NCBI GenBank assembly: GCA_016790075.1
Contig: JAEUPP010000013.1
Location: 1 to 64,000 of the forward strand
DNA from: Rhodanobacteraceae bacterium
Lineage (GTDB): Bacteria > Pseudomonadota > Gammaproteobacteria > Xanthomonadales > Rhodanobacteraceae
Reading direction: 5' to 3'
Length of the DNA stretch: 64,000 nucleotides
The notes below the pieces were generated by a model that ran no database searches, was not told where the DNA came from, and saw nothing but the letters and a program-made list of their open reading frames with translations. This document shows positions 1-64,000 of this stretch, in pieces. Both the position numbers and the translations under genes were made by a program. Position 1 is the first letter of the stretch. Each line of letters opens with the position of its first letter.

Positions 1-1
1 C

Positions 2-463
2 GACAAGATCATGCGCCGCGCCGCGACGGCACACGCGGACCAGGCCCCCGGCCCGGCGCGCGTCGCGGCGGTCTGCGCCAGGGCCGTGCGTTCCATCGTG
101 CGTTCGGCCCCGCTACGCCGCTTCCTGCGCGATGACGCCGAGCACGCGCTGCGCCTGCTGACTTCCAAGCAGGGCCCGGTGCAGGCGCGCGCTATCGAGC
201 GCGTACGCACGCTGCTGGAGACCGAGGCACGCAGTGGCGCACTGCCCCTGACGATCGAAGTCGGCACGCTGGCCTACCTCGTGGTGCGCCTGTGCGAATC
301 CTTCATCTATGCCGATGCGATCAGCGACCGCCGCGTCGACGCCAACGATGCGGCGCTCGCGGTCGAGCTGCTGCTGTCCGGCCGCGTAGCGGCGAGCGCA
401 GCAGCGCCGAAAAAGACGGCGCGAGGTCGCGGCGTCAGTGCCACGACCGCGCCGGGCCGCTGA
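2..463 (+). CDS. TetR-family regulator, C-terminal part (QsdR-type), cut by window start
   Basis: The frame is open from the first base, so the gene begins upstream and only its C-terminal ~154 residues are seen. The helical stretch with VRSIVRSAPLRRFLRDDAEH, LRLLTSKQGPVQARAIERV and LAYLVVRLCESFIYADAI matches the ligand-binding C-terminal domain of TetR regulators of the QsdR type as I remember it; the DNA-binding helix-turn-helix would lie outside the window. After about residue 130 the protein ends in a basic, Ala/Lys-rich tail. Its target is unknown; TetR proteins often repress a neighbouring or divergent gene, which is not visible here. Confidence 0.75.
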   Translation, partial: DKIMRRAATAHADQAPGPARVAAVCARAVRSIVRSAPLRRFLRDDAEHALRLLTSKQGPVQARAIERVRTLLETEARSGALPLTIEVGTLAYLVVRLCESFIYADAISDRRVDANDAALAVELLLSGRVAASAAAPKKTARGRGVSATTAPGR

Positions 464-643
464 GGGCGCAAGGGCGGCAATCGCGTGCAGAAACCCCGCA
501 GCGCAGTGGTGCCGGGCGTGGCGGCACGTGGGCTTTGCAGCGCGGCATTGCAAGGCGCGCCAGGGCAGTAACAAATCTGCAACACGCCACACCTAGGCTC
601 CTGCGCCACGGCCAGCATGGCCGCACCAGCCCGGGCTTTCCGC

Positions 644-1150
644 ATGATTGCTGTTCGACTGCTCGCCGCATCGGCGCTGTACCTGTGCGTGTCCGTGACT
701 ATCTCCGTGACTATCGCGGCGGAGCCCTACACCAACATCGAACAGGCATTTACCCGCGAAGAGCTGCACGAAACTGGCCTTGATGGCCTGACCCCGCAGC
801 AGCTTGCGCGCCTCAACCAGCTCCTGCGCGAGAAACAGGAAAGCGCCTATGCCGGTACTGCATCCGGCTCCACCGCAGATCCACCCGCCCGCGAAGGGCA
901 GCGGCTGGCCGCGATGGACCTGGAACCCCGCATTATCAAGAGCCGGTTGCGCGGCAGGATCGATAGCTGGGCTCCCGGCAGTGAATTTCGCCTTGAGAAC
1001 GGGCAAACCTGGAAAGTGCTGAAGGGCGAGGCAAAGTTGCGCCAGGCGATGGACGCACCGGAGATTCTCGTCGTACCTGGCGTTGCCGGACGCTGGTTCC
1101 TTCAGGTTCACGAAGACTATCCGAAGGCTCGCGTATACCGGATCGACTGA
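644..1150 (+). CDS. Secreted protein of unknown function
   Basis: About 168 residues. I chose the ATG at 644 over the upstream in-frame ATG at 617 because it directly starts a normal signal peptide (MIAVRLLAASALYL..., cleavage near SVTIAAEP). The mature part has a helical segment (FTREELHETGLDGLTPQQLARL), a short low-complexity linker and a C-terminal beta-rich domain with FRLENGQTWKVLKG and VVPGVAGRWFLQV, ending KARVYRID. The C-terminal half looks like a small conserved domain, but I do not recognise a function. It is probably periplasmic. The 180 bases before it show no clear promoter. Confidence 0.7.
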   Translation: MIAVRLLAASALYLCVSVTISVTIAAEPYTNIEQAFTREELHETGLDGLTPQQLARLNQLLREKQESAYAGTASGSTADPPAREGQRLAAMDLEPRIIKSRLRGRIDSWAPGSEFRLENGQTWKVLKGEAKLRQAMDAPEILVVPGVAGRWFLQVHEDYPKARVYRID

Positions 1151-1341
1151 TCCCGTCACGTCAACGGCCGAAGCCCGTACAGGCCGCGGATGGTGCATGA
1201 CCCGCAACTGCGTGACCGGTGTCGCGTTGCGGATATCCGCCTGCCGGCGTTAACGGCCTGATTACGCGCGACAACCGGCAACCGGCAACAATGCGCCCGA
1301 AGCCGCCGCACTGGCGGGCATCACGGCCGGGAGTCTTGTAC

Positions 1342-2553
1342 GTGATCCGTTCCACCCTGTTTGCCTGCGCTGCCGCAACAGCCGCATTTGCCACGACGGC
1401 CGCAGCCGGCCCGATTGCCGAACGCATTGCGACAACGACCTTGACCTTGCCCTCGAACCTGGCTGCCGCCTCGGCAAGCTTCTGCCTCGGCGGCAACTGC
1501 AGCATCAGCCCGCGCCTATACCTTGCGCCGCGCAGCGACGGCAGCTATTGGCTGGGCTGGACCGGAAACGACGGTGCCGGCCACGTGAGCCTGCTGGCCA
1601 GCGGCAACATCCTGTCGACTTACAGCTATGCGGGCGAAGAAGTGCGCGGCCTGGTCGCACACGATGATGGCGGTTTCGCGCTGCTGCTGCGGCGTGGCAG
1701 CGATAACAGCATGCGTTTGAACCGGCGCGGCGCCGATGACACCAGCGTATTCACGACCGCACTGGCCAACACGGTGGCGATTGCCCAGATGAACACCGGT
1801 GATGCACGGCTGGCCTACGGCAATTCGCGCTACGCCGCCTACTTCGCCGTCCATGGCGTCAGCGGCAACTTCAACGGCCACGAAGGCGACCAGTTGACTT
1901 ATCTGTCCAGCACCGGCGCCGTGCTGAGCGGCGGCTGGAATTGGGGCTGTTCGCACCAGCTTGCGGGCCTTGTCGGCTATCACCCGGGGCTCAACACGTT
2001 CGGCGCGATTTGCCTGTCCGACTGCTATGCGAGCAAGGGTGTGCTGTACAACAACAGCCGCAATTTGTTTGCCATCGACGCGGCCTGCAACGGAACGACG
2101 TATGGCCAGTTCGGCCAGCTCGCCAACGGCGACAGCGCCTGGAAGCTGGCCTTCGTCGCACAGGACAGGCCCGGCTACGCCGCTCGCGGCGTCGGTTTTC
2201 TGAGTTTCACCAACAGCACCTCGACGGCGCCCGTCCTGACCTGGCTTACCAACACCAGCGGCGCTACCGAACGCGACCCTGTACTGGCCCGTATCGGTAC
2301 TGCAGCACCCGAGCGTTTTCTCGCGGGCTGGCGCGAAGGCGCGGTGTTCCGTCTCGGCATCGTGGACGGCAGCGGGACGTTCCTGACGCCCGTGGAAAGC
2401 ATCAGCGGAATTTCCTGGGGTGATCGGGACGACTCGCTGCGCAGCGCGCCAGGGCAGACGGTGGCCTGGGTCGCGGGCACACCCGGCACTCGCTCGCTGC
2501 GGCTACACGTGTATACCGAAAGCGATCGGATTTTCTCCGGCCGGTTTGAGTGA
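1342..2553 (+). CDS. Secreted protein of unknown function, possible beta-propeller
   Basis: About 403 residues from the GTG at 1342, chosen because it opens a signal peptide (IRSTLFACAAATAAFATTAAAG); in-frame starts further upstream (1219, 1291) would put a hydrophilic, Pro/Arg-rich stretch in front of it. The mature chain is Gly/Ser/Thr-rich with repeated short strands such as GSYWLGWTGNDGAG, DDGGFALLLRRGSDN and AAPERFLAGWREG, spaced like blades of a beta-propeller. Paired cysteines (CLGGNC, CLSDC, AACNG) suggest disulfides and export. No catalytic motif is recognised. It may be cell-surface or extracellular. Confidence 0.65.
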   Translation: MIRSTLFACAAATAAFATTAAAGPIAERIATTTLTLPSNLAAASASFCLGGNCSISPRLYLAPRSDGSYWLGWTGNDGAGHVSLLASGNILSTYSYAGEEVRGLVAHDDGGFALLLRRGSDNSMRLNRRGADDTSVFTTALANTVAIAQMNTGDARLAYGNSRYAAYFAVHGVSGNFNGHEGDQLTYLSSTGAVLSGGWNWGCSHQLAGLVGYHPGLNTFGAICLSDCYASKGVLYNNSRNLFAIDAACNGTTYGQFGQLANGDSAWKLAFVAQDRPGYAARGVGFLSFTNSTSTAPVLTWLTNTSGATERDPVLARIGTAAPERFLAGWREGAVFRLGIVDGSGTFLTPVESISGISWGDRDDSLRSAPGQTVAWVAGTPGTRSLRLHVYTESDRIFSGRFE

Positions 2554-2600
2554 ATGGTCTGAATGCCGGGACGGAATCGGCTCGGTATGCCGGTGCTGGT

Positions 2601-2769
2601 TCACTTGACCGTCAGCGCGGTCTGGCCTCTGCCGTTGCCGTAGAGGCCGCGCCAGAGCAATAGCGTGGCGTCGTCAACCTGGGTGGGCGGGTACAGGCCG
2701 CCAACGGGCGCCAGACGGTCGAGCGGGTCTCGCTGAAGCGGCACCCGGTAGGGTCGCCGCGAGGGCTGA
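2601..2769 (-). other. Possible short coding stretch after the TPR gene
   Basis: Just past the stop of the TPR gene, a different minus-strand frame stays open for ~56 codons with nearly all third positions G or C. It reads RRPYRVPLQRDPLDRLAPVG, then GLYPPTQVDDATLLLWRGLY, and ends GRGQTALTVK. There is no ATG; a GTG lies at the V of VPLQRD. It could be a very small gene, the end of a product joined to the TPR gene by a frameshift, or chance in GC-rich DNA. I include it because its composition looks protein-like. Confidence 0.3.
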
Positions 2770-2775
2770 TGGACC

Positions 2776-3912
2776 TCATGGCGTGTCGAGGGGGTGGTTC
2801 GTACTGTCCGCAGCGTTCGCCGATGGCCCGGCCCGCCTGGCTTCGGCCTGCCGCAACTGGTTGTGGTAGCGGGCCACGGTCGGATACCTGGCTACGAGGT
2901 CGCGCCAGCGGGCGATGGCTGTCCTCCGCCACGCTTCCTGCTCCTGGCCGGGCAGCTCGGACAAGCGGAACTCCGAAAACGCCAGGTCATCCAGCGATTC
3001 CGGCGTCCCGCCCAGCCGCTCCACCAACTGCCGGCTTATCTCCAGGCTCTCCCGGTACGCGCGTTCCGCGCTCGACCAGTCGCCTTGCGCTCTCGCCACC
3101 TGGCCCACGTTGTCCAAGGAAATCGACAGCTCGCGCCCCGCCGCAAGCGGCGTGGTCCTGTCCCGGGCAATGCGCAGTGCCTGCGCCGCCACCGAGGCCG
3201 CTTCGGCCAGGCGCCCCGATGTCAGCAACTCATCGATGGCCCTGCCCGCCAAGGGCAGAAACGCGGCCTTGCCGTCCCCCGTGGCTGTCGACCGCTCCCA
3301 GTCGGCGGCGGCGCCGGGATAGGCCAGGCCTCGACCAGGCGGCGCGGCGCTGATTGCCTGCTCGCTCGCGGCCGCGGCAACCGGTATCCCGCGCCGCGGA
3401 GAGGCCAGCCTGTGGCTCGCTGCCCGGACATGCCAAAGATCGGGCGCCATGCGCTGCGCATCGTCTCGCGCGTCCGCGGGCAATACGATCACGGCAGGGC
3501 GGCGCACCCGCTGTTCCAGCAAGAACCGGCGTTCGTTGAACCGGGCCAGAAACCGGCGGCGCGCGGCGCTCCAGCGCCGGTCGGCAGGCTGGGCATGCAG
3601 CAGGGCCCACAGCGAACCCGGCTGCGCCGCCTGTTCAGCCCAGCGTTCCAGCAGTTGATCCAGCCACGCCTCCGGCGTTTCGACAAAGCCGGCTGGGGCC
3701 TGGTCCAGGCGCAGCGTCTGCCCCTCCAGGGCCAGCCGCCGATTCAGCCAATCCACCAGGGCTATCGCCGGACCGATATCCGCGAACAGGAAGGTGATCG
3801 AGAAGCTGTCCGCCTGCCACTCAAGATGCCGCAGCAGGCCAACGGCCACCTCCTCCGGAATGCCATCAGGCAGCAGGTCGGTCGGCGGCTGGCTCATGGG
3901 CGTCCACGACAT
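2776..3912 (-). CDS. TPR protein paired with an ATPase, function unknown
   Basis: 378 residues (an alternative ATG lies five codons in). The N-terminal ~170 residues contain FADIGPAIALVDWLNRRL, then ARFNERRFLLEQRVRRPAVI and MAPDLWHVRAASHRLASP. This arrangement (a helix of arginines, a strand, then 'APDLW') is what I associate with partner or effector regions of STAND-type NTPases. Residues ~215-340 form tetratricopeptide helices (GRLAEAASVAAQALRIAR, GDWSSAERAYRESLEISR). Its start overlaps the end of the upstream ATPase by 47 bases, so the two are co-translated and probably work together. Role unknown; a conflict or signalling module is an inference. Confidence 0.65.
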   Translation of the reverse strand: MSWTPMSQPPTDLLPDGIPEEVAVGLLRHLEWQADSFSITFLFADIGPAIALVDWLNRRLALEGQTLRLDQAPAGFVETPEAWLDQLLERWAEQAAQPGSLWALLHAQPADRRWSAARRRFLARFNERRFLLEQRVRRPAVIVLPADARDDAQRMAPDLWHVRAASHRLASPRRGIPVAAAASEQAISAAPPGRGLAYPGAAADWERSTATGDGKAAFLPLAGRAIDELLTSGRLAEAASVAAQALRIARDRTTPLAAGRELSISLDNVGQVARAQGDWSSAERAYRESLEISRQLVERLGGTPESLDDLAFSEFRLSELPGQEQEAWRRTAIARWRDLVARYPTVARYHNQLRQAEARRAGPSANAADSTNHPLDTP

Positions 3913-5203
3913 GGCGCAGCAGTGGGTGCACGTCGTACCAGTCGCTGCCGTTGCGGTAGTTCAGGACCAGGCGATTGTCCAGGAAGTGCGCCAGCAGCGG
4001 CAGCTTGTCGTCGGCCTGCAGGCAGGTGTCGTGCGTGGCGGTGATGCGCTTGAGCCAATCCAGATGATCCGCTGGAATCGGCAGCATCTCGGCCCGGGCC
4101 GCGGTTTCGACATGAGCGACAGCAGCGGCATCCAGCGGCAGTTGGGCATCGTCGCGGACCGATGGCAGGCATTGCCGCAGCAACCTGAAAAATTCGCGCA
4201 GGTCGCCGCCCGAACTCAGCGCCAGGTGCTCAATGGCGTTTTCGGTGAACACCTGCGCCCAGGTCGCGTATCGCTGGGCGATGACACGCCGCATCAGGGC
4301 CAGGCCCTCCGGATCAACCTCCCGGCTGCGGTCCTTGAAGATATGGGTGCTGACCAGCCGGCGCACCGTGGCCCCGCCCATCAGGGCACCGGCACCCGCC
4401 GCCAGGATCGACAGGTACGGTGGCACGGTGTAGACCATGTGCAGGCGCGGAATGCGCAGGTGCTCGGCATGCGCGAAAAACAGGTTGCGCACGCTTTCAT
4501 ACACCTGCATGGCCTCCTCGCCCACGCCGCGTATGCGCTCGACCGAGTCGATGATCAGCGCCACTTTAAGGGCTGGGTTTCCGGTGGCTGCACGCATCGT
4601 GCTCACCGCCTCGGCAAAGAAGGCGTGGGCATCAGCAACGATCTGCGCCACATGGCCGCGGGCGGCCTGCTGTATACGTTGCTTGAAATCCGGGTCGTTT
4701 TTCAGCGAAGCCTTGATGTCGGCCACGCCTTCGATCTTGAGGCCCACTTCCTTGAACTCGACCTTGGCCTGCAGAAAGCTGGCGAGCCTCTCCCAGTAGC
4801 TGCGGTGAGCCAGCTGCTGCCCAAAGCGGGGATCTGCCGCGATGCGATCCGACAGTGCTCCCGCCATCGAGATCAGGAAATCGGTGATCTCGATTGGTTT
4901 GGTCAGCAGCACGTATTCGGACAGGTCAGCGTAGAAAGCCGCTACGCCCATGCTGTTCAGCGCGGCCTGCAGGCGTTTGAGCTCGGTGCTCTTGCCCGTG
5001 CCCCGCTGGCCGGTGAACAGGCAGACGCCGCCGCCTTCCTGGAAGTCGATCTCCGCAGCGATCTCACTCACCGCATCGGAGCCGGAGGCCGTGCGCTCGT
5101 TGATCTGTGCCACATAGACGGGATCGTCAGGCTCCAGCACCCGGTCATTCAGGGCGTTGTAAAGCGCCTTGAGTTCAATCCGTTTGTCGTTGGACAGCGG
5201 CAC
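3866..5203 (-). CDS. P-loop (STAND/AAA-like) ATPase
   Basis: 445 residues from a GTG at 5203, chosen because AGGAG sits seven bases upstream. The N-terminus (KALYNALNDRVLEPDDPVYV) precedes a Walker A motif, LFTGQRGTGKSTELKRL, near residue 67. A Walker B-like strand VALIIDSVERIRG near residue 220 has Asp-Ser where classical AAA proteins have Asp-Glu. SGGDLREFFRLLRQC around residue 335 resembles a sensor/winged-helix connection. The protein looks soluble. It overlaps the TPR gene behind it. No known operon (restriction, transposition, secretion) surrounds the pair, so its substrate is unknown. Confidence 0.7.
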   Translation of the reverse strand: MPLSNDKRIELKALYNALNDRVLEPDDPVYVAQINERTASGSDAVSEIAAEIDFQEGGGVCLFTGQRGTGKSTELKRLQAALNSMGVAAFYADLSEYVLLTKPIEITDFLISMAGALSDRIAADPRFGQQLAHRSYWERLASFLQAKVEFKEVGLKIEGVADIKASLKNDPDFKQRIQQAARGHVAQIVADAHAFFAEAVSTMRAATGNPALKVALIIDSVERIRGVGEEAMQVYESVRNLFFAHAEHLRIPRLHMVYTVPPYLSILAAGAGALMGGATVRRLVSTHIFKDRSREVDPEGLALMRRVIAQRYATWAQVFTENAIEHLALSSGGDLREFFRLLRQCLPSVRDDAQLPLDAAAVAHVETAARAEMLPIPADHLDWLKRITATHDTCLQADDKLPLLAHFLDNRLVLNYRNGSDWYDVHPLLRHVVDAHEPAADRPAA

Positions 5204-5350
5204 CCGGGTCTCCTGCTGAGTCTAGGAAGTTCAAACGCAGTTCTCGGGCAGTCTGTCGGGTAGGCAGCGGTCGCGCAAGCGCCGGTTCTGGCACGAACCG
5301 GTCGCCAGATCGCAGCAGTTCAAAGAGGTCGTTGCAGATCGTGGCGACAG

Positions 5351-5429
5351 ATCGTGGCCACCCACAACTCAGAATCCGCCTACTGGCAACCGGGTGGTTT
5401 TCCCAGGCAAGTTGCCCCCTGCTGCCCAT
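5351..5429. repeat. Dispersed ~75-bp repeat, copy A
   Basis: Begins GTGGCCACCCACAACTCAGA and contains GGTTTTCCC followed by AGTTGCCCCCT. It lies 3' of the pirin gene and 5' of the ATPase gene. The first 27 bases of its core are identical to copy C at 6451. A further shortened GTGGCCACCCAC follows at 5457. The rest of 5204-5506 holds no gene I can support. Confidence 0.75.
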
Positions 5430-5506
5430 GGGCTGCTGGAAACCGTGGCGGAAACCGTGGCCACCCACTCCACCCCTGACGCCATCCGACAACCAGCCAC
5501 CGCGCT

Positions 5507-6214
5507 TCATGCCGTCCGCGGCAGATCGAACACCAGCACCTCGGCGCCATTGCCCTGCGCGATCGTGATGCGGGCCTCATCCTCGTACAGCAATGCATCG
5601 CCGGCCTGCAGTGCTTGTCCGTTGACCGTTACGCTGCCGCGCACGATGTGTGCGTAGCCCAGGCGCCCCGGCGCCAACTCGTGCAATGCATGCTCGTCTG
5701 CGTCGAACAGGCCCGCGTACATCCATGCGTCCTGGTGGATGCGCACCGATCCATCACGGCCGTCGGGACTCACGACAAGGCGCAGGCGACCGCGCTTGTC
5801 CGCATCGGTATACGTCTTCTGCTCATAGGACGGTGTCAGGCTGGTACGCGACGGAATGATCCAGATCTGCAGGAAATGGGTAGTGCTGTCGCGGCTGTAG
5901 TTGAACTCCGAGTGGGTGACACCGGTGCCGGCGCTCATGCGCTGCACCTCGCCCGGCACGATGCTGGCCTCGTTGCCCAGGGAATCGCGGTGACCGAGCG
6001 CGCCCTGCAGTACGTAGCTGACGATTTCCATATCGCGATGACCATGCGTGCCGAAGCCCTGCCCTGCCTGCACACGGTCCTCGTTGATGACACGCAGTGG
6101 CCCCCAGTGCACGTGGCGCGGGTCGTTGTAGCCCGCGAACGAAAAACTGTGCCAGGAATCAAGCCAGCCATGGTTGGCATGGCCGCGCTCGGCGGCGGGT
6201 CGCAGCGTGATCAT
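5507..6214 (-). CDS. Pirin family protein (YhhW-like quercetinase)
   Basis: 235 residues from the ATG at 6214, which has GGAGGG about nine bases upstream; a longer reading to 6343 adds 43 unlikely residues that run into a repeat. The cupin N-terminal half carries DSWHSFSFAGY, the metal ligands FGTHGHRDMEIVSYV and SAGTGVTHSEFN, typical of pirins of the YhhW type, which bind a metal and can cleave quercetin in vitro; the physiological substrate is not known. The second cupin is weaker, as usual for the family. The gene stands alone, bracketed by three copies of one repeat, suggesting it may have arrived or moved with them. Confidence 0.88.
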   Translation of the reverse strand: MITLRPAAERGHANHGWLDSWHSFSFAGYNDPRHVHWGPLRVINEDRVQAGQGFGTHGHRDMEIVSYVLQGALGHRDSLGNEASIVPGEVQRMSAGTGVTHSEFNYSRDSTTHFLQIWIIPSRTSLTPSYEQKTYTDADKRGRLRLVVSPDGRDGSVRIHQDAWMYAGLFDADEHALHELAPGRLGYAHIVRGSVTVNGQALQAGDALLYEDEARITIAQGNGAEVLVFDLPRTA

Positions 6215-6328
6215 GGTTTGTTTCCCTCCGTTTTCGATGCCACGAAAGTAGGGACCGCCAACGGCCGGGAGAAGGCATCGAAGGCTGGAGACACTGTTCA
6301 TGGCGTAACGACAATGAACGGCCAGGAA

Positions 6329-6400
6329 ATCGTGGCCACCCACACCTCAGAGTATTCCTACTCCCCGCCGGGGTGTTTTCCCAGCCGAGCTGGCACAAAG
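6329..6400. repeat. Dispersed ~70-bp repeat, copy B
   Basis: Same orientation as copies A and C. Starts ATCGTGGCCACCCACACCTC and contains GGGGTGTTTTCCCAG. By eye it is about three-quarters identical to copy A, with no indels up to the TTTTCCC block. It sits 5' of the pirin gene. Confidence 0.65.
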
Positions 6401-6450
6401 CGCTGACGGGCTGCTGCAAGTACGCAGCAAGAGCCACCCGTCGCCCACCC

Positions 6451-6522
6451 GTGGCCACCCACAACTCAGAATCCGCCGACTCGCAACCAGGCTGTTTTCC
6501 TAGACGAGTTGCCCCCTACCGC
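6451..6522. repeat. Dispersed ~70-bp repeat, copy C
   Basis: Starts GTGGCCACCCACAACTCAGA, contains CTGTTTTCCTAG and AGTTGCCCCCT, and runs into the last codons of recD. Copies B and C fill most of the 300 bases between the pirin and recD genes; I see no gene there. Confidence 0.75.
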
Positions 6523-8345
6523 CGGCGGGCCTGCCGCAGCTTCGCGGCCAGCCCGCCAGCGCGCAGTACCGGTCGTGCCAGCGCGGCGTTGGCCACGTCG
6601 GCCGAGGCGCAGAGATCCAGCCGCTGCTTGGCGCGCGAGATCCCGGTATAGAGCAGCTGCCGCGACAAGATCCTGTGCGCCGGATCGGGCGGCAGCAGTA
6701 GCGCGGCATGGGCGTATTCCGAACCCTGGCTCTTGTGCACGGTGATCGCAAACGCGCCCTCGTGTGCCGGCAGCGAATCCGGCGGTAGAGCGCGTGCGTC
6801 CGGTTCGGTCTCGAACCAGACACGCAGGCGGCCATCGGCATCGGCAAGGCAGAGTCCAACGTCGCCGTTGAATAGCTGCAGGCCATAGTCGTTGCGCGCG
6901 ATCAGCACGGCGCGACCCGGGTACCAGGTAAGCTCCGGCGCGACGTTCCACAACGCCTTGAGCTCGGTTTCGATCAGCACGTTCAACGCCAGTGCACCAA
7001 AGGCATCTTCGCGCAGCGCGCAGAGCAACTGGCGCTGGGCCAGTGCGCGTAGCGCCTGCCGGGCCAGCACTGCGGGGCTGGACGCCGGTGGATCGAACAA
7101 CGAAGCCTGCACTGGCCGTTGCTGCGCCTGCGGCGCCTTCGTACTGGGCAAAACAGGACGAATCGGCAAGGCCGCCAGCTCAGTTGCCCAGTCGCGCGCG
7201 AAGGCACGCAAAGAAGCCGTATCAGCGACAGCACGTACCCGCACCGCCGGCGCGGCAGCGTTGAGGGCCGCGGCGAAAGCGGCGGGTTCGCCCTGGCGTA
7301 CGCTGTCGTTGAGCCGCGCGAGTTCCCGCTGCGCGCGGAAGCTGTGTTCGAGGCGCACGAGTTCCGGCGCGCCCTCACGCTCCAGTGCCGCGACGAGATC
7401 CATCAGCACCGAACCGGCCGCGACCGAGGTCAACTGGTCCGCGTCGCCGAGCAGGATCAGCGCAGCGGTATCGGGCACCGCATCGAGCAGGCCGCGCAAT
7501 GCCGCAAGGTCCAGCATCGACGCTTCGTCGACGACGACAATGTCGGCGGCCAGTGGCCGCGCGCGATGCCGCGTGAAGCGGTTGCGCTGCGGGTCGTAGC
7601 CCAGCAGCCGGTGCAAGGTCGACGCCGCATCCTCGGGAATCTGTGCAAGCAGCGGCTGCCAGGCGTCGGGCAGTGCATCCGTGCCGCTGCGCAGTGCGGC
7701 CTTGCCGGCACGTAGTGCCTGCAGCAGGCGCTGTGCCGCCTTGCCGGTCGGCGCCGCAAGCCGTATGCGCAGTGGCGACGGTGATGCGCGCAGTCGCATC
7801 AGCAGCAGGCGCAGCACCGTCGTGGTCTTGCCGGTGCCCGGGCCGCCGGTCAACACGAACAGGCGGCGCCCGACGGCCGCAGCCACCGCGTCGCGTTGGC
7901 GCTGCGCGGTGGCCGGCGCCTGGGCAAACAGCGTCGTCAGATCCGCAGTGAGTGCCTCCGGGCTGGGCAGCATCGCCGCCGCCCGCCGCTGCGCAATCGC
8001 CGCCGCGATTGCGCATTCGTCGGCGTAGTTGCGCCAGAGCGCAAAGCGACCATCCGCATCGATGACAAAAGGAGTGACTGCCCTGCCGTCGCCAACCAGC
8101 GGCTCGCGGCGCAACGCCTCGACCTCGGCGCCGGCCAGCGGCGGCATGCCGTGCCGACCGGCGCCGTCGCCCAGCAACGGCAGCGCAGCGTCGCCAGCCC
8201 CGTCGGCGTAGCTGGCCCAGCCCGCAACGGCGGCGAGCTCGGGCGACCCGCTGTGAACTCTTACCCAATGTTGCACAGCGCGATCCAGCGCACGCCAGAC
8301 AGGCGGCAGTTCCATCTCGTCGCGCAGCAGCGTATAGCGGCTCAC
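6516..8345 (-). CDS. recD: Exodeoxyribonuclease V alpha subunit RecD
   Basis: 609 residues, the usual length. RecD is the fast 5'-3' helicase of RecBCD, which processes double-strand breaks and degrades linear foreign DNA. Walker A LTGGPGTGKTTTVLRLL near residue 163 and VVDEASMLDLAALRG (motif II) are intact, and the C-terminal helicase motif AITVHKSQGSEYAHAALLLP is present. The start ATG overlaps the recB stop by four bases, so translation is coupled. The last codons lie within repeat copy C. Confidence 0.97.
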   Translation of the reverse strand: MSRYTLLRDEMELPPVWRALDRAVQHWVRVHSGSPELAAVAGWASYADGAGDAALPLLGDGAGRHGMPPLAGAEVEALRREPLVGDGRAVTPFVIDADGRFALWRNYADECAIAAAIAQRRAAAMLPSPEALTADLTTLFAQAPATAQRQRDAVAAAVGRRLFVLTGGPGTGKTTTVLRLLLMRLRASPSPLRIRLAAPTGKAAQRLLQALRAGKAALRSGTDALPDAWQPLLAQIPEDAASTLHRLLGYDPQRNRFTRHRARPLAADIVVVDEASMLDLAALRGLLDAVPDTAALILLGDADQLTSVAAGSVLMDLVAALEREGAPELVRLEHSFRAQRELARLNDSVRQGEPAAFAAALNAAAPAVRVRAVADTASLRAFARDWATELAALPIRPVLPSTKAPQAQQRPVQASLFDPPASSPAVLARQALRALAQRQLLCALREDAFGALALNVLIETELKALWNVAPELTWYPGRAVLIARNDYGLQLFNGDVGLCLADADGRLRVWFETEPDARALPPDSLPAHEGAFAITVHKSQGSEYAHAALLLPPDPAHRILSRQLLYTGISRAKQRLDLCASADVANAALARPVLRAGGLAAKLRQARRR

Positions 8346-11300
8346 CGGCGCGCTCCGAATACGGCATCGACGGCATCGATAAGGCCGTCGTCGAAGCGCT
8401 TGCGCCAGATGCCCGCACCGGGCGCGAGACCACAGGCACGCACGAACAGATAGACCGCATCCCCCAGATGACGGGCACGCTGATAGTGCGGCAGGCGCTG
8501 GCGCAAGTAGCGATCGAGCGCGACGGTATAGAGCAGCGCCTGAAAACCGTAATGATGCTGGTCCATCGCCGCCGCAAGACCAGCGGGCGCGTAGTCGGCC
8601 AAGGCATCACCCAGATAATTGGTCTTGTAGTCCAGCACGTGGAAGCGGCCCTCGTGTTCGACGATGAGATCGATCTTGCCGCTCATCAGGCCGGACAGGT
8701 TGGCCAGCGGCAATTCCGCCGGCAGCAGGGACTCGGCGCCGTGCCGCGCACAGGCGTCGCGCAGCTGCCGCGGTGTTACCGCATCGAGCACGAACTGGAA
8801 GGCCATTTCGGCGCGCTGTCGTGACGCGGGCACACTGTGCAGACTCGCCGCGCCAAACAGCGGCAGCGCCAGCGTGCGTTCCACCAGCGTCGCGATCGCC
8901 GCGACCGCGTCGATGCCTGCCGGCAGCTTGACCGCGTATTCACGCAGTCCTGCTTCAATCAGCGCGGTCTGCGCCGTGATTGCGACGCCGTGATCACGCC
9001 GCTCGAACACTGCGTGCACGGCATTGCCAAAGTCCGCGCCGCGCAGCATAGCCAGCGCTGCAATCCGCGGATCGGCTATCGCCTCGGCCGTCGAATCCGG
9101 CGCAGGGACAAGCAACGTATCGCGCGCCGCGTTTTCATCGTCGGCCGCCGTTTCTTCCTGATCACCGCGGCTGCGCGCAGCGACGAGCGCGGTGAAGCTG
9201 TAGGTGTGTTCGAGCACCGGCCAGGCCGGTTCGCGCCGCACCGCGAGCGGCGCGGATGTATCGGTCTCGCTGCGATAGCGCAGGTCGGGCCACAGCCAGT
9301 CATCATCGAACCAGGCCACATGCGGCGAGTTCTCGATCGCGGCCACATCCGCCGCCTGCCAGCGAGCCAGCGTGGCATCGAAGGCCGAACGCTCGGGGTC
9401 GGTGGCGGCCGCCGTTACGCGAGCTGCCCGCGGCCGTTGCGGCGACAGGGCATAGACATGGCAGGCGTAGCGCGCGCGAGTCAGCGCTACATACAGCACG
9501 CGAAAGCGCTCTTCCTGGTCCTCGTCACAGGCCCGGCGCAGCGCCGCGTCGCGGCCATCCGCCAGTTCTGCCACGCGCAGACCGGTTGCCAGGTCGTAGG
9601 TCAGCGGCAAGTTCGGTGCGCGGCCGGTGTGGTCCCACATCAGCGGCAGGAACACGACAGGAAATTCCAGCCCCTTGCTGGCATGCAGGGTCAGCAAGCG
9701 CACGCGGCGCGCATCGGATTCGAGCCTTAGCTGCCATTCGTCTGCCGCCTCGCCTCCGTCCTGCGCATCGCGCTGCTGGGCGAACCAGGCCAGTAGCTGC
9801 TCGGCGCCGCCGACGAGTTCGCTCTGCGCCTGCAGCAGTTCGCCAAGATGGCGCAGATCGGTCAACGCACGTTCCCGCTCCGCGGCGCGCGGCATCCGTG
9901 CAGTGAGATCGCGTGACAGTGCCAGCACCACGCCCAGCACGCCATGACGCTGCCATTCGCGGCGCAACTGTTCATAGACGGCACGCTGCTGCTGCCACGC
10001 ATCCGCATCGGCACGCAGGCGTACCAGGTCGCTCAGGGTGCGGCCACCGAAGCGCGTCGTGAGCGCCGCACGCAACGCGGCATCATCGCCCGCATGATCG
10101 ATTGCATACAGCACGAGCTGCAGCTCGCGCGCGAGTTCGGTATCGAACACGCTGCGCTTGCCCGCGCCAACGCAGGGCACACCGCGTGCCTGCAATAGTT
10201 CGCGCAGGCGTTCGATCTGCTGATTCTTGGGCAGCAGCACTGCAAGATCGCCGGGCTGTACGGCATTGGCGCCAATGCGTGCGCCGCTTTGCAGCAGGGC
10301 CGCGATCTGTCGCGCGCAGGACTGCAGCGCGAGCTCACGGCGGCGCTCGACGCTTTGCGGATCCGCACTGCAGTAGTGAATCTGCAGCGGACGCTCGACC
10401 GCGCGGCCCTCGGAATCAACATATTTATCCGCCAGTCCCGCCGCCTGCACGGGTTCGTAGCGGATCGGATGCAGCGCATCCGTGCTCAGCACCGGCCCGG
10501 CCGCGGCATACCATTCGTTCAGCGCCGCGACATAGGCCTGCACGGAACGGCGGTTGGTCTGCAGCCGCAGCACTTCGTCCGCACTCGCCGCGGCGGTCAG
10601 ATAGGTGTGGATATCACCGCCGCGAAAGCGATAGATCGCCTGCTTGGGGTCTCCGATCATCACCAGACGGCCGCAGGCGACGCCAGCCGCATCGCGATAG
10701 ATCGCATCGAGAATCTGGTATTGCAGCGCGTCGGTGTCCTGGAATTCATCGACCAGCGCGACCGGCCATTGCTCGCGCAGGCGCCGGGCCAGCGGCGAAT
10801 CGCGATCGCGCAGCGCCCGTGCGGCACCTTCCAGCAGCAGGTTGAAGGTGAGACGCGACTCACGCTGCAGCTGCTCGCGGCGGCGTTCCAGCAGGCGCAG
10901 CCGGTAGCGTTCCAGCGCCGTCGACTGATACGCCGCAGCGGCGCGATTGCGTCGGCGCAGCGCATCGAACAGGCGCTCAAGCCGGCCGCGCAGCTCCGGG
11001 TCGGCCAGTGCCGCGGGTTTGAGCTGCCCCGGCAAGGCCTCGGCATGCCTGAGCACGAGGTCAGCATCAAAGGCATCGAGCGCGCCGGATTCGCCGGCCT
11101 CGACAAAGCGGCGCAGCGCCGTCAGCAGCGCGGCATTCGACCGCGCAAAGCACTGCGGTTGCATCACCAGCGCGTGCGCATCGCCGATCAGGGCTTGCCA
11201 TTGTTCCGGCGAAGGCAGCGGTTCGGTCACGCTGGCGCGCACGCCGACGCCTGGCGCGAGCACGGCGCGCAAGGCATCGCGCAGCGCGCTGCGGCCTGCG

Positions 11301-11881
11301 GCTATCCAGCGTTCGTCGCCGGGATCCAGCGGCGCATCACCCTGCACGAGTTCGCGCCAGAGGTCATCGACCAGGGCATCGAGCACGCTGGCCTCGGCAA
11401 TGATTTCGCCGGCCGCAAATGCACTGCCGCTCTCGACCGGAAAGTCGGCCAGAATGCGGCGGCAGAGGCTGTGCAAGGTGCCGATAGGCGCGATATCGAG
11501 CTCGGCCTGGGCCAGCCTTACACGCAGCAGATCCAGTGGCGTCTGCGCTGGCACCTGCCAGCGCGCCCGCAGCCATTGCGCATCCTCGCCCTCGCCCATG
11601 TCGCCATTCATTTCGCCGCGCAAGGCCTGCTCGGCGGCGGCCTCGGCCCAGAGCAGGCGCGCACGCAGGCGATCACGCAGCTCCTGTGCGGCGGCCTCGG
11701 AAAATGTGCCGACGACAATCTGCCGCGGGGTATGCGGGGTTTCGCCTTCGAGCAGCAGGCGCAGGTACAGCACGGCAATGGTCCAGGTCTTGCCGGTACC
11801 GGCGCTGGCCTCGATCAGACTGCGCCCGCCCGTGCGCAAATCGAGCTCGTGCCAGCTTCCGATGCGGACAGGCTCAGTCAT
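8342..11881 (-). CDS. recB: Exodeoxyribonuclease V beta subunit RecB
   Basis: About 1,179 residues from the ATG at 11881, which has GGAG seven bases upstream; an in-frame ATG five codons earlier (11896) is possible. RecB is the 3'-5' helicase and sole nuclease of the complex. Walker A IEASAGTGKTWTIA, the DEXX-type motif VALVDEFQDTDALQYQIL and RVRLLTLHASKGLEFPVVFL show the UvrD-like helicase. The C-terminal nuclease domain has GKIDLIVEHEGRFHVLDYKT, with the Asp and the DYK lysine that define the active site. The start overlaps the recC stop by a few bases. Confidence 0.97.
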   Translation of the reverse strand: MTEPVRIGSWHELDLRTGGRSLIEASAGTGKTWTIAVLYLRLLLEGETPHTPRQIVVGTFSEAAAQELRDRLRARLLWAEAAAEQALRGEMNGDMGEGEDAQWLRARWQVPAQTPLDLLRVRLAQAELDIAPIGTLHSLCRRILADFPVESGSAFAAGEIIAEASVLDALVDDLWRELVQGDAPLDPGDERWIAAGRSALRDALRAVLAPGVGVRASVTEPLPSPEQWQALIGDAHALVMQPQCFARSNAALLTALRRFVEAGESGALDAFDADLVLRHAEALPGQLKPAALADPELRGRLERLFDALRRRNRAAAAYQSTALERYRLRLLERRREQLQRESRLTFNLLLEGAARALRDRDSPLARRLREQWPVALVDEFQDTDALQYQILDAIYRDAAGVACGRLVMIGDPKQAIYRFRGGDIHTYLTAAASADEVLRLQTNRRSVQAYVAALNEWYAAAGPVLSTDALHPIRYEPVQAAGLADKYVDSEGRAVERPLQIHYCSADPQSVERRRELALQSCARQIAALLQSGARIGANAVQPGDLAVLLPKNQQIERLRELLQARGVPCVGAGKRSVFDTELARELQLVLYAIDHAGDDAALRAALTTRFGGRTLSDLVRLRADADAWQQQRAVYEQLRREWQRHGVLGVVLALSRDLTARMPRAAERERALTDLRHLGELLQAQSELVGGAEQLLAWFAQQRDAQDGGEAADEWQLRLESDARRVRLLTLHASKGLEFPVVFLPLMWDHTGRAPNLPLTYDLATGLRVAELADGRDAALRRACDEDQEERFRVLYVALTRARYACHVYALSPQRPRAARVTAAATDPERSAFDATLARWQAADVAAIENSPHVAWFDDDWLWPDLRYRSETDTSAPLAVRREPAWPVLEHTYSFTALVAARSRGDQEETAADDENAARDTLLVPAPDSTAEAIADPRIAALAMLRGADFGNAVHAVFERRDHGVAITAQTALIEAGLREYAVKLPAGIDAVAAIATLVERTLALPLFGAASLHSVPASRQRAEMAFQFVLDAVTPRQLRDACARHGAESLLPAELPLANLSGLMSGKIDLIVEHEGRFHVLDYKTNYLGDALADYAPAGLAAAMDQHHYGFQALLYTVALDRYLRQRLPHYQRARHLGDAVYLFVRACGLAPGAGIWRKRFDDGLIDAVDAVFGARR

Positions 11882-14800
11882 GCGGGCGCTCCGCATCCAG
11901 CGTGATCAGCACACGCAGCTCCCGCGCCAGCTCAACCAGCTCCGCATAGGCCGGCGCACCCGGCTCCAGCACACTGCCGCTGGCGAACAGGCGCTCGTAG
12001 CCGGGCATGCGTGCCTGTTCGCCGGGCGAATGCTCGTTGCCGATCCAGCCGTACAGGATTTTCGCCTCGCTGGCGGTGGGATCGGCCGCGATCCAGCTGG
12101 TTTTCGGGAAGTACCACAACGGCCGCCGTTGCGCGCGCGCGTAAATCGCCAGCAGGCCGTCGACCCGGCGCGCGAGTGCTGCGCGCATCCCATCGCCGGC
12201 ATCGGCCTGCAGCAGCGCATCGTTCCAGGCATCCAGCGAGCGCTGCCAGGGCCGCTTGTCGCCGCTGCCCGGCAGCAACACGCGTACGCGCTGCCGTGGC
12301 GGCGAAGCCAGTTGCAACAGTGCCCATTCGAGAAACAGGCCGATGCGCTGGCCGAAATCGAGGGCCGCTTCATCGCATTGCGGCAGGTCGAGAATCCAGT
12401 CGGCACCGGGCGTGCGATAGGCGCGGGTGAGCTCGCCCTGCAGGCGGCCCGCGGCAAACGGGAGATCCATCGCCAGCGGCAGCCGCCGCGGAGGAACCCG
12501 CGCGCCGAGCTCGCTGCTGGCGACTTCGTCCAGCCACGCATCGACCGTCTGGCGCTGGCTGGCCCAGGCCTGCTCGCCCGCGCGAGCCGGTGGCCATAAC
12601 CCGCCGTAGCGCAGCCAGTCCGGCGGCTGCGGCGGCAGTACGTAGTGGCCCTGGGTCAGCGCATCGAAAAACAGCCGCTGCGCGACGCGGTCGAAGCGCG
12701 CAAAACGCGCGTCCAGCGGTTCGCTGTCGGCGATCCGGTCAGGTTCAAGCGCGTCGAGGCGCAGGCCATGCTGGCGCAGCAGATGCTGCGCGGGGCGCCG
12801 GAAGTAATCGAGCACCTGGGCCAGCGCCAGCGACTCGGGCGCGGCTTCGGTGCTGGCATCGTGACCGTCGAGAAAAGCTGGCGCGGGCACACCCGGTGTC
12901 TGCAGCAGCGCGAGCAGATCGGCGCGATACGAGTACAGCCGCGGATCACTCGCATCGAAATAGCGCGCATCGAAGGGCTGCAGCGGATGGCGCACCAGCC
13001 ATGGCCGCGGCGCCGCCGTTTCGGACACTCCCCGCAGTCCGTGAGTCAGGTCCAGCAGGGCCAGCAATTCGGCCAGCGGCGCGGCCGGGTTGCGCGGCTT
13101 GCCGTCGCGCACACCTTCGCCGATATAGCTCAGGTGCAGTACGTCGCGGGCCGCCATGACGGTTTCGAGAAACAGATAGCGATCGTCGCTGCGCACGTCG
13201 CGATCACCAAGGCGGCGGTGCGTGGCCATGAGATCAAGCCCTGCATCGCGGCCAGCACGGGGAAACTCGCCATCGTTGAGGCCGAGCACGGCCACGACGC
13301 GAAACGGAATGGCGCGCTGCGGCACCATGCCGCAAACCGTCATGCCACCGACCAGAAAACGCTGCCGCTCGGACAACGCGGACAGCCGTTCGCGCAGCAC
13401 ATCGCGCACCACGCTGAATTCCACCTCGACATCGACGCCGGCATCGTCCGCGTCGGTTTCCAGGCTCAGGATCAGGCGGCGCAGTTCTGCAATCGCGTCG
13501 CTCGCAGCGGCATCGCCGAACTCGACACGAAACAATTGCCCCACCACCGCGTCGCAGCGCCGCGACCAGGCGCGCAAACTGCGCCGCTGCGTGGCATCGC
13601 GGCAGAGTTGGGCCAGCACCTGCAACAGCCGGTCCAGCGCGCCCAGCACTTCGGCCTGCACACCGTGTATGCCTTCAACGGGAACAATGACCTCGCCATC
13701 GGGCAAGCCCAGGGCCGCACTCTCGCCCTCGCCGTCGCTACCGAACAGATAGCCGGCAAGCAGGCGGTCCATGCCCCAGGCAAAGGTGTGCTCGGCAATG
13801 GCGGGCACGCCCACCCGCGCGCGGAAGTCCGGATCCAGCGCCCAGGCCACGCGGCTGCGCGCGATCCAGCCCGACAGCAGTTCAACGCCGGCTGCATCCA
13901 GACCCAGCGCGCGCGCGATTTCGGCCACAGCCAGCAGATCCAGCACCTGCGCCGCCGTCACGCGCGAAAACGGCAGTTCCATCAGGTTCGCGAACGCCAG
14001 CAGCAGCCCGTGGCCTTGCATCACCGGCACATCGGCCAGGTGATACGGCAGCGGACCCTGGGCACGGCCTGCCTCGCCGAATACCGCCGGCAACAGTGCG
14101 ACATAGGCTTGAATGTCCGGCGCCATCACGACGATATCCGATGGCTTCAGCGCCGGGTTTTCTTCGCGCTCGCGCAGCAGCACGTCGCGCAGCACTTCGA
14201 GTTCGCGCAGCCGCGTATGGCAGGCATGGACGCGCAGGCTGCGGTCCTCGCGCGCGCCAGGTTCCGAGGGCACGGACACCAGACGCTGCGGATCGAGCTG
14301 GCGAATACTGTCCTGCAGCCGCGCGAGCCGCCGCAGGTCAGTTGCCGGGTTCTCATCCTCGCTGTGCCGGATATCCACCGTGACATCCTCGGCTCCGGCC
14401 AGGGCGAGCACGAAATGCTGGCCCAGCCGGCCCCAGCTCGCGAGCAGGGGGTGGCCCAGCGCGAGGAACTGCTGCTCTGCGTCACCGGAAAATGCATCGA
14501 GCCGGGCGAGCCCCTTGAGGTATTCGCGCTCGGGCTTGAGTCCCGCCCAGTATTCGCGACAGGGGTCTGGCACGTAGAACACGACAGGCCGGCGCCGCGC
14601 AACCGCGCGCAACGCCGCAAATTCGGTGGGCGCGAGATGGCTGATGCCAAATACATGCAGCGGTTCATCCGTGAGCGCCTGCGCGGGGGCGCTGTCCAGC
14701 CGCCGGATCAGCGCGCTCAGGCGCTCGCCGCGATGCGGCAGCGCAATGCCTTCGCGCACGCGGCGCCATAACGCAGCCAGAAACGTTGGCGCGGGGACGT

Positions 14801-15272
14801 CGTTGCGACCTTCTGCCCAGTCCTGCAGCCAATCCGGCCTGTATACCAGATAGCGCGTATAAATCGCCGCAATCCGGTCAGCCAGCTGGAAGCGTCGCCG
14901 CGGCGCATCAATACCGCGCAGATAACCGTATACGGCGGTGTCTTCGACCTCTGGCAGCGCCTCGTGGATACGCCAGCGCAATGCCTCTCGCCGATACGGC
15001 CGCAACGCGATCGCCGATTCACCGAGCAGGTGCCGCGCCAGCCGGTCCAGCCAGGCGCTGGGCAGCTCGATGGCAAGGTTTGCGGCGATACTGCCGGGCC
15101 CGCGTTCGCGCGCGATCGCCCGCGCCAGCCACTGGCGTATGCCCGGGTGTGCCGCGATCACGTCGTGAGGCTGCAGCGGATGCGCCGGCGGCGCCGCGTC
15201 CATCAGGCTCAGCAGCGGCGGCAACAGCGCCTCCAGCCGGCTGGCGCGATAGACAATGATTCCGTGCTGCAT
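11874..15272 (-). CDS. recC: Exodeoxyribonuclease V gamma subunit RecC
   Basis: About 1,132 residues from ATG 15272 (MQHGIIVYRASRLEALLPPL); an upstream extension to 15353 looks non-coding. RecC is the inactive helicase-like subunit that recognises Chi and splits the DNA strands. Recognisable pieces include the N-terminal VYRASRLEALL, VVMAPDIQAYVALLPAVFGE, LPYHLADVPV and MTVCGMVPQRAIPFRVVAVL. It is first in a recC-recB-recD order with overlapping ends; 5' of it is a 250-base region shared with nadM. Confidence 0.95.
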   Translation of the reverse strand: MQHGIIVYRASRLEALLPPLLSLMDAAPPAHPLQPHDVIAAHPGIRQWLARAIARERGPGSIAANLAIELPSAWLDRLARHLLGESAIALRPYRREALRWRIHEALPEVEDTAVYGYLRGIDAPRRRFQLADRIAAIYTRYLVYRPDWLQDWAEGRNDVPAPTFLAALWRRVREGIALPHRGERLSALIRRLDSAPAQALTDEPLHVFGISHLAPTEFAALRAVARRRPVVFYVPDPCREYWAGLKPEREYLKGLARLDAFSGDAEQQFLALGHPLLASWGRLGQHFVLALAGAEDVTVDIRHSEDENPATDLRRLARLQDSIRQLDPQRLVSVPSEPGAREDRSLRVHACHTRLRELEVLRDVLLREREENPALKPSDIVVMAPDIQAYVALLPAVFGEAGRAQGPLPYHLADVPVMQGHGLLLAFANLMELPFSRVTAAQVLDLLAVAEIARALGLDAAGVELLSGWIARSRVAWALDPDFRARVGVPAIAEHTFAWGMDRLLAGYLFGSDGEGESAALGLPDGEVIVPVEGIHGVQAEVLGALDRLLQVLAQLCRDATQRRSLRAWSRRCDAVVGQLFRVEFGDAAASDAIAELRRLILSLETDADDAGVDVEVEFSVVRDVLRERLSALSERQRFLVGGMTVCGMVPQRAIPFRVVAVLGLNDGEFPRAGRDAGLDLMATHRRLGDRDVRSDDRYLFLETVMAARDVLHLSYIGEGVRDGKPRNPAAPLAELLALLDLTHGLRGVSETAAPRPWLVRHPLQPFDARYFDASDPRLYSYRADLLALLQTPGVPAPAFLDGHDASTEAAPESLALAQVLDYFRRPAQHLLRQHGLRLDALEPDRIADSEPLDARFARFDRVAQRLFFDALTQGHYVLPPQPPDWLRYGGLWPPARAGEQAWASQRQTVDAWLDEVASSELGARVPPRRLPLAMDLPFAAGRLQGELTRAYRTPGADWILDLPQCDEAALDFGQRIGLFLEWALLQLASPPRQRVRVLLPGSGDKRPWQRSLDAWNDALLQADAGDGMRAALARRVDGLLAIYARAQRRPLWYFPKTSWIAADPTASEAKILYGWIGNEHSPGEQARMPGYERLFASGSVLEPGAPAYAELVELARELRVLITLDAERPHD

Positions 15273-15441
15273 GGGCCCGCGGGGCGATGAAAGAGCGCGC
15301 AGACTAGCGCAACGACTGGGGCCGCGGCGTGATAGCTGCAGCTTCGCGCACATGCCGCTCCCGATGGCTAGCTGCCAGCGGCATCGCCGCAGGTCACCGT
15401 GTCAGCCCGGAAGTTGGCCGGAATTGCCCCCTGTCATCCTC

Positions 15442-15470
15442 TTGTGCTGACTTATGCTCATTCGTAGCAT
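15442..15470 (+). promoter_or_regulatory. Predicted promoter of the NAD salvage genes
   Basis: TTGTGC (15442-15447), a 17-base spacer and TAGCAT (15465-15470) form a plausible sigma-70 promoter ~50 bases before the nadM ATG. The -10 box lies inside the palindrome at 15452-15472, as expected for repressor control. The same 250-base gap holds an 8-bp inverted repeat ATGCCGCT-N17-AGCGGCAT (15352-15384), role unknown. Confidence 0.5.
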
Positions 15471-15472
15471 AA
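15452..15472. promoter_or_regulatory. Palindromic operator candidate, TTATGCT-N7-AGCATAA
   Basis: A perfect 7-bp inverted repeat with a 7-base spacer, AT-rich in a GC-rich surrounding, overlapping the predicted -10 box. NAD salvage genes are known targets of repressors such as NrtR in other bacteria; assigning this site to that or any regulator is inference. Confidence 0.55.
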
Positions 15473-15522
15473 CCACGCGCCACGGATAGACCGCAGCGCA
15501 CTGGCAGCATCGAGGGAAACTC

Positions 15523-16557
15523 ATGCGCTTTGACTACCTCGTTTTTATCGGCCGCTTCGAGCCGTTCCATAACGGCCATCTCACGGTGCTACGCCACGCG
15601 CTGAGCATCGCCGGCAAGGTCATCGTATTGATCGGTTCGGCCGGCAAGCCACGTAGCACACGCAATCCCTGGAACGCCAACGAGCGCGAAGTCATGATCC
15701 GCGCCGCCGCCGGCCCCGATGCAGAACGCCTGCTGCTGCAGCCGCTGGCCGACCACCTGTACAACGAAGCCGCCTGGATCGGTGCAGTGCAACGCCAAGT
15801 TGCCGCGGCCATCGCCACCGACGGCGGCAGCGAAACAGCCCGCGTTGGACTCGTGGGCCGCGACAAGGATGCGTCAAGTTATTATTTGCGTGAATTTCCC
15901 CAATGGGAATTGTGTAACGTCCAGCACTGCGAAGTACTGTCGGCGACGGAAATCCGCGAACACCTGTTCAGCGCTGACGAAGGCGGCCAGCTGCTGATCC
16001 GCGCCAACGTGCCGGCGCCGGTCGCCGCCATGCTCGACGCATTCCGGCGCACACCAGGCTATGCACAGCTCACGCGGGAATTCACCTTTCTGCGCAACTA
16101 CCGCAAAGCCTGGGAAAATGCGCCCTATCCACCGACCTTTGTCACGGTCGACGCGGTCGTCGTCTACAGCGGCCACGTATTGCTGGTGCGCCGTGGCGCG
16201 GAACCCGGCAAGGGGCTCTGGGCATTGCCCGGCGGCTTCGTGGACCAGAACGAAACCCTGCTCGACGCCTGCCTGCGTGAACTGCGCGAAGAAACGCGGC
16301 TGAAGATTCCGGTGCCGGTGCTCAAGGGTTCACTCGCCGACCAGCGCGTGTTCGATCATCCCGACCGCTCGCAGCGTGGGCGCACGATCACGCATGCGTT
16401 CCATTTCGCGTTCGGCAGCGGCGAGCTGCCACTGGTACGCGGCGGCGACGATGCGGCCAAGGCGCAGTGGCTGCCGCTGGCCGAGGCGCTGAATCTCGAG
16501 GAACAGTTTTATGAAGACCACCATCACATCCTGCAGCACTTCCTCGGCATGAGCTGA
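15523..16557 (+). CDS. nadM: Bifunctional NMN adenylyltransferase / Nudix hydrolase
   Basis: 344 residues; ATG preceded by GAGGG. The N-terminal nucleotidyltransferase domain has the signature GRFEPFHNGH (HxGH) and makes NAD from NMN and ATP. After residue ~200 follows a Nudix domain with GGFVDQNE and RELREET, which in this family hydrolyses ADP-ribose. In the Nudix box the usual glycine after EEx is an arginine (EETRL), so hydrolase activity or specificity may differ. It is followed 86 bases later by nadV, giving a complete nicotinamide-to-NAD route, probably one operon behind the palindrome at 15452. Confidence 0.95.
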   Translation: MRFDYLVFIGRFEPFHNGHLTVLRHALSIAGKVIVLIGSAGKPRSTRNPWNANEREVMIRAAAGPDAERLLLQPLADHLYNEAAWIGAVQRQVAAAIATDGGSETARVGLVGRDKDASSYYLREFPQWELCNVQHCEVLSATEIREHLFSADEGGQLLIRANVPAPVAAMLDAFRRTPGYAQLTREFTFLRNYRKAWENAPYPPTFVTVDAVVVYSGHVLLVRRGAEPGKGLWALPGGFVDQNETLLDACLRELREETRLKIPVPVLKGSLADQRVFDHPDRSQRGRTITHAFHFAFGSGELPLVRGGDDAAKAQWLPLAEALNLEEQFYEDHHHILQHFLGMS

Positions 16558-16643
16558 AGCGCGCAGGTCACGTCGCGCGAGCGTCGCTTCGCGCCGGCGC
16601 CGGACAGACCGGCGGCCGTGGAATCCGCGGAAGGAGTTTCCGT

Positions 16644-18059
16644 ATGCGTCATCTCGACAACCTGATCCTCAACACCGACAGTTACAAGGCCAGCCACTGG
16701 CTGCAGTATCCGCCGCAGACTGAAGCTACGTTCTTCTATGTCGAATCGCGCGGCGGCGTCTACGAACGCACCGTGTTCTTCGGCTTGCAGGCCATACTCA
16801 AGGAATACCTGAGCACGCCGATTACTCAGGCGCACGTCGACGAGGCCCGTGATTTTTTTGCGGCGCACGGCGAACCGTTCAACGAAGCGGGCTGGCGACA
16901 TATCGTAGTCGCCCATGGCGGGCGCTTGCCGCTGCGCATACGCGCGGTGGCCGAGGGCAGCGTGGTGCCGACACACCATGCCCTGGTCACGATCGAGTCC
17001 ACCGATCCGGCTTGCTACTGGCTGCCGTCCTACCTGGAGACGCTGTTGTTGCGGCTCTGGTATCCGGTCACGGTTGCGACACAGAGCTGGCACCTGAAAC
17101 AGCTGATTCGCCACTACCTGGATCTCTCCAGCGACAATCCCGCCGCGCAGATCGGCTTCAAGCTGCACGATTTCGGTGCACGCGGTGTTTCGAGTGCGGA
17201 GTCCGCCGGCCTGGGTGCCGCAGCCCACCTCGTGAACTTCCTTGGCACGGACACCGTATCGGGCGTGCTCACGGCGCGCGCCTATTACGGTGAACCCATG
17301 GCCGGCTACTCGATTCCGGCCGCCGAGCATTCGACCATTACAAGTTGGGGCCGCGATCGCGAAGTAGACGCCTATCGCAACATGCTGCGGCAATTCGGCA
17401 AACCCGGAGCCATCGTCGCCGTCGTGTCGGACAGCTACGACATCTATACCGCCATCCGCGAGCACTGGGGCAAGGCGCTACGGGACGAGGTGATCGCCAG
17501 CGGCGCCACATTGGTCGTGCGCCCCGACTCGGGCGAGCCGGTCGACGTGGTGCATCAGTGTCTGGTGCTGCTCGACGAAGCCTTTGGCAGCAGCCTCAAC
17601 GGCAAGGGCTACAAGGTGCTCAAGCACGTGCGCGTGATCCAGGGCGACGGCATCAATCCCAACAGCATCCGCGCCATACTCGAACGCATCACCAAGGCCG
17701 GCTATAGCGCCGACAACCTCGCCTTCGGCATGGGCGGCGCACTGCTCCAGGGCATCAACCGGGACACGCAGAAATTCGCACTCAAATGTTCTGCAGCAAA
17801 GATCGACGGCGCCTGGGTCGATGTGTTCAAGGCTCCGCTGACGGACCCAGGCAAACTGTCCAAGCGTGGCCGCCTCGCCCTGCTGCGGCACCGTGAATTT
17901 GGCAGCTGGCGCACCGTCCCGGTCGACGAAACCCTTACGCAGCCCGAGGACCACGTGCCCGAGCCCGGCTGGGAACACGCCCTGGAGACGGTCTGGGAGA
18001 ATGGCAGGCTGTTGCGTGACTGGACATTTGCACAAGTACGCGAACGCAGCAACGCCTGA
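16644..18059 (+). CDS. nadV: Nicotinamide phosphoribosyltransferase
   Basis: 471 residues, the typical length of bacterial NadV and vertebrate NAMPT; ATG with AAGGAG upstream. It converts nicotinamide and PRPP to NMN. Visible family signatures are LNTDSYKASHWLQYP at the N-terminus, FKLHDFGARGVSS, VVSDSYDIYTAIREHWG, RPDSGEP, IQGDGINPN and GGALLQGINRDTQKFA. NMN then goes to the NadM product of the gene before it. This replaces or supplements the deamidating nicotinamidase route. Confidence 0.97.
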   Translation: MRHLDNLILNTDSYKASHWLQYPPQTEATFFYVESRGGVYERTVFFGLQAILKEYLSTPITQAHVDEARDFFAAHGEPFNEAGWRHIVVAHGGRLPLRIRAVAEGSVVPTHHALVTIESTDPACYWLPSYLETLLLRLWYPVTVATQSWHLKQLIRHYLDLSSDNPAAQIGFKLHDFGARGVSSAESAGLGAAAHLVNFLGTDTVSGVLTARAYYGEPMAGYSIPAAEHSTITSWGRDREVDAYRNMLRQFGKPGAIVAVVSDSYDIYTAIREHWGKALRDEVIASGATLVVRPDSGEPVDVVHQCLVLLDEAFGSSLNGKGYKVLKHVRVIQGDGINPNSIRAILERITKAGYSADNLAFGMGGALLQGINRDTQKFALKCSAAKIDGAWVDVFKAPLTDPGKLSKRGRLALLRHREFGSWRTVPVDETLTQPEDHVPEPGWEHALETVWENGRLLRDWTFAQVRERSNA

Positions 18060-18119
18060 AAACGCGCTGCAGGCCAGGGACCGCCTGCAACTTGCCAGCG
18101 TTACGGTTCAGGCAGCCAA

Positions 18120-18140
18120 CCTGGGCAGCGCCTGCCCAGG
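18120..18140. terminator. Hairpin between convergent nadV and TfoX-like genes
   Basis: CCTGGGCAG-CGC-CTGCCCAGG is a perfect 9-bp stem with a 3-base loop, located between two converging stop codons. It has no T-run, so intrinsic termination is uncertain. Confidence 0.4.
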
Positions 18141-18142
18141 AT

Positions 18143-18571
18143 TCAATCGAAATCGCGCGAGGTTCCGGTAATCTCGCGCACGCCGGAATCGCCGTCGCCG
18201 AAACCGTCGCCATCATCACGGCCCGGTTCCTCGCCCCCGCTCTCGCCCGGCGCAGCGCCATCCCGTGCGGCGCTGCGTGCAGCGGCCTTGTCCCAGCGGT
18301 TCTTGATCGGATTGGCGGTTTCAGCGGACTCGGCCGCCAGCACCAGGCTTGCCTTGACCTCGTCGGACAGATCCGCCCAATGGCAATCGTCCAGCGCCCC
18401 TTGCATCGCATAGAGCAGGTTGAGGCTAGGCCGGAAACCAGCGCGCTTGACCTTCATGAAGGTTTCGATGACGCCCGTCGCACGCAGGTCGTCAATCGTT
18501 CGTACGCCGACCTGGCGCAGCCATGCCGCCGATTTCGGGCCAACGTTGCGGATTTTCTCGTTACTTGCCAT
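18143..18571 (-). CDS. TfoX C-terminal domain protein
   Basis: 142 residues from the ATG at 18571, which has GGGGG a few bases upstream; a TTG start four codons earlier is less likely. Residues ~1-85 match the stand-alone C-terminal domain of TfoX/Sxy proteins: NEKIRNVGPKSAAWLRQVGV, a helix-hairpin-helix-like fold, then LNLLYAMQGALDDCHWADLS. The N-terminal TfoX domain is absent. The last ~60 residues are an acidic, Gly/Asp-rich tail that looks disordered. A link to competence is not established for such short versions. Confidence 0.85.
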   Translation of the reverse strand: MASNEKIRNVGPKSAAWLRQVGVRTIDDLRATGVIETFMKVKRAGFRPSLNLLYAMQGALDDCHWADLSDEVKASLVLAAESAETANPIKNRWDKAAARSAARDGAAPGESGGEEPGRDDGDGFGDGDSGVREITGTSRDFD

Positions 18572-18631
18572 GCATTCCCCCAAGGACGAATTCCATGCCG
18601 GCGCACCAGCATCCCCATATAGCTGCTTGCG

Positions 18632-19129
18632 TCAGATCTCGCCGCGCAGCGAGGCGAGAAATACGGCACACAGGCGTTCCATGCCGACGCGATCATCGTC
18701 GTCAAAGCGTGCAGGCAAGGGACTGTCCACATCCCAGACGCCGATGAGATGGCCAGCAGCGTCAAACAGTGGCACAACGATTTCCGAGCGCGAGGCCGCA
18801 TCGCAGGCAATATGCCCCGGAAACGCGTGCACGTCCTCGACCACCTGGGTCTCGCGCGTGACAGCCGCCGTACCGCACACTCCTTTGCCCAGCGCAATGC
18901 GCACGCAGGCAGGTTTGCCCTGGAACGGCCCCACGATGAGTTCGTTACCGTCGAAAAAATAGAACCCGCACCAGTTCAGGCCGCCCACACTGTTAAACAC
19001 CAGCGCGGCGAAATTGGCTGCATTCGGAATGCGCTCGCGCTCGCCATGCAGCAGACCGCGCATCTGCTCGTAGAGTCCCTGGTAGAGCTCGGTCTTGTCG
19101 GCAGCTTCCACGGGCGTAAGCTCGAACAT
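18632..19129 (-). CDS. msrC: GAF-domain free methionine-R-sulfoxide reductase
   Basis: 165 residues, one GAF domain, the normal size. The family reduces free Met-(R)-sulfoxide. The residues around the three conserved cysteines are recognisable: GGLNWCGFYFFDG, GKPACVRIALGKGVCGTAAV, and FPGHIACDAASRSEIVVPLF. The end, GVWDVDSPLPARFDDDD, is also characteristic. It is a monocistronic minus-strand gene. The 298 bases between it and bioD hold no gene or site I can support. Confidence 0.92.
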   Translation of the reverse strand: MFELTPVEAADKTELYQGLYEQMRGLLHGERERIPNAANFAALVFNSVGGLNWCGFYFFDGNELIVGPFQGKPACVRIALGKGVCGTAAVTRETQVVEDVHAFPGHIACDAASRSEIVVPLFDAAGHLIGVWDVDSPLPARFDDDDRVGMERLCAVFLASLRGEI

Positions 19130-19427
19130 TGCAGGGTCCAGACTCGGTCAGTCCCCTAGTGTAAACGACGGGCGCGGCGGGAGTACCCGGCCACACGGCC
19201 CGTTCTTGGGTCGGATCAGTCAGCAGGCAACCACGAAACGCGTGCCCGCGATGAGCACGGCTTCAGCGACGCGCGCAGTCGGATGGGCAGACGGATTGCG
19301 CTCGTCCATTGCAGCGAGCCTTCGCGATTGCAGGCAGGCGGTGTGCCAGCGGCGCGCATGAACTACCAGCGGGATCCGGTGCGATACTGCACGGCCGACG
19401 AGCTCCAGCCCCCGAACGATCTCTGTC

Positions 19428-20129
19428 ATGACCCGCGGCGTGTTTATCACCGGCACCGACACCGGCATCGGCAAGACCCAGGTAAGCGTCGCGCTGCTGC
19501 ATGCGCTTGCCGCTGCGGGCGTCCGCGCCGTCGGCATGAAGCCGGTGGCAAGCGGCTGCGAGTGGCTGGACGGACGCTGGAGCAACGAAGACGCGCGCGC
19601 ACTGATCGCTGCATCGGCACATGCACCGGCCTATGAGCAATGCAATCCCTACGCCCTGCGCGACGCCGTTGCACCACACCTGGCCGCTGCGGCACAGGGC
19701 ATCGCGATCGAACTCGACCCCCTGCAGGCCGCCTATGCAGCCCTGGCTGCAACGGCTGACTGCGTGGTCGTCGAAGGCGCCGGCGGCTGGGACGTTCCGC
19801 TGGGTCCGCAGTGGATGCAGGCTGACATTCCGCGCCGTCTGCAGTTACCCGTGATCCTCGTGGTTGGCCTGCGGTTGGGTTGCATCAACCATGCGTTGCT
19901 GAGTGCGCGCGCAATCCGCAGCGATGGGTGCACACTGCTGGGCTGGATTGGCAACGCCATTGATGCCACGCAGCCGCTACAGTCGGCCAATGTCGCAACC
20001 CTGCGCGAACGGCTGGCCGCGCCCTGCCTGGGCCTAGTTGGCCATGGTAGCGACAAGGCGCCGCTGCCGGCTGCCGTCGCCGCGCTGGACGTGCAAGCGG
20101 CGGGCAAGCCGCGCTATCCGGGCGTATAA
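19428..20129 (+). CDS. bioD: Dethiobiotin synthetase
   Basis: 233 residues. It carboxylates 7,8-diaminopelargonate to dethiobiotin. P-loop GVFITGTDTGIGKTQVSVAL at the N-terminus, the conserved MKPVASGC and the later VVVEGAGGWDVPL are all present. It lies ~15 kb from the bioB-bioF-bioH-bioC cluster at 35.2 kb, and no BirA-type operator is seen before it. No good ribosome site precedes the ATG. A bioA gene is not in the window. Confidence 0.95.
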   Translation: MTRGVFITGTDTGIGKTQVSVALLHALAAAGVRAVGMKPVASGCEWLDGRWSNEDARALIAASAHAPAYEQCNPYALRDAVAPHLAAAAQGIAIELDPLQAAYAALAATADCVVVEGAGGWDVPLGPQWMQADIPRRLQLPVILVVGLRLGCINHALLSARAIRSDGCTLLGWIGNAIDATQPLQSANVATLRERLAAPCLGLVGHGSDKAPLPAAVAALDVQAAGKPRYPGV

Positions 20130-20290
20130 AACACCAGTGAAGTCCGGGTAGTGCAATCGCGGGCTCGGCTAGCTTTACTGTCACCTCGGCCGCGGAAACC
20201 GCCAGTCCGCGCAACACAAGCACGACTTCCGGCATGCGAATCGCGGTGTAATTAGCGGAATAGTGTAGCGTTCGGACCAGCCTGCCACTG

Positions 20291-20308
20291 CGACGCCAAG
20301 GGGCGTCG
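20291..20308 (+). other. Leader hairpin before the RND efflux genes
   Basis: CGACGCC-AAGG-GGCGTCG is a perfect 7-bp stem with a 4-base loop, 33 bases before the adaptor ATG. It may be an operator or a 5' UTR hairpin; no T-run follows. Confidence 0.4.
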
Positions 20309-20341
20309 TCATGGAAGATCACGTATTGCCGGAGCACTTTT

Positions 20342-21430
20342 ATGCTGCGCACCGCTAGCACCGCCCCCCGCCCATCCGTTTCCCTGCTTGTGCTAGCCAT
20401 CACCCTGGCAATCTCGACCGCCGCCTATACGCAGGGTCCGCCGGGCCACGAAATGCCTCCAACCATGGTCGAGGCAGCCAAGCCGCGGGTCGAGGCGATT
20501 CATGAGGAGCTGTCAGCGGTTGGCACCTTGCGGGCCGACGAAGCGGTGACCGTACGCCCGGAAGTCGCCGGCCGCATCGAAGCGGTGCTGTTTGAGGAGG
20601 GCCAGAAAGTGGCGAAAGGCGCGCCGCTGTTCCGGCTCGACGCCAGCCTGGTCCAGGCCGATGTCGCCGAGGCCGAAGCCAATGCCGCAAACAGCAGCCG
20701 CGAGCTCAAGCGCGCGCAGGATCTTTCCGGGCGCAAGCTTATTGCTCCCTCCGATGTGGATACCAAACGCGCCCAGGCCAAGGTCGACGAGGCCAAACTC
20801 GCCTCGACCCGCACGCGCCTGGGCAAGACCGAGATCCGGGCCCCATTCGCCGGTACCGCTGGCCTGCGCCGGGTCAGTCCCGGCGAATATGTGAACATCG
20901 GCGATGCGCTCGTCGACTTCGTCGCACGCGATACGCTCAAACTCGATTTCAGTCTGCCCGAGGTCTATCTCGGCCGTTTCCAGCCCGGCCAGAAAATCAC
21001 GCTCAGTGTCGACGCGCTGGGTGCACGCCGCTTTGACGGCGAGGTATATGCGGTTGCGCCGCAGGTCGATCTGGCGACACGCTCGGTCAGCTTGCGCGCA
21101 CGCGTGCCGAATCCCGACGGCGCCCTGTTTCCGGGGCAGTTCGCCAAGGTCCTGCTCGAAATCGGCTCGCGCGACAATGCCGTGCTGGTGCCGGAACAGG
21201 CGCTATGGCCGCAGGGCAACAAACAGCAGGTCTATCTGATCCGTGATGGCAAGGCCGAACTGGTCGAAGTAAAGACAGGGCTGCGCAAGCCTGGCCTGGT
21301 CGAAATCGTGAGCGGTGTCAGCGCAAACGACGAGGTCATCAGTGCCGGCCAGATGAAGATCGGTCCCGGTGCCAAGGTGCAGACCGCACAGCAAGCCGCA
21401 GCGGCGGCGCAACCTGCGCCAGCTCATTGA
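20342..21430 (+). CDS. RND efflux periplasmic adaptor subunit
   Basis: 362 residues; ATG with GGAG eight bases upstream. A signal/anchor segment (SLLVLAITLAISTAAY) leads into the lipoyl domain half VGTLRADEAVTVRPEVAGRI, a short alpha-helical hairpin (VAEAEANAANSSRELKRAQD), then the second lipoyl half and beta-barrel (TEIRAPFAGTAGLRRVSPGE). It bridges the inner-membrane pump encoded next, 12 bases away, to an outer-membrane channel. No channel gene is in the cluster, so a TolC-type partner must be encoded elsewhere. Substrate cannot be read from sequence. Confidence 0.92.
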   Translation: MLRTASTAPRPSVSLLVLAITLAISTAAYTQGPPGHEMPPTMVEAAKPRVEAIHEELSAVGTLRADEAVTVRPEVAGRIEAVLFEEGQKVAKGAPLFRLDASLVQADVAEAEANAANSSRELKRAQDLSGRKLIAPSDVDTKRAQAKVDEAKLASTRTRLGKTEIRAPFAGTAGLRRVSPGEYVNIGDALVDFVARDTLKLDFSLPEVYLGRFQPGQKITLSVDALGARRFDGEVYAVAPQVDLATRSVSLRARVPNPDGALFPGQFAKVLLEIGSRDNAVLVPEQALWPQGNKQQVYLIRDGKAELVEVKTGLRKPGLVEIVSGVSANDEVISAGQMKIGPGAKVQTAQQAAAAAQPAPAH

Positions 21431-21442
21431 GGTAGCGCGGCC

Positions 21443-24400
21443 ATGATCCTTTCCGACATCTCGATCCGGCGCCCGGTATTCGCGACGGTGGTCAACCTCG
21501 TCGTGCTGCTGATTGGCATCATCTGCTATCAGCGCCTCGCGGTGCGCCTGATTCCCAAGGTCGACACCCCGGTGGTCACGGTCGCGACTGCCTACCCCGG
21601 CGCCAGCGCCCAGGTCGTCGAATCGACCATCACCACACCGATCGAAGAGCAGCTCTCGGGCATTGAGGGCATTGACTACATCGGTTCGGTGTCACGCGAG
21701 GAATCCTCGCAGATCACCGTACGGTTCCGCCTCGACCGCGATCCCGATTCCGCCGCCGCCGACGTACGCGACCGGGTCGCGCTGGCGCGCGACTTCCTGC
21801 CGCAGGAAGCGCGCGAACCCGTGGTGCAAAAGCAGGAAGCCGACGCGCAGCCGATCATCTACCTCGCGTTCTCGTCGGACCGCCATACGGAACTGGAAAT
21901 CGCCGACGTTGCCGAGCGACTGGTCAAGGACCGCGTGCAGAACCTCGCCGGCGTCGCCCAGGCGCAGGTCTACGGTAATCAGTACGCCATGCGCCTGTGG
22001 CTGGATCCGGCGCGGCTCGCGGCTTATTCCATGACACCCGGCGACGTCGAAGCCGCGCTGCGCAAGCAGAACATCGAGATTCCCGCCGGCCGTATCGAAA
22101 GCACGCAACGTGAATTCGCCGTGCTGTCGGAAACCGATCTGAAGACACCCGAACAGTTTGGCGCCATCGTGCTGCGCACCGGTGCCGACGGCTACTCCGT
22201 GCGCGTGCGCGACATCGCGCGGGTTGAACTCGGCGCCGACCAGGCGCGCTTCCGCGCGCGCTACAACGGCCGCAATGCCGTACCGCTGGGCGTGGTGAAA
22301 CAGGCCACGGCCAATCCGCTGGCGATCTCTGAAGGACTGCACAAGCTGCTGCCGGAAATCACCCGCAGCCTGCCCCAGGGGATGAAGGTCGAGATCGCCT
22401 ACGACTCGACCATCTTTATCGACCGTTCCATCGACGAGGTCTACGTCACGATAGGCGAAGCGATGCTGCTCGTCATCCTCGTGATCTTCCTGTTCCTGCG
22501 CTCGGGCCGCGCGACGCTGATTCCTATCGTGACCATTCCGGTGTCGCTGATCGGCGCCTTCGCCGTGATGTACATGTTCGGATTCTCGATCAACACCCTT
22601 ACCCTGCTCGCGATGGTGCTGGCGATTGGCCTGGTCGTCGACGATGCGATCGTGATGCTCGAGAACATCTACCGCCACATCGAGCAAGGCATGCCGCCGA
22701 TGCAGGCGGCCCTCAAAGGGTCCAAGGAAATCGGCTTTGCCATCGTCGCGATGACCTTGACCCTGGCCGCGGTATACATGCCGCTGGCATTCTCCACCGG
22801 CCGTACCGGGCGCCTGTTCATCGAATTCGCGCTGACGCTGGCGGGCGCTGTCATCGTCTCGGGTTTCACCGCGCTGACCTTGTCGCCGATGATGTGTTCA
22901 CGCCTGCTCAAGCACAGCGAGAAGCATGGCAAGGCGTATGAGCTTGGCGAAAAAGTGCTGAACAGCCTGCAATCCGGTTATGAGCGTACGTTGCGCTGGG
23001 GCCTGCGCCGCCGCGCTATCGTGCTGGGTGCGGCCGGCTGTGTATTTGTGGGACTGGCTGCGATCTTTGCGTTCAAGCTGCTGCCGAACGAGCTCGCTCC
23101 GCAGGAAGACCAGGGTCTGATCATCGGTTTCGGCCTGGCGCCCGAAGGTTCCACCGCTGAGTACACCGACAGCTATGCGCACCAGATGGAAGCGGCCTTT
23201 GCCAAACTCGACGGTGTCGATCGCTATTTCCAGATTGTCGGTTTTCCCACGGTGACCCAGACCATAGGCTTCGTCGGCCTCAAGGACTGGTCCGAGCGCA
23301 GCCAGCCTGCCAATGCCTACCAGGGCATGCTGTTTCCGCAATTCATGAATATCCCGGGCATCATGGCCTTTCCGGTACTGCCGCCGCCGCTCGGTGCGGA
23401 CGGCTTCGGACAACCCGTCTCCTTCATCGTGCAGACTACGGGCACCTGGGAAGACCTGGAAAAGATCAGCGACGGCCTGCTCGCCAAGATCCGCGAAAAC
23501 CCGCGGCTCACCAACGCCGACACCGACCTCAAACTCAACAAGCCGCAGTTGCGCATCGAAATGGACCGCGACAAGGTCGCTGCGGTGGGGGCCAGCGTCG
23601 ACGAGGTCGGTCGCACGCTGGAAAGCCTGCTCGGCGGGCGCCAGGTCACGCGTTTCAAGCGCGGCTCGGAACAGTACAACGTCATCGTGCAGGTCGACGC
23701 CGAAGGACGCCGCGTACCCGAGCAGCTCAGCACCATTTACGTACGCGGTGGCGACGGAGGCATGATCCAGATGGCCAATCTGGTCAGCGCCAATGAAGCT
23801 GTCGCCGCCAAGGAGCTCAACCACTTCAACCGGCTGCGCTCGGCGACGATCAGCGCTGGTCTTGCACCCGGCTACAGCATGGGCGAGGCACTGGACTGGC
23901 TCTCCACCGCAGTCAAGCAAGTTGCCGCCGACGCGCAATACGACTTCAGCGGCCAGTCGCGCGAATTCCGCGAATCGTCCAGCGCATTTATCTGGCTGCT
24001 GGCGCTTGCCGTGGTATTTATCTATCTCGTGCTCGCGGCGCAGTTTGAAAGCTGGATAGACCCGCTGATTATTCTGTTCTCCGTACCGCTCGCCGCATTC
24101 GGCGGCCTCGCCTGTCTGGTCCTGGTCAACTGGGTTGCCGCCATAGGCCTTACCCATCAGGCCGGCAGCTGGAACATTTACACGCAGATCGGTCTGATCA
24201 CCCTGGTCGGCCTGATTGCCAAGCACGGCATCATGATCGTCGAGTTCGCGAACCAGCTGCAGGAACGCGGAATGGACAAAGGCAAGGCAGCGTTTGAAGC
24301 CGCGCGCCTGCGCCTGCGCCCCATCCTGATGACAACGGGAGCCATGGTGCTCGGCGCCCTGCCACTCGCCATCGCCAGCGGCGCCGGCGCCGAAGCAAGA

Positions 24401-24544
24401 CACCAGATCGGCTGGGTCATCGTCGGCGGCATGAGCTTTGGCACCTTGCTCACCCTGTTCGTCGTGCCACTGGTCTATACCCTGCTTGCGCGCAAGCACG
24501 TGGCGCCTGAAGTCTATGAAGACGAGGCGGTGGCTGTTCATTAA
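21443..24544 (+). CDS. RND (HAE1-type) efflux pump permease
   Basis: 1,033 residues, typical of drug/lipid exporting RND pumps. The N-terminus MILSDISIRRPVFATVVNLV, TAYPGASAQVVESTITTPIE, and the TM4 motif GLVVDDAIVMLENIYRHIE carrying the proton-relay aspartates are intact, as is GLIAKHGIMIVEFANQ in TM10. Two large periplasmic loops lie between TM1-2 and TM7-8. The gene is in an operon with the adaptor before it. Loss-of-neighbour remnants begin immediately after its stop. Confidence 0.95.
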   Translation: MILSDISIRRPVFATVVNLVVLLIGIICYQRLAVRLIPKVDTPVVTVATAYPGASAQVVESTITTPIEEQLSGIEGIDYIGSVSREESSQITVRFRLDRDPDSAAADVRDRVALARDFLPQEAREPVVQKQEADAQPIIYLAFSSDRHTELEIADVAERLVKDRVQNLAGVAQAQVYGNQYAMRLWLDPARLAAYSMTPGDVEAALRKQNIEIPAGRIESTQREFAVLSETDLKTPEQFGAIVLRTGADGYSVRVRDIARVELGADQARFRARYNGRNAVPLGVVKQATANPLAISEGLHKLLPEITRSLPQGMKVEIAYDSTIFIDRSIDEVYVTIGEAMLLVILVIFLFLRSGRATLIPIVTIPVSLIGAFAVMYMFGFSINTLTLLAMVLAIGLVVDDAIVMLENIYRHIEQGMPPMQAALKGSKEIGFAIVAMTLTLAAVYMPLAFSTGRTGRLFIEFALTLAGAVIVSGFTALTLSPMMCSRLLKHSEKHGKAYELGEKVLNSLQSGYERTLRWGLRRRAIVLGAAGCVFVGLAAIFAFKLLPNELAPQEDQGLIIGFGLAPEGSTAEYTDSYAHQMEAAFAKLDGVDRYFQIVGFPTVTQTIGFVGLKDWSERSQPANAYQGMLFPQFMNIPGIMAFPVLPPPLGADGFGQPVSFIVQTTGTWEDLEKISDGLLAKIRENPRLTNADTDLKLNKPQLRIEMDRDKVAAVGASVDEVGRTLESLLGGRQVTRFKRGSEQYNVIVQVDAEGRRVPEQLSTIYVRGGDGGMIQMANLVSANEAVAAKELNHFNRLRSATISAGLAPGYSMGEALDWLSTAVKQVAADAQYDFSGQSREFRESSSAFIWLLALAVVFIYLVLAAQFESWIDPLIILFSVPLAAFGGLACLVLVNWVAAIGLTHQAGSWNIYTQIGLITLVGLIAKHGIMIVEFANQLQERGMDKGKAAFEAARLRLRPILMTTGAMVLGALPLAIASGAGAEARHQIGWVIVGGMSFGTLLTLFVVPLVYTLLARKHVAPEVYEDEAVAVH

Positions 24545-24774
24545 TGCCACCGCCCACGTCAACCGACTCCGGTGACACGCCCCATACCGTGGCAGCAGTG
24601 CGACGACGAGAAAAATACACATTTGTCGCGACACTACTTCGTCCCGCACAGCCCGGCGGCGATACAGCCTGGGCATTCGTCCTTCTGCCCAAGGAAGCCA
24701 GCGCGGTCCTTCCGCGGCGCGGAAGGACGGTGATAGACGGCACCATCAACGGGCATCTCCCGATGCGCGGATAA
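24544..24774 (+). pseudogene. Truncated DUF1905-like gene
   Basis: A 76-codon frame starting at the last base of the pump gene. From about residue 24 it reads REKYTFVATLLRPA, then TAWAFVLLPKEASAVLPRRG and TVIDGTINGHLPMRG before a stop. This matches the beginning and middle of DUF1905 domain proteins from memory; the end of the domain is missing. It ends exactly where the next remnants start, so I read it as cut by a rearrangement. Confidence 0.5.
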
Positions 24775-24955
24775 AGTCGGCGAACGGCTGGCCATGCGGC
24801 TCGTTCAGGAGCCCGGTAATCGTTCCAGCACTCGGGTCGACCACGGTTCGCATCGGGCGCTTTCCGTTCTCCCTCTCAACGAGTTTGCGCATGGCCTGCG
24901 GTATCAGGACAGGATCGTTGGCTGCGCCGCTCGCCAGCGAAGACCGACCAGATGA
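24746..24955 (-). pseudogene. C-terminal remnant of a short-chain dehydrogenase-like gene
   Basis: On the minus strand, IPQAMRKLVERENGKRPMRT, then VVDPSAGTITGLLNEPHGQ and FADFIRASGD before the stop resemble the C-terminal end of short-chain dehydrogenases (the 'GKRPxRTVVD' segment and final helix). No Rossmann fold or catalytic Tyr-Lys is found upstream; the reading frame runs into the transposase remnant. Low confidence because only ~60 codons survive. Confidence 0.35.
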
Positions 24956-25134
24956 CATCCTGGGAATACGACCGGGAGGTGTACAAGCTCCGTAACAAGG
25001 TAGAACCGTTGTTCCGGCGATTGAAAGGGCCTCGTCGCATCTCCTCATGATTCGAGAAATTGGACGTAGTGTTCCCCGGACTTGTCAGTTTCATTTCAAT
25101 CGCCGGCGGACTCCAATGTACCAGCACACGCTAA
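24901..25134 (+). pseudogene. Decayed C-terminus of an IS5-family transposase
   Basis: The plus-strand frame reads WEYDREVYKLRNKVEPLFRR, LKGPRRISS, a TGA stop at 25048-25050, then FEKLDVVFPGLVSFISIAGG before TAA at 25132. The pattern YKxRNxVExLFxRLKxxRRI followed by RFEKLDVxF is the C-terminal signature of IS5-type DDE transposases, including the catalytic glutamate of RNxVE. The TGA replaces what is normally an Arg codon (CGA to TGA). No inverted-repeat end was identified. Its tail overlaps the stop of the DUF2141 gene. Confidence 0.75.
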
Positions 25135-25550
25135 TTCAGTTCGATAGTGATCGAGTGCGCGCTATCCGGCATTTCAAACTTGATCTCGTCATAGCTTGGC
25201 TTCCCCATTACGTTGGGGTTGGTGGAAAACCCGTATCTCTCTGACGGTATCCCAACAAAATTTTTGTCTAACTTTCCATTTCCGTTTTCATCATGAAATA
25301 CGGACACCGCGTAGTAACCTGGCTTCAGGTCAGGAAATTCGATGCGCATAGCACCGGCGCTGGTGACGTCGAACATCCGGTTCGCGAGTTGCTCAGCCTT
25401 TCCTTGATAGGCCTCGGCGCTGTCGACTAGCCTTACCATCAGCCTTCCTTCGGCCTTCTTCACCTGCGTTACATTGACCGTCAGCGTTGCGGCCTGTGCG
25501 CCAGCGGCCGTACAAAGAAACAACATTGCCCTGCTGATGAACCGATGCAT
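25131..25550 (-). CDS. DUF2141 periplasmic protein
   Basis: 139 residues with a clear signal peptide (ISRAMLFLCTAAGAQA). The rest is a small beta-sandwich of the DUF2141 family: LTVNVTQVKKAEGRLMVRLV, PGYYAVSVFHDENGNGKLDK and IPSERYGFSTNPN are the recognisable motifs; the DENGNGKLD segment looks like a calcium-type loop. Function is unknown in the family. Its stop abuts the transposase remnant, which may have removed a neighbour. Confidence 0.88.
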   Translation of the reverse strand: MHRFISRAMLFLCTAAGAQAATLTVNVTQVKKAEGRLMVRLVDSAEAYQGKAEQLANRMFDVTSAGAMRIEFPDLKPGYYAVSVFHDENGNGKLDKNFVGIPSERYGFSTNPNVMGKPSYDEIKFEMPDSAHSITIELN

Positions 25551-25641
25551 GATCTGATCCCGAAGTGGTTGAACCAGTGGCCGGACTAGCTCGCCGGCTG
25601 GGAACAGTCTGCGAATTCGACCAGGTCAAACCCAGAGCACG

Positions 25642-25693
25642 GTGTCATGGCCGACGAATGACTAAAGTCACTTTCCGCCATGTTCGATGACAC
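25642..25693. other. Nested inverted repeats in the gap before DUF2141
   Basis: In the 285 bases between the papain-like gene and DUF2141, GTGTC/GACAC, ATGGC/GCCAT and a central TGACT-AA-AGTCA are nested around nearly one centre. It could be an operator or a terminator hairpin for the papain-like gene; no T-run. Confidence 0.35.
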
Positions 25694-25835
25694 AACCGAC
25701 TGAAGACAAAGCGCAGCAGGTCCAGAGAATTTGATCCAGCACCAGGAAAACTGATAGGTCGCAGCGAGGCCAGGCAGCGCCGGATGCGCCGCAACAGAGG
25801 GCTGAAGCGCGCCGCAAGCTGCTGCGTCGGATGGA

Positions 25836-26471
25836 TTACTTCTGCCCTACGGCGACGGTTGTCAGCAGCTCGCTGTCAAATATGGCCTGCGGCGAAATTA
25901 CTGTTTCCCGCAATGGCAATTTAGCCCCATAGCGCTCGCGCAATTTGACCTTGACCAGTGCGTCGCTGAGGTCGAAGTTGGCTAGCTGCTGGGTCTCGCC
26001 CAAGCGCACGCCGAAGGCGCGTTCGTACGCCTTCCAGACCAGCTCGGAGCAGTAAATGCGCTCATCGCTCCATTCAAAGGTGAGGTCGTAACGCTTGCCG
26101 GCCATGGCCTGAGCGCTTTCGCGCAGACGCGCAATACCCGACTTGTCGAACCGTGCGTCTGCGTCTCGCCAGCGCTTGACCACATAATGGCCGCCCTCGC
26201 CTCGCGCTATCCATTGCGCCAGCGGCGTGAACTTCACGGTCGAGACAGCCTCAAATACCTGAGGTTTGCCGTCACGATGCAGGATCAGCCCCATATGACT
26301 GTAGCGTGAGTGGGTGGCGCGCTGGATCGCCGCACTTTGCGCCGAGCGCGAGGTGTGGAAGATGATGTCGCCATCGCGTAACGCTGTCTCTGCCGCCACG
26401 GCGGCAGTGCAAAGCAGAAGCGAAGCGACGAACACCGCGAGAGTACGCTGGGTAAACGTAAGGAAGGCCAT
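25836..26471 (-). CDS. Permuted papain-like (YiiX/C92-type) amidase
   Basis: 211 residues from the ATG at 26471, with GGAG about ten bases upstream. A signal peptide (VFVASLLLCTAAVAAET) is followed by LRDGDIIFHTSRSAQS, then RYSHMGLILHRDGKPQVFEA with the catalytic histidine, and later ERIYCSELVWKAYERAFG with the catalytic cysteine. This order is that of the permuted NlpC/P60-like YiiX family, secreted hydrolases of unknown amide or lipid substrates. Its start codon overlaps that of the divergent hydrolase gene. Confidence 0.88.
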   Translation of the reverse strand: MAFLTFTQRTLAVFVASLLLCTAAVAAETALRDGDIIFHTSRSAQSAAIQRATHSRYSHMGLILHRDGKPQVFEAVSTVKFTPLAQWIARGEGGHYVVKRWRDADARFDKSGIARLRESAQAMAGKRYDLTFEWSDERIYCSELVWKAYERAFGVRLGETQQLANFDLSDALVKVKLRERYGAKLPLRETVISPQAIFDSELLTTVAVGQK

Positions 26472-27330
26472 GCACGACACTCCGGGATCGACGACCAAAC
26501 GACGCTGGCTGCGGCGACTGAGCCGTCTGCTGCTGCTCGCACTGCTCGCCTACGCCGGCTATTGCGCGTTCTTCTATACCGTGCAACGGCAGCTAATGTT
26601 CCCGCTGGCCGACGGATCGCGCTATCCATTTCCTGCCGAGCTTGCACCACCGGCGCGCCTCGTGGAGGTGGCCGTGTCGTTCGGCCGCGCGCGGGCTGTC
26701 TTTCTGCCGGGGCCATCAACACAGGCGCCTGCGGTGTTGTTCTTTCATGGCAATGCCGAAACAGCTGACCAGCATCTGCGCAGCTTCGACGCGCTGCGCG
26801 CGCTAGGCCTGCATGTATTGCTGGTGGAGCTGCCCGGCTATGCCGGCGCTGACGGCACGCCAGACTTCCACAGCCTCGTCGAAGTGTCGACGGCGGCCTA
26901 TGACTGGCTGGTGCAGCAGCCCCTCGTCGACTCGTCGCGCATCGTTGCGCTGGGCCGCTCTGTCGGCGGCGCGCCGGCGGCTGAATTGTCACGCCACCGT
27001 TCACTCGCCGCGCTGGTTCTGCTGTCGACCTTTGCCTCGAGCGCGGACCTCGCGCACGATCACTACCTGCCGGCCTGGCTAGTGCGCGATCCGTTCGACT
27101 CGGCCGCGCGCATCGCCGCGTTTCCGGGTTCCGCGTTGCTGATGCACGGCGATCAGGACACGCTGATCCCGCCCAGGCATGCGCACAAGCTGGCCGCTGC
27201 ATCGCCACGCACACAGCTGTATCGCGAAGCCTGCGGCCATAATGACTGCGCGTATTTCGAGCGCGATCTGGCCCTGCTGGTCGGACGTTTCCTGCGCGCC
27301 CAGCGAGTGCTGGCGGCAGCAGCACCATGA
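26470..27330 (+). CDS. Membrane-anchored alpha/beta hydrolase
   Basis: 286 residues from the ATG at 26470, preceded by AAGGAAGG; upstream in-frame starts lie inside the opposing gene. One N-terminal membrane helix (SRLLLLALLAYAGYCAFF) anchors the protein. The hydrolase core has the oxyanion region VLFFHGNAETADQHL, the nucleophile elbow ALGRSVGGAPA (GxSxG), and GDQDTLIPPRHAHKL with the catalytic Asp; the histidine is probably in EACGHNDCAYF. It resembles the BEM46/FrsA-like hydrolases. Its stop overlaps the next start by four bases. Confidence 0.88.
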   Translation: MHDTPGSTTKRRWLRRLSRLLLLALLAYAGYCAFFYTVQRQLMFPLADGSRYPFPAELAPPARLVEVAVSFGRARAVFLPGPSTQAPAVLFFHGNAETADQHLRSFDALRALGLHVLLVELPGYAGADGTPDFHSLVEVSTAAYDWLVQQPLVDSSRIVALGRSVGGAPAAELSRHRSLAALVLLSTFASSADLAHDHYLPAWLVRDPFDSAARIAAFPGSALLMHGDQDTLIPPRHAHKLAAASPRTQLYREACGHNDCAYFERDLALLVGRFLRAQRVLAAAAP

Positions 27331-27938
27331 GCGGGATACGTGCATTCGTGCATCGCCTCGGCGGCACGCTGCTCGCCGCAGCGTTGACCGCAGGCGCTAG
27401 TCCGGCTGTGGCTGCCCCGGCAGAGTTTCCGGCGAATCTGCTGGCAGCCGCCACGGCGCAGGTCGGGGTGACCGTGACTTACGATCCCGCCTATGCGCGC
27501 ATCGGCTATCCGGGCGGCGACGTACCCATCGATCGTGGCGTTTGCACCGATGTCGTGATTCGCGCCTATCGCGCACTCGGTATCGACCTGCAACAGCTGG
27601 TGCACGAAGACCTGCGCCGTGCCTGGGCCGCCTATCCCAAACTGTGGGGACTGCGTTCGCCCGACCGCCATATCGACCATCGCCGCGTACCGAATCTTGC
27701 GACTTTCTTCCTGCGCCACGGCAAGTCGCTCCGGGTTAGCCAGACCGATGCGGCGCTTTACGCCCCCGGCGACATCGTCACCTGGCGTCTCGCCAGCGGC
27801 GTGCCGCATATAGGCCTGGTCACGGACGAGCGCCGCAACGGCCGGCCGCTGATCGTGCACAACATCGGTGCGGGCACACAGATCGAGGACGTGCTGTTCG
27901 CCTATACGATCACAGGCCATTACCGCTATGAACCCTAG
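27327..27938 (+). CDS. DUF1287 secreted protein (NlpC/P60-like fold)
   Basis: 203 residues. After a signal peptide (LAAALTAGASPAVAAP), the family landmarks are VTYDPAYARIGYPGGDVP, RGVCTDVVIRAYRALGIDLQ, DHRRVPNLATFFLRHGKSL and VPHIGLVTDERRNGRPLIVH. Cys in GVCTDV and His in HIGLV suggest a cysteine-peptidase-like site. It overlaps the hydrolase gene by ATGA and is probably co-expressed. Its stop codon lies within a large inverted repeat. Confidence 0.88.
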   Translation: MSGIRAFVHRLGGTLLAAALTAGASPAVAAPAEFPANLLAAATAQVGVTVTYDPAYARIGYPGGDVPIDRGVCTDVVIRAYRALGIDLQQLVHEDLRRAWAAYPKLWGLRSPDRHIDHRRVPNLATFFLRHGKSLRVSQTDAALYAPGDIVTWRLASGVPHIGLVTDERRNGRPLIVHNIGAGTQIEDVLFAYTITGHYRYEP

Positions 27939-28005
27939 CCCGCATTTGCCACACCCGTTCGTATCGGCGGCCGCAGTAGAACGGGTGTGAGAAAGGCGGG
28001 CTAGG
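27934..28005. terminator. Large two-part inverted repeat between convergent genes
   Basis: CCTAGCCCGC (27934) pairs with GCGGGCTAGG (ends 28005), and CACACCCGTTC (27950) with GAACGGGTGTG (ends 27989). The two 6-base internal strands contribute three A-T pairs, giving about 24 pairs in a 27-position stem around an 18-base loop. It includes the stop codon of the DUF1287 gene. It probably acts as a bidirectional terminator or mRNA stabiliser. Confidence 0.6.
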
Positions 28006-28019
28006 CCGGCCAAGCGGCG

Positions 28020-29744
28020 TCATTTGGCCAGCAGTTTCGCGCGATCGGGACGCGTCACGGGAACCTTGTCGGCATTGCAGCTGCCTGCGGCGCACAGCGT
28101 GCGGCGCAACAGGGGCGAACTCTGCACGATGATGTGAAAGATCACGTTCTGTTCGAGGGAACCGCGGAAAGCCTGCGCGCCGGGTCCTCGCGCGAAGATC
28201 GCGACGTCATCACCCCCGTGGCTTTCGCTCGCGAAGGGTATGGCGGCTTCCTGCAGGTAGTTCGGCGCGCCGGTGTCTACCTGGGTCAGATCCGGGCGGC
28301 CGGCGGGCGGCTTGCCTACGCTACGAAAGTCATGCGGATAAGTTTTCGGGCCTTCAGGCTGGCCGTCGCTGGCTCCGACGAAACCGGGGCCGTTGGCATA
28401 ACCCAGCGTGGTATACGGCAGCTTGTACTTGTCGAGGGCCAGTTCGTTGCCTGAGCCCTCTGACTCACCGCCGCCCCGAACCAGCCCCAGGATGGGATTG
28501 CCCCGCGCTGGATAGCCGGCGAAGGTCAACGTATGCGAATGATCGGCGGTGACGACGATCAACGTATCGGCGGCATCAGTCTCGTCGAGGGCGACCTGGA
28601 CTGCGTCGGAGAATGCGATCGTGTCGGTCAGTGCGCGATAGGCGTTGCCCGCATGATGGCCGTGATCGATGCGGCCGCCTTCCACCATCAGGAAATAACC
28701 CTTGGGGTTCTTTTTCAGGATGGCCAGCGCCTTGCGTGTCATTTCGGCGAGACTGGGTTCGTCTGCGGCGATGCGACCGGTTTCGCCCTTGGGCGGATTG
28801 AGGCGTTCATGGTCATAGCGCATATGTGATCGTTCGAACAGGCCTAGCAGATGCTGGGTCGCAGACGTATCTATTTTGTCGAACTGTTCCTTGTTCCAGA
28901 CATACGTCGCGCCGGAACGCGCTGTCCATTGCGCGATCAGGTCGCGCTGGTCGAGGCGCGTGCCCGGCCGCCCCGGCTCCTCGGGATCGCGCTGCGTCGG
29001 CAGCATGAATTTTTCACGCCCGCCGCCCAGCGCTACTTCGAGACCATTGCCAAATGGCTGCTCCACGAGCTGGCGAGCCAAGTCGACACAATCACCGCCC
29101 TTGGGCGAGTTCGCTACGTCGGCATCCGACTCCCAATTGCGATCGGGCAGATGGCCGTAGGTCGCGGCCGGCGTGGCATGAGTGATTTTCGTGGTCGTGA
29201 CTGCGCCGGTCGCCATGCCCGCATGCTCGGCGAGTTCGAGCGTGGTCACGAGTTCCTGGCCACGGCTGGAAGCGCAGTCGGAACTGTTCGCGGCCTGACC
29301 GACACCGATAAAGCCGATCTTGGTTTTTACGCCGGTCATGATCGCCGTCATCGTGCCGGCGGAATCCGGTGTTTGCGCATCCGTTTCGTAGGTGCGGCTC
29401 AACGCGGTATAGGGCAGTGTCTCGAACGCAAGACGAGCACTCTCGCCATCCTTGCCCTGACGCTGTCCCATGAGGATGCGCGCTGCAGCGATGGTTGGAA
29501 TGCTCATGCCATCGCCAAGAAATACGATCACGTTCCTTGCCCGCGGCGGCGTCTTGCCGACGTTCGCGTGCGCGGCAGCGGCACCGGCGGTGAACCACCA
29601 GTCCGAGGTTTCCTGCTGCGGTTGCTGGATGGTCGGCACCACGATAGCCCGCTTCGCCGCGTTGCCGCCGGCCGACACGGGCAGGCTCGCAGAGGCGACA
29701 AGGGCCAGGGCGACGGTGGCAGGCAACAGGCGCAGTGTGTTCAC
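28020..29744 (-). CDS. Secreted alkaline phosphatase
   Basis: 574 residues from a GTG at 29744 with GGAG upstream. A signal peptide (LLPATVALALVASASLPVSA) marks export. Metal and catalytic residues of the alkaline phosphatase family are present: VIVFLGDGMSIPT, TPDSAGTMTA with the nucleophile Ser, GYFLMVEGGRIDHGHHAGNA, IVVTADHSHTL and SHGGDDVAIFARGP. It is longer than E. coli PhoA. It removes phosphate from phosphomonoesters in the periplasm or medium. Beside it, divergently, is a secreted nucleotidase, suggesting joint phosphate and nucleotide scavenging. I looked for a Pho box in the gap and found none convincing. Confidence 0.93.
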   Translation of the reverse strand: MNTLRLLPATVALALVASASLPVSAGGNAAKRAIVVPTIQQPQQETSDWWFTAGAAAAHANVGKTPPRARNVIVFLGDGMSIPTIAAARILMGQRQGKDGESARLAFETLPYTALSRTYETDAQTPDSAGTMTAIMTGVKTKIGFIGVGQAANSSDCASSRGQELVTTLELAEHAGMATGAVTTTKITHATPAATYGHLPDRNWESDADVANSPKGGDCVDLARQLVEQPFGNGLEVALGGGREKFMLPTQRDPEEPGRPGTRLDQRDLIAQWTARSGATYVWNKEQFDKIDTSATQHLLGLFERSHMRYDHERLNPPKGETGRIAADEPSLAEMTRKALAILKKNPKGYFLMVEGGRIDHGHHAGNAYRALTDTIAFSDAVQVALDETDAADTLIVVTADHSHTLTFAGYPARGNPILGLVRGGGESEGSGNELALDKYKLPYTTLGYANGPGFVGASDGQPEGPKTYPHDFRSVGKPPAGRPDLTQVDTGAPNYLQEAAIPFASESHGGDDVAIFARGPGAQAFRGSLEQNVIFHIIVQSSPLLRRTLCAAGSCNADKVPVTRPDRAKLLAK

Positions 29745-29988
29745 GGCTATCTCCGGTCGAGTTCGAGACGATAAGCCTGCAGTGTGACAGCGGCGCGGCT
29801 TTCAGGTCACCCTCGGCTGGTCCAATCCTGGGTCGGCCGTAGGACGCCGCGGTTCTCTGGGCAGCTTCGCCCGGACTCCCGTACTGCTCGGGTTCGAGTG
29901 CGGCTCCGAACTGCCCTTGGAGCGAAACCCGCGCTAGCGGACATGCGGCCGACTTGGGCCGGTGCTAAGGTTTGCGCCCGCCCCAGCT

Positions 29989-31992
29989 ATGCGCCGACTC
30001 ATGCTCCGTGCCCCGCTACTGCTCACCCTAGCCGCCGTTCTGACCGCCTGCGCCAGCGGCGGCGGCGGCAAGTCCTCACGCCTGAACGAGGGGACGCGTG
30101 CCGATGTCATGCTGCTGGAGACGACGGATCTGCACGCCAACGTGCTGAGCTTCGATTACTTCAAGGGCGCGATCGACCCTAGCCTGGGCCTGGAACGCGT
30201 TGCGACCCTGATCCGCGAAGCGCGCCGCGAAAACCCGAACAACTTCCTGTTTGATGATGGGGACACCATCCAGGGCACGGCCTTGTCGGACTATCAGGCC
30301 CTGGCCCAGCGCCTGCCGTGTACGCAAAAGCTCGCGACCTACAAGGCCATGGATGCGATCGGCTACGACGCCGGCGCTATCGGCAACCATGAGTTCAACT
30401 ACGGCCTGGATTTTCTTGCCCAGGTCACCGGTACGCCAATTGCTGCCGACGGCGTGAGTCCGCAGCGCTGCCAGGGTCCCGCGTTTCCGCTGGTGCTGTC
30501 GAACGTGTTCGCCACCCGCGATGGCAAGCCGCTGTACCGCCCGTGGCTGGTCGTGGAAAAACCCATCACGGCGTATACGCCCGACGGCAGCGCAATCCGC
30601 GTGCCGTTGCGAGTCGGCGTACTCGGTTTCGCGCCCCCACCTATCCTGAAATGGGACAAGCGCAACCTCGAAGGCAAGGTAAGCGTGCTCGGCGTTGTCG
30701 AAGCGGCGCAAAAATATCTGCCGGAACTGCGTGCGCAGAACGTCGACCTCGTTGTCGCCGTATCACATGGCGGGCTGAATCCCGGGCCGTACAGCGCCGA
30801 CATGGAGAACGCAAACTGGCACCTTGCCGCGGTAGACGGCATCGACGCGATCTTGCTCGGCCATTCGCACGACACCTTCCCCAACGCAAACAATCCGAAG
30901 TCTCGCTTCAACACTATGCCGGAAGTCGACAACAAGCGCGGTTTCGTACGCGGCACGCCCGCCGTAATGGGCAGTTTCTGGGGCAAGGGCCTGGGCGTGA
31001 TCAAGCTCGCGCTGGTGCGGCAGGACGGGCGCTGGCAAATCGTCAAGGACAAGACCTATAGCGAGGTGAGAGCAATCTGTGCAAAGGAAGCCGAGTGCGT
31101 CGCACCCGATGCGGAGATCGCGAAAATCGTCGACACCGAGCACCGCGCCACCATGGCCTGGGTCGACACCACGATAGGCCAGACCGAATTCCAGCTCAGC
31201 ACCTACTTCGCCGATCTTGGCGAGGTCAGTGCGCTGGGCGTCATCAATGCCGCACAGCGCACGCATGTCGAACAGTGGATCCGTAGCGAGCGGCCGGACC
31301 TTGCCGCCATTCCTGTGCTGTCGGCTGCAGCCGCGTTCAAGGCTGGCTTTGCCGGTCCGGAGGACTACAGCGACGTCAAACCGGGCAAGCTCACGATCAA
31401 GAGCGCGGCGGACCTTTATCTGTATCCGAACACGATAGCGGCGGTGAAGATCAACGGCACGACCCTGAAGGGCTGGCTCGAAAAATCCGCCGAGCGCTTC
31501 AACCGTCTCGATCCGCAGTCCGAGCAGGCACAGGCTCTGATCAATACGCGTGTGCCGACCTACAACTTCGACGTGATTCAGGGCCGTCTCGCCTACACCA
31601 TCGACCTGTCCCGGGCACCCGGCGAGCGCATCGTCAAGCTGGAGCACGCGGGCAAGCCGGTCGAGCCGGCGCAGCCGTTCATCGTCGCGACGAACAACTA
31701 CCGCGCCAGCGGCAGCGGCAGCATTCCGGGCCTTGATGGCAGCAACATCGTGATGTCGGAAGAAACGACGAATCGTGACGTGGTCATAACCTGGCTCAAG
31801 GCCCATCCGACGCTGACGCGTGATGCCATTGAAGCGAGTCCGCTGCGCTTTGCGCCGCTGAAGCTGAGGACCCCCGCGACATTCCGTTCGCGCTCGGGAC
31901 AGGCAGACCTGGCCAAAGCCAATGGCATCGCCGGCGTGCGTGAAATCCAGGACCATGGCGACGGCACCGCGACGTATAGTTTTTCACCCTAG
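29989..31992 (+). CDS. cpdB: 2',3'-cyclic-nucleotide phosphodiesterase / 3'-nucleotidase lipoprotein
   Basis: 667 residues from the ATG at 29989, opening a lipoprotein signal with lipobox LTAC. The N-terminal metallophosphoesterase domain has LLETTDLHANV, FDDGDTIQGTALSDY, IGNHEFNYGLD and ILLGHSHDTFP, all metal ligands in place. The C-terminal 5'-nucleotidase domain follows, with DLYLYPNTIAAVKINGTTLK and VATNNYRASGSG. Architecture and the 'GDTIQGT' form match the CpdB branch. It would release nucleosides and phosphate from periplasmic nucleotides. Confidence 0.9.
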   Translation: MRRLMLRAPLLLTLAAVLTACASGGGGKSSRLNEGTRADVMLLETTDLHANVLSFDYFKGAIDPSLGLERVATLIREARRENPNNFLFDDGDTIQGTALSDYQALAQRLPCTQKLATYKAMDAIGYDAGAIGNHEFNYGLDFLAQVTGTPIAADGVSPQRCQGPAFPLVLSNVFATRDGKPLYRPWLVVEKPITAYTPDGSAIRVPLRVGVLGFAPPPILKWDKRNLEGKVSVLGVVEAAQKYLPELRAQNVDLVVAVSHGGLNPGPYSADMENANWHLAAVDGIDAILLGHSHDTFPNANNPKSRFNTMPEVDNKRGFVRGTPAVMGSFWGKGLGVIKLALVRQDGRWQIVKDKTYSEVRAICAKEAECVAPDAEIAKIVDTEHRATMAWVDTTIGQTEFQLSTYFADLGEVSALGVINAAQRTHVEQWIRSERPDLAAIPVLSAAAAFKAGFAGPEDYSDVKPGKLTIKSAADLYLYPNTIAAVKINGTTLKGWLEKSAERFNRLDPQSEQAQALINTRVPTYNFDVIQGRLAYTIDLSRAPGERIVKLEHAGKPVEPAQPFIVATNNYRASGSGSIPGLDGSNIVMSEETTNRDVVITWLKAHPTLTRDAIEASPLRFAPLKLRTPATFRSRSGQADLAKANGIAGVREIQDHGDGTATYSFSP

Positions 31993-32073
31993 ACAGTACT
32001 GGTGCGGCGCCGCGGGCAAGGGCAATACGTCGCGTAACGCAGCATAAACGGCGCCGCAAGCTACACTCAGGAC

Positions 32074-34296
32074 ATGAGCAAGAAGACCGACGCGCCCATG
32101 GACGAGAGCGCAACGCCAGCGTCTGAGAACAAGCCGCGCAGCCGCCGCAAGACCGTCGATGAAACAGCGGCGACTGCTGCGCCGCCAAAACCTCGCGCGC
32201 CACGCAAAACCCCCGCTGCAGACACCGCGGCGATGGCCGGCGAAGCAACCACCGTCCCAGCACCGCGCAGCCGCGCACCGCAAACAAGCCGGACAGCCCC
32301 AGCCGCACCTGATGCAGCAAACGCCACCGCGGCGCCCGTATCACCGCCACGGCGAACCTCGACGCGTACTCGACGCGTGACGGAACCAGACATTCCCGTG
32401 GCGGCCTCACCGTTGCCCCAGACCGGTCCTGCAGCACGGCCGTCGCCGCCAGCGCCGGTGCCAGGGCCACCAGCCGGACCGCAACCCCTTGCGAAAACGG
32501 AATCCAAGAGGGAAGAGCCGAAAAGGGACACGCAGACAAGCTCGCGCCAGCCATCTACGCCCAGGACGAGGCCGGCAGCCCCAGCATCTGTACCTGCTTT
32601 GACACCGCCTGCAACGGCGAAAGACGCGAAGCGGGACACACATGCCAGCACGGTCCTAACGCCTGCCCCTGAATCGAGATCACCAGCAATCGCATCCGCC
32701 TCCGCTCCAGCGCCGACCTCGGCAGCGGACACGAGACCAGCAAGACCGGAAGCAAGACCGGACACGCACACCAGCCCGGCCCCGACACGAAGCCCTGAGG
32801 CGAGGCCAACAGCCCCGGTGTCCGCGAAGCAGGATGCGAAACAGGACACGCACATCAGCACAGTCCCGACACCTGGCCCCGAAGCGGGGTCAGCAACGGC
32901 CGTGAAACAGGACACGCACACAAACCCGGCCCAAAAGGCAACAAGGGACACCCACACGAACTCGACGCCCCGAGCCACGGCAGCAGTTGCATCACCGGCC
33001 ACAACCGCGGCGAGATCGGTCAGCGCTGCGGTAGCCGCGCCCGCAAACACGTCCGTTTCACCTCCGCCACCACAGCCGCGGGGGACAGCCCCTGGCCCCA
33101 CGCAACCGATTGCCTCAGCCCGCAGCCCGCAGCCGACAGTCGCCACACCGCCGACGCATTCGGCAGTAGTACCAACAGACCTGCCCGATACCGACGGCGA
33201 GCCGCCTGCATTCCTGCAACCGGCGCGAACACGCAAGGCCGTACCGCTGACGAAAACGGAGGAGAACGCGGCGAAATCCCGCGGTAAGGCCGGCTCCGCC
33301 AAGACCACGGCACAGGGCAAGGCTCCCGCCGCAGCCGCGCATCCGGCCGACGCCTCGGCGCGCGCCCGCGGCGTGCTGGAAACGCTGTTACGCCTGCTGC
33401 CCCAGGACTGGCGGCCAGCAGCACGGGACTACCTTGTGCTTATGCGCATGGACCGGCCGATAGGCGCTCTGCTGCTGCTGTGGCCAACCTGGTGGGCGCT
33501 TTGGCTTGCCGCCGGCGACTTTCCGCCGCCTTATCTGCTCGTGATCTTCACGCTTGGCGTGTTCCTGATGCGCGCGGCGGGCTGTGTCATCAATGATTAC
33601 GCGGACCGCTGGCTCGATCCGCAGGTCGAGCGTACGCGAGGACGGCCCATCGCCGCGGGCCGTGTGACGCCGCGCGCTGCATTGGTGCTGTTCATCACTC
33701 TGCTTGTGCTTGCGTTCGGACTGGTGCTGCTGACCAATGCAATGACAGTCATGCTCTCATTCGCGGGCGCAGCTTTGGCGACCCTGTATCCGTTCGCCAA
33801 GCGCTATACACACCTGCCGCAGGTCGTGCTGGGAGCGGCGTTCGGCTGGTCGATTCCCATGGCCTTCGCCGCGGTCAAGGGCAGCGCGCCGATGGTGACC
33901 TGGTTTCAGGCCCTGCCACCGTTGTGCTGGCTGCTGTTTATTGCCAACGTGGTCTGGGCGACGATCTATGACACGGAATACGCCATGGTCGATCGCGAGG
34001 AAGACATTGCGGCGGGTTCCAAATCAACCGCGATCCTGTTCGGTGACGATGACCGCATGATTCTCGGCGTGCTCATGGGCACGTTGACCCTGGCGCTCGT
34101 ATTCGTCGGTACGCGTGCGAACCTGCACTGGACTTACTACCTCGGGGTCGCCGCGGCGATCGGACTGTGCGCCTGGCAGCAGTACCTGATCCGTGAGCGC
34201 GAACGCGCGGCCTGTTTCGCGGCGTTCCGCACCAATCTGTGGCTGGGCATGGCGATCTGGGCGGGCATCTGCCTCGCGCTGGCACTGAAACACTAG
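32074..34296 (+). CDS. ubiA: 4-hydroxybenzoate polyprenyltransferase UbiA with long N-terminal extension
   Basis: 740 residues, more than twice the usual ~290. The C-terminal part from about residue 430 is a complete Ubi[21 protein letters not shown], the first Asp motif [16 protein letters not shown] with [10 protein letters not shown], the second motif around [12 protein letters not shown], and about eight membrane helices. It prenylates 4-hydroxybenzoate for ubiquinone. Residues 1-430 are Pro/Ala/Thr/Ser-rich, basic and low in complexity, with six copies of an (R/Q/P)DTHTS-like motif. A GTG at 33373 could be the start of a normal UbiA, but the long open frame with phased repeats argues for translation. 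Confidence 0.9.
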
Positions 34297-34388
34297 CCGC
34301 GCAGTTCTCACATTCCCTGCTACTGCGGTCGCCTGTACGACGCTTCGACGGCCTCGCTACGAACGGGGTGAGGCATGCGGGCGCCGGT

Positions 34389-35126
34389 TCAAAGTGGCGC
34401 GCGGGCGATCGCCCAGATATCAACACGCGCAGCCCCGGCGCGGCGCAGCACGAGTGCACACTCCTGCGCCGTCGCTCCGGTCGTCATCACGTCGTCGACA
34501 ACAGCAACATGCCGCGGCAATGCGACACCCTTGCGTACCGTGAACGCACCACGCAGGTTGCGCCGCCGCGCGAGCGCGCTGAGGCCACTTTGCGCAGGCG
34601 TCTCACGCAGCCGCAACAAACTGTCGGGCAGCAAGCTGACGCCGCTTGCAAGCGCCAGCGGGCGGGCGAGTTCCAGGGCCTGGTTGTAGCCGCGCTCGCG
34701 CAGCCGCGCGGCATGCAGCGGTACCGGCAGCAGCGCTTCAGGCAGCGCCGGCGGCGCCCGGCGCCAGTGATCGAGGGCGACTTCGGCAAGCACGCGGCCC
34801 GCGGCCAGATCGCCAGCGAACTTGAACCGCGTCATGAGACCGGTCAGCGGCGGCGTATAGCGCAACGGCGCCCAGGTTGCCTCGAATGCTGGCCGCCGCT
34901 TGAGGCAGCGCCCGCAGGCCGCCGCGGCCAGAGGCAGCGGCAAACCACAGCAGGCGCAAGCCGTGAGGTTGGGCTCCAGATCGGCGCTGCAGGCGGCGCA
35001 CAGATCCCGCGCGGGCTGGCCGACACCGCCGCAAAGCAGACAGCGTGCGGGGATCAGCCAAAAGCCCAGCCGCTGCCACCACCTGTCAACCGGCATGCGC
35101 GTTTTCAAGTTGACAGCCTCCGCCAT
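34389..35126 (-). CDS. comF: ComF family phosphoribosyltransferase-like protein
   Basis: 245 residues from the ATG at 35126; an ATG at 35096 (MPVDRWW) would also give a normal ComF and would leave the bioB operator less embedded in coding sequence. The N-terminus has the zinc-binding cysteines ARCLLCGG, DLCAACSAD, ACACCGLPLP and CGRCLKRRP. The C-terminal PRTase domain has LLPVPLHAARLRERGYNQA and the PRPP loop VAVVDDVMTTGATAQECA. ComF proteins aid DNA uptake. It is divergent from bioB, a common arrangement in gammaproteobacteria. Confidence 0.94.
   Translation of the reverse strand: MAEAVNLKTRMPVDRWWQRLGFWLIPARCLLCGGVGQPARDLCAACSADLEPNLTACACCGLPLPLAAAACGRCLKRRPAFEATWAPLRYTPPLTGLMTRFKFAGDLAAGRVLAEVALDHWRRAPPALPEALLPVPLHAARLRERGYNQALELARPLALASGVSLLPDSLLRLRETPAQSGLSALARRRNLRGAFTVRKGVALPRHVAVVDDVMTTGATAQECALVLRRAGAARVDIWAIARAPL
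35083..35116. promoter_or_regulatory. BirA-type biotin operator candidate
   Basis: CTGTCAACC-N16-AGTTGACAG. Half-sites resemble the BirA box (TTGTAAACC) and the 9-16-9 geometry equals that of the E. coli bio operator as I remember it. It overlaps the predicted -35 box of bioB and lies within the first codons of comF if comF starts at 35126. Confidence 0.7.
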
Positions 35127-35138
35127 GGCCCGGACACT
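35110..35138 (+). promoter_or_regulatory. Predicted bioB promoter
   Basis: TTGACA (35110-35115, perfect -35) with a 17-base spacer to GACACT (35133-35138). Its -35 box is the right half of the operator, so bound BirA would block RNA polymerase. Confidence 0.6.
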
Positions 35139-35170
35139 CGCGCCCGAATTTAGCCCGCTAGCGATCGCCC

Positions 35171-36226
35171 ATGACAGCCCTACGCCACGACTGGACGCGC
35201 GAGGAAGTGCTCGCCCTGTTCGACCTGCCCTTCGCCGACCTGCTGCACCGCGCGCAACTCACCCATCGCGCGCACTTCGACGCCAATGCGGTGCAGGTTT
35301 CGACGTTGCTGTCGATCAAGACCGGCGGCTGCCCCGAAGATTGCGCCTACTGTCCTCAGAGCGCGCGCTACGCGACCGGCCTCAAGGCCGAAAAACTGAT
35401 GCCGCTGGATGCCGTCGTGGACAAGGCGCGTCAGGCCAAGGCTGCCGGCGCGACGCGCTTCTGCATGGGTGCCGCCTGGCGCTCGCCCAAGGACAAGGAC
35501 CTGGGCAAGGTCGCCGAAATGGTTGGCGCTGTGAAGGCTCTAGGTCTCGAAACCTGCGCGACCCTGGGCATGCTCAGTGGCGAACAGGCGCAAGCGCTTC
35601 GGAGCGCGGGCCTGGACTACTACAACCACAATCTCGACACCGCGCCGGAGTTCTACGGCGACATCATCAAGACCCGCGAGTACCAGGATCGTCTCGACAC
35701 GTTGGAAAACGTGCGCCAGGCCGGCCTGAAGACCTGCTGCGGCGGCATAGTCGGTATGGGTGAAACGCGCGAGCAGCGCGCCGGGCTGCTGCAGACACTG
35801 GCGAACCTGCCGGAGCACCCGGGCTCGGTGCCGATCAATCGGCTGGTGCAGGTCGCCGGCACTCCTCTCGCCGGCACGGCCTTGCTCGATCCGTTTGAAT
35901 TTGTGCGCACGATTGCGGTGGCGCGTCTGCTGATGCCGCAGTCCATGGTGCGCCTGTCCGCCGGCCGCGCCGAAATGAGCGACGAGCTGCAGGCGCTGTG
36001 TTTTCTTGCCGGCGCGAATTCGATTTTCTACGGCGAAAAGCTGCTGACGACGGGCAATCCCGACGTGGAGCACGATCAGGCCCTGTTCCGGCGCCTGGGC
36101 ATCCATCCGTTGGCGGTCGTGGAACAGTCCTCTACGGTGCATGCGGATATCGTCGAAACCGATGCCCTGATCTGCGGCAGCGGGGGTTGCGGCGGCGATT
36201 GCGGCGACACCGGTCTGGCCGCCTGA
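35171..36226 (+). CDS. bioB: Biotin synthase
   Basis: 351 residues. A radical-SAM enzyme that inserts sulfur into dethiobiotin. The cluster motif is [16 protein letters not shown] (CxxxCxxC); [27 protein letters not shown] and [17 protein letters not shown] are further family signatures. It ends in a Gly/Cys-rich tail ([14 protein letters not shown]), often seen in proteobacterial BioB. First gene of bioB-bioF-bioH-bioC, 45 bases from the divergent comF start. Confidence 0.98.
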
Positions 36227-36257
36227 CGTTGCGGCACTTGATGCCGCCGAAGCCGCG

Positions 36258-37442
36258 ATGCCGCGCCCCGAACTGCTCTCTCGCCTGCAACAGGCCTGCA
36301 CGGCGCGCGCCGAGGCCGAGCTGTTACGGCGTTTGCGCTGCGTCAGCGCAGCCGACGGCGCCGAAATCGTCATCAGCGGCCGGCGCCTGTGGAATTTCGC
36401 GAGCAACGACTACCTCGGCCTCGCTCAGCACCCGCGCGTGTGTGAAGCGCTGGTCGCTGCTGCCCAACGTTGGGGCGTCGGCGCGACCGCGGCGCATCTG
36501 CTCGGCGGACACAGGGACACGCACGAAGCGCTCGAGCACAAGCTCGCGCAATGGACCGGGCGCGAGCGCGCGCTGCTGTTTTCAAGCGGTTATCTGGCCA
36601 ATCTCGGCGTGCTGGTCGCGCTGCTGCGCGAAGGCGATCTCTGCCTGCAGGACAAACTTAACCATGCCTGTTTGCTGGACGGTGCGCGGCTGGCCGGCGC
36701 AACGCTGAAACGTTATGTACACGCCGACGCGGCCAGTGCCCGCCGGCAGCTGGAAACCGCCGCGCAAAGTCCCGCATTGCTCGCCACCGATGGGGTGTTC
36801 AGCATGGACGGCGATGTGGCGCCGCTGCGGGAACTCGCCACCCTGTGCCGCGAACAGAACGCGACGCTGCTGGTCGACGACGCTCACGGCCTCGGCGTAC
36901 TCGGCCCCGACGGGGCCGGCAGCGTGGCCGAAGCCGGCCTCGATGCGAACGATGTACCGGCTCTTATGGCCACGCTCGGCAAGGCCGTCGGGGTTTGCGG
37001 GGCTTTTGTCGCGGGTAGCGCCATGCTGGTGGAAGGCCTGGTGCAGTTCGCCCGCACCTATGTCTACAGCACCGCACTGCCGCCCGCACTGGCCGCCGCC
37101 GCTGCCACCGCCATCGACATCGCGCGCCATGAGCGCTGGCGGCGCGACCGGCTGCAGACGCTGATCGCACATCTGCGCAGCGGTGTACAGGCGCTGGGCC
37201 TGACTCTGCTGCCGTCACGCACGGCGATACAGCCACTGCTCGTCGGCGACAGCGCGGCCGCGCTAGGTCTGTCGCGCGCGCTGGAATCCGAGGGTTTCTA
37301 TGTACCGGCAATACGTCCACCGACCGTGCCTGCAGGCGCTGCGCGTCTGCGCATCACGCTGTCGGCACTGCATAGCGAAAGTCTGGTCGAGCAGTTGCTC
37401 GCCACGCTCGCCCGCCATGCCGACAGCGCCCGCAGCGTCTGA
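36258..37442 (+). CDS. bioF: 8-amino-7-oxononanoate synthase
   Basis: 394 residues. A PLP enzyme joining pimeloyl-ACP and alanine. The N-terminus reads LWNFASNDYLGLAQHPRV; GVGATAAHLLGGHRDTHEAL, LLVDDAHGLGVLG and the PLP lysine in MATLGKAVGVCGAF are present. It follows bioB by 31 bases and receives its substrate from the BioC-BioH pathway encoded next. Confidence 0.97.
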   Translation: MPRPELLSRLQQACTARAEAELLRRLRCVSAADGAEIVISGRRLWNFASNDYLGLAQHPRVCEALVAAAQRWGVGATAAHLLGGHRDTHEALEHKLAQWTGRERALLFSSGYLANLGVLVALLREGDLCLQDKLNHACLLDGARLAGATLKRYVHADAASARRQLETAAQSPALLATDGVFSMDGDVAPLRELATLCREQNATLLVDDAHGLGVLGPDGAGSVAEAGLDANDVPALMATLGKAVGVCGAFVAGSAMLVEGLVQFARTYVYSTALPPALAAAAATAIDIARHERWRRDRLQTLIAHLRSGVQALGLTLLPSRTAIQPLLVGDSAAALGLSRALESEGFYVPAIRPPTVPAGAARLRITLSALHSESLVEQLLATLARHADSARSV

Positions 37443-37467
37443 AGCTGCCTGAATACTGATTTCCCTT

Positions 37468-38232
37468 ATGCACATTGAGACACTGGGCCAGGGCCCCGAC
37501 CTCGTCATGATCCACGGCTGGGCCATGCATGCGGGCATCTTCGCGCCACTGACGCGTGAGCTCGCGCAGCATTTTCGCCTGCATCTGGTCGACCTGCCCG
37601 GCCATGGACTCAGCGCGCAGCGCGATGAGCGTCTGGATCTCGCGGCTTGCGCCGAGCGCATTGCCGCGCAGACGCCCCGCGCGCTCTGGCTCGGCTGGTC
37701 GCTGGGCGGGCTGGTCTGCATCGAAGCGGCACGGCAGCAGCGGCCGTTGGTGCGTGGCCTTGTGCTGATCGCCACCAGCCCGCGTTTTGTCGTCGGCGAC
37801 GACTGGCCGCAGGGCGTGGCGGCAGATACCTTCCGCCAATTTGGCGACGGCCTGCGCAGCGACTACCACCGCACGATAGAACGCTTCCTCGCCCTCGAAG
37901 CCCACGGTTCGGAACGCGCCCAGAGCGAACTGCGCGAGCTGCGGGCGCATGTGTTCGATCGTGGCGAGCCGGCGCTGCGCGCGTTGTGTGACGGGCTCGA
38001 AATCCTGGATCGCGCCGACCTGCGCGGCCTGCTGCCCCAGTTGAGCACACCCAGTCTCTGGATCGCCGGCCGCCGGGACCGGCTGATTCCGCCAGGCGCC
38101 ATGCAATGGGCCGCGCAACAAAGTCCACATGGCCGCTGGCTCGAACTCCCAGCCGGACATGCGCCGTTTATCGGACACGCACACAGTGTCGCCGAGGCAG
38201 TGGTCGCTTTTGCTGCCGAGGTCGGCCCATGA
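37468..38232 (+). CDS. bioH: Pimeloyl-ACP methyl ester esterase
   Basis: 254 residues, alpha/beta hydrolase. It removes the methyl group that BioC adds, freeing pimeloyl-ACP for BioF. LVMIHGWAMHAGIFAPL is the oxyanion region, WLGWSLGGLVCIEAA the nucleophile elbow (GWSLGG), RRDRLIPPGAM contains the catalytic Asp region, and PAGHAPFIGH the histidine. It overlaps bioC by ATGA, consistent with their coupled roles. Confidence 0.95.
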   Translation: MHIETLGQGPDLVMIHGWAMHAGIFAPLTRELAQHFRLHLVDLPGHGLSAQRDERLDLAACAERIAAQTPRALWLGWSLGGLVCIEAARQQRPLVRGLVLIATSPRFVVGDDWPQGVAADTFRQFGDGLRSDYHRTIERFLALEAHGSERAQSELRELRAHVFDRGEPALRALCDGLEILDRADLRGLLPQLSTPSLWIAGRRDRLIPPGAMQWAAQQSPHGRWLELPAGHAPFIGHAHSVAEAVVAFAAEVGP

Positions 38233-39104
38233 CGCCGTTTGATCGCGACCAGGTACGCCGCGCTTTCGGCCGGGCAGCAGCCAGTTATGCCGGGCACGCG
38301 GTGTTGCAGCACGAAGTCGAAGACCGCCTGCTCGAACGTCTCGACTACGTCACCACGCCGCCGCAGCGCGTGCTTGATCTCGGCTGTGGCCCCGGCCGCG
38401 CCAGCGCCAAGCTGCGCAGGCGCTGGCGCAAGGCCGAGATCATCGCGATGGACCTGGCATTGCCCATGCTCAGGCAGGCACGGCGCGGCGGCAGCTGGCT
38501 GCGCCCGCTGCCGCGTATCTGTGCCGACGCACGCCAGCTACCGCTTGCCGACGCGAGCATCGATGTGTTGTTTTCCAGCCTGTGCATACAGTGGGTCGCC
38601 GACCTGCCGGCCCTGTTTGACGAGTTCCGGCGCGTGCTCAGACCCGACGGCTTTCTCGCCCTGTCGACTTTTGGGCCGCTGACCCTGCATGAGCTGCGCG
38701 CGGCCTGGGCCGAGGTCGATCAAGCGCCGCATGTGAGCCGTTTTGCGGACATCCAGCGCATCGGCGACGCCCTGCTGGCGGCCGGGTTCCGCGATCCGGT
38801 GCTGGACGGCGATGACTTCACGCTGACCTATGCTGACACGGACGCACTGATGCGCGACCTCAAAGCCATAGGCGCGACCAACGCCGACTCCCAACGCCGC
38901 CGCGGTCTCACCGGCAGGTCGCGGCTGCAGGCGGTGGCACAGGCGTATGAGCCTTTTCGTGGCAGCGACGGCCGCCTGCCGGCTACCTACGAAGTCATCA
39001 GTGCCCATGCCTGGGGCCCCAAGCCGGGCCAGCCCCGGCGCAGCGGCGGCACCGACATTGCGACATTCCCGCTGGATCAGCTGCGGATCCGGCGCCGCCG
39101 CTGA
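38229..39104 (+). CDS. bioC: Malonyl-ACP O-methyltransferase
   Basis: 291 residues from the ATG at 38229 that overlaps the bioH stop; open frame upstream is bioH out of frame. MTPFDRDQVRRAFGRAAASY is the classical BioC N-terminus. The SAM site is VLDLGCGPGRASAKL, and FSSLCIQWVADLPALFDEFR follows. It methylates malonyl-ACP so that fatty acid synthesis can build the pimelate chain. Last gene of the biotin cluster; it converges with the VWA gene 22 bases away. Confidence 0.96.
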   Translation: MTPFDRDQVRRAFGRAAASYAGHAVLQHEVEDRLLERLDYVTTPPQRVLDLGCGPGRASAKLRRRWRKAEIIAMDLALPMLRQARRGGSWLRPLPRICADARQLPLADASIDVLFSSLCIQWVADLPALFDEFRRVLRPDGFLALSTFGPLTLHELRAAWAEVDQAPHVSRFADIQRIGDALLAAGFRDPVLDGDDFTLTYADTDALMRDLKAIGATNADSQRRRGLTGRSRLQAVAQAYEPFRGSDGRLPATYEVISAHAWGPKPGQPRRSGGTDIATFPLDQLRIRRRR

Positions 39105-39126
39105 CCGGTCCCGGTGCTGCGCCGGC

Positions 39127-40305
39127 TTAGCGTCCGCGCAACACATCCACCGCATCGTTGAGCCCGGCCAGCGTCAGCGGGTACATGCGCCCCTGCATCA
39201 GCTCGCGGGTAATGCCGATCGAGGGCGTCCACTCCCAGCGTGAAGGCTCCACCGGATTTAGCCAGACGGCACGGCGATAGAGCTCGGTCAGGCGCCCCAG
39301 CCATACTGCACCGGCTTCGGGGTTGTGGTGCTCGATGCTGCCGCCGGCTTCGGTGATCTCGTACGGGCTCATGCTCGCGTCGCCGACGATGACGAGCTTG
39401 TAGTCGGCCGCATAGGTGTGCATCAGGTCCAGAGTGCTCTGATGCACATCCCAGCGGCGCGAGTTGTCGCGCCAGATCCGCTCGTAAATGAAGTTGTGGA
39501 AATAGAAATGCTGCAGGTGCTTGAACTCGCTGCGCGCTGCCGAGAAGAGCTCTTCGCAGATGCGCACGTGATCATCCATCGAACCACCGATGTCGAGCAG
39601 CAGCAGTACCTTGACCGCGTTGTGCCGCTCCGGGCGCAATTTAAGATCCAGCCAGCCTGCGTTGCGTGCGGTTGCGCGGATCGTGCCGTCGAGATCGAGT
39701 TCCTGCTCAGCACCGGTGCGCGCCAGCCGGCGCAGCGCGCGCAATGCCAGCTTGATATCGCGGGTCCCCAGTTCGCGGGTGTCGTCAAGATTGCGGAACT
39801 GGCGCTGCTCCCAAACCTTGACCGCACGGCGCTGACCCGACCTGCCACCGATGCGGACCCCTTCGGGGTTGTAGCCCGAATGACCGAACGGAGAGGTTCC
39901 ACCGGTGCCTATCCAGCGCGATCCGCCCTGATGGCGCTCCTGCTGCTCGGCCAGCCGGCGCTGCAGCTCATCGAGCAATTTCTGCAAACCGCCCAGCGCC
40001 TCGATGGCTGCCTTTTCCTCGGGCGTAAACACGCGCTCCAGCTCACGCCGCAACCATTCTTCGGGTATGGCGCCGTAGAGCTGTTGCGCAGCCGCATCGA
40101 CCCCATTGAAGAACAGGCCAAACGCGCGGTCGTAGCGGTCGAACTGGGTTTCATCCTTGATCAGGCAGATCCGCGCCAGCAGATGGAATTCATCCAGCGA
40201 CAAACGGGAAAAGCCGGCGCGCAGCGCATCGAGCAGCGCCAATAGTTCGTTGATGCCGGGCTTGAGTCCCTGGCTGCGCAGCCAGAGGAAAAAACGGATC
40301 AGCAT
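39127..40305 (-). CDS. VWA-domain protein (CoxE-like), MoxR partner
   Basis: 392 residues. N-terminal helices (LIRFFLWLRSQGLKPGINEL) are those of CoxE-type proteins. The C-terminal von Willebrand A domain has the MIDAS motif LLLLDIGGSMDDH (DxGxS), though with Gly-Gly between Ile and Ser where many have xGS. The middle has GTGGTSPFGHSGYNPEGVRI, common in this subfamily. Such proteins work with MoxR AAA ATPases in maturation of enzyme complexes; a MoxR gene lies 1.2 kb upstream on the same strand, separated by an oppositely oriented lipoprotein gene. Confidence 0.9.
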   Translation of the reverse strand: MLIRFFLWLRSQGLKPGINELLALLDALRAGFSRLSLDEFHLLARICLIKDETQFDRYDRAFGLFFNGVDAAAQQLYGAIPEEWLRRELERVFTPEEKAAIEALGGLQKLLDELQRRLAEQQERHQGGSRWIGTGGTSPFGHSGYNPEGVRIGGRSGQRRAVKVWEQRQFRNLDDTRELGTRDIKLALRALRRLARTGAEQELDLDGTIRATARNAGWLDLKLRPERHNAVKVLLLLDIGGSMDDHVRICEELFSAARSEFKHLQHFYFHNFIYERIWRDNSRRWDVHQSTLDLMHTYAADYKLVIVGDASMSPYEITEAGGSIEHHNPEAGAVWLGRLTELYRRAVWLNPVEPSRWEWTPSIGITRELMQGRMYPLTLAGLNDAVDVLRGR

Positions 40306-40537
40306 GCAGTGTCGGCCCAGGGGCGGCGGCGGGACGAGGCGGCGGTGGATCGGGGCGGGTGAGCTGTTTCGCCGCCGACAAGGCCGTGTGATAGTGCAAC
40401 TAAACGCTTATGCAACGCAGTTGGTGGCATGATTCGACCTTCGGAATCGCGACAGCGGCGGCGAAAATCGCTAGTCTGCGCGGCTTCATGCCGCCGCTTT
40501 GGCGCCGGCCACGATACTACGTTTGCGGAGACCTCCC

Positions 40538-41377
40538 GTGCAGAAGCTCGCTCTTTCCCTGCTGTTCGCCAGCCTCGCCCTGGCTGCCTGCGGTCCGTCG
40601 AACGACAGCAGCAATCAGACCCAGACCACAACCCGGGCACAGCTGCCGACCTCGGTCACCGGCACGGTATCGCTGAAAGTGCCAGCGCCAGTAGGGCCGA
40701 CCGCACAGCTCAAGCTTTCCCTGGAGAACGTAAGCCTGAAACCGGAAGTCATCGTGGCGCAGAGCACAACCCAGGCAGGCTCGCTGCCGGCCCAGTTCCA
40801 GCTTCCGTTCGAACCCGGCAAGATTGACCAGAACGCGCTGTACGTGCTCAACGTCGAACTCATCGACGGCGAACGCCGCTATGTCGCACCCCGCCAGTAC
40901 CCGGTGCTGACCAAGGGCTCGCCGGCCAAGGTCGACGTCGTCATGACGCCAGAACCCACCGCCTCGGAAAAGCTGGAATCCGAATACGCCGGCCTGGAGC
41001 GCGCCATCGGCGGCATGAAGCGCTCGCAGGGCTCCAGCGAAGACGAGGCCAGCACCACGGCCTGGGACGGCTTCTTCGACAAGACCGGCCTGCGCTATAT
41101 CCGCGAAATCGTCGACTTTGGCGACAAGGGCCGCACCAACACCTACTACGCCTATCGCGAAGGCAAACCCATGGCGGTGGTGCAGGAACGCGTTCCGGCC
41201 ATGGCCGAGAAACCGAACGCGGTTACACGCGCGGGCTGGGATGCCGCCGGCCTGCTGGTGCTCAAGACGAAGCGGGACGGTGGTACGGTCAGCGTACTCG
41301 CCGACGCCGATGCCAAGAGCCTCTACGATCGCGCCGTAGCCAAGTACGAAGTGATTTCCAAGCGTACTCCGAAGTAA
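40538..41377 (+). CDS. Lipoprotein of unknown function
   Basis: 279 residues from the GTG at 40538 with GGAG upstream, opening a lipoprotein signal (LALSLLFASLALAACGPS, lipobox LAAC). The N-terminal half looks like an Ig-like strand domain of the YbaY type (VTGTVSLKVPAPVGPTAQLK, LSLENVSLK, VLNVELIDGERRYVAPRQYP). The C-terminal half (WDGFFDKTGLRYIREIVDFG, YYAYREGKPMAVVQERVPAM) is a separate domain I do not recognise. It is inserted between the VWA and MoxR genes on the opposite strand and ends at a strong terminator. Confidence 0.8.
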   Translation: MQKLALSLLFASLALAACGPSNDSSNQTQTTTRAQLPTSVTGTVSLKVPAPVGPTAQLKLSLENVSLKPEVIVAQSTTQAGSLPAQFQLPFEPGKIDQNALYVLNVELIDGERRYVAPRQYPVLTKGSPAKVDVVMTPEPTASEKLESEYAGLERAIGGMKRSQGSSEDEASTTAWDGFFDKTGLRYIREIVDFGDKGRTNTYYAYREGKPMAVVQERVPAMAEKPNAVTRAGWDAAGLLVLKTKRDGGTVSVLADADAKSLYDRAVAKYEVISKRTPK

Positions 41378-41414
41378 CTGCTACACGGCCGGCCGTTCAG
41401 CGTCGTCTTGAACC

Positions 41415-41446
41415 AAAAAACCCTCCTCAGTCCGGGAGGGTTTTTT
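41415..41446. terminator. Bidirectional rho-independent terminator
   Basis: AAAAAACCCTCC, an 8-base loop, then GGAGGGTTTTTT. A-run and T-run make it work both ways, for the lipoprotein gene on the plus strand and the MoxR gene on the minus strand. Confidence 0.92.
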
Positions 41447-41475
41447 GTGCGATACGGCCGGGGTCGCGGCTATTT

Positions 41476-42318
41476 TCAACCGCCGCGTCGCGCCATGAAC
41501 GCAATGCGCTCGAACAGCTGCACGTCCGCCTCGTTCTTGAGCAGTGCGCCATAAAGCGGCGGTATGGCCTTCTTCACGTTGCGCTCGCGCAAAGTGTCCA
41601 CGGCGAGATCTTCCGCCAGCAGCAGTCTGAGCCAGTCCAGCAGCTCCGACGTCGTCGGTTTTTTCTTGAGTCCCGGCGTCTCGCGCAAGGCGAGGAACGC
41701 GGTCAGCGCTTCGTGCACGAGTTCGCGCTTGAGCCCCGGGAAATGGACCTCGACGATGGCACTCAGCGTGTCGGCATCGGGGAAGCGGATATAGTGGAAA
41801 AAGCAGCGGCGCAGGAACGCGTCCGGCAGCTCCTTTTCATTGTTCGACGTGATCATCACGATAGGCCGATGCCTGGCGCGTACGGTCTCGCCGGTCTCGT
41901 AGACGTGAAAATCCATGCGATCGAGTTCGCGCAGCAGATCGTTAGGAAACTCGATGTCGGCCTTGTCGATCTCGTCGATGAGCATGACCGCGCGCCTGTC
42001 GCTGGCGAAGGCCTGCCAAAGTTTGCCCGGTACGATGTAGTTCCCGATATCGCTGGCGCGCGCTTCGCCCAGCTGCGAATCGCGCAGCCGCGCCACCGCG
42101 TCGTATTCGTAAAGTCCGTGCTGCGCCTTGGTCGTCGACTTGATATGCCATTCGATCAGCGGCGCATCGAGCGCGCGCGCCACTTCTTCGGCGAGCAGGG
42201 TCTTGCCCGTGCCGGGCTCGCCTTTGATCAACAGCGGTCGCTGCAGGGTGATCGCCGCATTGACTGCGAGCTTGAGCTCGTCGGTGGCGACGTAACGGTC
42301 GGTGCCTTCAAAACGCAT
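41476..42318 (-). CDS. MoxR-family AAA ATPase
   Basis: 280 residues, the size of short MoxR proteins. Walker A IKGEPGTGKTLLAEEVARAL, Walker B VMLIDEIDKADIEF and the sensor VMITSNNEKELPDAFLRRCF are intact. MoxR ATPases act as chaperones with VWA proteins, here probably the CoxE-like product at 39127-40305. It lies just downstream of tex, 63 bases away on the same strand. Confidence 0.92.
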   Translation of the reverse strand: MRFEGTDRYVATDELKLAVNAAITLQRPLLIKGEPGTGKTLLAEEVARALDAPLIEWHIKSTTKAQHGLYEYDAVARLRDSQLGEARASDIGNYIVPGKLWQAFASDRRAVMLIDEIDKADIEFPNDLLRELDRMDFHVYETGETVRARHRPIVMITSNNEKELPDAFLRRCFFHYIRFPDADTLSAIVEVHFPGLKRELVHEALTAFLALRETPGLKKKPTTSELLDWLRLLLAEDLAVDTLRERNVKKAIPPLYGALLKNEADVQLFERIAFMARRGG

Positions 42319-42381
42319 AGGTATCCCGCTCGAAACCGGAGGAGTGGCCGCGGCCGCAACCAGCGCGACCGCGGCACGGTA

Positions 42382-44706
42382 TCAGTTGCGGCGCGCCTTG
42401 GCGAAAGCGTCAGCGAACGCATTGTTCGATGGCGCCGGTGCCGATCCGGGCTTGGGACCGAAACTGCGCGGGCCCGCATCCCGTTTTGCACTCCGTTCGT
42501 CACGCTTGGCTGCGGCAGGGCCGGCGGCGGCCTCGCCGATCGGATCATCCAGGCGCATCGTCAGCGCGATACGTTTGCGCGGAATATCGACCTCAAGCAC
42601 CTTGACCTTGACGACATCGCCAGCCTTGACGACTTCGCGCGGGTCTTTGACGAATTTTGTCGACAAGGCCGAAACGTGTACCAGGCCATCCTGGTGCACG
42701 CCGATGTCGACGAAGGCACCAAACGCCGCGACATTCGACACGCGCCCTTCGAGCACCATGCCGGGCTTGAGGTCTTTGAGATCCTCCACGCCGTCGGCGA
42801 AGGCCGCCGTGACGAACTCGGGTCGCGGATCGCGGCCGGGCTTTTCGAGTTCCTTGAGGATGTCGCGCACGGTCGGCAAACCAAACTTGTCGTCGATGAA
42901 CTGGTCTGCCCGCACAGTCTTCAGGAACGCCGTGTCGCCGATGATGTTCTTCACCTCGCGGCCGCAGGACTTGATGATGCGCTGGACCACCGGATAGGCC
43001 TCCGGATGGACGGCCGATGCATCGAGTGGGTTGTCGCCAGCGGTAATGCGCAGGAAGCCCGCGCACTGCTCATAAGCCTTGTCGCCAAGCCGAGGCACTT
43101 TCTTCAATTGTTCACGAGTACGGAATGCGCCGTTCGCATCGCGGAATTTCACCACGTTCTCGGCTACTGATGCGGACAGTCCTGCGACACGCGCGAGCAA
43201 CGGCGCCGAAGCCGTGTTCACGTCGACGCCGACGGCGTTGACGCAGTCCTCGACCCTGGCATCCAGGGCGCGGGCAAGCTTCACCTGATTGACATCGTGC
43301 TGGTACTGGCCGACGCCAATGGCCTTGGGCTCGATCTTTACCAGTTCCGCCAGCGGATCCTGCAAGCGCCGTGCGATCGATACCGCGCCACGCAGGCTTA
43401 CGTCGAGCTCCGGGAACTCCCGCGCCGCGGTTTCCGACGCGGAGTACACCGACGCACCCGCTTCGCTGACTACGACCTTGGCGAGCTTGAGCTCCGGTGC
43501 TTTCTTTATCAGCTCCCCGACCAATTTGTCGGTTTCGCGCGATGCAGTGCCGTTGCCGATCGCGATCAAATTGACGCCATACTGGCGGCTCCAGGCCGCG
43601 AGCTGCGCCAGCGATTGATCCCACTGGTTCTTGGGCTCGTGCGGATAGATCACGCCCGTGCTCAGGAGCTTGCCGGTGCCGTCGACGATGGCGACCTTGC
43701 AGCCGGTACGAATGCCCGGATCGAGCCCGAGGACGACTTTGGGTCCGGCCGGCGCGGCCAACAGCAGATCCTTGAGGTTTTCGCCGAATACACGAATGGC
43801 CTCGTCTTCAGCGCTCTCGCGCGTCTTGCCGAACAGATCGAGCGCCAGATGCAGGTGCAGTTTGATACGCCAGGTCTGGCGGCAGGTTTCAAGCAACCAG
43901 GCATCAGCCGGCCGGCCGCGCTGCGCGATACCAAAATGCGCGGCGACACGGCCTTCAGCCTCCGCATGGCCTTGCTCGGGCTCGGTCGTCGGTTCGAGCT
44001 CGAGATCGATAACACCTTCGTTACGCGCGCGGAACAGCGCGAGCATGCGGTGCGACGGAATCGATTTGACCGGTTCGGCATGGTCGAAATAATCGCGGAA
44101 CTTCGCGCCTTCGTTTTCCTTGCCAGCCACGACCTTGGCGCGAACCTGGCCGCGTTCGGTCAGCCAGCTGCGCAACTCACCGACCAACCCCGCATCCTCG
44201 GAGAATTCCTCGAGCAGGATCGCGCGGGCGCCATCGAGAGCTGACTTGATGTCGGCCACGCCCTTGCCGGCATCGATGAACGGCAAGGCAAACTCCTCAG
44301 GCTTGCGCGCCGGGTCTTCACGCAACCCGTCGGCCAGCGCCTGCAGTCCGGCCTCGCGTGCGATCTGCGCCTTGGTGCGGCGTTTGGGTTTGTAGGGCAG
44401 ATACAGATCTTCGAGCCGCGCCTTGGTATCCGCTTCCAGAATTTCCTTTTTCAACTCATCGCTGAGCTTGCCCTGCTCGGCAACGCTAGCGAGTATGGCC
44501 GTACGACGCTCTTCGAGTTCACGCAGGTAACGCAGGCGTTCTTCGAGATTGCGTAGCTGGGTGTCGTCCAGGCCACCAGTCGCTTCCTTGCGGTAGCGCG
44601 CGATGAAAGGCACCGTCGCGCCGCCATCCAGAAGCTCGACGGCTGCCTGAACCTGAGCCGGTTTCGCCGCAATTTCCTCGGCGATTTTCTGTTCGATCGT
44701 AAGCAT
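42382..44706 (-). CDS. tex: RNA-binding transcription accessory protein Tex
   Basis: 774 residues from the ATG at 44706 ([20 protein letters not shown]), the family start; upstream open frame is not coding. Features in order: N-terminal helical domain with [19 protein letters not shown], the YqgF/RNase H-like domain with [20 protein letters not shown], helix-hairpin-helix repeats ([17 protein letters not shown]), and a C-terminal S1 domain ([20 protein letters not shown]). A basic tail of ~60 residues follows. Tex associates with RNA and transcription complexes. Confidence 0.97.
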
Positions 44707-44826
44707 GAAACCTGTTCTTCTCGTGGGGCGGCGGAGCTCGCGCGACGCCGGGCCGGGCATTTTAGTGGCCTCGCCTGCACCTTCGCCATCGGCGCAGCGT
44801 ACCGCGTTGCGGCACCGAACCCCGAA

Positions 44827-44840
44827 TTGACTCGGATCAA
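44827..44840. promoter_or_regulatory. FNR/Anr-type box upstream of ompW
   Basis: TTGAC-TCGG-ATCAA, one base from the consensus TTGAT-N4-ATCAA, 59 bases before the ompW ATG. OmpW homologues (E. coli ompW, Pseudomonas oprG) are known oxygen-regulated targets of FNR or Anr. Confidence 0.65.
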
Positions 44841-44898
44841 CGCGCAGCCGGCACAGCGCTGCCACGATGGAGACCATCTTTCCTCGTCAGGTAATTCC

Positions 44899-45513
44899 AT
44901 GACACTACGAAACGCCGTGCTCTGCACCCTGTTCGCCGCCTCGCTGCTTCCCGCTGCCCGAGCGCATGCCGAAGACTGGACGTTGAAGATCGGGCTGCAC
45001 CAGGTCGCGCCCCGTTCGGACAACGGCGATCTGGCCGGCGGAACGCTGGCGACCGACGTCTCGGGCGACTGGCGACCGACCTTCCAGCTCGAATATTTCG
45101 TCACACCGAACTGGGGCGTGGAACTGCTGGCCGCGACACCCTTCAAACACGATATCCGCCTCAATGGTGCCAAAGCCGCCGAGGTGTCGCAGCTGCCGCC
45201 AACGCTGTCACTGCAATACCACTTCCGTCCCGGCGCTCGCGTTTCGCCGTTTGTCGGCATCGGCGTGAACTACACGGCTTTCTTCGACGTCAGCGAAACC
45301 GGCCCGCTGGCTGCAACGCAGCTCACACTGTCCAAATCCTGGGGCGCGGCAGCACACGCAGGCATCGATTTCGCACTCGGCGACCGCTGGCTGATTTCGG
45401 CCGACCTGCGCTGGATGGACATCGACACGGAAGTGCGCGTGAACGGGGCCCGGGCAGGTACTGTCAATATCGACCCTATCGCCTACGGAGTAGCGGCAGG
45501 CTATCGCTTCTGA
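44899..45513 (+). CDS. ompW: OmpW family outer-membrane porin
   Basis: 204 residues from ATG 44899, opening a signal peptide ending ARAHAEDW. The mature eight-stranded barrel is seen in DWTLKIGLHQVAP, TFQLEYFVTPNWGVELLAAT, LPPTLSLQYHFRPGARVSPF, VGIGVNYTAFF and LISADLRWMDIDTEV, ending with the outer-membrane C-terminal Phe (AAGYRF). OmpW forms a narrow hydrophobic channel. An FNR-type box precedes it. It converges with mnmG; an imperfect stem GCGCGAG/CTCGCGC (45540-45567) lies between. Confidence 0.93.
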   Translation: MTLRNAVLCTLFAASLLPAARAHAEDWTLKIGLHQVAPRSDNGDLAGGTLATDVSGDWRPTFQLEYFVTPNWGVELLAATPFKHDIRLNGAKAAEVSQLPPTLSLQYHFRPGARVSPFVGIGVNYTAFFDVSETGPLAATQLTLSKSWGAAAHAGIDFALGDRWLISADLRWMDIDTEVRVNGARAGTVNIDPIAYGVAAGYRF

Positions 45514-45601
45514 CCGCGCACAGCGCCCCAGGCTACCCAGCGCGAGTCTCTATAGCGAGGCTCGCGCCGTTTGTCCGTTACTGGTGGTTTGCTGCGCAGC
45601 C

Positions 45602-47476
45602 TCAGGCCACGCGGCGTTTCAGGTGCACCAGCAGTAGCGAAATTGCGGCTGGCGTCACGCCGGCGATGCGGCTGGCCTGACCGATGGTTTGTGGTAACGC
45701 ACGTGCAAGCTTCTGAGCGACTTCGGCCGACAGGCCCGACACGGCGGCGTAATCGAAACCCAGCGGAATCGCCGTATCTTCGTTACGCCGCTGGCGTTCT
45801 ATCTCGTCGCGCTGGCGATTGAGATAGCCCTCGTATTTCACGCCAATCTCAACCTGTTCGGCCACACGCGTGTCCGCGACACCCGGACCGATACCCTCAA
45901 CGCGGGCGAGTTTCGCGTAGTCGAGTTCAGGTCGGCGCAGCAGATCGAGCGCACTCGCTTCGCGCGTCAGGTTCAGACCAAGCTCGCTGTCGAGTGCGCG
46001 CCCTAGCGCATTGCCCGGTGCTGCCCAGATCGAGCCCAGACGGGCCGTTTCCGCGGCGACGGCGTCGCGCTTGGCACGGAAGGCGTCGTAGCGTGCCCGG
46101 TCGACACAACCCAGCGCGAAACCCTGCTCGGTGAGGCGCAGGTCCGCATTGTCCTCGCGCAATTGCAGGCGATATTCGGCGCGCGAGGTGAACATGCGAT
46201 ACGGCTCTGTCGTGCCGTTGGTGATGAGGTCATCGACAAGCACGCCGAGATAGGCCTCGTCGCGACGCGGGGTCCAGGGTTCCTGTCCCTGCGCCGCGCG
46301 CGCCGCGTTGAGTCCTGCGAGCAGGCCCTGCGCGGCGGCTTCTTCGTAACCCGTCGTGCCGTTGATCTGTCCAGCGAAGTAAAGGCCAGCGATCGCCTTG
46401 GTTTCCAGCGAGGCTTTGAGGCCGCGCGGATCGAAGTAGTCGTACTCGATCGCATAACCTGGCCGGGTAATGTGCGCGTGCTCGAAACCCTTGATCGAAC
46501 GCACCAGGGCAAGCTGCACATCAAACGGCAGCGAGGTGGAAATGCCGTTGGGGTAGATCTCGTTCGTCTCCAGGCCTTCCGGTTCGATGAAGATCTGGTG
46601 CGACGGCTTGTCGGCGAAGCGTACGACCTTGTCTTCGATCGACGGGCAATAACGCGGCCCTACGCCTTCGATCTTGCCCGTGTACAGCGGTGAACGGTCC
46701 AGCGCCGCACGGATAAGGTCATGCGTATGTTCGCTGGTATGCGTGATCCAGCACGGCAGCTGGCGCGGGTGTTCGGCAGCGCTACCGAGGAAGGACATAA
46801 CCGGCAGAGGATCATCGCCAGGCTGCGCCTGCAGTTCGCTGTAGTCGATGCTACGGCCGTCGATACGCGGCGGGGTACCGGTCTTGAGGCGATCGGTGCC
46901 AAGCTTAAGTTCGCGCAGGCGCGAGGCCAGTGTTGCCGCCGGCGGATCGCCGGCACGACCGCCAGCGTAGTTCGCAAAACCGATGTGGATTTTTCCCGCC
47001 AGGAAAGTGCCGGCTGTCAGTACGACCGTCGCCGCGTGAAAACGCAGGCCCATCTGCGTAACCGCGCCTGCGACGCGATCACCCTCCACGATGAGATCGT
47101 CCACCGCCTGCTGGAACAGGGTCAGATTGACCTGATTCTCAACGATGCGGCGTATGGCAGCCTTGTAAAGCGCGCGGTCAGCCTGACAGCGCGTGGCCCG
47201 CACGGCAGCGCCCTTGGATGCGTTGAGCACGCGCCATTGAATGCCGGCCAGGTCGGCCGCACGCGCCATCGCACCACCCAGCGCATCCACTTCCTTGACC
47301 AAATGGCCCTTGCCGATGCCACCGATGGCCGGGTTGCAGCTCATCTGGCCTATGGTCTCGATGTTGTGGCTCAGGAGTAGCGTCTGTGCACCGCATCGCG
47401 CGGCGGCGAGCGCCGCTTCGGTGCCGGCATGGCCACCGCCAATCACGATGACATCGAAGGTTCGGGAGAAATCCAT
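45602..47476 (-). CDS. mnmG: tRNA uridine 5-carboxymethylaminomethyl modification enzyme MnmG
   Basis: 624 residues, full length. With MnmE it makes the 5-carboxymethylaminomethyl group at wobble U34 of tRNAs. FAD-binding [20 protein letters not shown] and [20 protein letters not shown] are present, with [20 protein letters not shown] and [16 protein letters not shown] later. It is not followed by rsmG-parA-parB, unlike in many bacteria; an ompW gene converges on it. Its 5' side faces the sigma-54 intergenic region. Confidence 0.98.
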
Positions 47477-47566
47477 GGCAGGAAGCAGTATGCGGGGACG
47501 TTGCGGATTCTAGCGGCTGGCCGGTTGTATCGCAGGTGGGCGCATCGGGCTTACGACCTAGGTTGT

Positions 47567-47582
47567 TGGCACGACCCCTGCA
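47567..47582 (+). promoter_or_regulatory. Sigma-54 promoter (first of two)
   Basis: TGGCACG-ACCC-CTGCA: GG and GC elements ten bases apart, matching the -24/-12 consensus TGGCACG-N4-TTGCA at all but one position. Transcription would start about 47592, just before the structured element. Confidence 0.65.
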
Positions 47583-47591
47583 ATACCGTTC

Positions 47592-47824
47592 TCGCACTCC
47601 CACCGGCGCACGGCGTTTGCGAGCACGCTGACAGTCGGAATTCAGGGGCCGGCTCTGCGTCGGTGGGAGGACGCACAAAAGATCGCTGCGGTACCGCGCT
47701 AATTCCAGGGGATTAGAGGCTGGCGCCCGGCGGTCTTAGGAACAGGGGGAATCCAAGAGGACCGTGTGCCGGGCGCCAGTAACCGGTAAGCACCGCGGAT
47801 TGCGCAAGCAGCCGCGGTGTTTTT
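47592..47824 (+). ncRNA. Candidate sigma-54-dependent structured small RNA
   Basis: Between a sigma-54 promoter and an intrinsic terminator there is no reading frame but much base-pairing. Domain 1 (47597-47669): a 14-bp stem with one G-U pair, enclosing two small hairpins, GCGT/ACGC and GTCGG/CCGGC, i.e. a three-way junction. Domain 2 (47720-47779): a perfect 12-bp stem CTGGCGCCCGGC/GCCGGGCGCCAG topped by GGTC/GACC and GGA/TCC, with a purine-rich loop ACAGGGGGAA. It then ends in the terminator at 47791. I do not recognise it as a known family. Predicted length about 230 nt. Confidence 0.55.
47791..47824 (+). terminator. Intrinsic terminator of the small RNA
   Basis: CACCGCGG, 13-base loop, CCGCGGTG, then TTTTT. 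Perfect 8-bp stem followed by T-run on the plus strand. Confidence 0.85.
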
Positions 47825-47993
47825 ATTGGTGCCGTGCGCAGAGTATCCGGGTCACGCATTATCAAACCGTGAAACCGATCGAATCTCCGCATTATTTCGT
47901 GGACTGACAAATTCGGCCAGGTCAATAAGCGACCCAAGCCGTCACCCCGAAATATTCGCCCTAACCGTGATCGTTCGCCCAGTTTTTCGCAGC

Positions 47994-48009
47994 TGGCACG
48001 CGAACTGCA
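47994..48009 (+). promoter_or_regulatory. Sigma-54 promoter (second of two)
   Basis: TGGCACG-CGAA-CTGCA, the same form as the site at 47567. Predicted start near 48020, 30 bases before the ATG of the 66-residue protein. The 165 bases between the RNA terminator and this site hold no gene; they may contain activator sites. Confidence 0.7.
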
Positions 48010-48049
48010 TCACAGATCTGGCGACCGATCAGTCCAGAGGAGCCAGCCA

Positions 48050-48250
48050 ATGAACGCCGCCATCGATCCGATGATTCAGGTCAATCCGTTGTTCATGCGC
48101 ATGGATCTGCTGATCGAAGTCGGCAAGCTCGAGCTCGCTATCGCGAACATCCGCCGCCAGAAAGCGGCGAACGAAGCAGAACCACTGATCGCCCCCCTCG
48201 CATCACGCATCGCGCGCCTGAACGAAGCATTGGGCCGATTGACTGCCTGA
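48050..48250 (+). CDS. Small helical protein, unknown function, sigma-54-driven
   Basis: 66 residues, ATG with GAGGAG eight bases upstream. Sequence suggests two amphipathic helices: LFMRMDLLIEVGKLELAIAN, then a basic break (IRRQKAANEAE) and LIAPLASRIARLNEALGRL. No signal peptide, cysteine or known motif. It sits alone between a sigma-54 promoter and a strong terminator, so it is a one-gene transcription unit. No function can be named; a small regulator or adaptor is a guess. Confidence 0.75.
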   Translation: MNAAIDPMIQVNPLFMRMDLLIEVGKLELAIANIRRQKAANEAEPLIAPLASRIARLNEALGRLTA

Positions 48251-48292
48251 ACCCTCTCTCTCCTCCGCGCCCGACCCGCGCGGACTTTACAG

Positions 48293-48317
48293 GCCCCGTA
48301 ATGCGGGGCTTTTTTTT
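48293..48317 (+). terminator. Intrinsic terminator after the microprotein gene
   Basis: GCCCCG-TAATG-CGGGGC followed by eight T. A second GC-rich stem (CCGCGC/GCGCGG, near 48265-48282) precedes it. Confidence 0.92.
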
Positions 48318-48371
48318 GCTGATTTGCACGCCGACAACCCCGGCCGGACGGCGCCGGCATAGCGGTTTGTG

Positions 48372-49247
48372 CTAGTCGTCCCGGGTACGCAGACGCCCAG
48401 CATCGGGCGGCGCGCTCGGCGCGCGCTGCATGGCCGGTGTGGACGTGCGGGCAGCCGCCGCGGGCATCTGCCGTGCCGGCGCACCGGCATGCGGAGTCGG
48501 CAGGTTGATGCGGCGCTGGTCGAAGGCCGGGCCAGTACGGATGGGGCGCTCGTCGCGCGGCGGCAGCCCCGCCGAGCCGCGCGCGGTCCTATCTTGCAGC
48601 GACATTTCTGGCCTACCCAGTGGAAGCAATTCACGCTGCGGCAGCCCTTCACCACGGCGCACACGCGGCGCGCCGTAGTACGGATCGACGCTTTCTGTCC
48701 TAAGCTGCCGTCCTGTGTCAAAACCCAGTGGACGGCCAGCTTCACCGCCCTGGTTGGAGGGCAAGCGGGCGCTGCGATTGGCGTGCATGACCGCCTCGGC
48801 GGAGGGCACGCGCCGACCGTTCATGGCAGCGATCGTCGAGGCTTCACTGGCAACATTCCGGGTGCGCTCACGCGCAAGCGCGCGTTGGTGACGCTGCCAG
48901 GACCAGTCGTGGTAACCCACACCCCACCAGCTCGCATACCAGGGCGCGTGACCAAAATACGGCCAGCCGGCGTAACAAGGGCTGTGATAGCTGTAGACGG
49001 AATACGGCCAGTTCGTGGTGCCAAGGTAAAAACTTGGGCTAACGTAGGGATCGTAATAGCCAAAATGGCCAGGACCGCCGGAATAGCCGAAACAGTAACC
49101 CGTGTAGTAACCGTCGTGGTCGTGTTCGGAATAGTGCCGCCCGTGCTCGTAGTAATAGTCAGCAGCGCCGTCGTGACGGTAGTAGCTGGTGCTGGCGCAT
49201 CCGGTCAGCGCCGTGGCAGCCAGCAGGGAGCAGACCAGTCGACGCAT
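48372..49247 (-). CDS. Tyr/His/Gly-rich lipoprotein
   Basis: 291 residues from the ATG at 49247 (GAGGTG upstream), with a lipoprotein signal MRRLVCSLLAATALTGCAST. Residues ~20-110 are extraordinarily rich in Tyr, His, Gly, Asp and Trp (for example DGAADYYYEHGRHYSEHDHD and GHFGYYDPYVSPSFYLG), and the second half is Arg/Pro/Ala-rich and looks disordered. The His/Asp clusters could bind metal, but no family is recognised. It lies downstream of pepN by 65 bases on the same strand. Confidence 0.78.
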   Translation of the reverse strand: MRRLVCSLLAATALTGCASTSYYRHDGAADYYYEHGRHYSEHDHDGYYTGYCFGYSGGPGHFGYYDPYVSPSFYLGTTNWPYSVYSYHSPCYAGWPYFGHAPWYASWWGVGYHDWSWQRHQRALARERTRNVASEASTIAAMNGRRVPSAEAVMHANRSARLPSNQGGEAGRPLGFDTGRQLRTESVDPYYGAPRVRRGEGLPQRELLPLGRPEMSLQDRTARGSAGLPPRDERPIRTGPAFDQRRINLPTPHAGAPARQMPAAAARTSTPAMQRAPSAPPDAGRLRTRDD

Positions 49248-49312
49248 AGCGGACACCTCGGGGCCGGAGGACAACCGCAGTCTAGCGCAGCAGTCATTAA
49301 CGGTATCTGACG

Positions 49313-51943
49313 TCAACCCAGGCTGCGGCGCAGGATGTCGCCGAGATCATGCGAGCTCTCGCCCTCGGAAAGCCTTTGCAAGGTCGCCTGAGCCAAGGCC
49401 CGCCGCTGTGGTTCAAGGCGACGCCAGTCCTTGAGCGCCGTCGCCAGACGCGCCGCCGTCGTCGGATTCAGTGCATCGATCTCACGCAGGGCCTGCTCGA
49501 TCAGCCGGTAACCAGCCCCATCGCTACGGTGGAACGCTATCGGATTGCGTGCCGCAAACCCATGCAGCAGCGCAGCAACCCGATTCGGATTGCGCAGGCT
49601 GAAGCGTGGATGGTGCAGCAGCGCCGCTACACGTTCGACGGTGTCAGGGCGTGGCACCGTAGCCTGCAGAGCAAACCATTTGTCCAGCGTGACAGCATCC
49701 GCATCGTAACGGCGTGCGAAATCCTGCAGTGCTTTCTGTGCCTGCGGCGCGTCCTGGGCGAGCAGTCCCGCCAACGCGGCAAGGCGTTCGGTCATGGTCG
49801 GCGCAAGTACGTAGCGCGTTGCAGCGACTTCAGGCGCGAGCTCGCTATCGATCCGTAGCCATAACCGCAGGCAGCGGTTGAGCAGGCGCCGCCGCCCCCG
49901 CGCAAGCCCGTCGAACGCCCCGACCTCACTCCGCAGCAGCAGGGTATGGCGCGTCGCCAGCATTTCGGCCAGCCGCCGCGCAAGTGCGTTTTCGAGGGTT
50001 TCCCGCGCCGCATGCAGCGCCGCGGGGTCCAGCGGTTCGCACTGCGGGGCGAGTTCGTTGTAGTCGGGCGGCATGGATAACTCGGCCAGCAACGCCGGAT
50101 CGATGTCGGCGCCGAAAAGCTCCGCCAGGGTGTCGCACCAGATGCGCAGCTCCGGCGAGTCGGTCTCGCCATCGATCGCCCGCAGCAGCGCCTTGCGTGC
50201 CAGTTGCTGCGAAGCTTCCCAGCGGTTGAAGCCATCGCTTTCGTTGCGCAACAGGAAGGCCAAGTCGTCGGCGTTGTGATCGCTGTGCAACTGTACGGGC
50301 GCAGAAAACCCGCGCAGCAACGAAACCGCGCGCGGCGCGGCAACGTCAGCGAAGACGAAGGTCTGCTCTGCGCTGACCAGTTCCAGCACGCGCTCACTCT
50401 GCGCCGATTCGCCCGGCGCCTCGCGCAGCGGCAGATTGCAGCCATCGGCGCCCAGCAGCGCGACCCGGACCGGAATCGGCACTGCACCTTTGTGCGGTTG
50501 CTGCGGCGTGGTTGCGGTGTGCTGGCGCAGGCGCAGCGTGTAGCAACGCTGCGTGGCGTCGTAACTGCCCTGCGCTTCAAGCTGCGGCGTACCCGCCTGC
50601 GCATACCACGCGAGGTAAGGCATCAGATCTATGCCGTTCGCTTCGCCAAGCGCGGCAAGAAACTGCTCGACCGTGGCCGCCTGGCCGTCGTGACGGTGGA
50701 AGTACTCGTCCATGCCGCGGCGCCACGCGACCGGGCCAAGCCGGCCGGCAATCATGCGCACGAGCTCGGCGCCCTTGTCGTAGACCGTCGCGGTATAAAA
50801 ATTATCAATCGCCCGGTATTCCGACGGCCGTACCGGATGCGCGAGTGGTCCGGCGTCTTCAGCAAACTGCGCGCGGCGCAGGATCTGCACGTCCTCTATG
50901 CGCTTGAGCGTGGCCGAGTTCATGTCGGCACTGAACTGCTGCTCACGATAGACCGTGAGACCTTCCTTCAGCGAGAGCTGAAACCAGTCGCGGCAGGTGA
51001 CCCGATTGCCTGTCCAATTGTGGAAATACTCGTGAGCGACGATGGCCTCGACATGCGCATAGTCGTCATCACTGGACCGCTGCGGATCGGCGAGCAGGTA
51101 CTTCGCATTGAAGATATTGAGTCCCTTGTTCTCCATCGCGCCCATGTTGAAATCATGTGTGGCGACGATGTGGTACACATCAAGATCGTAGTTGCGGCCG
51201 TAGAGGCGCTCATCCCAGCGCATGGCACGCACCAGTGAATCCATGGCATAGGCGCAACGGTCGATCGAGTCCGCCTCGGCGAATATGCGCAGGGTCACCG
51301 CGCGGTTTTCGGCGGTAATGTAGGCACGTTCGATCCGCTCGAGCCGGCCGGCAACGAGCGCGAACAGATAACAGGGCTTGGGATGTGGATCGTCCCAGGC
51401 CGACCAGTGACGGCCATCGGGCAATTCGCCACTACCGGCGGGATTGCCGTTGGCGAGCAGCACCGGAAAACGCGCGCGATCGGCGCGCAGCACCACGTGA
51501 AACGGCGCCAGCACGTCAGGCCGATCCAGGTAATAAGTGATGCGGCGGAATCCCTCGGCCTCGCACTGGGTCAGCAGGAAGCCCTGTTCGGCGCTGCCCG
51601 ACAGATACAGACCCGAGAGTGCGCTATTGGTCGCGGGGTCAAGCTCGACCTCGGTTTCGAGCACGGCCTGATCCGGCACCTGCGCAAGAGTCAACGATTC
51701 ATGATCGACGGTATAGCCGCCCGCCTCGAGCTCGCATCCGTTCAACCAGATCCGTTTCAGGGTCAGGCCGACTCCGTCGAGTTTCAACGGCGCCGGACCG
51801 GGCGTCCTGCTGCGCAGTTCCAGGCGTGCCCGCACGCGGCTAGCGCGGATGTCGAGATCGAATTCGAGTTTTACCGCGGCCACCTGCCACGCAGGTGCGG
51901 CGTAGTCGGCGAGACGGACGACGCCGTAATCGGAAACGGACAT
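49313..51943 (-). CDS. pepN: Aminopeptidase N (M1 family)
   Basis: 876 residues, the length of E. coli PepN. The substrate motif MGAMENKGLNIFN and zinc site VAHEYFHNWTGNRVTCRD (HEXXH plus downstream Glu in SLKEGLTVYREQQF) are intact. The N-terminus RLADYAAPAWQVAAVKLEFD and the helical C-terminal domain fit the PepN branch. It is a cytosolic broad-specificity aminopeptidase. It diverges from the dehydratase gene with a 72-base gap. Confidence 0.96.
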   Translation of the reverse strand: MSVSDYGVVRLADYAAPAWQVAAVKLEFDLDIRASRVRARLELRSRTPGPAPLKLDGVGLTLKRIWLNGCELEAGGYTVDHESLTLAQVPDQAVLETEVELDPATNSALSGLYLSGSAEQGFLLTQCEAEGFRRITYYLDRPDVLAPFHVVLRADRARFPVLLANGNPAGSGELPDGRHWSAWDDPHPKPCYLFALVAGRLERIERAYITAENRAVTLRIFAEADSIDRCAYAMDSLVRAMRWDERLYGRNYDLDVYHIVATHDFNMGAMENKGLNIFNAKYLLADPQRSSDDDYAHVEAIVAHEYFHNWTGNRVTCRDWFQLSLKEGLTVYREQQFSADMNSATLKRIEDVQILRRAQFAEDAGPLAHPVRPSEYRAIDNFYTATVYDKGAELVRMIAGRLGPVAWRRGMDEYFHRHDGQAATVEQFLAALGEANGIDLMPYLAWYAQAGTPQLEAQGSYDATQRCYTLRLRQHTATTPQQPHKGAVPIPVRVALLGADGCNLPLREAPGESAQSERVLELVSAEQTFVFADVAAPRAVSLLRGFSAPVQLHSDHNADDLAFLLRNESDGFNRWEASQQLARKALLRAIDGETDSPELRIWCDTLAELFGADIDPALLAELSMPPDYNELAPQCEPLDPAALHAARETLENALARRLAEMLATRHTLLLRSEVGAFDGLARGRRRLLNRCLRLWLRIDSELAPEVAATRYVLAPTMTERLAALAGLLAQDAPQAQKALQDFARRYDADAVTLDKWFALQATVPRPDTVERVAALLHHPRFSLRNPNRVAALLHGFAARNPIAFHRSDGAGYRLIEQALREIDALNPTTAARLATALKDWRRLEPQRRALAQATLQRLSEGESSHDLGDILRRSLG

Positions 51944-52015
51944 GGCTGGGCTGGGAGACGGAGCAGGGCGCGCAGGCTAGCATGCCGCCACTGCGCCCTG
52001 TATCGTGCCCGCGCG

Positions 52016-52972
52016 ATGAACACGACCCCCAGCGTTACGCTTGCTGACATTCGCGATGCCGCTGCGCGCATCGCGCCGCATGCTTATGTCACCCCGGTGC
52101 TGCGTTCGCGCAGCCTCGACGAACTCGCCGGCGCCCAGCTGCATTTCAAATGCGAGCAACTGCAGCGAGTGGGCGCGTTCAAGTTTCGTGGCGCCTGCAA
52201 CGCCGTCTGGTCGCTGCCCGAGGATGTCGCGCGCAGCGGCGTGGTAACACATTCGTCGGGCAATCACGGCGCGGCGCTTGCACTCGCTGCGGCGACGCGT
52301 GGTATCGCCTGCCATGTGGTCGTTCCTGACGGCGCGGTACGCACCAAGCTTGCTGCGATCGAGGGCTATGGGGCGCAGCTGCATCGCTGCGCACCGAACA
52401 TCGCCGCACGCGAGCAAGCGGCGGCCAGCGTGCAACGGCAAACGGGCGCGACGCTCGTGCATCCGTTCACAAATGAACGGGTCATAGCCGGCCAGGGCAC
52501 GGCGGCGCTGGAGCTCATGCAGCAGTGTGGCGGTATCGATGTACTGGTCGCGCCGGTAGGCGGCGGCGGCTTGATCAGCGGCAGCGCCGTCGCGGCACGA
52601 GGGCTGAGTCCCGTCACCGCAGTGTTCGCCGCCGAACCCGAAGGCGCACCTGATGCTTACGAGTCGTTTCGCCGCGGCGAGCGTTATGTCGATATCCAGC
52701 CAAACACGATCGCCGATGGCCTGCGCGGCACAATAGGAGAAATCAACTTTGCCCTGATGCGCGCCAATGTCGACGCTGTACTGCCGGTCAGCGAAGCACA
52801 GATCATCGCCGCGATGCGCCTGATCTGGGAACGCCTCAAGCAGGTGATAGAACCATCAAGTGCAACGGCGCTTGCCGCTGTACTGCGATATCCCGCGCAT
52901 TTCGCCGGCAAGCGTGTCGGCGTGGTGCTGTCCGGCGGCAATGTCGATCTCGACGCATTGCCCTGGCGCTGA
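52016..52972 (+). CDS. PLP-dependent threonine/serine dehydratase
   Basis: 318 residues from ATG 52016, the first start outside the pepN gene. Fold-type II PLP enzyme: the lysine in VGAFKFRGACNAV, the substrate loop THSSGNHGAALALAAA, the phosphate loop VAPVGGGGLISGSAVA and the C-terminal VVLSGGNVDL. Without the regulatory domain of biosynthetic IlvA it resembles catabolic dehydratases or serine racemase. It would deaminate threonine or serine to the 2-oxo acid. Confidence 0.9.
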   Translation: MNTTPSVTLADIRDAAARIAPHAYVTPVLRSRSLDELAGAQLHFKCEQLQRVGAFKFRGACNAVWSLPEDVARSGVVTHSSGNHGAALALAAATRGIACHVVVPDGAVRTKLAAIEGYGAQLHRCAPNIAAREQAAASVQRQTGATLVHPFTNERVIAGQGTAALELMQQCGGIDVLVAPVGGGGLISGSAVAARGLSPVTAVFAAEPEGAPDAYESFRRGERYVDIQPNTIADGLRGTIGEINFALMRANVDAVLPVSEAQIIAAMRLIWERLKQVIEPSSATALAAVLRYPAHFAGKRVGVVLSGGNVDLDALPWR

Positions 52973-53051
52973 GTCAGACCTGCACTGAAGCCGGCCGAAC
53001 GTTTTCGACGCGCAGCCCTTGGTGCCGCCGCCGGCAACGGGGGAAATTGCT

Positions 53052-53951
53052 CTAACTTTCATTGGCTTTGCCGCGCGCTGACTGCGGCGCGCGGCTGACC
53101 CCGACCAGTGCAACCGCGACCAGTGCGATTCCGGCAGCCTCCCAGGCATCCGGACGCTCGCCGAGGAGCAACCAGGCCAGCAACACGCCACAGAGAGGTA
53201 CGGCGAGACTGATGATGCCAGCCACAGTCGCCGGCAGGCGCTGCACGATCATGGCCCATAACACCCAGGCCAGACCGGACGCGAGCACGGCGTTATAGGC
53301 CAGTCCCCAGACGAACGGCGCATTCCAGATGATAGGACGCTCCGGCACACACAGCGCGATCAGGCAAAGCCCGATGGCGCCGAACAGCATCTGCCACGCC
53401 GTCAGTCGCAGCGGCGTGGTGCCACCATCGGCAAAGGCGTTCTTGGAAATCGCGACCGCCAGCGCCCAGGCCAGTCCACTACCCAGCGCAAGCAACGCGC
53501 TCGCGCCTACCCCCAGGCCGTGCCAAGGCTGCAACACGCCGATCAGTCCGACAGCGGCGAGCGCGGCAAAAGCAAGCCGGCGCCCGTCGGGCCGCTCACG
53601 CAATACTGGCCAGGCGAGCAACAACAGCCAGAACGGCATCGTGTACGCCAGCAACGCGGTCTTGCCAGCTCCGCCCTCAACCAGCGCCCATTGCACCAGC
53701 GACTGGAACGCCGTGGTCTGCGCCAGGCCGAGCAGGATTACCGGCCGCAGCGGTGGGGCGCGCAAGGTCTCGCCGCGCAACAGCAGGACCACGAACAGCA
53801 CCAGGGTCGCGAGCACCGCGCGGATGGCCGCAAACTCAAACGGCCCCGAATACTGCAGCACCTGTTTCATGACGACCCAGTTGTAGCTCCAGACCAGGGT
53901 CAGCACGGCCAGCGCAAGCAAGGCGCCGCGGCGGGAAGCAGGGTCGCTCAT
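53052..53951 (-). CDS. EamA/DMT-family transporter
   Basis: 299 residues from the ATG at 53951; frame upstream is non-coding. Ten predicted membrane helices in two EamA repeats, for example ALLALAVLTLVWSYNWVVMK with a conserved W-S-x-N-W, TAFQSLVQWALVEGGAGKTA, and the last repeat ISLAVPLCGVLLAWLLLGER. Such proteins export amino acids, metabolites or drugs; the substrate cannot be told. Confidence 0.9.
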   Translation of the reverse strand: MSDPASRRGALLALAVLTLVWSYNWVVMKQVLQYSGPFEFAAIRAVLATLVLFVVLLLRGETLRAPPLRPVILLGLAQTTAFQSLVQWALVEGGAGKTALLAYTMPFWLLLLAWPVLRERPDGRRLAFAALAAVGLIGVLQPWHGLGVGASALLALGSGLAWALAVAISKNAFADGGTTPLRLTAWQMLFGAIGLCLIALCVPERPIIWNAPFVWGLAYNAVLASGLAWVLWAMIVQRLPATVAGIISLAVPLCGVLLAWLLLGERPDAWEAAGIALVAVALVGVSRAPQSARGKANES

Positions 53952-54114
53952 GGCAAGGGTTCTGACGAAACGCCGGATGATACGGCAAGCCTGCAGGCAT
54001 CCCATGCGCTGAGCGCGAGCTTGGCGACAGCGTGCAGGCTGCAACACACCGGCGCCGTCGTTATGCTTGGGCTTCGGCACAAGACCCCGGCATCCACGCC
54101 GGCCGGAGCTCCAC

Positions 54115-54543
54115 ATGATTATCGACGGCGTGCGCGCCATGGATCGCGCCACTGAACTCCTGTTGCGCTACTACACCGCGTTCAATCGCGGTGACTGGGA
54201 AAACATGCTGGCCTGCCTCGCCAGCGACGTGAAGCACGACATCAATCAGGGCCAGCGCGAAACGGGCCGCGACGCTTTCCGTCATTTCCTGGAGCGCATG
54301 CAGGTCAGCTACCGCGAGCAGCTACGCGACATCGTCGTCATGGCCAACGCGGACGGCTCGCGCGCTGCCGCGGAGTTCGTGGTCCACGGCGAATACATCG
54401 CGACGGATGCAGGCTTGCCGCCGGCGAATGGCCAGCGCTACGTGCTGCCGGGCGGCGCCTTTTTTGAAATCGCCGACGGCCAGATCTGCCGGTTGACGAA
54501 TTACTACAACCTCGACGACTGGCTACGCCAGGTGCGCGCATGA
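54115..54543 (+). CDS. SnoaL-like / ketosteroid isomerase-related protein
   Basis: 142 residues from ATG 54115, with GGAG six bases upstream. NTF2-like fold: ATELLLRYYTAFNRGDWENM, LACLASDVKHDINQG, FRHFLERMQVSYREQL and FFEIADGQICRLTNYYNLDD match a conserved proteobacterial SnoaL-like family. Substrate unknown. The stop overlaps the tag start by ATGA; with tag and the cytochrome gene it forms a tight three-gene unit. Confidence 0.85.
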   Translation: MIIDGVRAMDRATELLLRYYTAFNRGDWENMLACLASDVKHDINQGQRETGRDAFRHFLERMQVSYREQLRDIVVMANADGSRAAAEFVVHGEYIATDAGLPPANGQRYVLPGGAFFEIADGQICRLTNYYNLDDWLRQVRA

Positions 54544-55118
54544 GTGGTACCGGGACAAAGCGCTGCTTCTGGGCCGAATCCAGCGACAGCGAACGCATCT
54601 ACCACGACACCGAATGGGGCCGGCCGCTGCACGGCGATCAGGCACTATTTGAATTTCTCTGCCTCGAAGGCGCCCAGGCCGGCCTGTCATGGCGCACCAT
54701 CCTGGAAAAGCGGGCGCACTATCGCCGCGTATTTCACGATTTCGACATAGCCCGCTGCGCCAGGCTCACGGATGCGCAGCTCGAACGCGCCCTGGCTGAC
54801 CCCGGCATCGTACGCAATCGCCTCAAGGTCTATGCGGTGCGGCGCAATGCACTCGCAACCCAGGCCGTACAGCGCGAGCACGGCAGCCTGGATGCCTATC
54901 TCTGGGCCTTCGTCGACGGCAAGCCGGTCGACAACAAACCACGCAGCCGAAACGATGTACCCGCGAGCACTGCGCTGTCAGACCGCCTCAGCAAGGCATT
55001 GCGCAAGCAGGGTTTCACCTTTGTCGGCAGCACCATCTGCTATGCATTTTTGCAGGCGACGGGCATGGTCAACGATCATCTTGCCGACTGCTTCTGCCGC
55101 GAGGGCACCATCACATGA
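54540..55118 (+). CDS. tag: DNA-3-methyladenine glycosylase I
   Basis: 192 residues. It excises 3-methyladenine from DNA. The N-terminus CFWAESSDSERIYHDTEWGR contains the Cys/His zinc ligands; FEFLCLEGAQAGLSWRTILE, GIVRNRLKVYAVRRNA, FTFVGSTICYAFLQATGMVN and the final DCFC complete the family pattern. It overlaps both neighbours by four bases. Confidence 0.96.
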   Translation: MSGTGTKRCFWAESSDSERIYHDTEWGRPLHGDQALFEFLCLEGAQAGLSWRTILEKRAHYRRVFHDFDIARCARLTDAQLERALADPGIVRNRLKVYAVRRNALATQAVQREHGSLDAYLWAFVDGKPVDNKPRSRNDVPASTALSDRLSKALRKQGFTFVGSTICYAFLQATGMVNDHLADCFCREGTIT

Positions 55119-55648
55119 ATACCCCGACAACCTATTCCCGCCTTGTGCGCGTACTGCACTGGTTCACGCTGCTTCTGCTGATAGCCGTCTATGCAACGGC
55201 CGAACTGCGTGGCTGGGCGCCGGACCGCCCGACGCGGACCGCCGTCATGCAATGGCATATGGCGCTGGGGTTGCTGGCGGCACTGCTCGTGTTGCCGCGT
55301 CTTGGCGCACGCCTGAGCCGACCCGCCCCGCCGATACTACCGCCGCCAGGACGGTTTGCACTGCTCGCTGCCAGAGCCATGCATATCACCTTGTATCTGT
55401 TCCTGATCGTGCAACCCTTGCTTGGCCTGGTAACCGCGCAAAGCGGTGAACGCGCCGTCGTCATTCCCTTGACCGGCCTGACCCTGCCTGACCTGATCGT
55501 CAATGATCACGACCTGCACGAGTGGACCGAGGAAATGCACGTGCTGATCGGCAAGATCTTCTATGCCGTGATAGGCCTGCATGCACTCGCGGCACTTGCC
55601 CACCACTACTACTTCCGCGACAACACCTTGCGCCGCATGCTGGGTTGA
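55115..55648 (+). CDS. Cytochrome b561
   Basis: 177 residues, four membrane helices. Haem ligands are likely the histidines in VRVLHWFTLLLLIAVYATAE, MQWHMALGLLAALLVLP, MHITLYLFLIVQPLLGLV and the last helix MHVLIGKIFYAVIGLHALAA. Bacterial b561 proteins pass electrons from quinol, in E. coli as superoxide:quinone oxidoreductase. It ends a unit with tag. Confidence 0.92.
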   Translation: MNTPTTYSRLVRVLHWFTLLLLIAVYATAELRGWAPDRPTRTAVMQWHMALGLLAALLVLPRLGARLSRPAPPILPPPGRFALLAARAMHITLYLFLIVQPLLGLVTAQSGERAVVIPLTGLTLPDLIVNDHDLHEWTEEMHVLIGKIFYAVIGLHALAALAHHYYFRDNTLRRMLG

Positions 55649-55657
55649 TCTGAAGGC

Positions 55658-56407
55658 TCATTTTGAGGAGACGTATTTCTCGCGCCGTATATGCGGCACC
55701 GCCAGGCCCGCTTCCTTGAGCAGTGTGAACGCCTCGTCGACCATGTTCGGATTGCCGCAAAGATAGGCGATATCGCCCTGCGGACTCGGCACCAGCTCCT
55801 TCAGCAACCCTTGCACGTGGCCATTGCGATCCTGCGTGCGCGGCTGCGCACGCGCCGCGCGCGACAGGCAGGCGTGGTAGCGAAAACCTGGCACCTGCTG
55901 CTCGAATGCGCTGAAGTCGGCGTCGTAGAGCAGTTCCTGTTCGTTGCGCGCACCGAAGATCAGCACGACCTCGCATTGACGCTCGGCGATGACGCGGCGC
56001 AGCTGGGGCAGCATCGCGCGATACGGTGTAATGCCGGTGCCGGTGCCGACGAGCAGATAGCGCTGGTTCGCATCCGCATCGAGCAGGCAAAAACGGCCGT
56101 AAGGGCCGCTGGCGGTGATCGTATCGCCGTGCTGCAGATTGCCCAGCAACGCCGTGGCCGCACCGCCATCGACGTAGGACACGGCGATCTCGATCTGGCG
56201 TATCGGTGTGCCGTCGCCCGCCCCCACGGTGGCAATCGAATAACTGCGCTTGGTCGGTTTGCCGTCGCTGTAGTGGAAATGGATCTGCAGGAACTGGCCG
56301 GGAACGAAGACGAAAGGCTGATCGTCAGCGCGTTCAAACACGAGATGGCGCACGCTGGGCGCGAGCATATAGCTGGACACCAGACGCAACGGAAACTGTT
56401 CAGCCAC
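55658..56407 (-). CDS. Ferredoxin/flavodoxin-NADP reductase
   Basis: 249 residues. FAD-binding barrel with FVPGQFLQIHFHYSDGKPTK and RSYSIAT, then the NADP-binding domain YLLVGTGTGITPYRAML, VVLIFGARNEQELLYDADF, and the end AYLCGNPNMVDEAFTLLKEA. It supplies reduced ferredoxin or flavodoxin, or the reverse. It converges with the b561 gene, nine bases between stops, and is divergent from the ABC genes. Confidence 0.9.
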   Translation of the reverse strand: MAEQFPLRLVSSYMLAPSVRHLVFERADDQPFVFVPGQFLQIHFHYSDGKPTKRSYSIATVGAGDGTPIRQIEIAVSYVDGGAATALLGNLQHGDTITASGPYGRFCLLDADANQRYLLVGTGTGITPYRAMLPQLRRVIAERQCEVVLIFGARNEQELLYDADFSAFEQQVPGFRYHACLSRAARAQPRTQDRNGHVQGLLKELVPSPQGDIAYLCGNPNMVDEAFTLLKEAGLAVPHIRREKYVSSK

Positions 56408-56472
56408 GAGGCAGGACCAATAGGCATCAAAGGGGGCCGTATACTACCCGCCCCTTCCGGACCCTGCAGCCC

Positions 56473-57408
56473 ATGAGCTCGTTCCCGGCGCTGGATGTGC
56501 GCAATCTCACCAAGACCTATGCAAACGGCGTAAACGCACTCAAGGGCGTCTCGCTATGCGTCGAACCCGGCGACTTCTTTGCACTGCTCGGCCCCAACGG
56601 GGCGGGCAAATCGACCTTGATCGGCATTCTTTCCTCGCTGGTGAATGCCAGCGGCGGTGAAGCCGACGTGTTTGGCCGGTCCATTCACGCCGATCGCGGC
56701 GGCGCCATGCAGCTGATCGGCCTGGTGCCGCAGGAAATCAACTTCAACCAGTTCGAGACGCCGTTCGACATCTGCGTGAACCAGGCCGGTTTCTATGGCA
56801 TTCCGCGCCGGATCGCCTGCGAACGCGCCGAGAAGTATCTGAATCAGCTCAGTCTCTGGGAAAAGAAAGGCGTCGCCTCGCGTACCCTGTCGGGCGGCAT
56901 GAAGCGGCGCCTGATGATTGCGCGCGCCATGATGAACGAGCCGCGGTTGCTGATCCTGGACGAACCCACCGCCGGCGTTGACATCGAAATCCGCCGCTCG
57001 ATGTGGAAGTTCGTCAGCGAGATCAACCGTGCCGGCACTACCGTCATCCTGACCACGCATTATCTTGAGGAAGCCGAGCAGCTGTGCCGCAACATCGCCA
57101 TCATCGACAAGGGCAGCATCATCGAAAACACGTCGATGAAACGCCTGCTGGCCAAGCTTGATGTGGAGACTTTCGTGCTCGATGTGGTCGCCGTGCCCGA
57201 GGCACTGCCCACGGTCGACGGCGTGCGCCTGACGCCGGTCGATGCGCATACGCTGGAAGCGGAGATGTCGCGCACGCACGATCTGAACTCGCTGTTCGCC
57301 GCACTCAGCGCCAACGGCATCGTCGTGACCTCGATGCGCAACAAGGCCAATCGCCTCGAAGAACTGTTCGTACGCCTTGTCGAAAACAATCAGGGCAAGG
57401 CCGCCTGA
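56473..57408 (+). CDS. yadG: ABC transporter ATP-binding protein (YadG-like)
   Basis: 311 residues from ATG 56473. Walker A LLGPNGAGKSTLIGILSSLV, Q-loop GLVPQEINFNQFETP, signature RTLSGGMKRRLMIARAMMNE and Walker B LLILDEPTAGVDIEIRRSM are intact. The form 'QEINFNQFETPFDICVNQAG' is characteristic of YadG. It pairs with the permease encoded 43 bases downstream as an exporter of unknown substrate. Confidence 0.92.
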   Translation: MSSFPALDVRNLTKTYANGVNALKGVSLCVEPGDFFALLGPNGAGKSTLIGILSSLVNASGGEADVFGRSIHADRGGAMQLIGLVPQEINFNQFETPFDICVNQAGFYGIPRRIACERAEKYLNQLSLWEKKGVASRTLSGGMKRRLMIARAMMNEPRLLILDEPTAGVDIEIRRSMWKFVSEINRAGTTVILTTHYLEEAEQLCRNIAIIDKGSIIENTSMKRLLAKLDVETFVLDVVAVPEALPTVDGVRLTPVDAHTLEAEMSRTHDLNSLFAALSANGIVVTSMRNKANRLEELFVRLVENNQGKAA

Positions 57409-57451
57409 GGCGACCGCCAGCTCACTCACCCCTTCGGTCAAACCACTGCGC

Positions 57452-58228
57452 ATGCAAACCCAAGCCAACTTCGTCGCCCTGGGAACCATTGTCCGCCGAG
57501 AGATCGCGCGCATCCTGCGCATCTGGGGCCAGACCCTGCTGCCGCCTGCGATCACCATGACGCTGTACTTCTTCATCTTCGGCAATATGATCGGCGCGCG
57601 CATTGGCGAGATGCAGCCCGGCATCAGCTATATCGATTTCATCGTGCCGGGGCTCATCATGATGAGCGTGATCCAGAACGCCTACGGCAATATTTCCAGC
57701 TCGTTCTTTGGTTCCAAGTTCGGCCGCTACGTCGAGGAAATGCTTGTCTCACCCATGCCAAGCTGGGTGATCCTGAGCGGCTATGTACTCGGTGCGGTCG
57801 TGCGCGGACTACTGGTCGGCGCCATCGTGCTGGGTGTTGCGATGTTCTTCACGCATATCCGTCTACATCATGTGTTCGTCACTCTGACGACCTTTCTGCT
57901 GACCGCGGTCGTGTTCGCGCTGGCCGGCTTTGTCAACGCCGTCTACGCGAAGAAGTTCGACGACATCGCGATCGTGCCGACCTTCATACTGACCCCGCTG
58001 ACCTACCTCGGCGGCGTGTTCTACCCGCTCGCAAGCCTCGGCGAACCCTGGCACACGATCTCGCTGGCCAACCCTATCGTCTATATGGTCAATGCGTTCC
58101 GCTACGGCTTGCTGGGTGTCAGCGACGTCAACCTCGTAGCCGCTTATGCGGTAATGCTTGCTGCAGCGGCGATTCTGGCCGTGTTCGGCTTGTACTTGCT
58201 CAAACGCGGTGTCGGCATGCGGGCCTGA
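57452..58228 (+). CDS. yadH: ABC-2 type permease (YadH-like)
   Basis: 258 residues from ATG 57452. Six predicted helices; TLLPPAITMTLYFFIFGNMI, MQPGISYIDFIVPGLIMMSV and the ABC-2 motif TPLTYLGGVFYPLASLGEPW match YadH. It is the membrane partner of the preceding ATPase. Confidence 0.92.
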   Translation: MQTQANFVALGTIVRREIARILRIWGQTLLPPAITMTLYFFIFGNMIGARIGEMQPGISYIDFIVPGLIMMSVIQNAYGNISSSFFGSKFGRYVEEMLVSPMPSWVILSGYVLGAVVRGLLVGAIVLGVAMFFTHIRLHHVFVTLTTFLLTAVVFALAGFVNAVYAKKFDDIAIVPTFILTPLTYLGGVFYPLASLGEPWHTISLANPIVYMVNAFRYGLLGVSDVNLVAAYAVMLAAAAILAVFGLYLLKRGVGMRA

Positions 58229-58304
58229 ACACCCGGCGTCTGGCCCTTGGCGACGCTTGATATAAGATGCCGGGTCGGCAAGGTAGCCGTGGTGGGGGGA
58301 TATT

Positions 58305-59342
58305 GTGGTCATGGTCAATCCAGGTGCATCGCTGGCGGGGATACCCGGTGCGGGCGGTTCGTTCGCCCGCAGCCGCCCGCCTTTCCTGCCGCGTCAACTA
58401 TCGGAAGAGGAACTGGCGCTGTTCATCAGCGCCGGGCAGCGCCGCGAGGTCGTGCCGCGCGAGATGATCTTCCGCAAAGGCGAACTGGGTCGCACCATGT
58501 TCGTGATCGAGTCCGGCACTATCCAGCTGGAATTCGGCGACGGCATGCCCGACAAACTGATCGGTGCCCGGGAGTTTTTCGGCGAACTTGCCCTATTCAT
58601 CGGCAACCACGCGCGTGTAGCCAATGCCATTGCCGCGGAAACCAGCGTGCTGCGCGTGATTGAACACCCGGAATTTGAAACACTGCTGCAGACCCAGGCC
58701 CCGCTGCTCGCGCAATTCATGCGGCGCTCGTTCTCCTATCTGGTCGCGAGCGAACAGCAGCTTATCCAGAACCTGAAGCGGCGCAATGAAGATCTGCTGG
58801 TTACTCTGGATTCGTTGCGCCAGACGCAGACGCAGTTGTCGACTGCCGAACGCCTGGTGCGCACCGACGAGCTGACCGGCCTGTGCAACCGACGCGGGCT
58901 TTATCATTTCCTTGAAGAGTTGCGGGCTAACCGCGACCCCTCGCGGCGTCTTGGCTTGCTGCTGATCGACATCGATCACTTCAAGCAGATCAACGATCAC
59001 TACGGCCACCTGAGCGGCGACATCGCGCTGCGCGCGGTCGCACGCGAAGTGCAGCAGGCGGCGCTGACCTGCGACCTGCCCTGCCGCTTGGGCGGCGACG
59101 AATTCGCGCTACTGGTTCAGGTGCGCGACCCCGAAGAATTGCGTGACCGTGCCGCGCAGGTCACCAGCGGCGTGCGTGCGCTGCGCTTCCACGCTCCGGC
59201 CGAGGGCTTGCTGGTCAGCGTCAGTATCGGCGGCAGCCTATGCCACGAAACGGCCGAATGGTCGGCCTGGTACAGCGATTCGGACTGTGCGCTCTACCTG
59301 GTCAAGGGCGAGGGCGGCGACAACTATCGCGTTATCGCCTGA
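58305..59342 (+). CDS. cNMP-binding diguanylate cyclase (GGDEF)
   Basis: 345 residues from the GTG at 58305 (or ATG 58311), behind GGGGGGA. Residues ~40-150 are a cyclic-nucleotide-binding domain (FRKGELGRTMFVIESGTIQL, LIGAREFFGELALFIGN). A coiled linker (LIQNLKRRNEDLLVTLDSLR) leads to the GGDEF domain: RTDELTGLCNRRGL, LIDIDHFKQINDHYGHLSGD and an intact RLGGDEFALL at ~263. The upstream inhibitory RxxD site has lost its Arg (LTCD), so product inhibition is probably absent. It would make c-di-GMP in response to a ligand. No membrane segment. Confidence 0.93.
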   Translation: MVMVNPGASLAGIPGAGGSFARSRPPFLPRQLSEEELALFISAGQRREVVPREMIFRKGELGRTMFVIESGTIQLEFGDGMPDKLIGAREFFGELALFIGNHARVANAIAAETSVLRVIEHPEFETLLQTQAPLLAQFMRRSFSYLVASEQQLIQNLKRRNEDLLVTLDSLRQTQTQLSTAERLVRTDELTGLCNRRGLYHFLEELRANRDPSRRLGLLLIDIDHFKQINDHYGHLSGDIALRAVAREVQQAALTCDLPCRLGGDEFALLVQVRDPEELRDRAAQVTSGVRALRFHAPAEGLLVSVSIGGSLCHETAEWSAWYSDSDCALYLVKGEGGDNYRVIA

Positions 59343-59381
59343 GACCTCCACGGTCTGCCAGCGGCATCGCCGGTCGGCCTG

Positions 59382-59405
59382 AAAATGCTGCGATGCAGCA
59401 TTTTT
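59382..59405 (+). terminator. Intrinsic terminator after the GGDEF gene
   Basis: AAATGCTGC-GAT-GCAGCATTT followed by two more T. It separates the GGDEF gene from the peptide-modification locus. Confidence 0.88.
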
Positions 59406-59480
59406 GACCCTGGACACTACCGGCTACTGCTTATTCCTGATACGTAGGCGTACACTTTTGCGCTAGGCCCAAGCGTTGTT

Positions 59481-59504
59481 GCGCTCGCTGTAAACAGTAA
59501 GCGC
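59481..59504. promoter_or_regulatory. Dyad upstream of the cyclase gene
   Basis: GCGCT-CG-CTGT-AA-ACAG-TA-AGCGC: nine symmetric pairs over 24 bases, 55 bases before the cyclase ATG. Candidate operator of the locus; regulator unknown. Confidence 0.4.
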
Positions 59505-59558
59505 GCATAACGCCATCGGGAATACCTGCCGCTTGCCGTACGTTCTGGAGTCTTGGGC

Positions 59559-62222
59559 ATGAATGCCTTGGTGTCGCCTACGGAATCGCAACCGTCACCA
59601 CGTCAGAGCACGCCCTTGCTGCGCACGCTCGCGCTGTGCGACCTCGTCGACTCCACCAGTCTCGTCGAGCGGCTGGGCGACCAGCCGGCGGCCCAGCTGC
59701 TGCGCCGCCACGATCGCATGGCGCGCGACCTCATGCTGGCCCACGAAGGCCAGGAGATCGACAAGACCGATGGTTTCCTGGTCCTGTTCGAGCGCCCGAT
59801 CCAGGCCATCGCCTTCGCCCTGGCCTATCAACGGGAACTGCAGCATCTGGGTGCGGACGAAAAGGTCGAGCTGAAAGCACGCATCGGCATTCATGTCGGC
59901 GATGTGCTGGTCTGGCAGAACGAACCCGGCGATGTAATCCACGGCGCCAAGCCGCTGGAAGTTGAAGGTCTGGTCAAACCCGTGACCGCACGGCTCGCCT
60001 CGCTGGCCTTGCCGGGACAAGTCCTCGTATCCGGCGTGGCCGCCAGTCTCGCGCAACGTGCCCACGCCGAACTCGGCGCCAAGGCTGACCGCACGCGCTG
60101 GATCAACCATGGCCGCTATCGTTTCAAGGGCGTGCCCGAACCTCAGGTCGTCTACGAAGTCGGCGAGGTCGGCTTTGCGCCACTGCGCCAGCCGCCGTAT
60201 TCGGGCAAGGCCTGGCGCGAGGTACCCTGGTGGCGCCGTCCCGGCACCATGTTTATCGAAGCCGGAATTGCCGCAGCCGCTATCGTGCTGGGCATCTGGC
60301 TGATACTGCGGCCACCGGCCGCCATTGCCTTCGCCGAACGTGACTGGGTGGTACTGGGCGACCTGCAGAACCTGACCGGCCAGGCCAATCTCGACGACAC
60401 CCTGCGCACGGCGCTGCGCCTAAGTGTCGAGCAATCGCGTTATGTCAACGTGGTATCCGATCTGCAGGTCCGCGATTCCGTGCGGCGCATGCGCCGCGAC
60501 CCCGCCAATACGCGTATCGATCGCGCCATCGGCGCTGAAGTCGCCTTGCGCGAAGGCGCACGCGCCCTCGTACTGCCCAGCATCGCCGAAGTCGGCGGCA
60601 AGCTGCGCGTGACCGCCGAGGTCATCGATCCGGGCAGCCAGACCACGGTCTACACCGATTCGGCGGAAGGCAGCGGTATCGAGTCGGTGCTGACCTCGCT
60701 GGACCGGATCAATGCGCAGCTGCGCGCGCGACTTGGTGAATCACTGGCTCAGGTCAAGACGACCAGCCAGCCGCTGGCGAAGGTGACGACTGACAACCTT
60801 GAAGCGCTGCGAGCGTATTCGCTGGCGCGCAAGGCGGCTACCGAGGGCAACGGCGATACGGCTCTGGATCTATACGAGCAGGCGATCCGGCTCGATCCGG
60901 AGTTTGGGCTTGCTTATCTGAGTCGCGCTGGGTTGCGCCTGGGGGCCGATGACAAACGGCGCGCCAAGGAAGATATCGAGCGCGCAAAGGCATTGCGCGA
61001 ACGCCTTCCCGCACGCGAACAGCTCTATATGGATGCCCTCGCAGCCAGCTTCGCCAAACCTTCCGATATCCAGAAGAAATGGGCGCTATTGGGCGAAATG
61101 TATCCCGACCATTATGCAGCATTCGCAAATCTTGCGCATTTTATATACGTGTACGACGGGCGATACGCTGAAGCCATCCGCGTCGCGGAGAAGGCAATCG
61201 CCCCGAACTACCCGCGCAGCGGCAATACACACTATTTGCTCGGCCAGCTGTATACGGCGAGCGAAATGCCGCAAAAGGCGAAGCTCCATTTGCAACGCGC
61301 CAAGGAATTGAACTCACAAAGGCAAGGCACTTTCATTGTCGATGCGGCAGCGAGCATGCGCCGCTTTGCCGAAGCAGATGCTGAAATGGCCGCCGCAAAG
61401 CCTCTTGGCGTACCGAGCAACGACGTGCTACAGCATCGCTTGCGAGTCGCACTAGCTGTTGACAAGGGGCTATGGCGCGACGCGCTGGCACGCGCAGATG
61501 AAGCAGAGACTGCAGCGGCAGCGGTGGGACCACTCCCGACTCGTCTGTTTCAAGGCACCAAGCTTTCGCTGCAGGCCATCGCAACGCCGGGCACCGAATT
61601 CGCGCGTCAGATCAATGCCTACGCACGCAACGAAATCTCTGCACTGAGCGACTCGCAGAACTACGACCGCGACCAGTCACTCTTCGGAGTCTTTTTCGCA
61701 GCATATCTCGCGGCACGCAACGGCGACGAAGAACTCGCGAAGTCCGTAGCTGCTCCTGTAGTCGATCATGCCGACATCAAACACTACCGCTATGTTGCTG
61801 ATATGGCGGCACTGGCCCAAGCGCAGCTCTCAATCACTAAAGGTGATGCCAAAGCGGCACTGATACTGCTATCGGCTCGGATTGATGGGGCGGAACTCTA
61901 TCTGCTGCACAGTGGACTGCGCGACGCGCACACTCTAGCTGGCAATCTAGACGATGCTGCGCGCGAGGCGCAGTGGCTGGCGCAGCATCGTGGTCGCGCC
62001 TATGCCGAATACAACGCTACACAGATTCTTAAGGCACTCAATGTTGCGGAATCGAACCTCGCCGTACTCAGCGAAGCGGAGATCGCGCTACTGCAGAAAA
62101 AGACAACCATATCTGCAAGCAAACTAGCCGATTTTCTCCGCCTATGGCCTGAAGCAGAATTACCGGCGCCCCTGAAGCGCCGCGTGGACGCAGTCCGCAA
62201 GGACGCCGGCGATCATTCTTAG
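59559..62222 (+). CDS. Peptide-modification-system cyclase: nucleotide cyclase domain, one TM helix, TPRs
   Basis: 887 residues from ATG 59559 (GGAG eight bases upstream; a TTG two codons earlier is possible). Residues ~20-210 form a class III nucleotidyl cyclase domain: TLALCDLVDSTSLVERLGDQ with metal Asp28, then DKTDGFLVLF where many have a 'GDGF' motif, and ARIGIHVGDVLV. One membrane helix follows (~232-252, FIEAGIAAAAIVLGIWLILR), a FlgO-like periplasmic stretch, then TPR repeats from ~420. As I remember, this architecture is the 'putative peptide modification system cyclase' family (TIGR04510), found beside TIGR04509 peptides and TIGR04511 dehydrogenases, both present here. By eye the TPR half is less GC-rich than its neighbours. 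Whether it makes a nucleotide is untested. Confidence 0.85.
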   Translation: MNALVSPTESQPSPRQSTPLLRTLALCDLVDSTSLVERLGDQPAAQLLRRHDRMARDLMLAHEGQEIDKTDGFLVLFERPIQAIAFALAYQRELQHLGADEKVELKARIGIHVGDVLVWQNEPGDVIHGAKPLEVEGLVKPVTARLASLALPGQVLVSGVAASLAQRAHAELGAKADRTRWINHGRYRFKGVPEPQVVYEVGEVGFAPLRQPPYSGKAWREVPWWRRPGTMFIEAGIAAAAIVLGIWLILRPPAAIAFAERDWVVLGDLQNLTGQANLDDTLRTALRLSVEQSRYVNVVSDLQVRDSVRRMRRDPANTRIDRAIGAEVALREGARALVLPSIAEVGGKLRVTAEVIDPGSQTTVYTDSAEGSGIESVLTSLDRINAQLRARLGESLAQVKTTSQPLAKVTTDNLEALRAYSLARKAATEGNGDTALDLYEQAIRLDPEFGLAYLSRAGLRLGADDKRRAKEDIERAKALRERLPAREQLYMDALAASFAKPSDIQKKWALLGEMYPDHYAAFANLAHFIYVYDGRYAEAIRVAEKAIAPNYPRSGNTHYLLGQLYTASEMPQKAKLHLQRAKELNSQRQGTFIVDAAASMRRFAEADAEMAAAKPLGVPSNDVLQHRLRVALAVDKGLWRDALARADEAETAAAAVGPLPTRLFQGTKLSLQAIATPGTEFARQINAYARNEISALSDSQNYDRDQSLFGVFFAAYLAARNGDEELAKSVAAPVVDHADIKHYRYVADMAALAQAQLSITKGDAKAALILLSARIDGAELYLLHSGLRDAHTLAGNLDDAAREAQWLAQHRGRAYAEYNATQILKALNVAESNLAVLSEAEIALLQKKTTISASKLADFLRLWPEAELPAPLKRRVDAVRKDAGDHS

Positions 62223-62473
62223 TCTGCTCTGAGGTCGTGAATGACCGCATCCAGAGTACCGCCAAGCTGCTTCTGTATTACGGCACGCGAAGTCTTCAAC
62301 GTCTGAGGATCCGCTAACTGCTTGCACTGCGCAAAGCATTTCGCCAGTTCCACCGGTGCGCCGATCTGCTTGAGTGCCGCCTCCGGATCTTTAAGTAACA
62401 ACGCACGGAATTCGTCGTCGGAACTCAGTTTGTCGAGTAGCGTATCCACCTGCGCAGACGTAAGACTAGCCAT
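62219..62473 (-). CDS. RiPP precursor-like peptide 1 (NHLP-type leader)
   Basis: 84 residues from the ATG at 62473 (GTG three bases earlier possible), with AGGGGG upstream. The leader half has AQVDTLLDKLSSDDEFRALL and LKDPEAALKQIGAP, the 'FRxxLLxDPxAAL' pattern of nitrile-hydratase-like leaders. The second half has Cys46 and Cys50 (KCFAQCKQLADPQTL) and ends AVIHDLRAD. I believe it belongs to the TIGR04509 'putative modified peptide' family. It converges on the cyclase gene; their stop codons overlap by two bases. The final product and cleavage site are unknown. Confidence 0.85.
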   Translation of the reverse strand: MASLTSAQVDTLLDKLSSDDEFRALLLKDPEAALKQIGAPVELAKCFAQCKQLADPQTLKTSRAVIQKQLGGTLDAVIHDLRAD

Positions 62474-62487
62474 CACAATTCCCCCTA

Positions 62488-62518
62488 GTTGCCACCACCC
62501 GTGGCCGGACGAGTGTAA
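62488..62518 (-). repeat. 5' region of peptide 1, duplicated upstream of peptide 2
   Basis: About 30 bases aligning without gaps to 63015-63044 (23 of 30 identical, shared GGCCGG(A/G)CGAGT). It lies just before the ribosome site of each peptide gene, showing that the duplication included the leader region of the mRNA. Confidence 0.6.
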
Positions 62519-62655
62519 CGAGCAAGCAGCAGGCCAACAATTAGTTCACGCGGGCAACACACCGCTACAGTAGGTACCGAAAAGCTACGCGGTCGCCGCG
62601 GAATATAGCCACGAATACCAAGCAACCGCGCGGAATCAGCGCGAATTTATCGACC

Positions 62656-63000
62656 TCAGCTCACGCGAAGGTCATGAATGTTTGCACTTAGTGTCGCACC
62701 TATCTGCTGCCGAATCGCCGCACGCGACGCTTTCAGCGTCTCCGCATCAGCCAATTGCTTGCACTTCCCAAAGCACTTCACCAGCTCGATAGGCGCGCCT
62801 ATCTGCCCGAGCGCAGCGGCCGGATCGCTGAGCAACAGCGCTCGAAACGCGTCATCGCTGCTCAGCTTATCTAGCAGCATATCCACCTGCGCCGAAGCAA
62901 GGCGTACCGTCGCGGGGGCGGCCGTCGCTGACCGGAATTCGTCAGTCGAGCCCGCCTTGTCGAGCACTGTATCCAGCTGCCCAGCAGTGAAACTATCCAT
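62656..63000 (-). CDS. RiPP precursor-like peptide 2 with duplicated leader start
   Basis: 114 residues from the ATG at 63000, which has AAGGA six bases upstream; the ATG at 63006 has no spacing. Residues 31-114 align without gaps to peptide 1 with 59 of 84 identities, including LLDKLSSDD, FRALLL, QIGAP, KCF, CKQLAD and IHDLR. Residues 1-23 (AGQLDTVLDKAGSTDEFR) repeat residues 31-53 at an exact 30-residue offset, so the leader's first part is duplicated in tandem. Cys76 and Cys80 match Cys46 and Cys50. Same family as peptide 1; expected substrate of the dehydrogenase and possibly other enzymes outside the window. Confidence 0.85.
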   Translation of the reverse strand: MDSFTAGQLDTVLDKAGSTDEFRSATAAPATVRLASAQVDMLLDKLSSDDAFRALLLSDPAAALGQIGAPIELVKCFGKCKQLADAETLKASRAAIRQQIGATLSANIHDLRVS

Positions 63001-63014
63001 TGCCATTCCTTATC

Positions 63015-63044
63015 GTTGCCGCCAATTGCGGCCGGGCGAGTTTA
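63015..63044 (-). repeat. 5' region of peptide 2, duplicate of 62488-62518
   Basis: Gap-free match to the region before peptide 1, in the same position relative to the start codon. Confidence 0.6.
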
Positions 63045-63097
63045 GTGGGCAGGTTGCTGGTCAACAACGGGTTCCGGCTGCAGGCACCGGCCAGTCC

Positions 63098-63127
63098 TTG
63101 CGACATAGGCTCGTGTGCTTGTCGCAA
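63098..63127. promoter_or_regulatory. Dyad between divergent peptide and dehydrogenase genes
   Basis: TTGCGAC-N16-GTCGCAA, a perfect 7-bp inverted repeat in the 218-base divergent gap, well placed to control both directions. No convincing -10 boxes were found. Confidence 0.4.
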
Positions 63128-63218
63128 CGGCATTCAGCCGCTAGTGTCGCGCCGGCTGTTGGCGGCCACTGTCGAATGTGGCAACCCGTATCTTGGTATC
63201 ACATTCCCGGAGTTCCGC

Positions 63219-64000
63219 ATGCGTGTGCGCCGCTGCGCCCATCTGATGTTTGAACCACGCGAGGCGCTGCAGTTTGATCTCGATTCTCTGGTCGGCGGAG
63301 GTGACGGACTGCGCACGGAACTTAGCCTGCTGGCCCTGGTGCCGCATAACCGGCAGGAGATCGCTGTGTCCGTGGCGGAGGCCGCCCTGCTTGCCCGCGT
63401 GCCCTGCACTACGTGGACCGATCTGGAAACACTTGCGGCCACGCATGACCCGGACGGGATCCACTCGCTGATCGCACGCGGACTGCTGATTGCCGACGAT
63501 GCTGACCACGCCGCGGACCGTGCCCGCGACGATCGGGTACGGGAAGCCAACTGGCATACGCTGTCGGCAGTGCAACACTATTTCGGCTGCTGGGACGGGG
63601 TGCGCTCCGGCGACGAGACGCGCAGAGCCGGTTACGTCACCTTGCAGGATCTGATTGCCAAACTCGGTGAACCGCCGCCGCCGGCACAAGAGCACAGCAG
63701 CGCTGCCGCACGTCTGCCGCTGCCGCCGCCGCAAACCAGCGATTTCGACGACCTGCTCAGGCGCCGCGCAACCTGCCGCAATTTCGATACCACGACAGCA
63801 TTGGCCCAGACAGAGCTTGCGACCATGCTGCACCGCGTGTTTGGCGCCCAGGGCACGCTACAGATCAACGGCGGTGGTGACACTACCGTGATCAAGCGCA
63901 ACAGCCCCTCCGGCGGCGGCCTGCATCCAACCGGTGCGTATGTGATCGCACGGCATGTGCAAGGCCTGGCCTGTGGGCTGTATCACTACCGGCCACTTGA
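63219..64000 (+). CDS. SagB/ThcOx-type peptide maturation dehydrogenase, cut by window end
   Basis: ATG 63219 with GGAG six bases upstream; 260 codons are seen without a stop. The N-terminal ~150 residues (LMFEPREALQFDLDSL, VQHYFGCWDGVRSGDETRRA) are a variable region. From ~185 the nitroreductase-like domain begins: LLRRRATCRNFDTTTALAQT, MLHRVFGAQGT, then KRNSPSGGGLHPTGAYVIAR and GLYHYRPL, the FMN-binding hallmark of SagB-like enzymes that oxidise azolines to azoles in modified peptides. I place it in the 'putative peptide maturation dehydrogenase' family (TIGR04511). It is divergent from the two peptide genes. Confidence 0.9.
   Translation, partial: MRVRRCAHLMFEPREALQFDLDSLVGGGDGLRTELSLLALVPHNRQEIAVSVAEAALLARVPCTTWTDLETLAATHDPDGIHSLIARGLLIADDADHAADRARDDRVREANWHTLSAVQHYFGCWDGVRSGDETRRAGYVTLQDLIAKLGEPPPPAQEHSSAAARLPLPPPQTSDFDDLLRRRATCRNFDTTTALAQTELATMLHRVFGAQGTLQINGGGDTTVIKRNSPSGGGLHPTGAYVIARHVQGLACGLYHYRPL

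Follow-up and report, generated by a model that had tools for sequence, protein, structure and literature searches.

The closest described system is a nucleotide-signalling pathway of Xanthomonas campestris (Xcc), the one organism covered by that work. There XC_0250 makes cGMP, which raises c-di-GMP synthesis by XC_0249; the TPR domain of XC_0250 is given as functionally uncharacterised, and in its accessible part the paper is silent on any input signal, peptide or dehydrogenase (An et al., 2013; PMC3770947). A 2019 review still calls the TPR domain uncharacterised in its accessible text (PMC8042644). A search of the open-access literature found no paper naming XC_0251 or XC_0252. The NCBIfam families TIGR04509, TIGR04510 and TIGR04511 carry one-line descriptions as putative peptide modification, which in that short form include no cGMP signalling, fourth gene, alleles or actinomycete copies. 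The three family names were found together in no paper of the open-access literature searched, and the phrase 'putative peptide maturation dehydrogenase' was likewise found in none.

Gene content of the locus

The window is the whole analysed stretch of 64 000 nucleotides from a Rhodanobacteraceae contig. Positions 59559–64000 encode a membrane nucleotide cyclase, two NHLP-type peptides and a SagB-like dehydrogenase, all scoring above the curated cut-offs of their families. The initial annotation had named these three families and had placed a cyclase, two peptides and a dehydrogenase next to one another, and both statements were borne out by profile HMM searches and gene limits.

The cyclase gene (59559–62222, + strand, starting with ATG) scored 906.6 bits against TIGR04510 (cut-off 400). 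It encodes a receptor-like class III cyclase domain, a single transmembrane segment (approximately residues 231–252, 60249–60315, + strand) located as a hydrophobic 19-mer, and a periplasmic half with TPR matches; one such hydrophobic region was found in 94 of 95 cyclases. Directly upstream lies a gene for a cNMP-binding domain joined to a GGDEF diguanylate cyclase (58305–59342, + strand; Pfam cNMP_binding 4.1e-15, GGDEF 3.8e-33). Peptide A (62219–62473, − strand, 84 residues) is convergent with the cyclase, the two stop codons overlapping, and is followed by peptide B (62656–63006, − strand, 116 residues, or 114 from the next ATG), the N-terminus of which contains a partial second leader copy. 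The peptides had been taken for precursors with NHLP-type leaders, in agreement with scores of 65.3 and 65.2 bits against TIGR04509 (cut-off 34), whose sister model for Os1348 NHLP clan precursors, NF038399, gave 34 and 28.7 bits, below its curated cut-off of 40. Positions 63007–63218, which separate peptide B from the dehydrogenase, are a possible divergent promoter region. The dehydrogenase gene starts with ATG at 63219 (+ strand) and is cut by the window edge at 64000; it ends at C49:64415, 415 bases beyond. Genes for HlyD, an ABC ATPase and FtsX are located downstream, after 64000.

Correspondence to the cGMP pathway

A class III cyclase joined to TPRs and adjoining a cNMP-binding GGDEF protein is the XC_0249/XC_0250 type of arrangement. 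Of the functional residues of XC_0250, the window cyclase keeps Asp41, Asp71, Ala150 and Ala161 and replaces Leu73 by Phe and Leu157 by Val. A Xanthomonas cyclase of 886 residues (L167) has all six at the published positions; among the ten cyclases listed from the Xanthomonas group g58, three have six and seven have five. The window effector was compared at the seven cGMP-contact residues of XC_0249: Phe73, Glu90, Leu91, His98 and Glu146, which are invariant in 137/137 cNMP-GGDEF proteins, are kept, while Asn145 is replaced by Ser and Val142 by Leu. At position 145, which with Glu146 forms the cGMP-selective diad, the 137 proteins have Asn in 95 cases, Ser in 39 (the window included) and Gly in three. 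In PDB entry 5h5o, which is matched by the neighbouring cNMP domain, 7/7 ligand residues of XC_0249 were found at one offset.

By their arrangement, and with most of the compared residues kept, the window cyclase and cNMP-GGDEF genes correspond to XC_0250 and XC_0249, the published cGMP to c-di-GMP pathway. The initial annotation had considered a nucleotide cyclase unusual in a peptide-modification locus; its presence would be explained by this match. The window differs from XC_0250/XC_0249 at Leu73, Leu157 and Asn145, which leaves some doubt that the messenger of its own locus is cGMP and not cAMP.

An anti-phage cyclic-nucleotide system was also considered and dropped, PADLOC giving no match for the cyclase, peptide A or the dehydrogenase; for the GGDEF protein it reported three matches to TIR effectors, all weak and in the cNMP domain.

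Dehydrogenase and peptides

The in-window part of the dehydrogenase scored 288.4 bits against TIGR04511 (cut-off 240), and the full-length protein scored 503.7 bits (C49:63225-64373) and also 125.9 bits against the SagB family model TIGR03605 (cut-off 78.4), both matches upholding its description as a SagB-type enzyme. Its AlphaFold2 model (pLDDT 93.7) resembles ThcOx, McbC and BmdC, and a W-K-Y stretch is common to the enzyme and ThcOx. An ordinary nitroreductase, the identity that would have undone the earlier description, is disfavoured by the SagB match and these resemblances, but four PDB entries annotated as nitroreductase reach similar scores.

The enzyme and its W-K-Y stretch would suit an ordinary azole (TOMM) RiPP locus with its YcaO encoded elsewhere. 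However, a search of the window's genome (95.65% complete) gave no YcaO match, and this candidate was dropped. In addition, 14 of 196 distinct peptides are free of cysteine and 133 have none in their last 30 residues. The azole reading is thus largely refuted and is regarded as very improbable. Inspection by eye of the open reading frames in the 14 kb after 64000 revealed no gene for YcaO, a radical SAM enzyme or LanM; the earlier remark that no YcaO was in view therefore stands, whereas its suggestion that one might lie past the window edge found no match in the genome either. In contrast to the azoline dehydrogenases ThcOx, McbC and BmdC, the window enzyme is encoded in a genome without a YcaO match and with no NRPS in view beside it, and NCBIfam separates its family from the SagB types as TIGR04511, of type 'exception'.

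A CFxxC motif had been put forward as a conserved feature of the peptides. It is limited to five of the 196, all from the window's own genus, and was accordingly discarded as a core motif.

Distribution of the module

Among 117 genomes of the window's family, the cyclase, peptide and dehydrogenase were found above cut-off in 39, 39 and 38 genomes, respectively, with their genes lying together. Because the genes recur together across these genomes, the association of the three is not due to chance. Relatives in the named collection were represented by the best 80 of 281. After the removal of 12 duplicates, 148 distinct loci were compared, and all four parts were present in 120; the peptides thus do have homologues beside cyclase and dehydrogenase genes, the absence of which would have counted against the initial annotation. 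The cNMP-GGDEF gene accompanied the module in 125 loci and was absent from the fetched stretch in the other 23, in some owing to a contig end. A peptide was present in 148/148 and a dehydrogenase in 142/148 loci, most of which had been fetched via cyclase or dehydrogenase matches; L187 and L228 also have a dehydrogenase, which the length filter kept out of this count. The usual order is cNMP-GGDEF and cyclase (forward), peptide (reverse) and dehydrogenase (forward). Cyclase–peptide pairs are duplicated beside one dehydrogenase in L117 and in L112, the latter ending at a contig end.

Six actinomycete genomes have the peptide and dehydrogenase with no cyclase match, and five of these six loci were included in the tree. 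The Streptomyces and Kribbella genomes encode one to five peptides each, the ends of which resemble those of Xanthomonas and Lysobacter. No relative was found in viral contigs, and viral carriers were dropped from consideration.

Exchange of the sensor half, peptide and enzyme

Mean pairwise identity in 40-residue blocks (49 sequences) is 0.46–0.68 over cyclase residues 1–440 and 0.16–0.42 beyond, variability being highest from about residue 440 on, in the TPR region. The periplasmic sensor half (60400–62222, + strand, in the window) is the variable part of the cyclase, as judged from these identities and from Xanthomonas breakpoints near cyclase residues 266–364. Between loci, the periplasmic half and the peptide switch jointly as discrete alleles, in most cases along with the dehydrogenase, while the catalytic half, the GGDEF protein and the flanking DNA stay similar. 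In L173 and L175, for example, the GGDEF protein and cyclase domain are 100% identical, compared with 30% for the periplasmic half, 27% for the peptide and 35% for the dehydrogenase; DNA identity is 97.2% up to about cyclase residue 270 and again 99.1% from 250 bases beyond the dehydrogenase. At two Xanthomonas loci that were examined, a dipeptidyl-aminopeptidase-like lipoprotein is encoded just beyond the cassette.

Six alleles were distinguished in 28 Xanthomonas genomes (g58; G805 was left out because the cyclase of its locus L330 is broken). As alleles were defined by periplasmic identity (single linkage, at least 65%), only the separations of peptide and dehydrogenase are independent of the grouping: peptide identity is 65–99% within and 18–57% between alleles, and dehydrogenase identity is 73–99% and 32–68% (325 instead of 378 pairs, the truncated dehydrogenases of L168 and L315 being left out), with no overlap of ranges in either case. 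Median identity of the GGDEF protein and cyclase domain is 94 within and 93 between alleles. Both flanking blocks were obtained for 205 of the 252 between-allele pairs; in these, homology is lost from cyclase residue 266–364 and resumes 151–755 bases past the dehydrogenase (5–95% ranges). Placed on the backbone tree, the allele labels required 11 changes, compared with 12.1 for shuffled labels (44/200 shuffles gave a value as low); allele A alone was clustered (six changes against 9.6; as low in 7/500), and the labels are not wholly random.

Outside g58, 14 of 41 recent pairs were switched, 13 of them in the peptide too; by the list used, these pairs include the Xanthomonas-titled loci L230 and L250. 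The swap between L234 (Lysobacter sp. MMG2) and L239 (Lysobacter arvi) covers sensor and peptide while the dehydrogenase stays, and one switched pair, L179/L239, breaks the rule (sensor 58%, peptide 77%, dehydrogenase 92%). Over 95 loci, distances of the periplasmic half track those of the dehydrogenase (0.78) and the leader (0.70) and those of its own cyclase domain only at 0.57, whereas the cyclase domain tracks the GGDEF protein (0.86). When the remaining parts are controlled for, the periplasmic half retains a partial correlation with the peptide leader (0.36) but none with the C-terminal peptide columns (−0.003), which correlate with the dehydrogenase instead (0.28).

That sensor half, peptide and enzyme move as a single cassette points to signalling. 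Against this, the peptide gene directly adjoins the sensor half and would be carried along by any replacement for which selection acted only on the sensor, as phages might impose. By this account the periplasmic half varies for another cause, such as a phage or host ligand, and the peptide and dehydrogenase are neighbouring passengers, which accords with the contiguity of the swapped block and with C-terminal peptide columns that add no signal with the sensor half. It also requires the peptide and enzyme to be dispensable, yet they occur in nearly every one of the loci, mostly fetched via cyclase or dehydrogenase, as counted above; moreover, sensor and peptide change together while the dehydrogenase stays (L234/L239), and cyclase and peptide are duplicated as pairs. 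Such hitch-hiking is judged quite unlikely.

Proposed function

The initial description as a RiPP locus holds for the families, the precursor-like peptides and the SagB-type enzyme, but is incomplete, as it misses the cNMP-GGDEF gene, the known pathway and the cassette swap. We consider it likely that the locus is a peptide-signalling module which feeds a cGMP to c-di-GMP cascade and whose alleles behave like pherotypes. The leader of the NHLP-type peptide would be recognised by the SagB-like flavin dehydrogenase and some residue oxidised, with no YcaO involved. The peptide would be exported and probably trimmed; no exporter was found tied to the module, and the one C39 peptidase of the genome is on another contig. 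The modified, exported peptide is most likely the ligand of the receptor cyclase and, to judge from the cassette swap, may bind its variable TPR half in the periplasm. The cyclase would then make cGMP, which, as published for XC_0250 and XC_0249 of Xcc, would boost c-di-GMP synthesis by the adjoining cNMP-GGDEF protein. The sensor half would pass between species at one chromosomal site as a unit with the peptide and, in most cases, the modifying enzyme. This joint exchange of peptide and sensor makes the peptide the probable, hitherto missing input of the sensor in the known pathway.

The six actinomycete genomes without a cyclase match argue against signalling and for a different role, in which the cyclase cascade regulates an antimicrobial, bacteriocin-like RiPP, the sensor half detects competitor or self, and the variation of the cassette is like that of bacteriocin-immunity loci. 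The combination of a precursor-like peptide and a SagB-type enzyme is characteristic of RiPPs; toxin and recognition genes that co-vary would yield an identical allele pattern; and the HlyD/ABC/FtsX gene set lies downstream in the window's genus. In that genus a broad family that includes the ABC gene (F6) follows the dehydrogenase in L003, L096, L098, L099 and L104; in other genera it was not found at that place (41 loci, rough clustering, gene picking being confused by long antisense reading frames). The same rough neighbour clustering of 41 loci revealed no recurrent immunity-like gene, and the protein that co-varies is part of a messenger-producing enzyme, namely its sensor half. The presence of the cyclase in 29 of 35 Xanthomonas genomes resembles that of a core regulator more than that of a sporadic bacteriocin, but it occurs in only 39 of 117 genomes in the window's family. 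We regard the antimicrobial role as unlikely and retain the signalling module.

A bolder extension is offered tentatively and is probably not correct in full: bacteria may have peptide-gated receptor guanylate cyclases, a SagB-oxidised, YcaO-free ribosomal peptide serving as a Xanthomonadales pherotype signal read directly as cGMP and then c-di-GMP, and Streptomyces and Kribbella may have taken the peptide and enzyme genes, without the receptor, from a Lysobacter-like donor and may make decoy signals.

Comparison with known systems

The window matches XC_0249/XC_0250 in having the corresponding genes adjacent and in most of the functional residues compared, and differs in that a peptide and a dehydrogenase, absent from the accessible description of that pair (PMC3770947), are present at the locus. 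It thus offers a candidate ligand, encoded next door, for the TPR half of the 2013 cGMP pathway, with natural allele pairs available. If true, the proposal would bring to Gram-negative bacteria a form of peptide quorum sensing in which a cyclase is the receptor; it would also provide a YcaO-independent chemistry for SagB-type enzymes and a possible instance of signal mimicry between phyla.

In the agr locus of Staphylococcus, a modifying enzyme, pre-peptide and receptor are encoded together and form polymorphic specificity groups. The accessible description of comQXPA of Bacillus gives the same combination, again with polymorphic specificity groups (PMC4008528). Here too the candidate signal gene varies in step with the sensor half of the putative receptor, in discrete alleles, the output half being conserved, and by analogy the six-allele pattern of Xanthomonas would be that of pherotype loci such as comQXPA. 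The likeness to both systems is that of a locus encoding a putative modifying enzyme, pre-peptide and receptor, with alleles. The present locus differs from both in being Gram-negative and in its putative receptor, a nucleotide cyclase bearing TPRs in its periplasmic half instead of a histidine kinase, and from comQXPA in its enzyme, which is SagB-like instead of an isoprenyl transferase.

Gene content of the locus

Towards the end of the window, which occupies bases 1-64000 of its 98,464-base contig, a gene for a protein with cNMP-binding and GGDEF domains (58305-59342, + strand) lies directly upstream of a cyclase gene on the same strand (59559-62222, +; TIGR04510, 906.6 bits). Two peptide genes on the - strand (peptide A, 62219-62473; peptide B, 62656-63006; TIGR04509, about 65 bits each) are followed by a + strand dehydrogenase gene running from 63219 to contig position 64415 (TIGR04511, 503.7 bits at full length). 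These matches bear out the three families named in the initial annotation, which had proposed a RiPP locus from the sequence alone. Peptides A and B may be a tandem duplication, since the leader motif is partly repeated at the start of peptide B and the regions immediately 5' of the two are similar as judged by eye.

Past the dehydrogenase come LysR, metallo-hydrolase, HlyD, ABC ATPase, FtsX, TetR and hemerythrin look-alikes, then HslV/HslU and HrpB, named by eye from their translations. The HlyD, ABC ATPase, FtsX and TetR-like genes lie downstream of the module and past the window (contig C49 about 66400-69900; 8459-11884 of L003, the window's own locus) and are a possible candidate exporter; the ABC family (F6) is likewise downstream of the module in L096, L098, L099 and L104, loci from the same genus as the window. 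Two adjoining hemerythrin-like proteins are encoded further downstream of the module at L003 12394-13802 (contig 70393-71801), and their family (F23) was found too in L096 and, with two members, in L098.

Conserved among 196 distinct peptides are the leader (L-L ... DD-FR ... DP ... AL ... G) and a LASKEE-like helix; between them come a linker that varies and a Cys that is frequent (present in 140 of the 178 peptides ungapped at that position), and the C-terminal end is variable with a loose hydrophobic pattern. CFxxC occurs in five of the 196, and 14 are free of Cys.

Composition and distribution of the module

All stretches fetched with at least one part gave 148 distinct loci after removal of 12 duplicates. 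The peptide was present in 148, the dehydrogenase in 142, the cyclase in 139, the cNMP-GGDEF protein in 125 and all four together in 120, contig ends explaining some of the absent parts; the cNMP-GGDEF gene adjoins the cyclase gene in most relatives. TIGR04510 scored above cut-off in 39/117 genomes of the window's family, 121/398 of the order and 29/35 of genus g58, identified as Xanthomonas because six of its loci match named Xanthomonas records identically in cyclase and dehydrogenase. At E 1e-60, TIGR04511 was found in five of 369 genomes of a class-wide sample, all five from the order.

A second architecture, with the dehydrogenase on the peptide's strand and not divergent, was seen in distant families (loci L127-L131, L175, L192 and L200). 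L198 carries several peptides and several dehydrogenases, and L203 has five consecutive frames matching the peptide model. In two Xanthomonas loci, L168 (genome G371) and L315 (G809), the dehydrogenase frame covers no more than the first 107 and 54 positions of the model, respectively, with a full-length cyclase and a peptide present. In L330 (G805) the cyclase and dehydrogenase matches are each broken into pieces and that of the peptide is incomplete; this module looks decayed. Weak TIGR04511 matches within open frames of 1389-2615 residues (genomes G016, G027 and G104) may be megasynthase oxidase domains.

Scanning named genomes yielded 281 relatives, the best 80 of which were kept. These came from Xanthomonas, Lysobacter, Pseudoxanthomonas, Stenotrophomonas, Thermomonas and others, plus six actinomycetes (five Streptomyces, one Kribbella) with one to five peptides and a dehydrogenase; the Kribbella antibiotica locus (L220) has five peptides with differing ends. 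The cyclase and cNMP-GGDEF protein gave no match in the fetched stretches of these six loci, nor did TIGR04510 at E 0.001 in any of the six genomes. The actinomycete dehydrogenases (five of the six sequences included; FastTree only) form one group (local support 85) nested inside a set of Lysobacter sequences and joined by that of Lysobacter sp. Root690 (L180; support 93), and a single transfer is likely. Their peptides have ends similar to two types seen in Xanthomonas and Lysobacter, the HTVVF-like and the NPH-like.

Exchange of the sensor-peptide-dehydrogenase cassette

Across 95 loci, distances of the cyclase domain tracked those of the GGDEF protein (0.86), and those of the periplasmic half tracked the dehydrogenase (0.78) and peptide leader (0.70), its own cyclase domain less (0.57). 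Recent pairs were defined by identities of at least 90% in the cyclase domain and at least 85% in the GGDEF protein, which 145 pairs among 96 single-copy loci showed. The periplasmic half fell below 60% in 61 of the 145; in these the peptide median was 31% (at least 60% in one pair) and the dehydrogenase median 46% (at least 70% in four). Where the periplasmic half reached at least 70% (80 pairs), peptides were 69-100% and dehydrogenases 64-99% identical.

The 28 Xanthomonas genomes of g58 carry six alleles (15, 6, 4, 1, 1 and 1 genomes). Peptide identity was 65-99% within versus 18-57% between alleles (378 pairs) and dehydrogenase identity 73-99% versus 32-68% (325 pairs), with GGDEF and cyclase domain medians of 94 versus 93. 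In the most striking pair, L173/L175, the GGDEF protein and cyclase domain are 100% identical, the remaining parts 27-35% and the flanking DNA 97.2% and 99.1%. Of the 252 between-allele pairs, 205 gave both blocks; in these, homology breaks off at cyclase residue 266-364 and resumes 151-755 bases beyond the dehydrogenase (5-95% ranges). Outside g58, in a set including some loci titled Xanthomonas, 14 of 41 recent pairs had switched, 13 including the peptide. In the Lysobacter pair L234/L239 homology resumes near the start of the dehydrogenase, so the sensor and peptide switched without it.

The genes are linked, their residues conserved, and sensor half, peptide and usually enzyme switch together; the best reading, which we consider fairly probable, is a pherotype-like peptide signal for the receptor cyclase. 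The chief weakness of this reading is that passive co-transfer of the peptide gene with the sensor half is possible, since the two touch, and that the C-terminal columns of the peptide, once the remaining parts are controlled for, go with the dehydrogenase (0.28) rather than with the sensor half (-0.003). On the backbone tree the allele labels required 11 changes against a shuffled mean of 12.1 (as low in 44/200 shuffles); taken alone, allele A showed clustering, with 6 changes versus 9.6 in shuffles (7/500 as low). Possible co-transfer with the C-terminal column result, and this clustering, slightly lowered our confidence in the pherotype-like signal.

Relation to the XC_0249/XC_0250 pathway

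In the available text of An et al. (2013; PMC3770947), XC_0250 of X. campestris is a guanylate cyclase of 886 residues with TPRs, and XC_0249 a cNMP-GGDEF protein (structure accession 4KG1) that synthesises more c-di-GMP in response to cGMP; the two genes adjoin in a number of xanthomonads, and that text mentions no peptide. The TPR domain was still called uncharacterised in the corresponding part of a 2019 review (PMC8042644). A Xanthomonas cyclase of the same family (L167) has 886 residues and 6/6 functional residues at the published XC_0250 positions; among ten g58 cyclases listed, three have six and seven have five. PDB chain 5h5o matches the cNMP domain of L165 and has 7/7 published XC_0249 ligand residues at one common offset; we infer that it is XC_0249, and 4KG1 was not among the structure matches listed for the domain. 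F73, E90, L91, H98 and E146 are invariant in 137/137 cNMP-GGDEF proteins.

In the two Xanthomonas loci inspected, L173 and L321, a lipoprotein gene lies just past the dehydrogenase and convergent with it; its lipobox (LSA-C-S, Cys 17) is that given for XC_0253 in the text available (PMC6341742). This dipeptidyl-aminopeptidase-like gene (L173 1156-3333; L321 10008-12185), just beyond the swapped cassette, encodes a product that could trim a peptide. XC_0251 and XC_0252 would be the peptide and dehydrogenase slots, since exactly these two numbers separate XC_0250 from XC_0253, where relatives have peptide and dehydrogenase.

Others have shown for X. campestris (Xcc) that the cyclase makes cGMP and that this cGMP acts on the GGDEF protein (PMC3770947, as available); to these steps the pherotype-like signal would add a peptide that is oxidised, exported and bound by the TPR half of the cyclase. 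The gene families are already catalogued and the lower half of the pathway is published; the open-access literature searched gave no mention of the connection between module and pathway, of the alleles or of the actinomycete copies.
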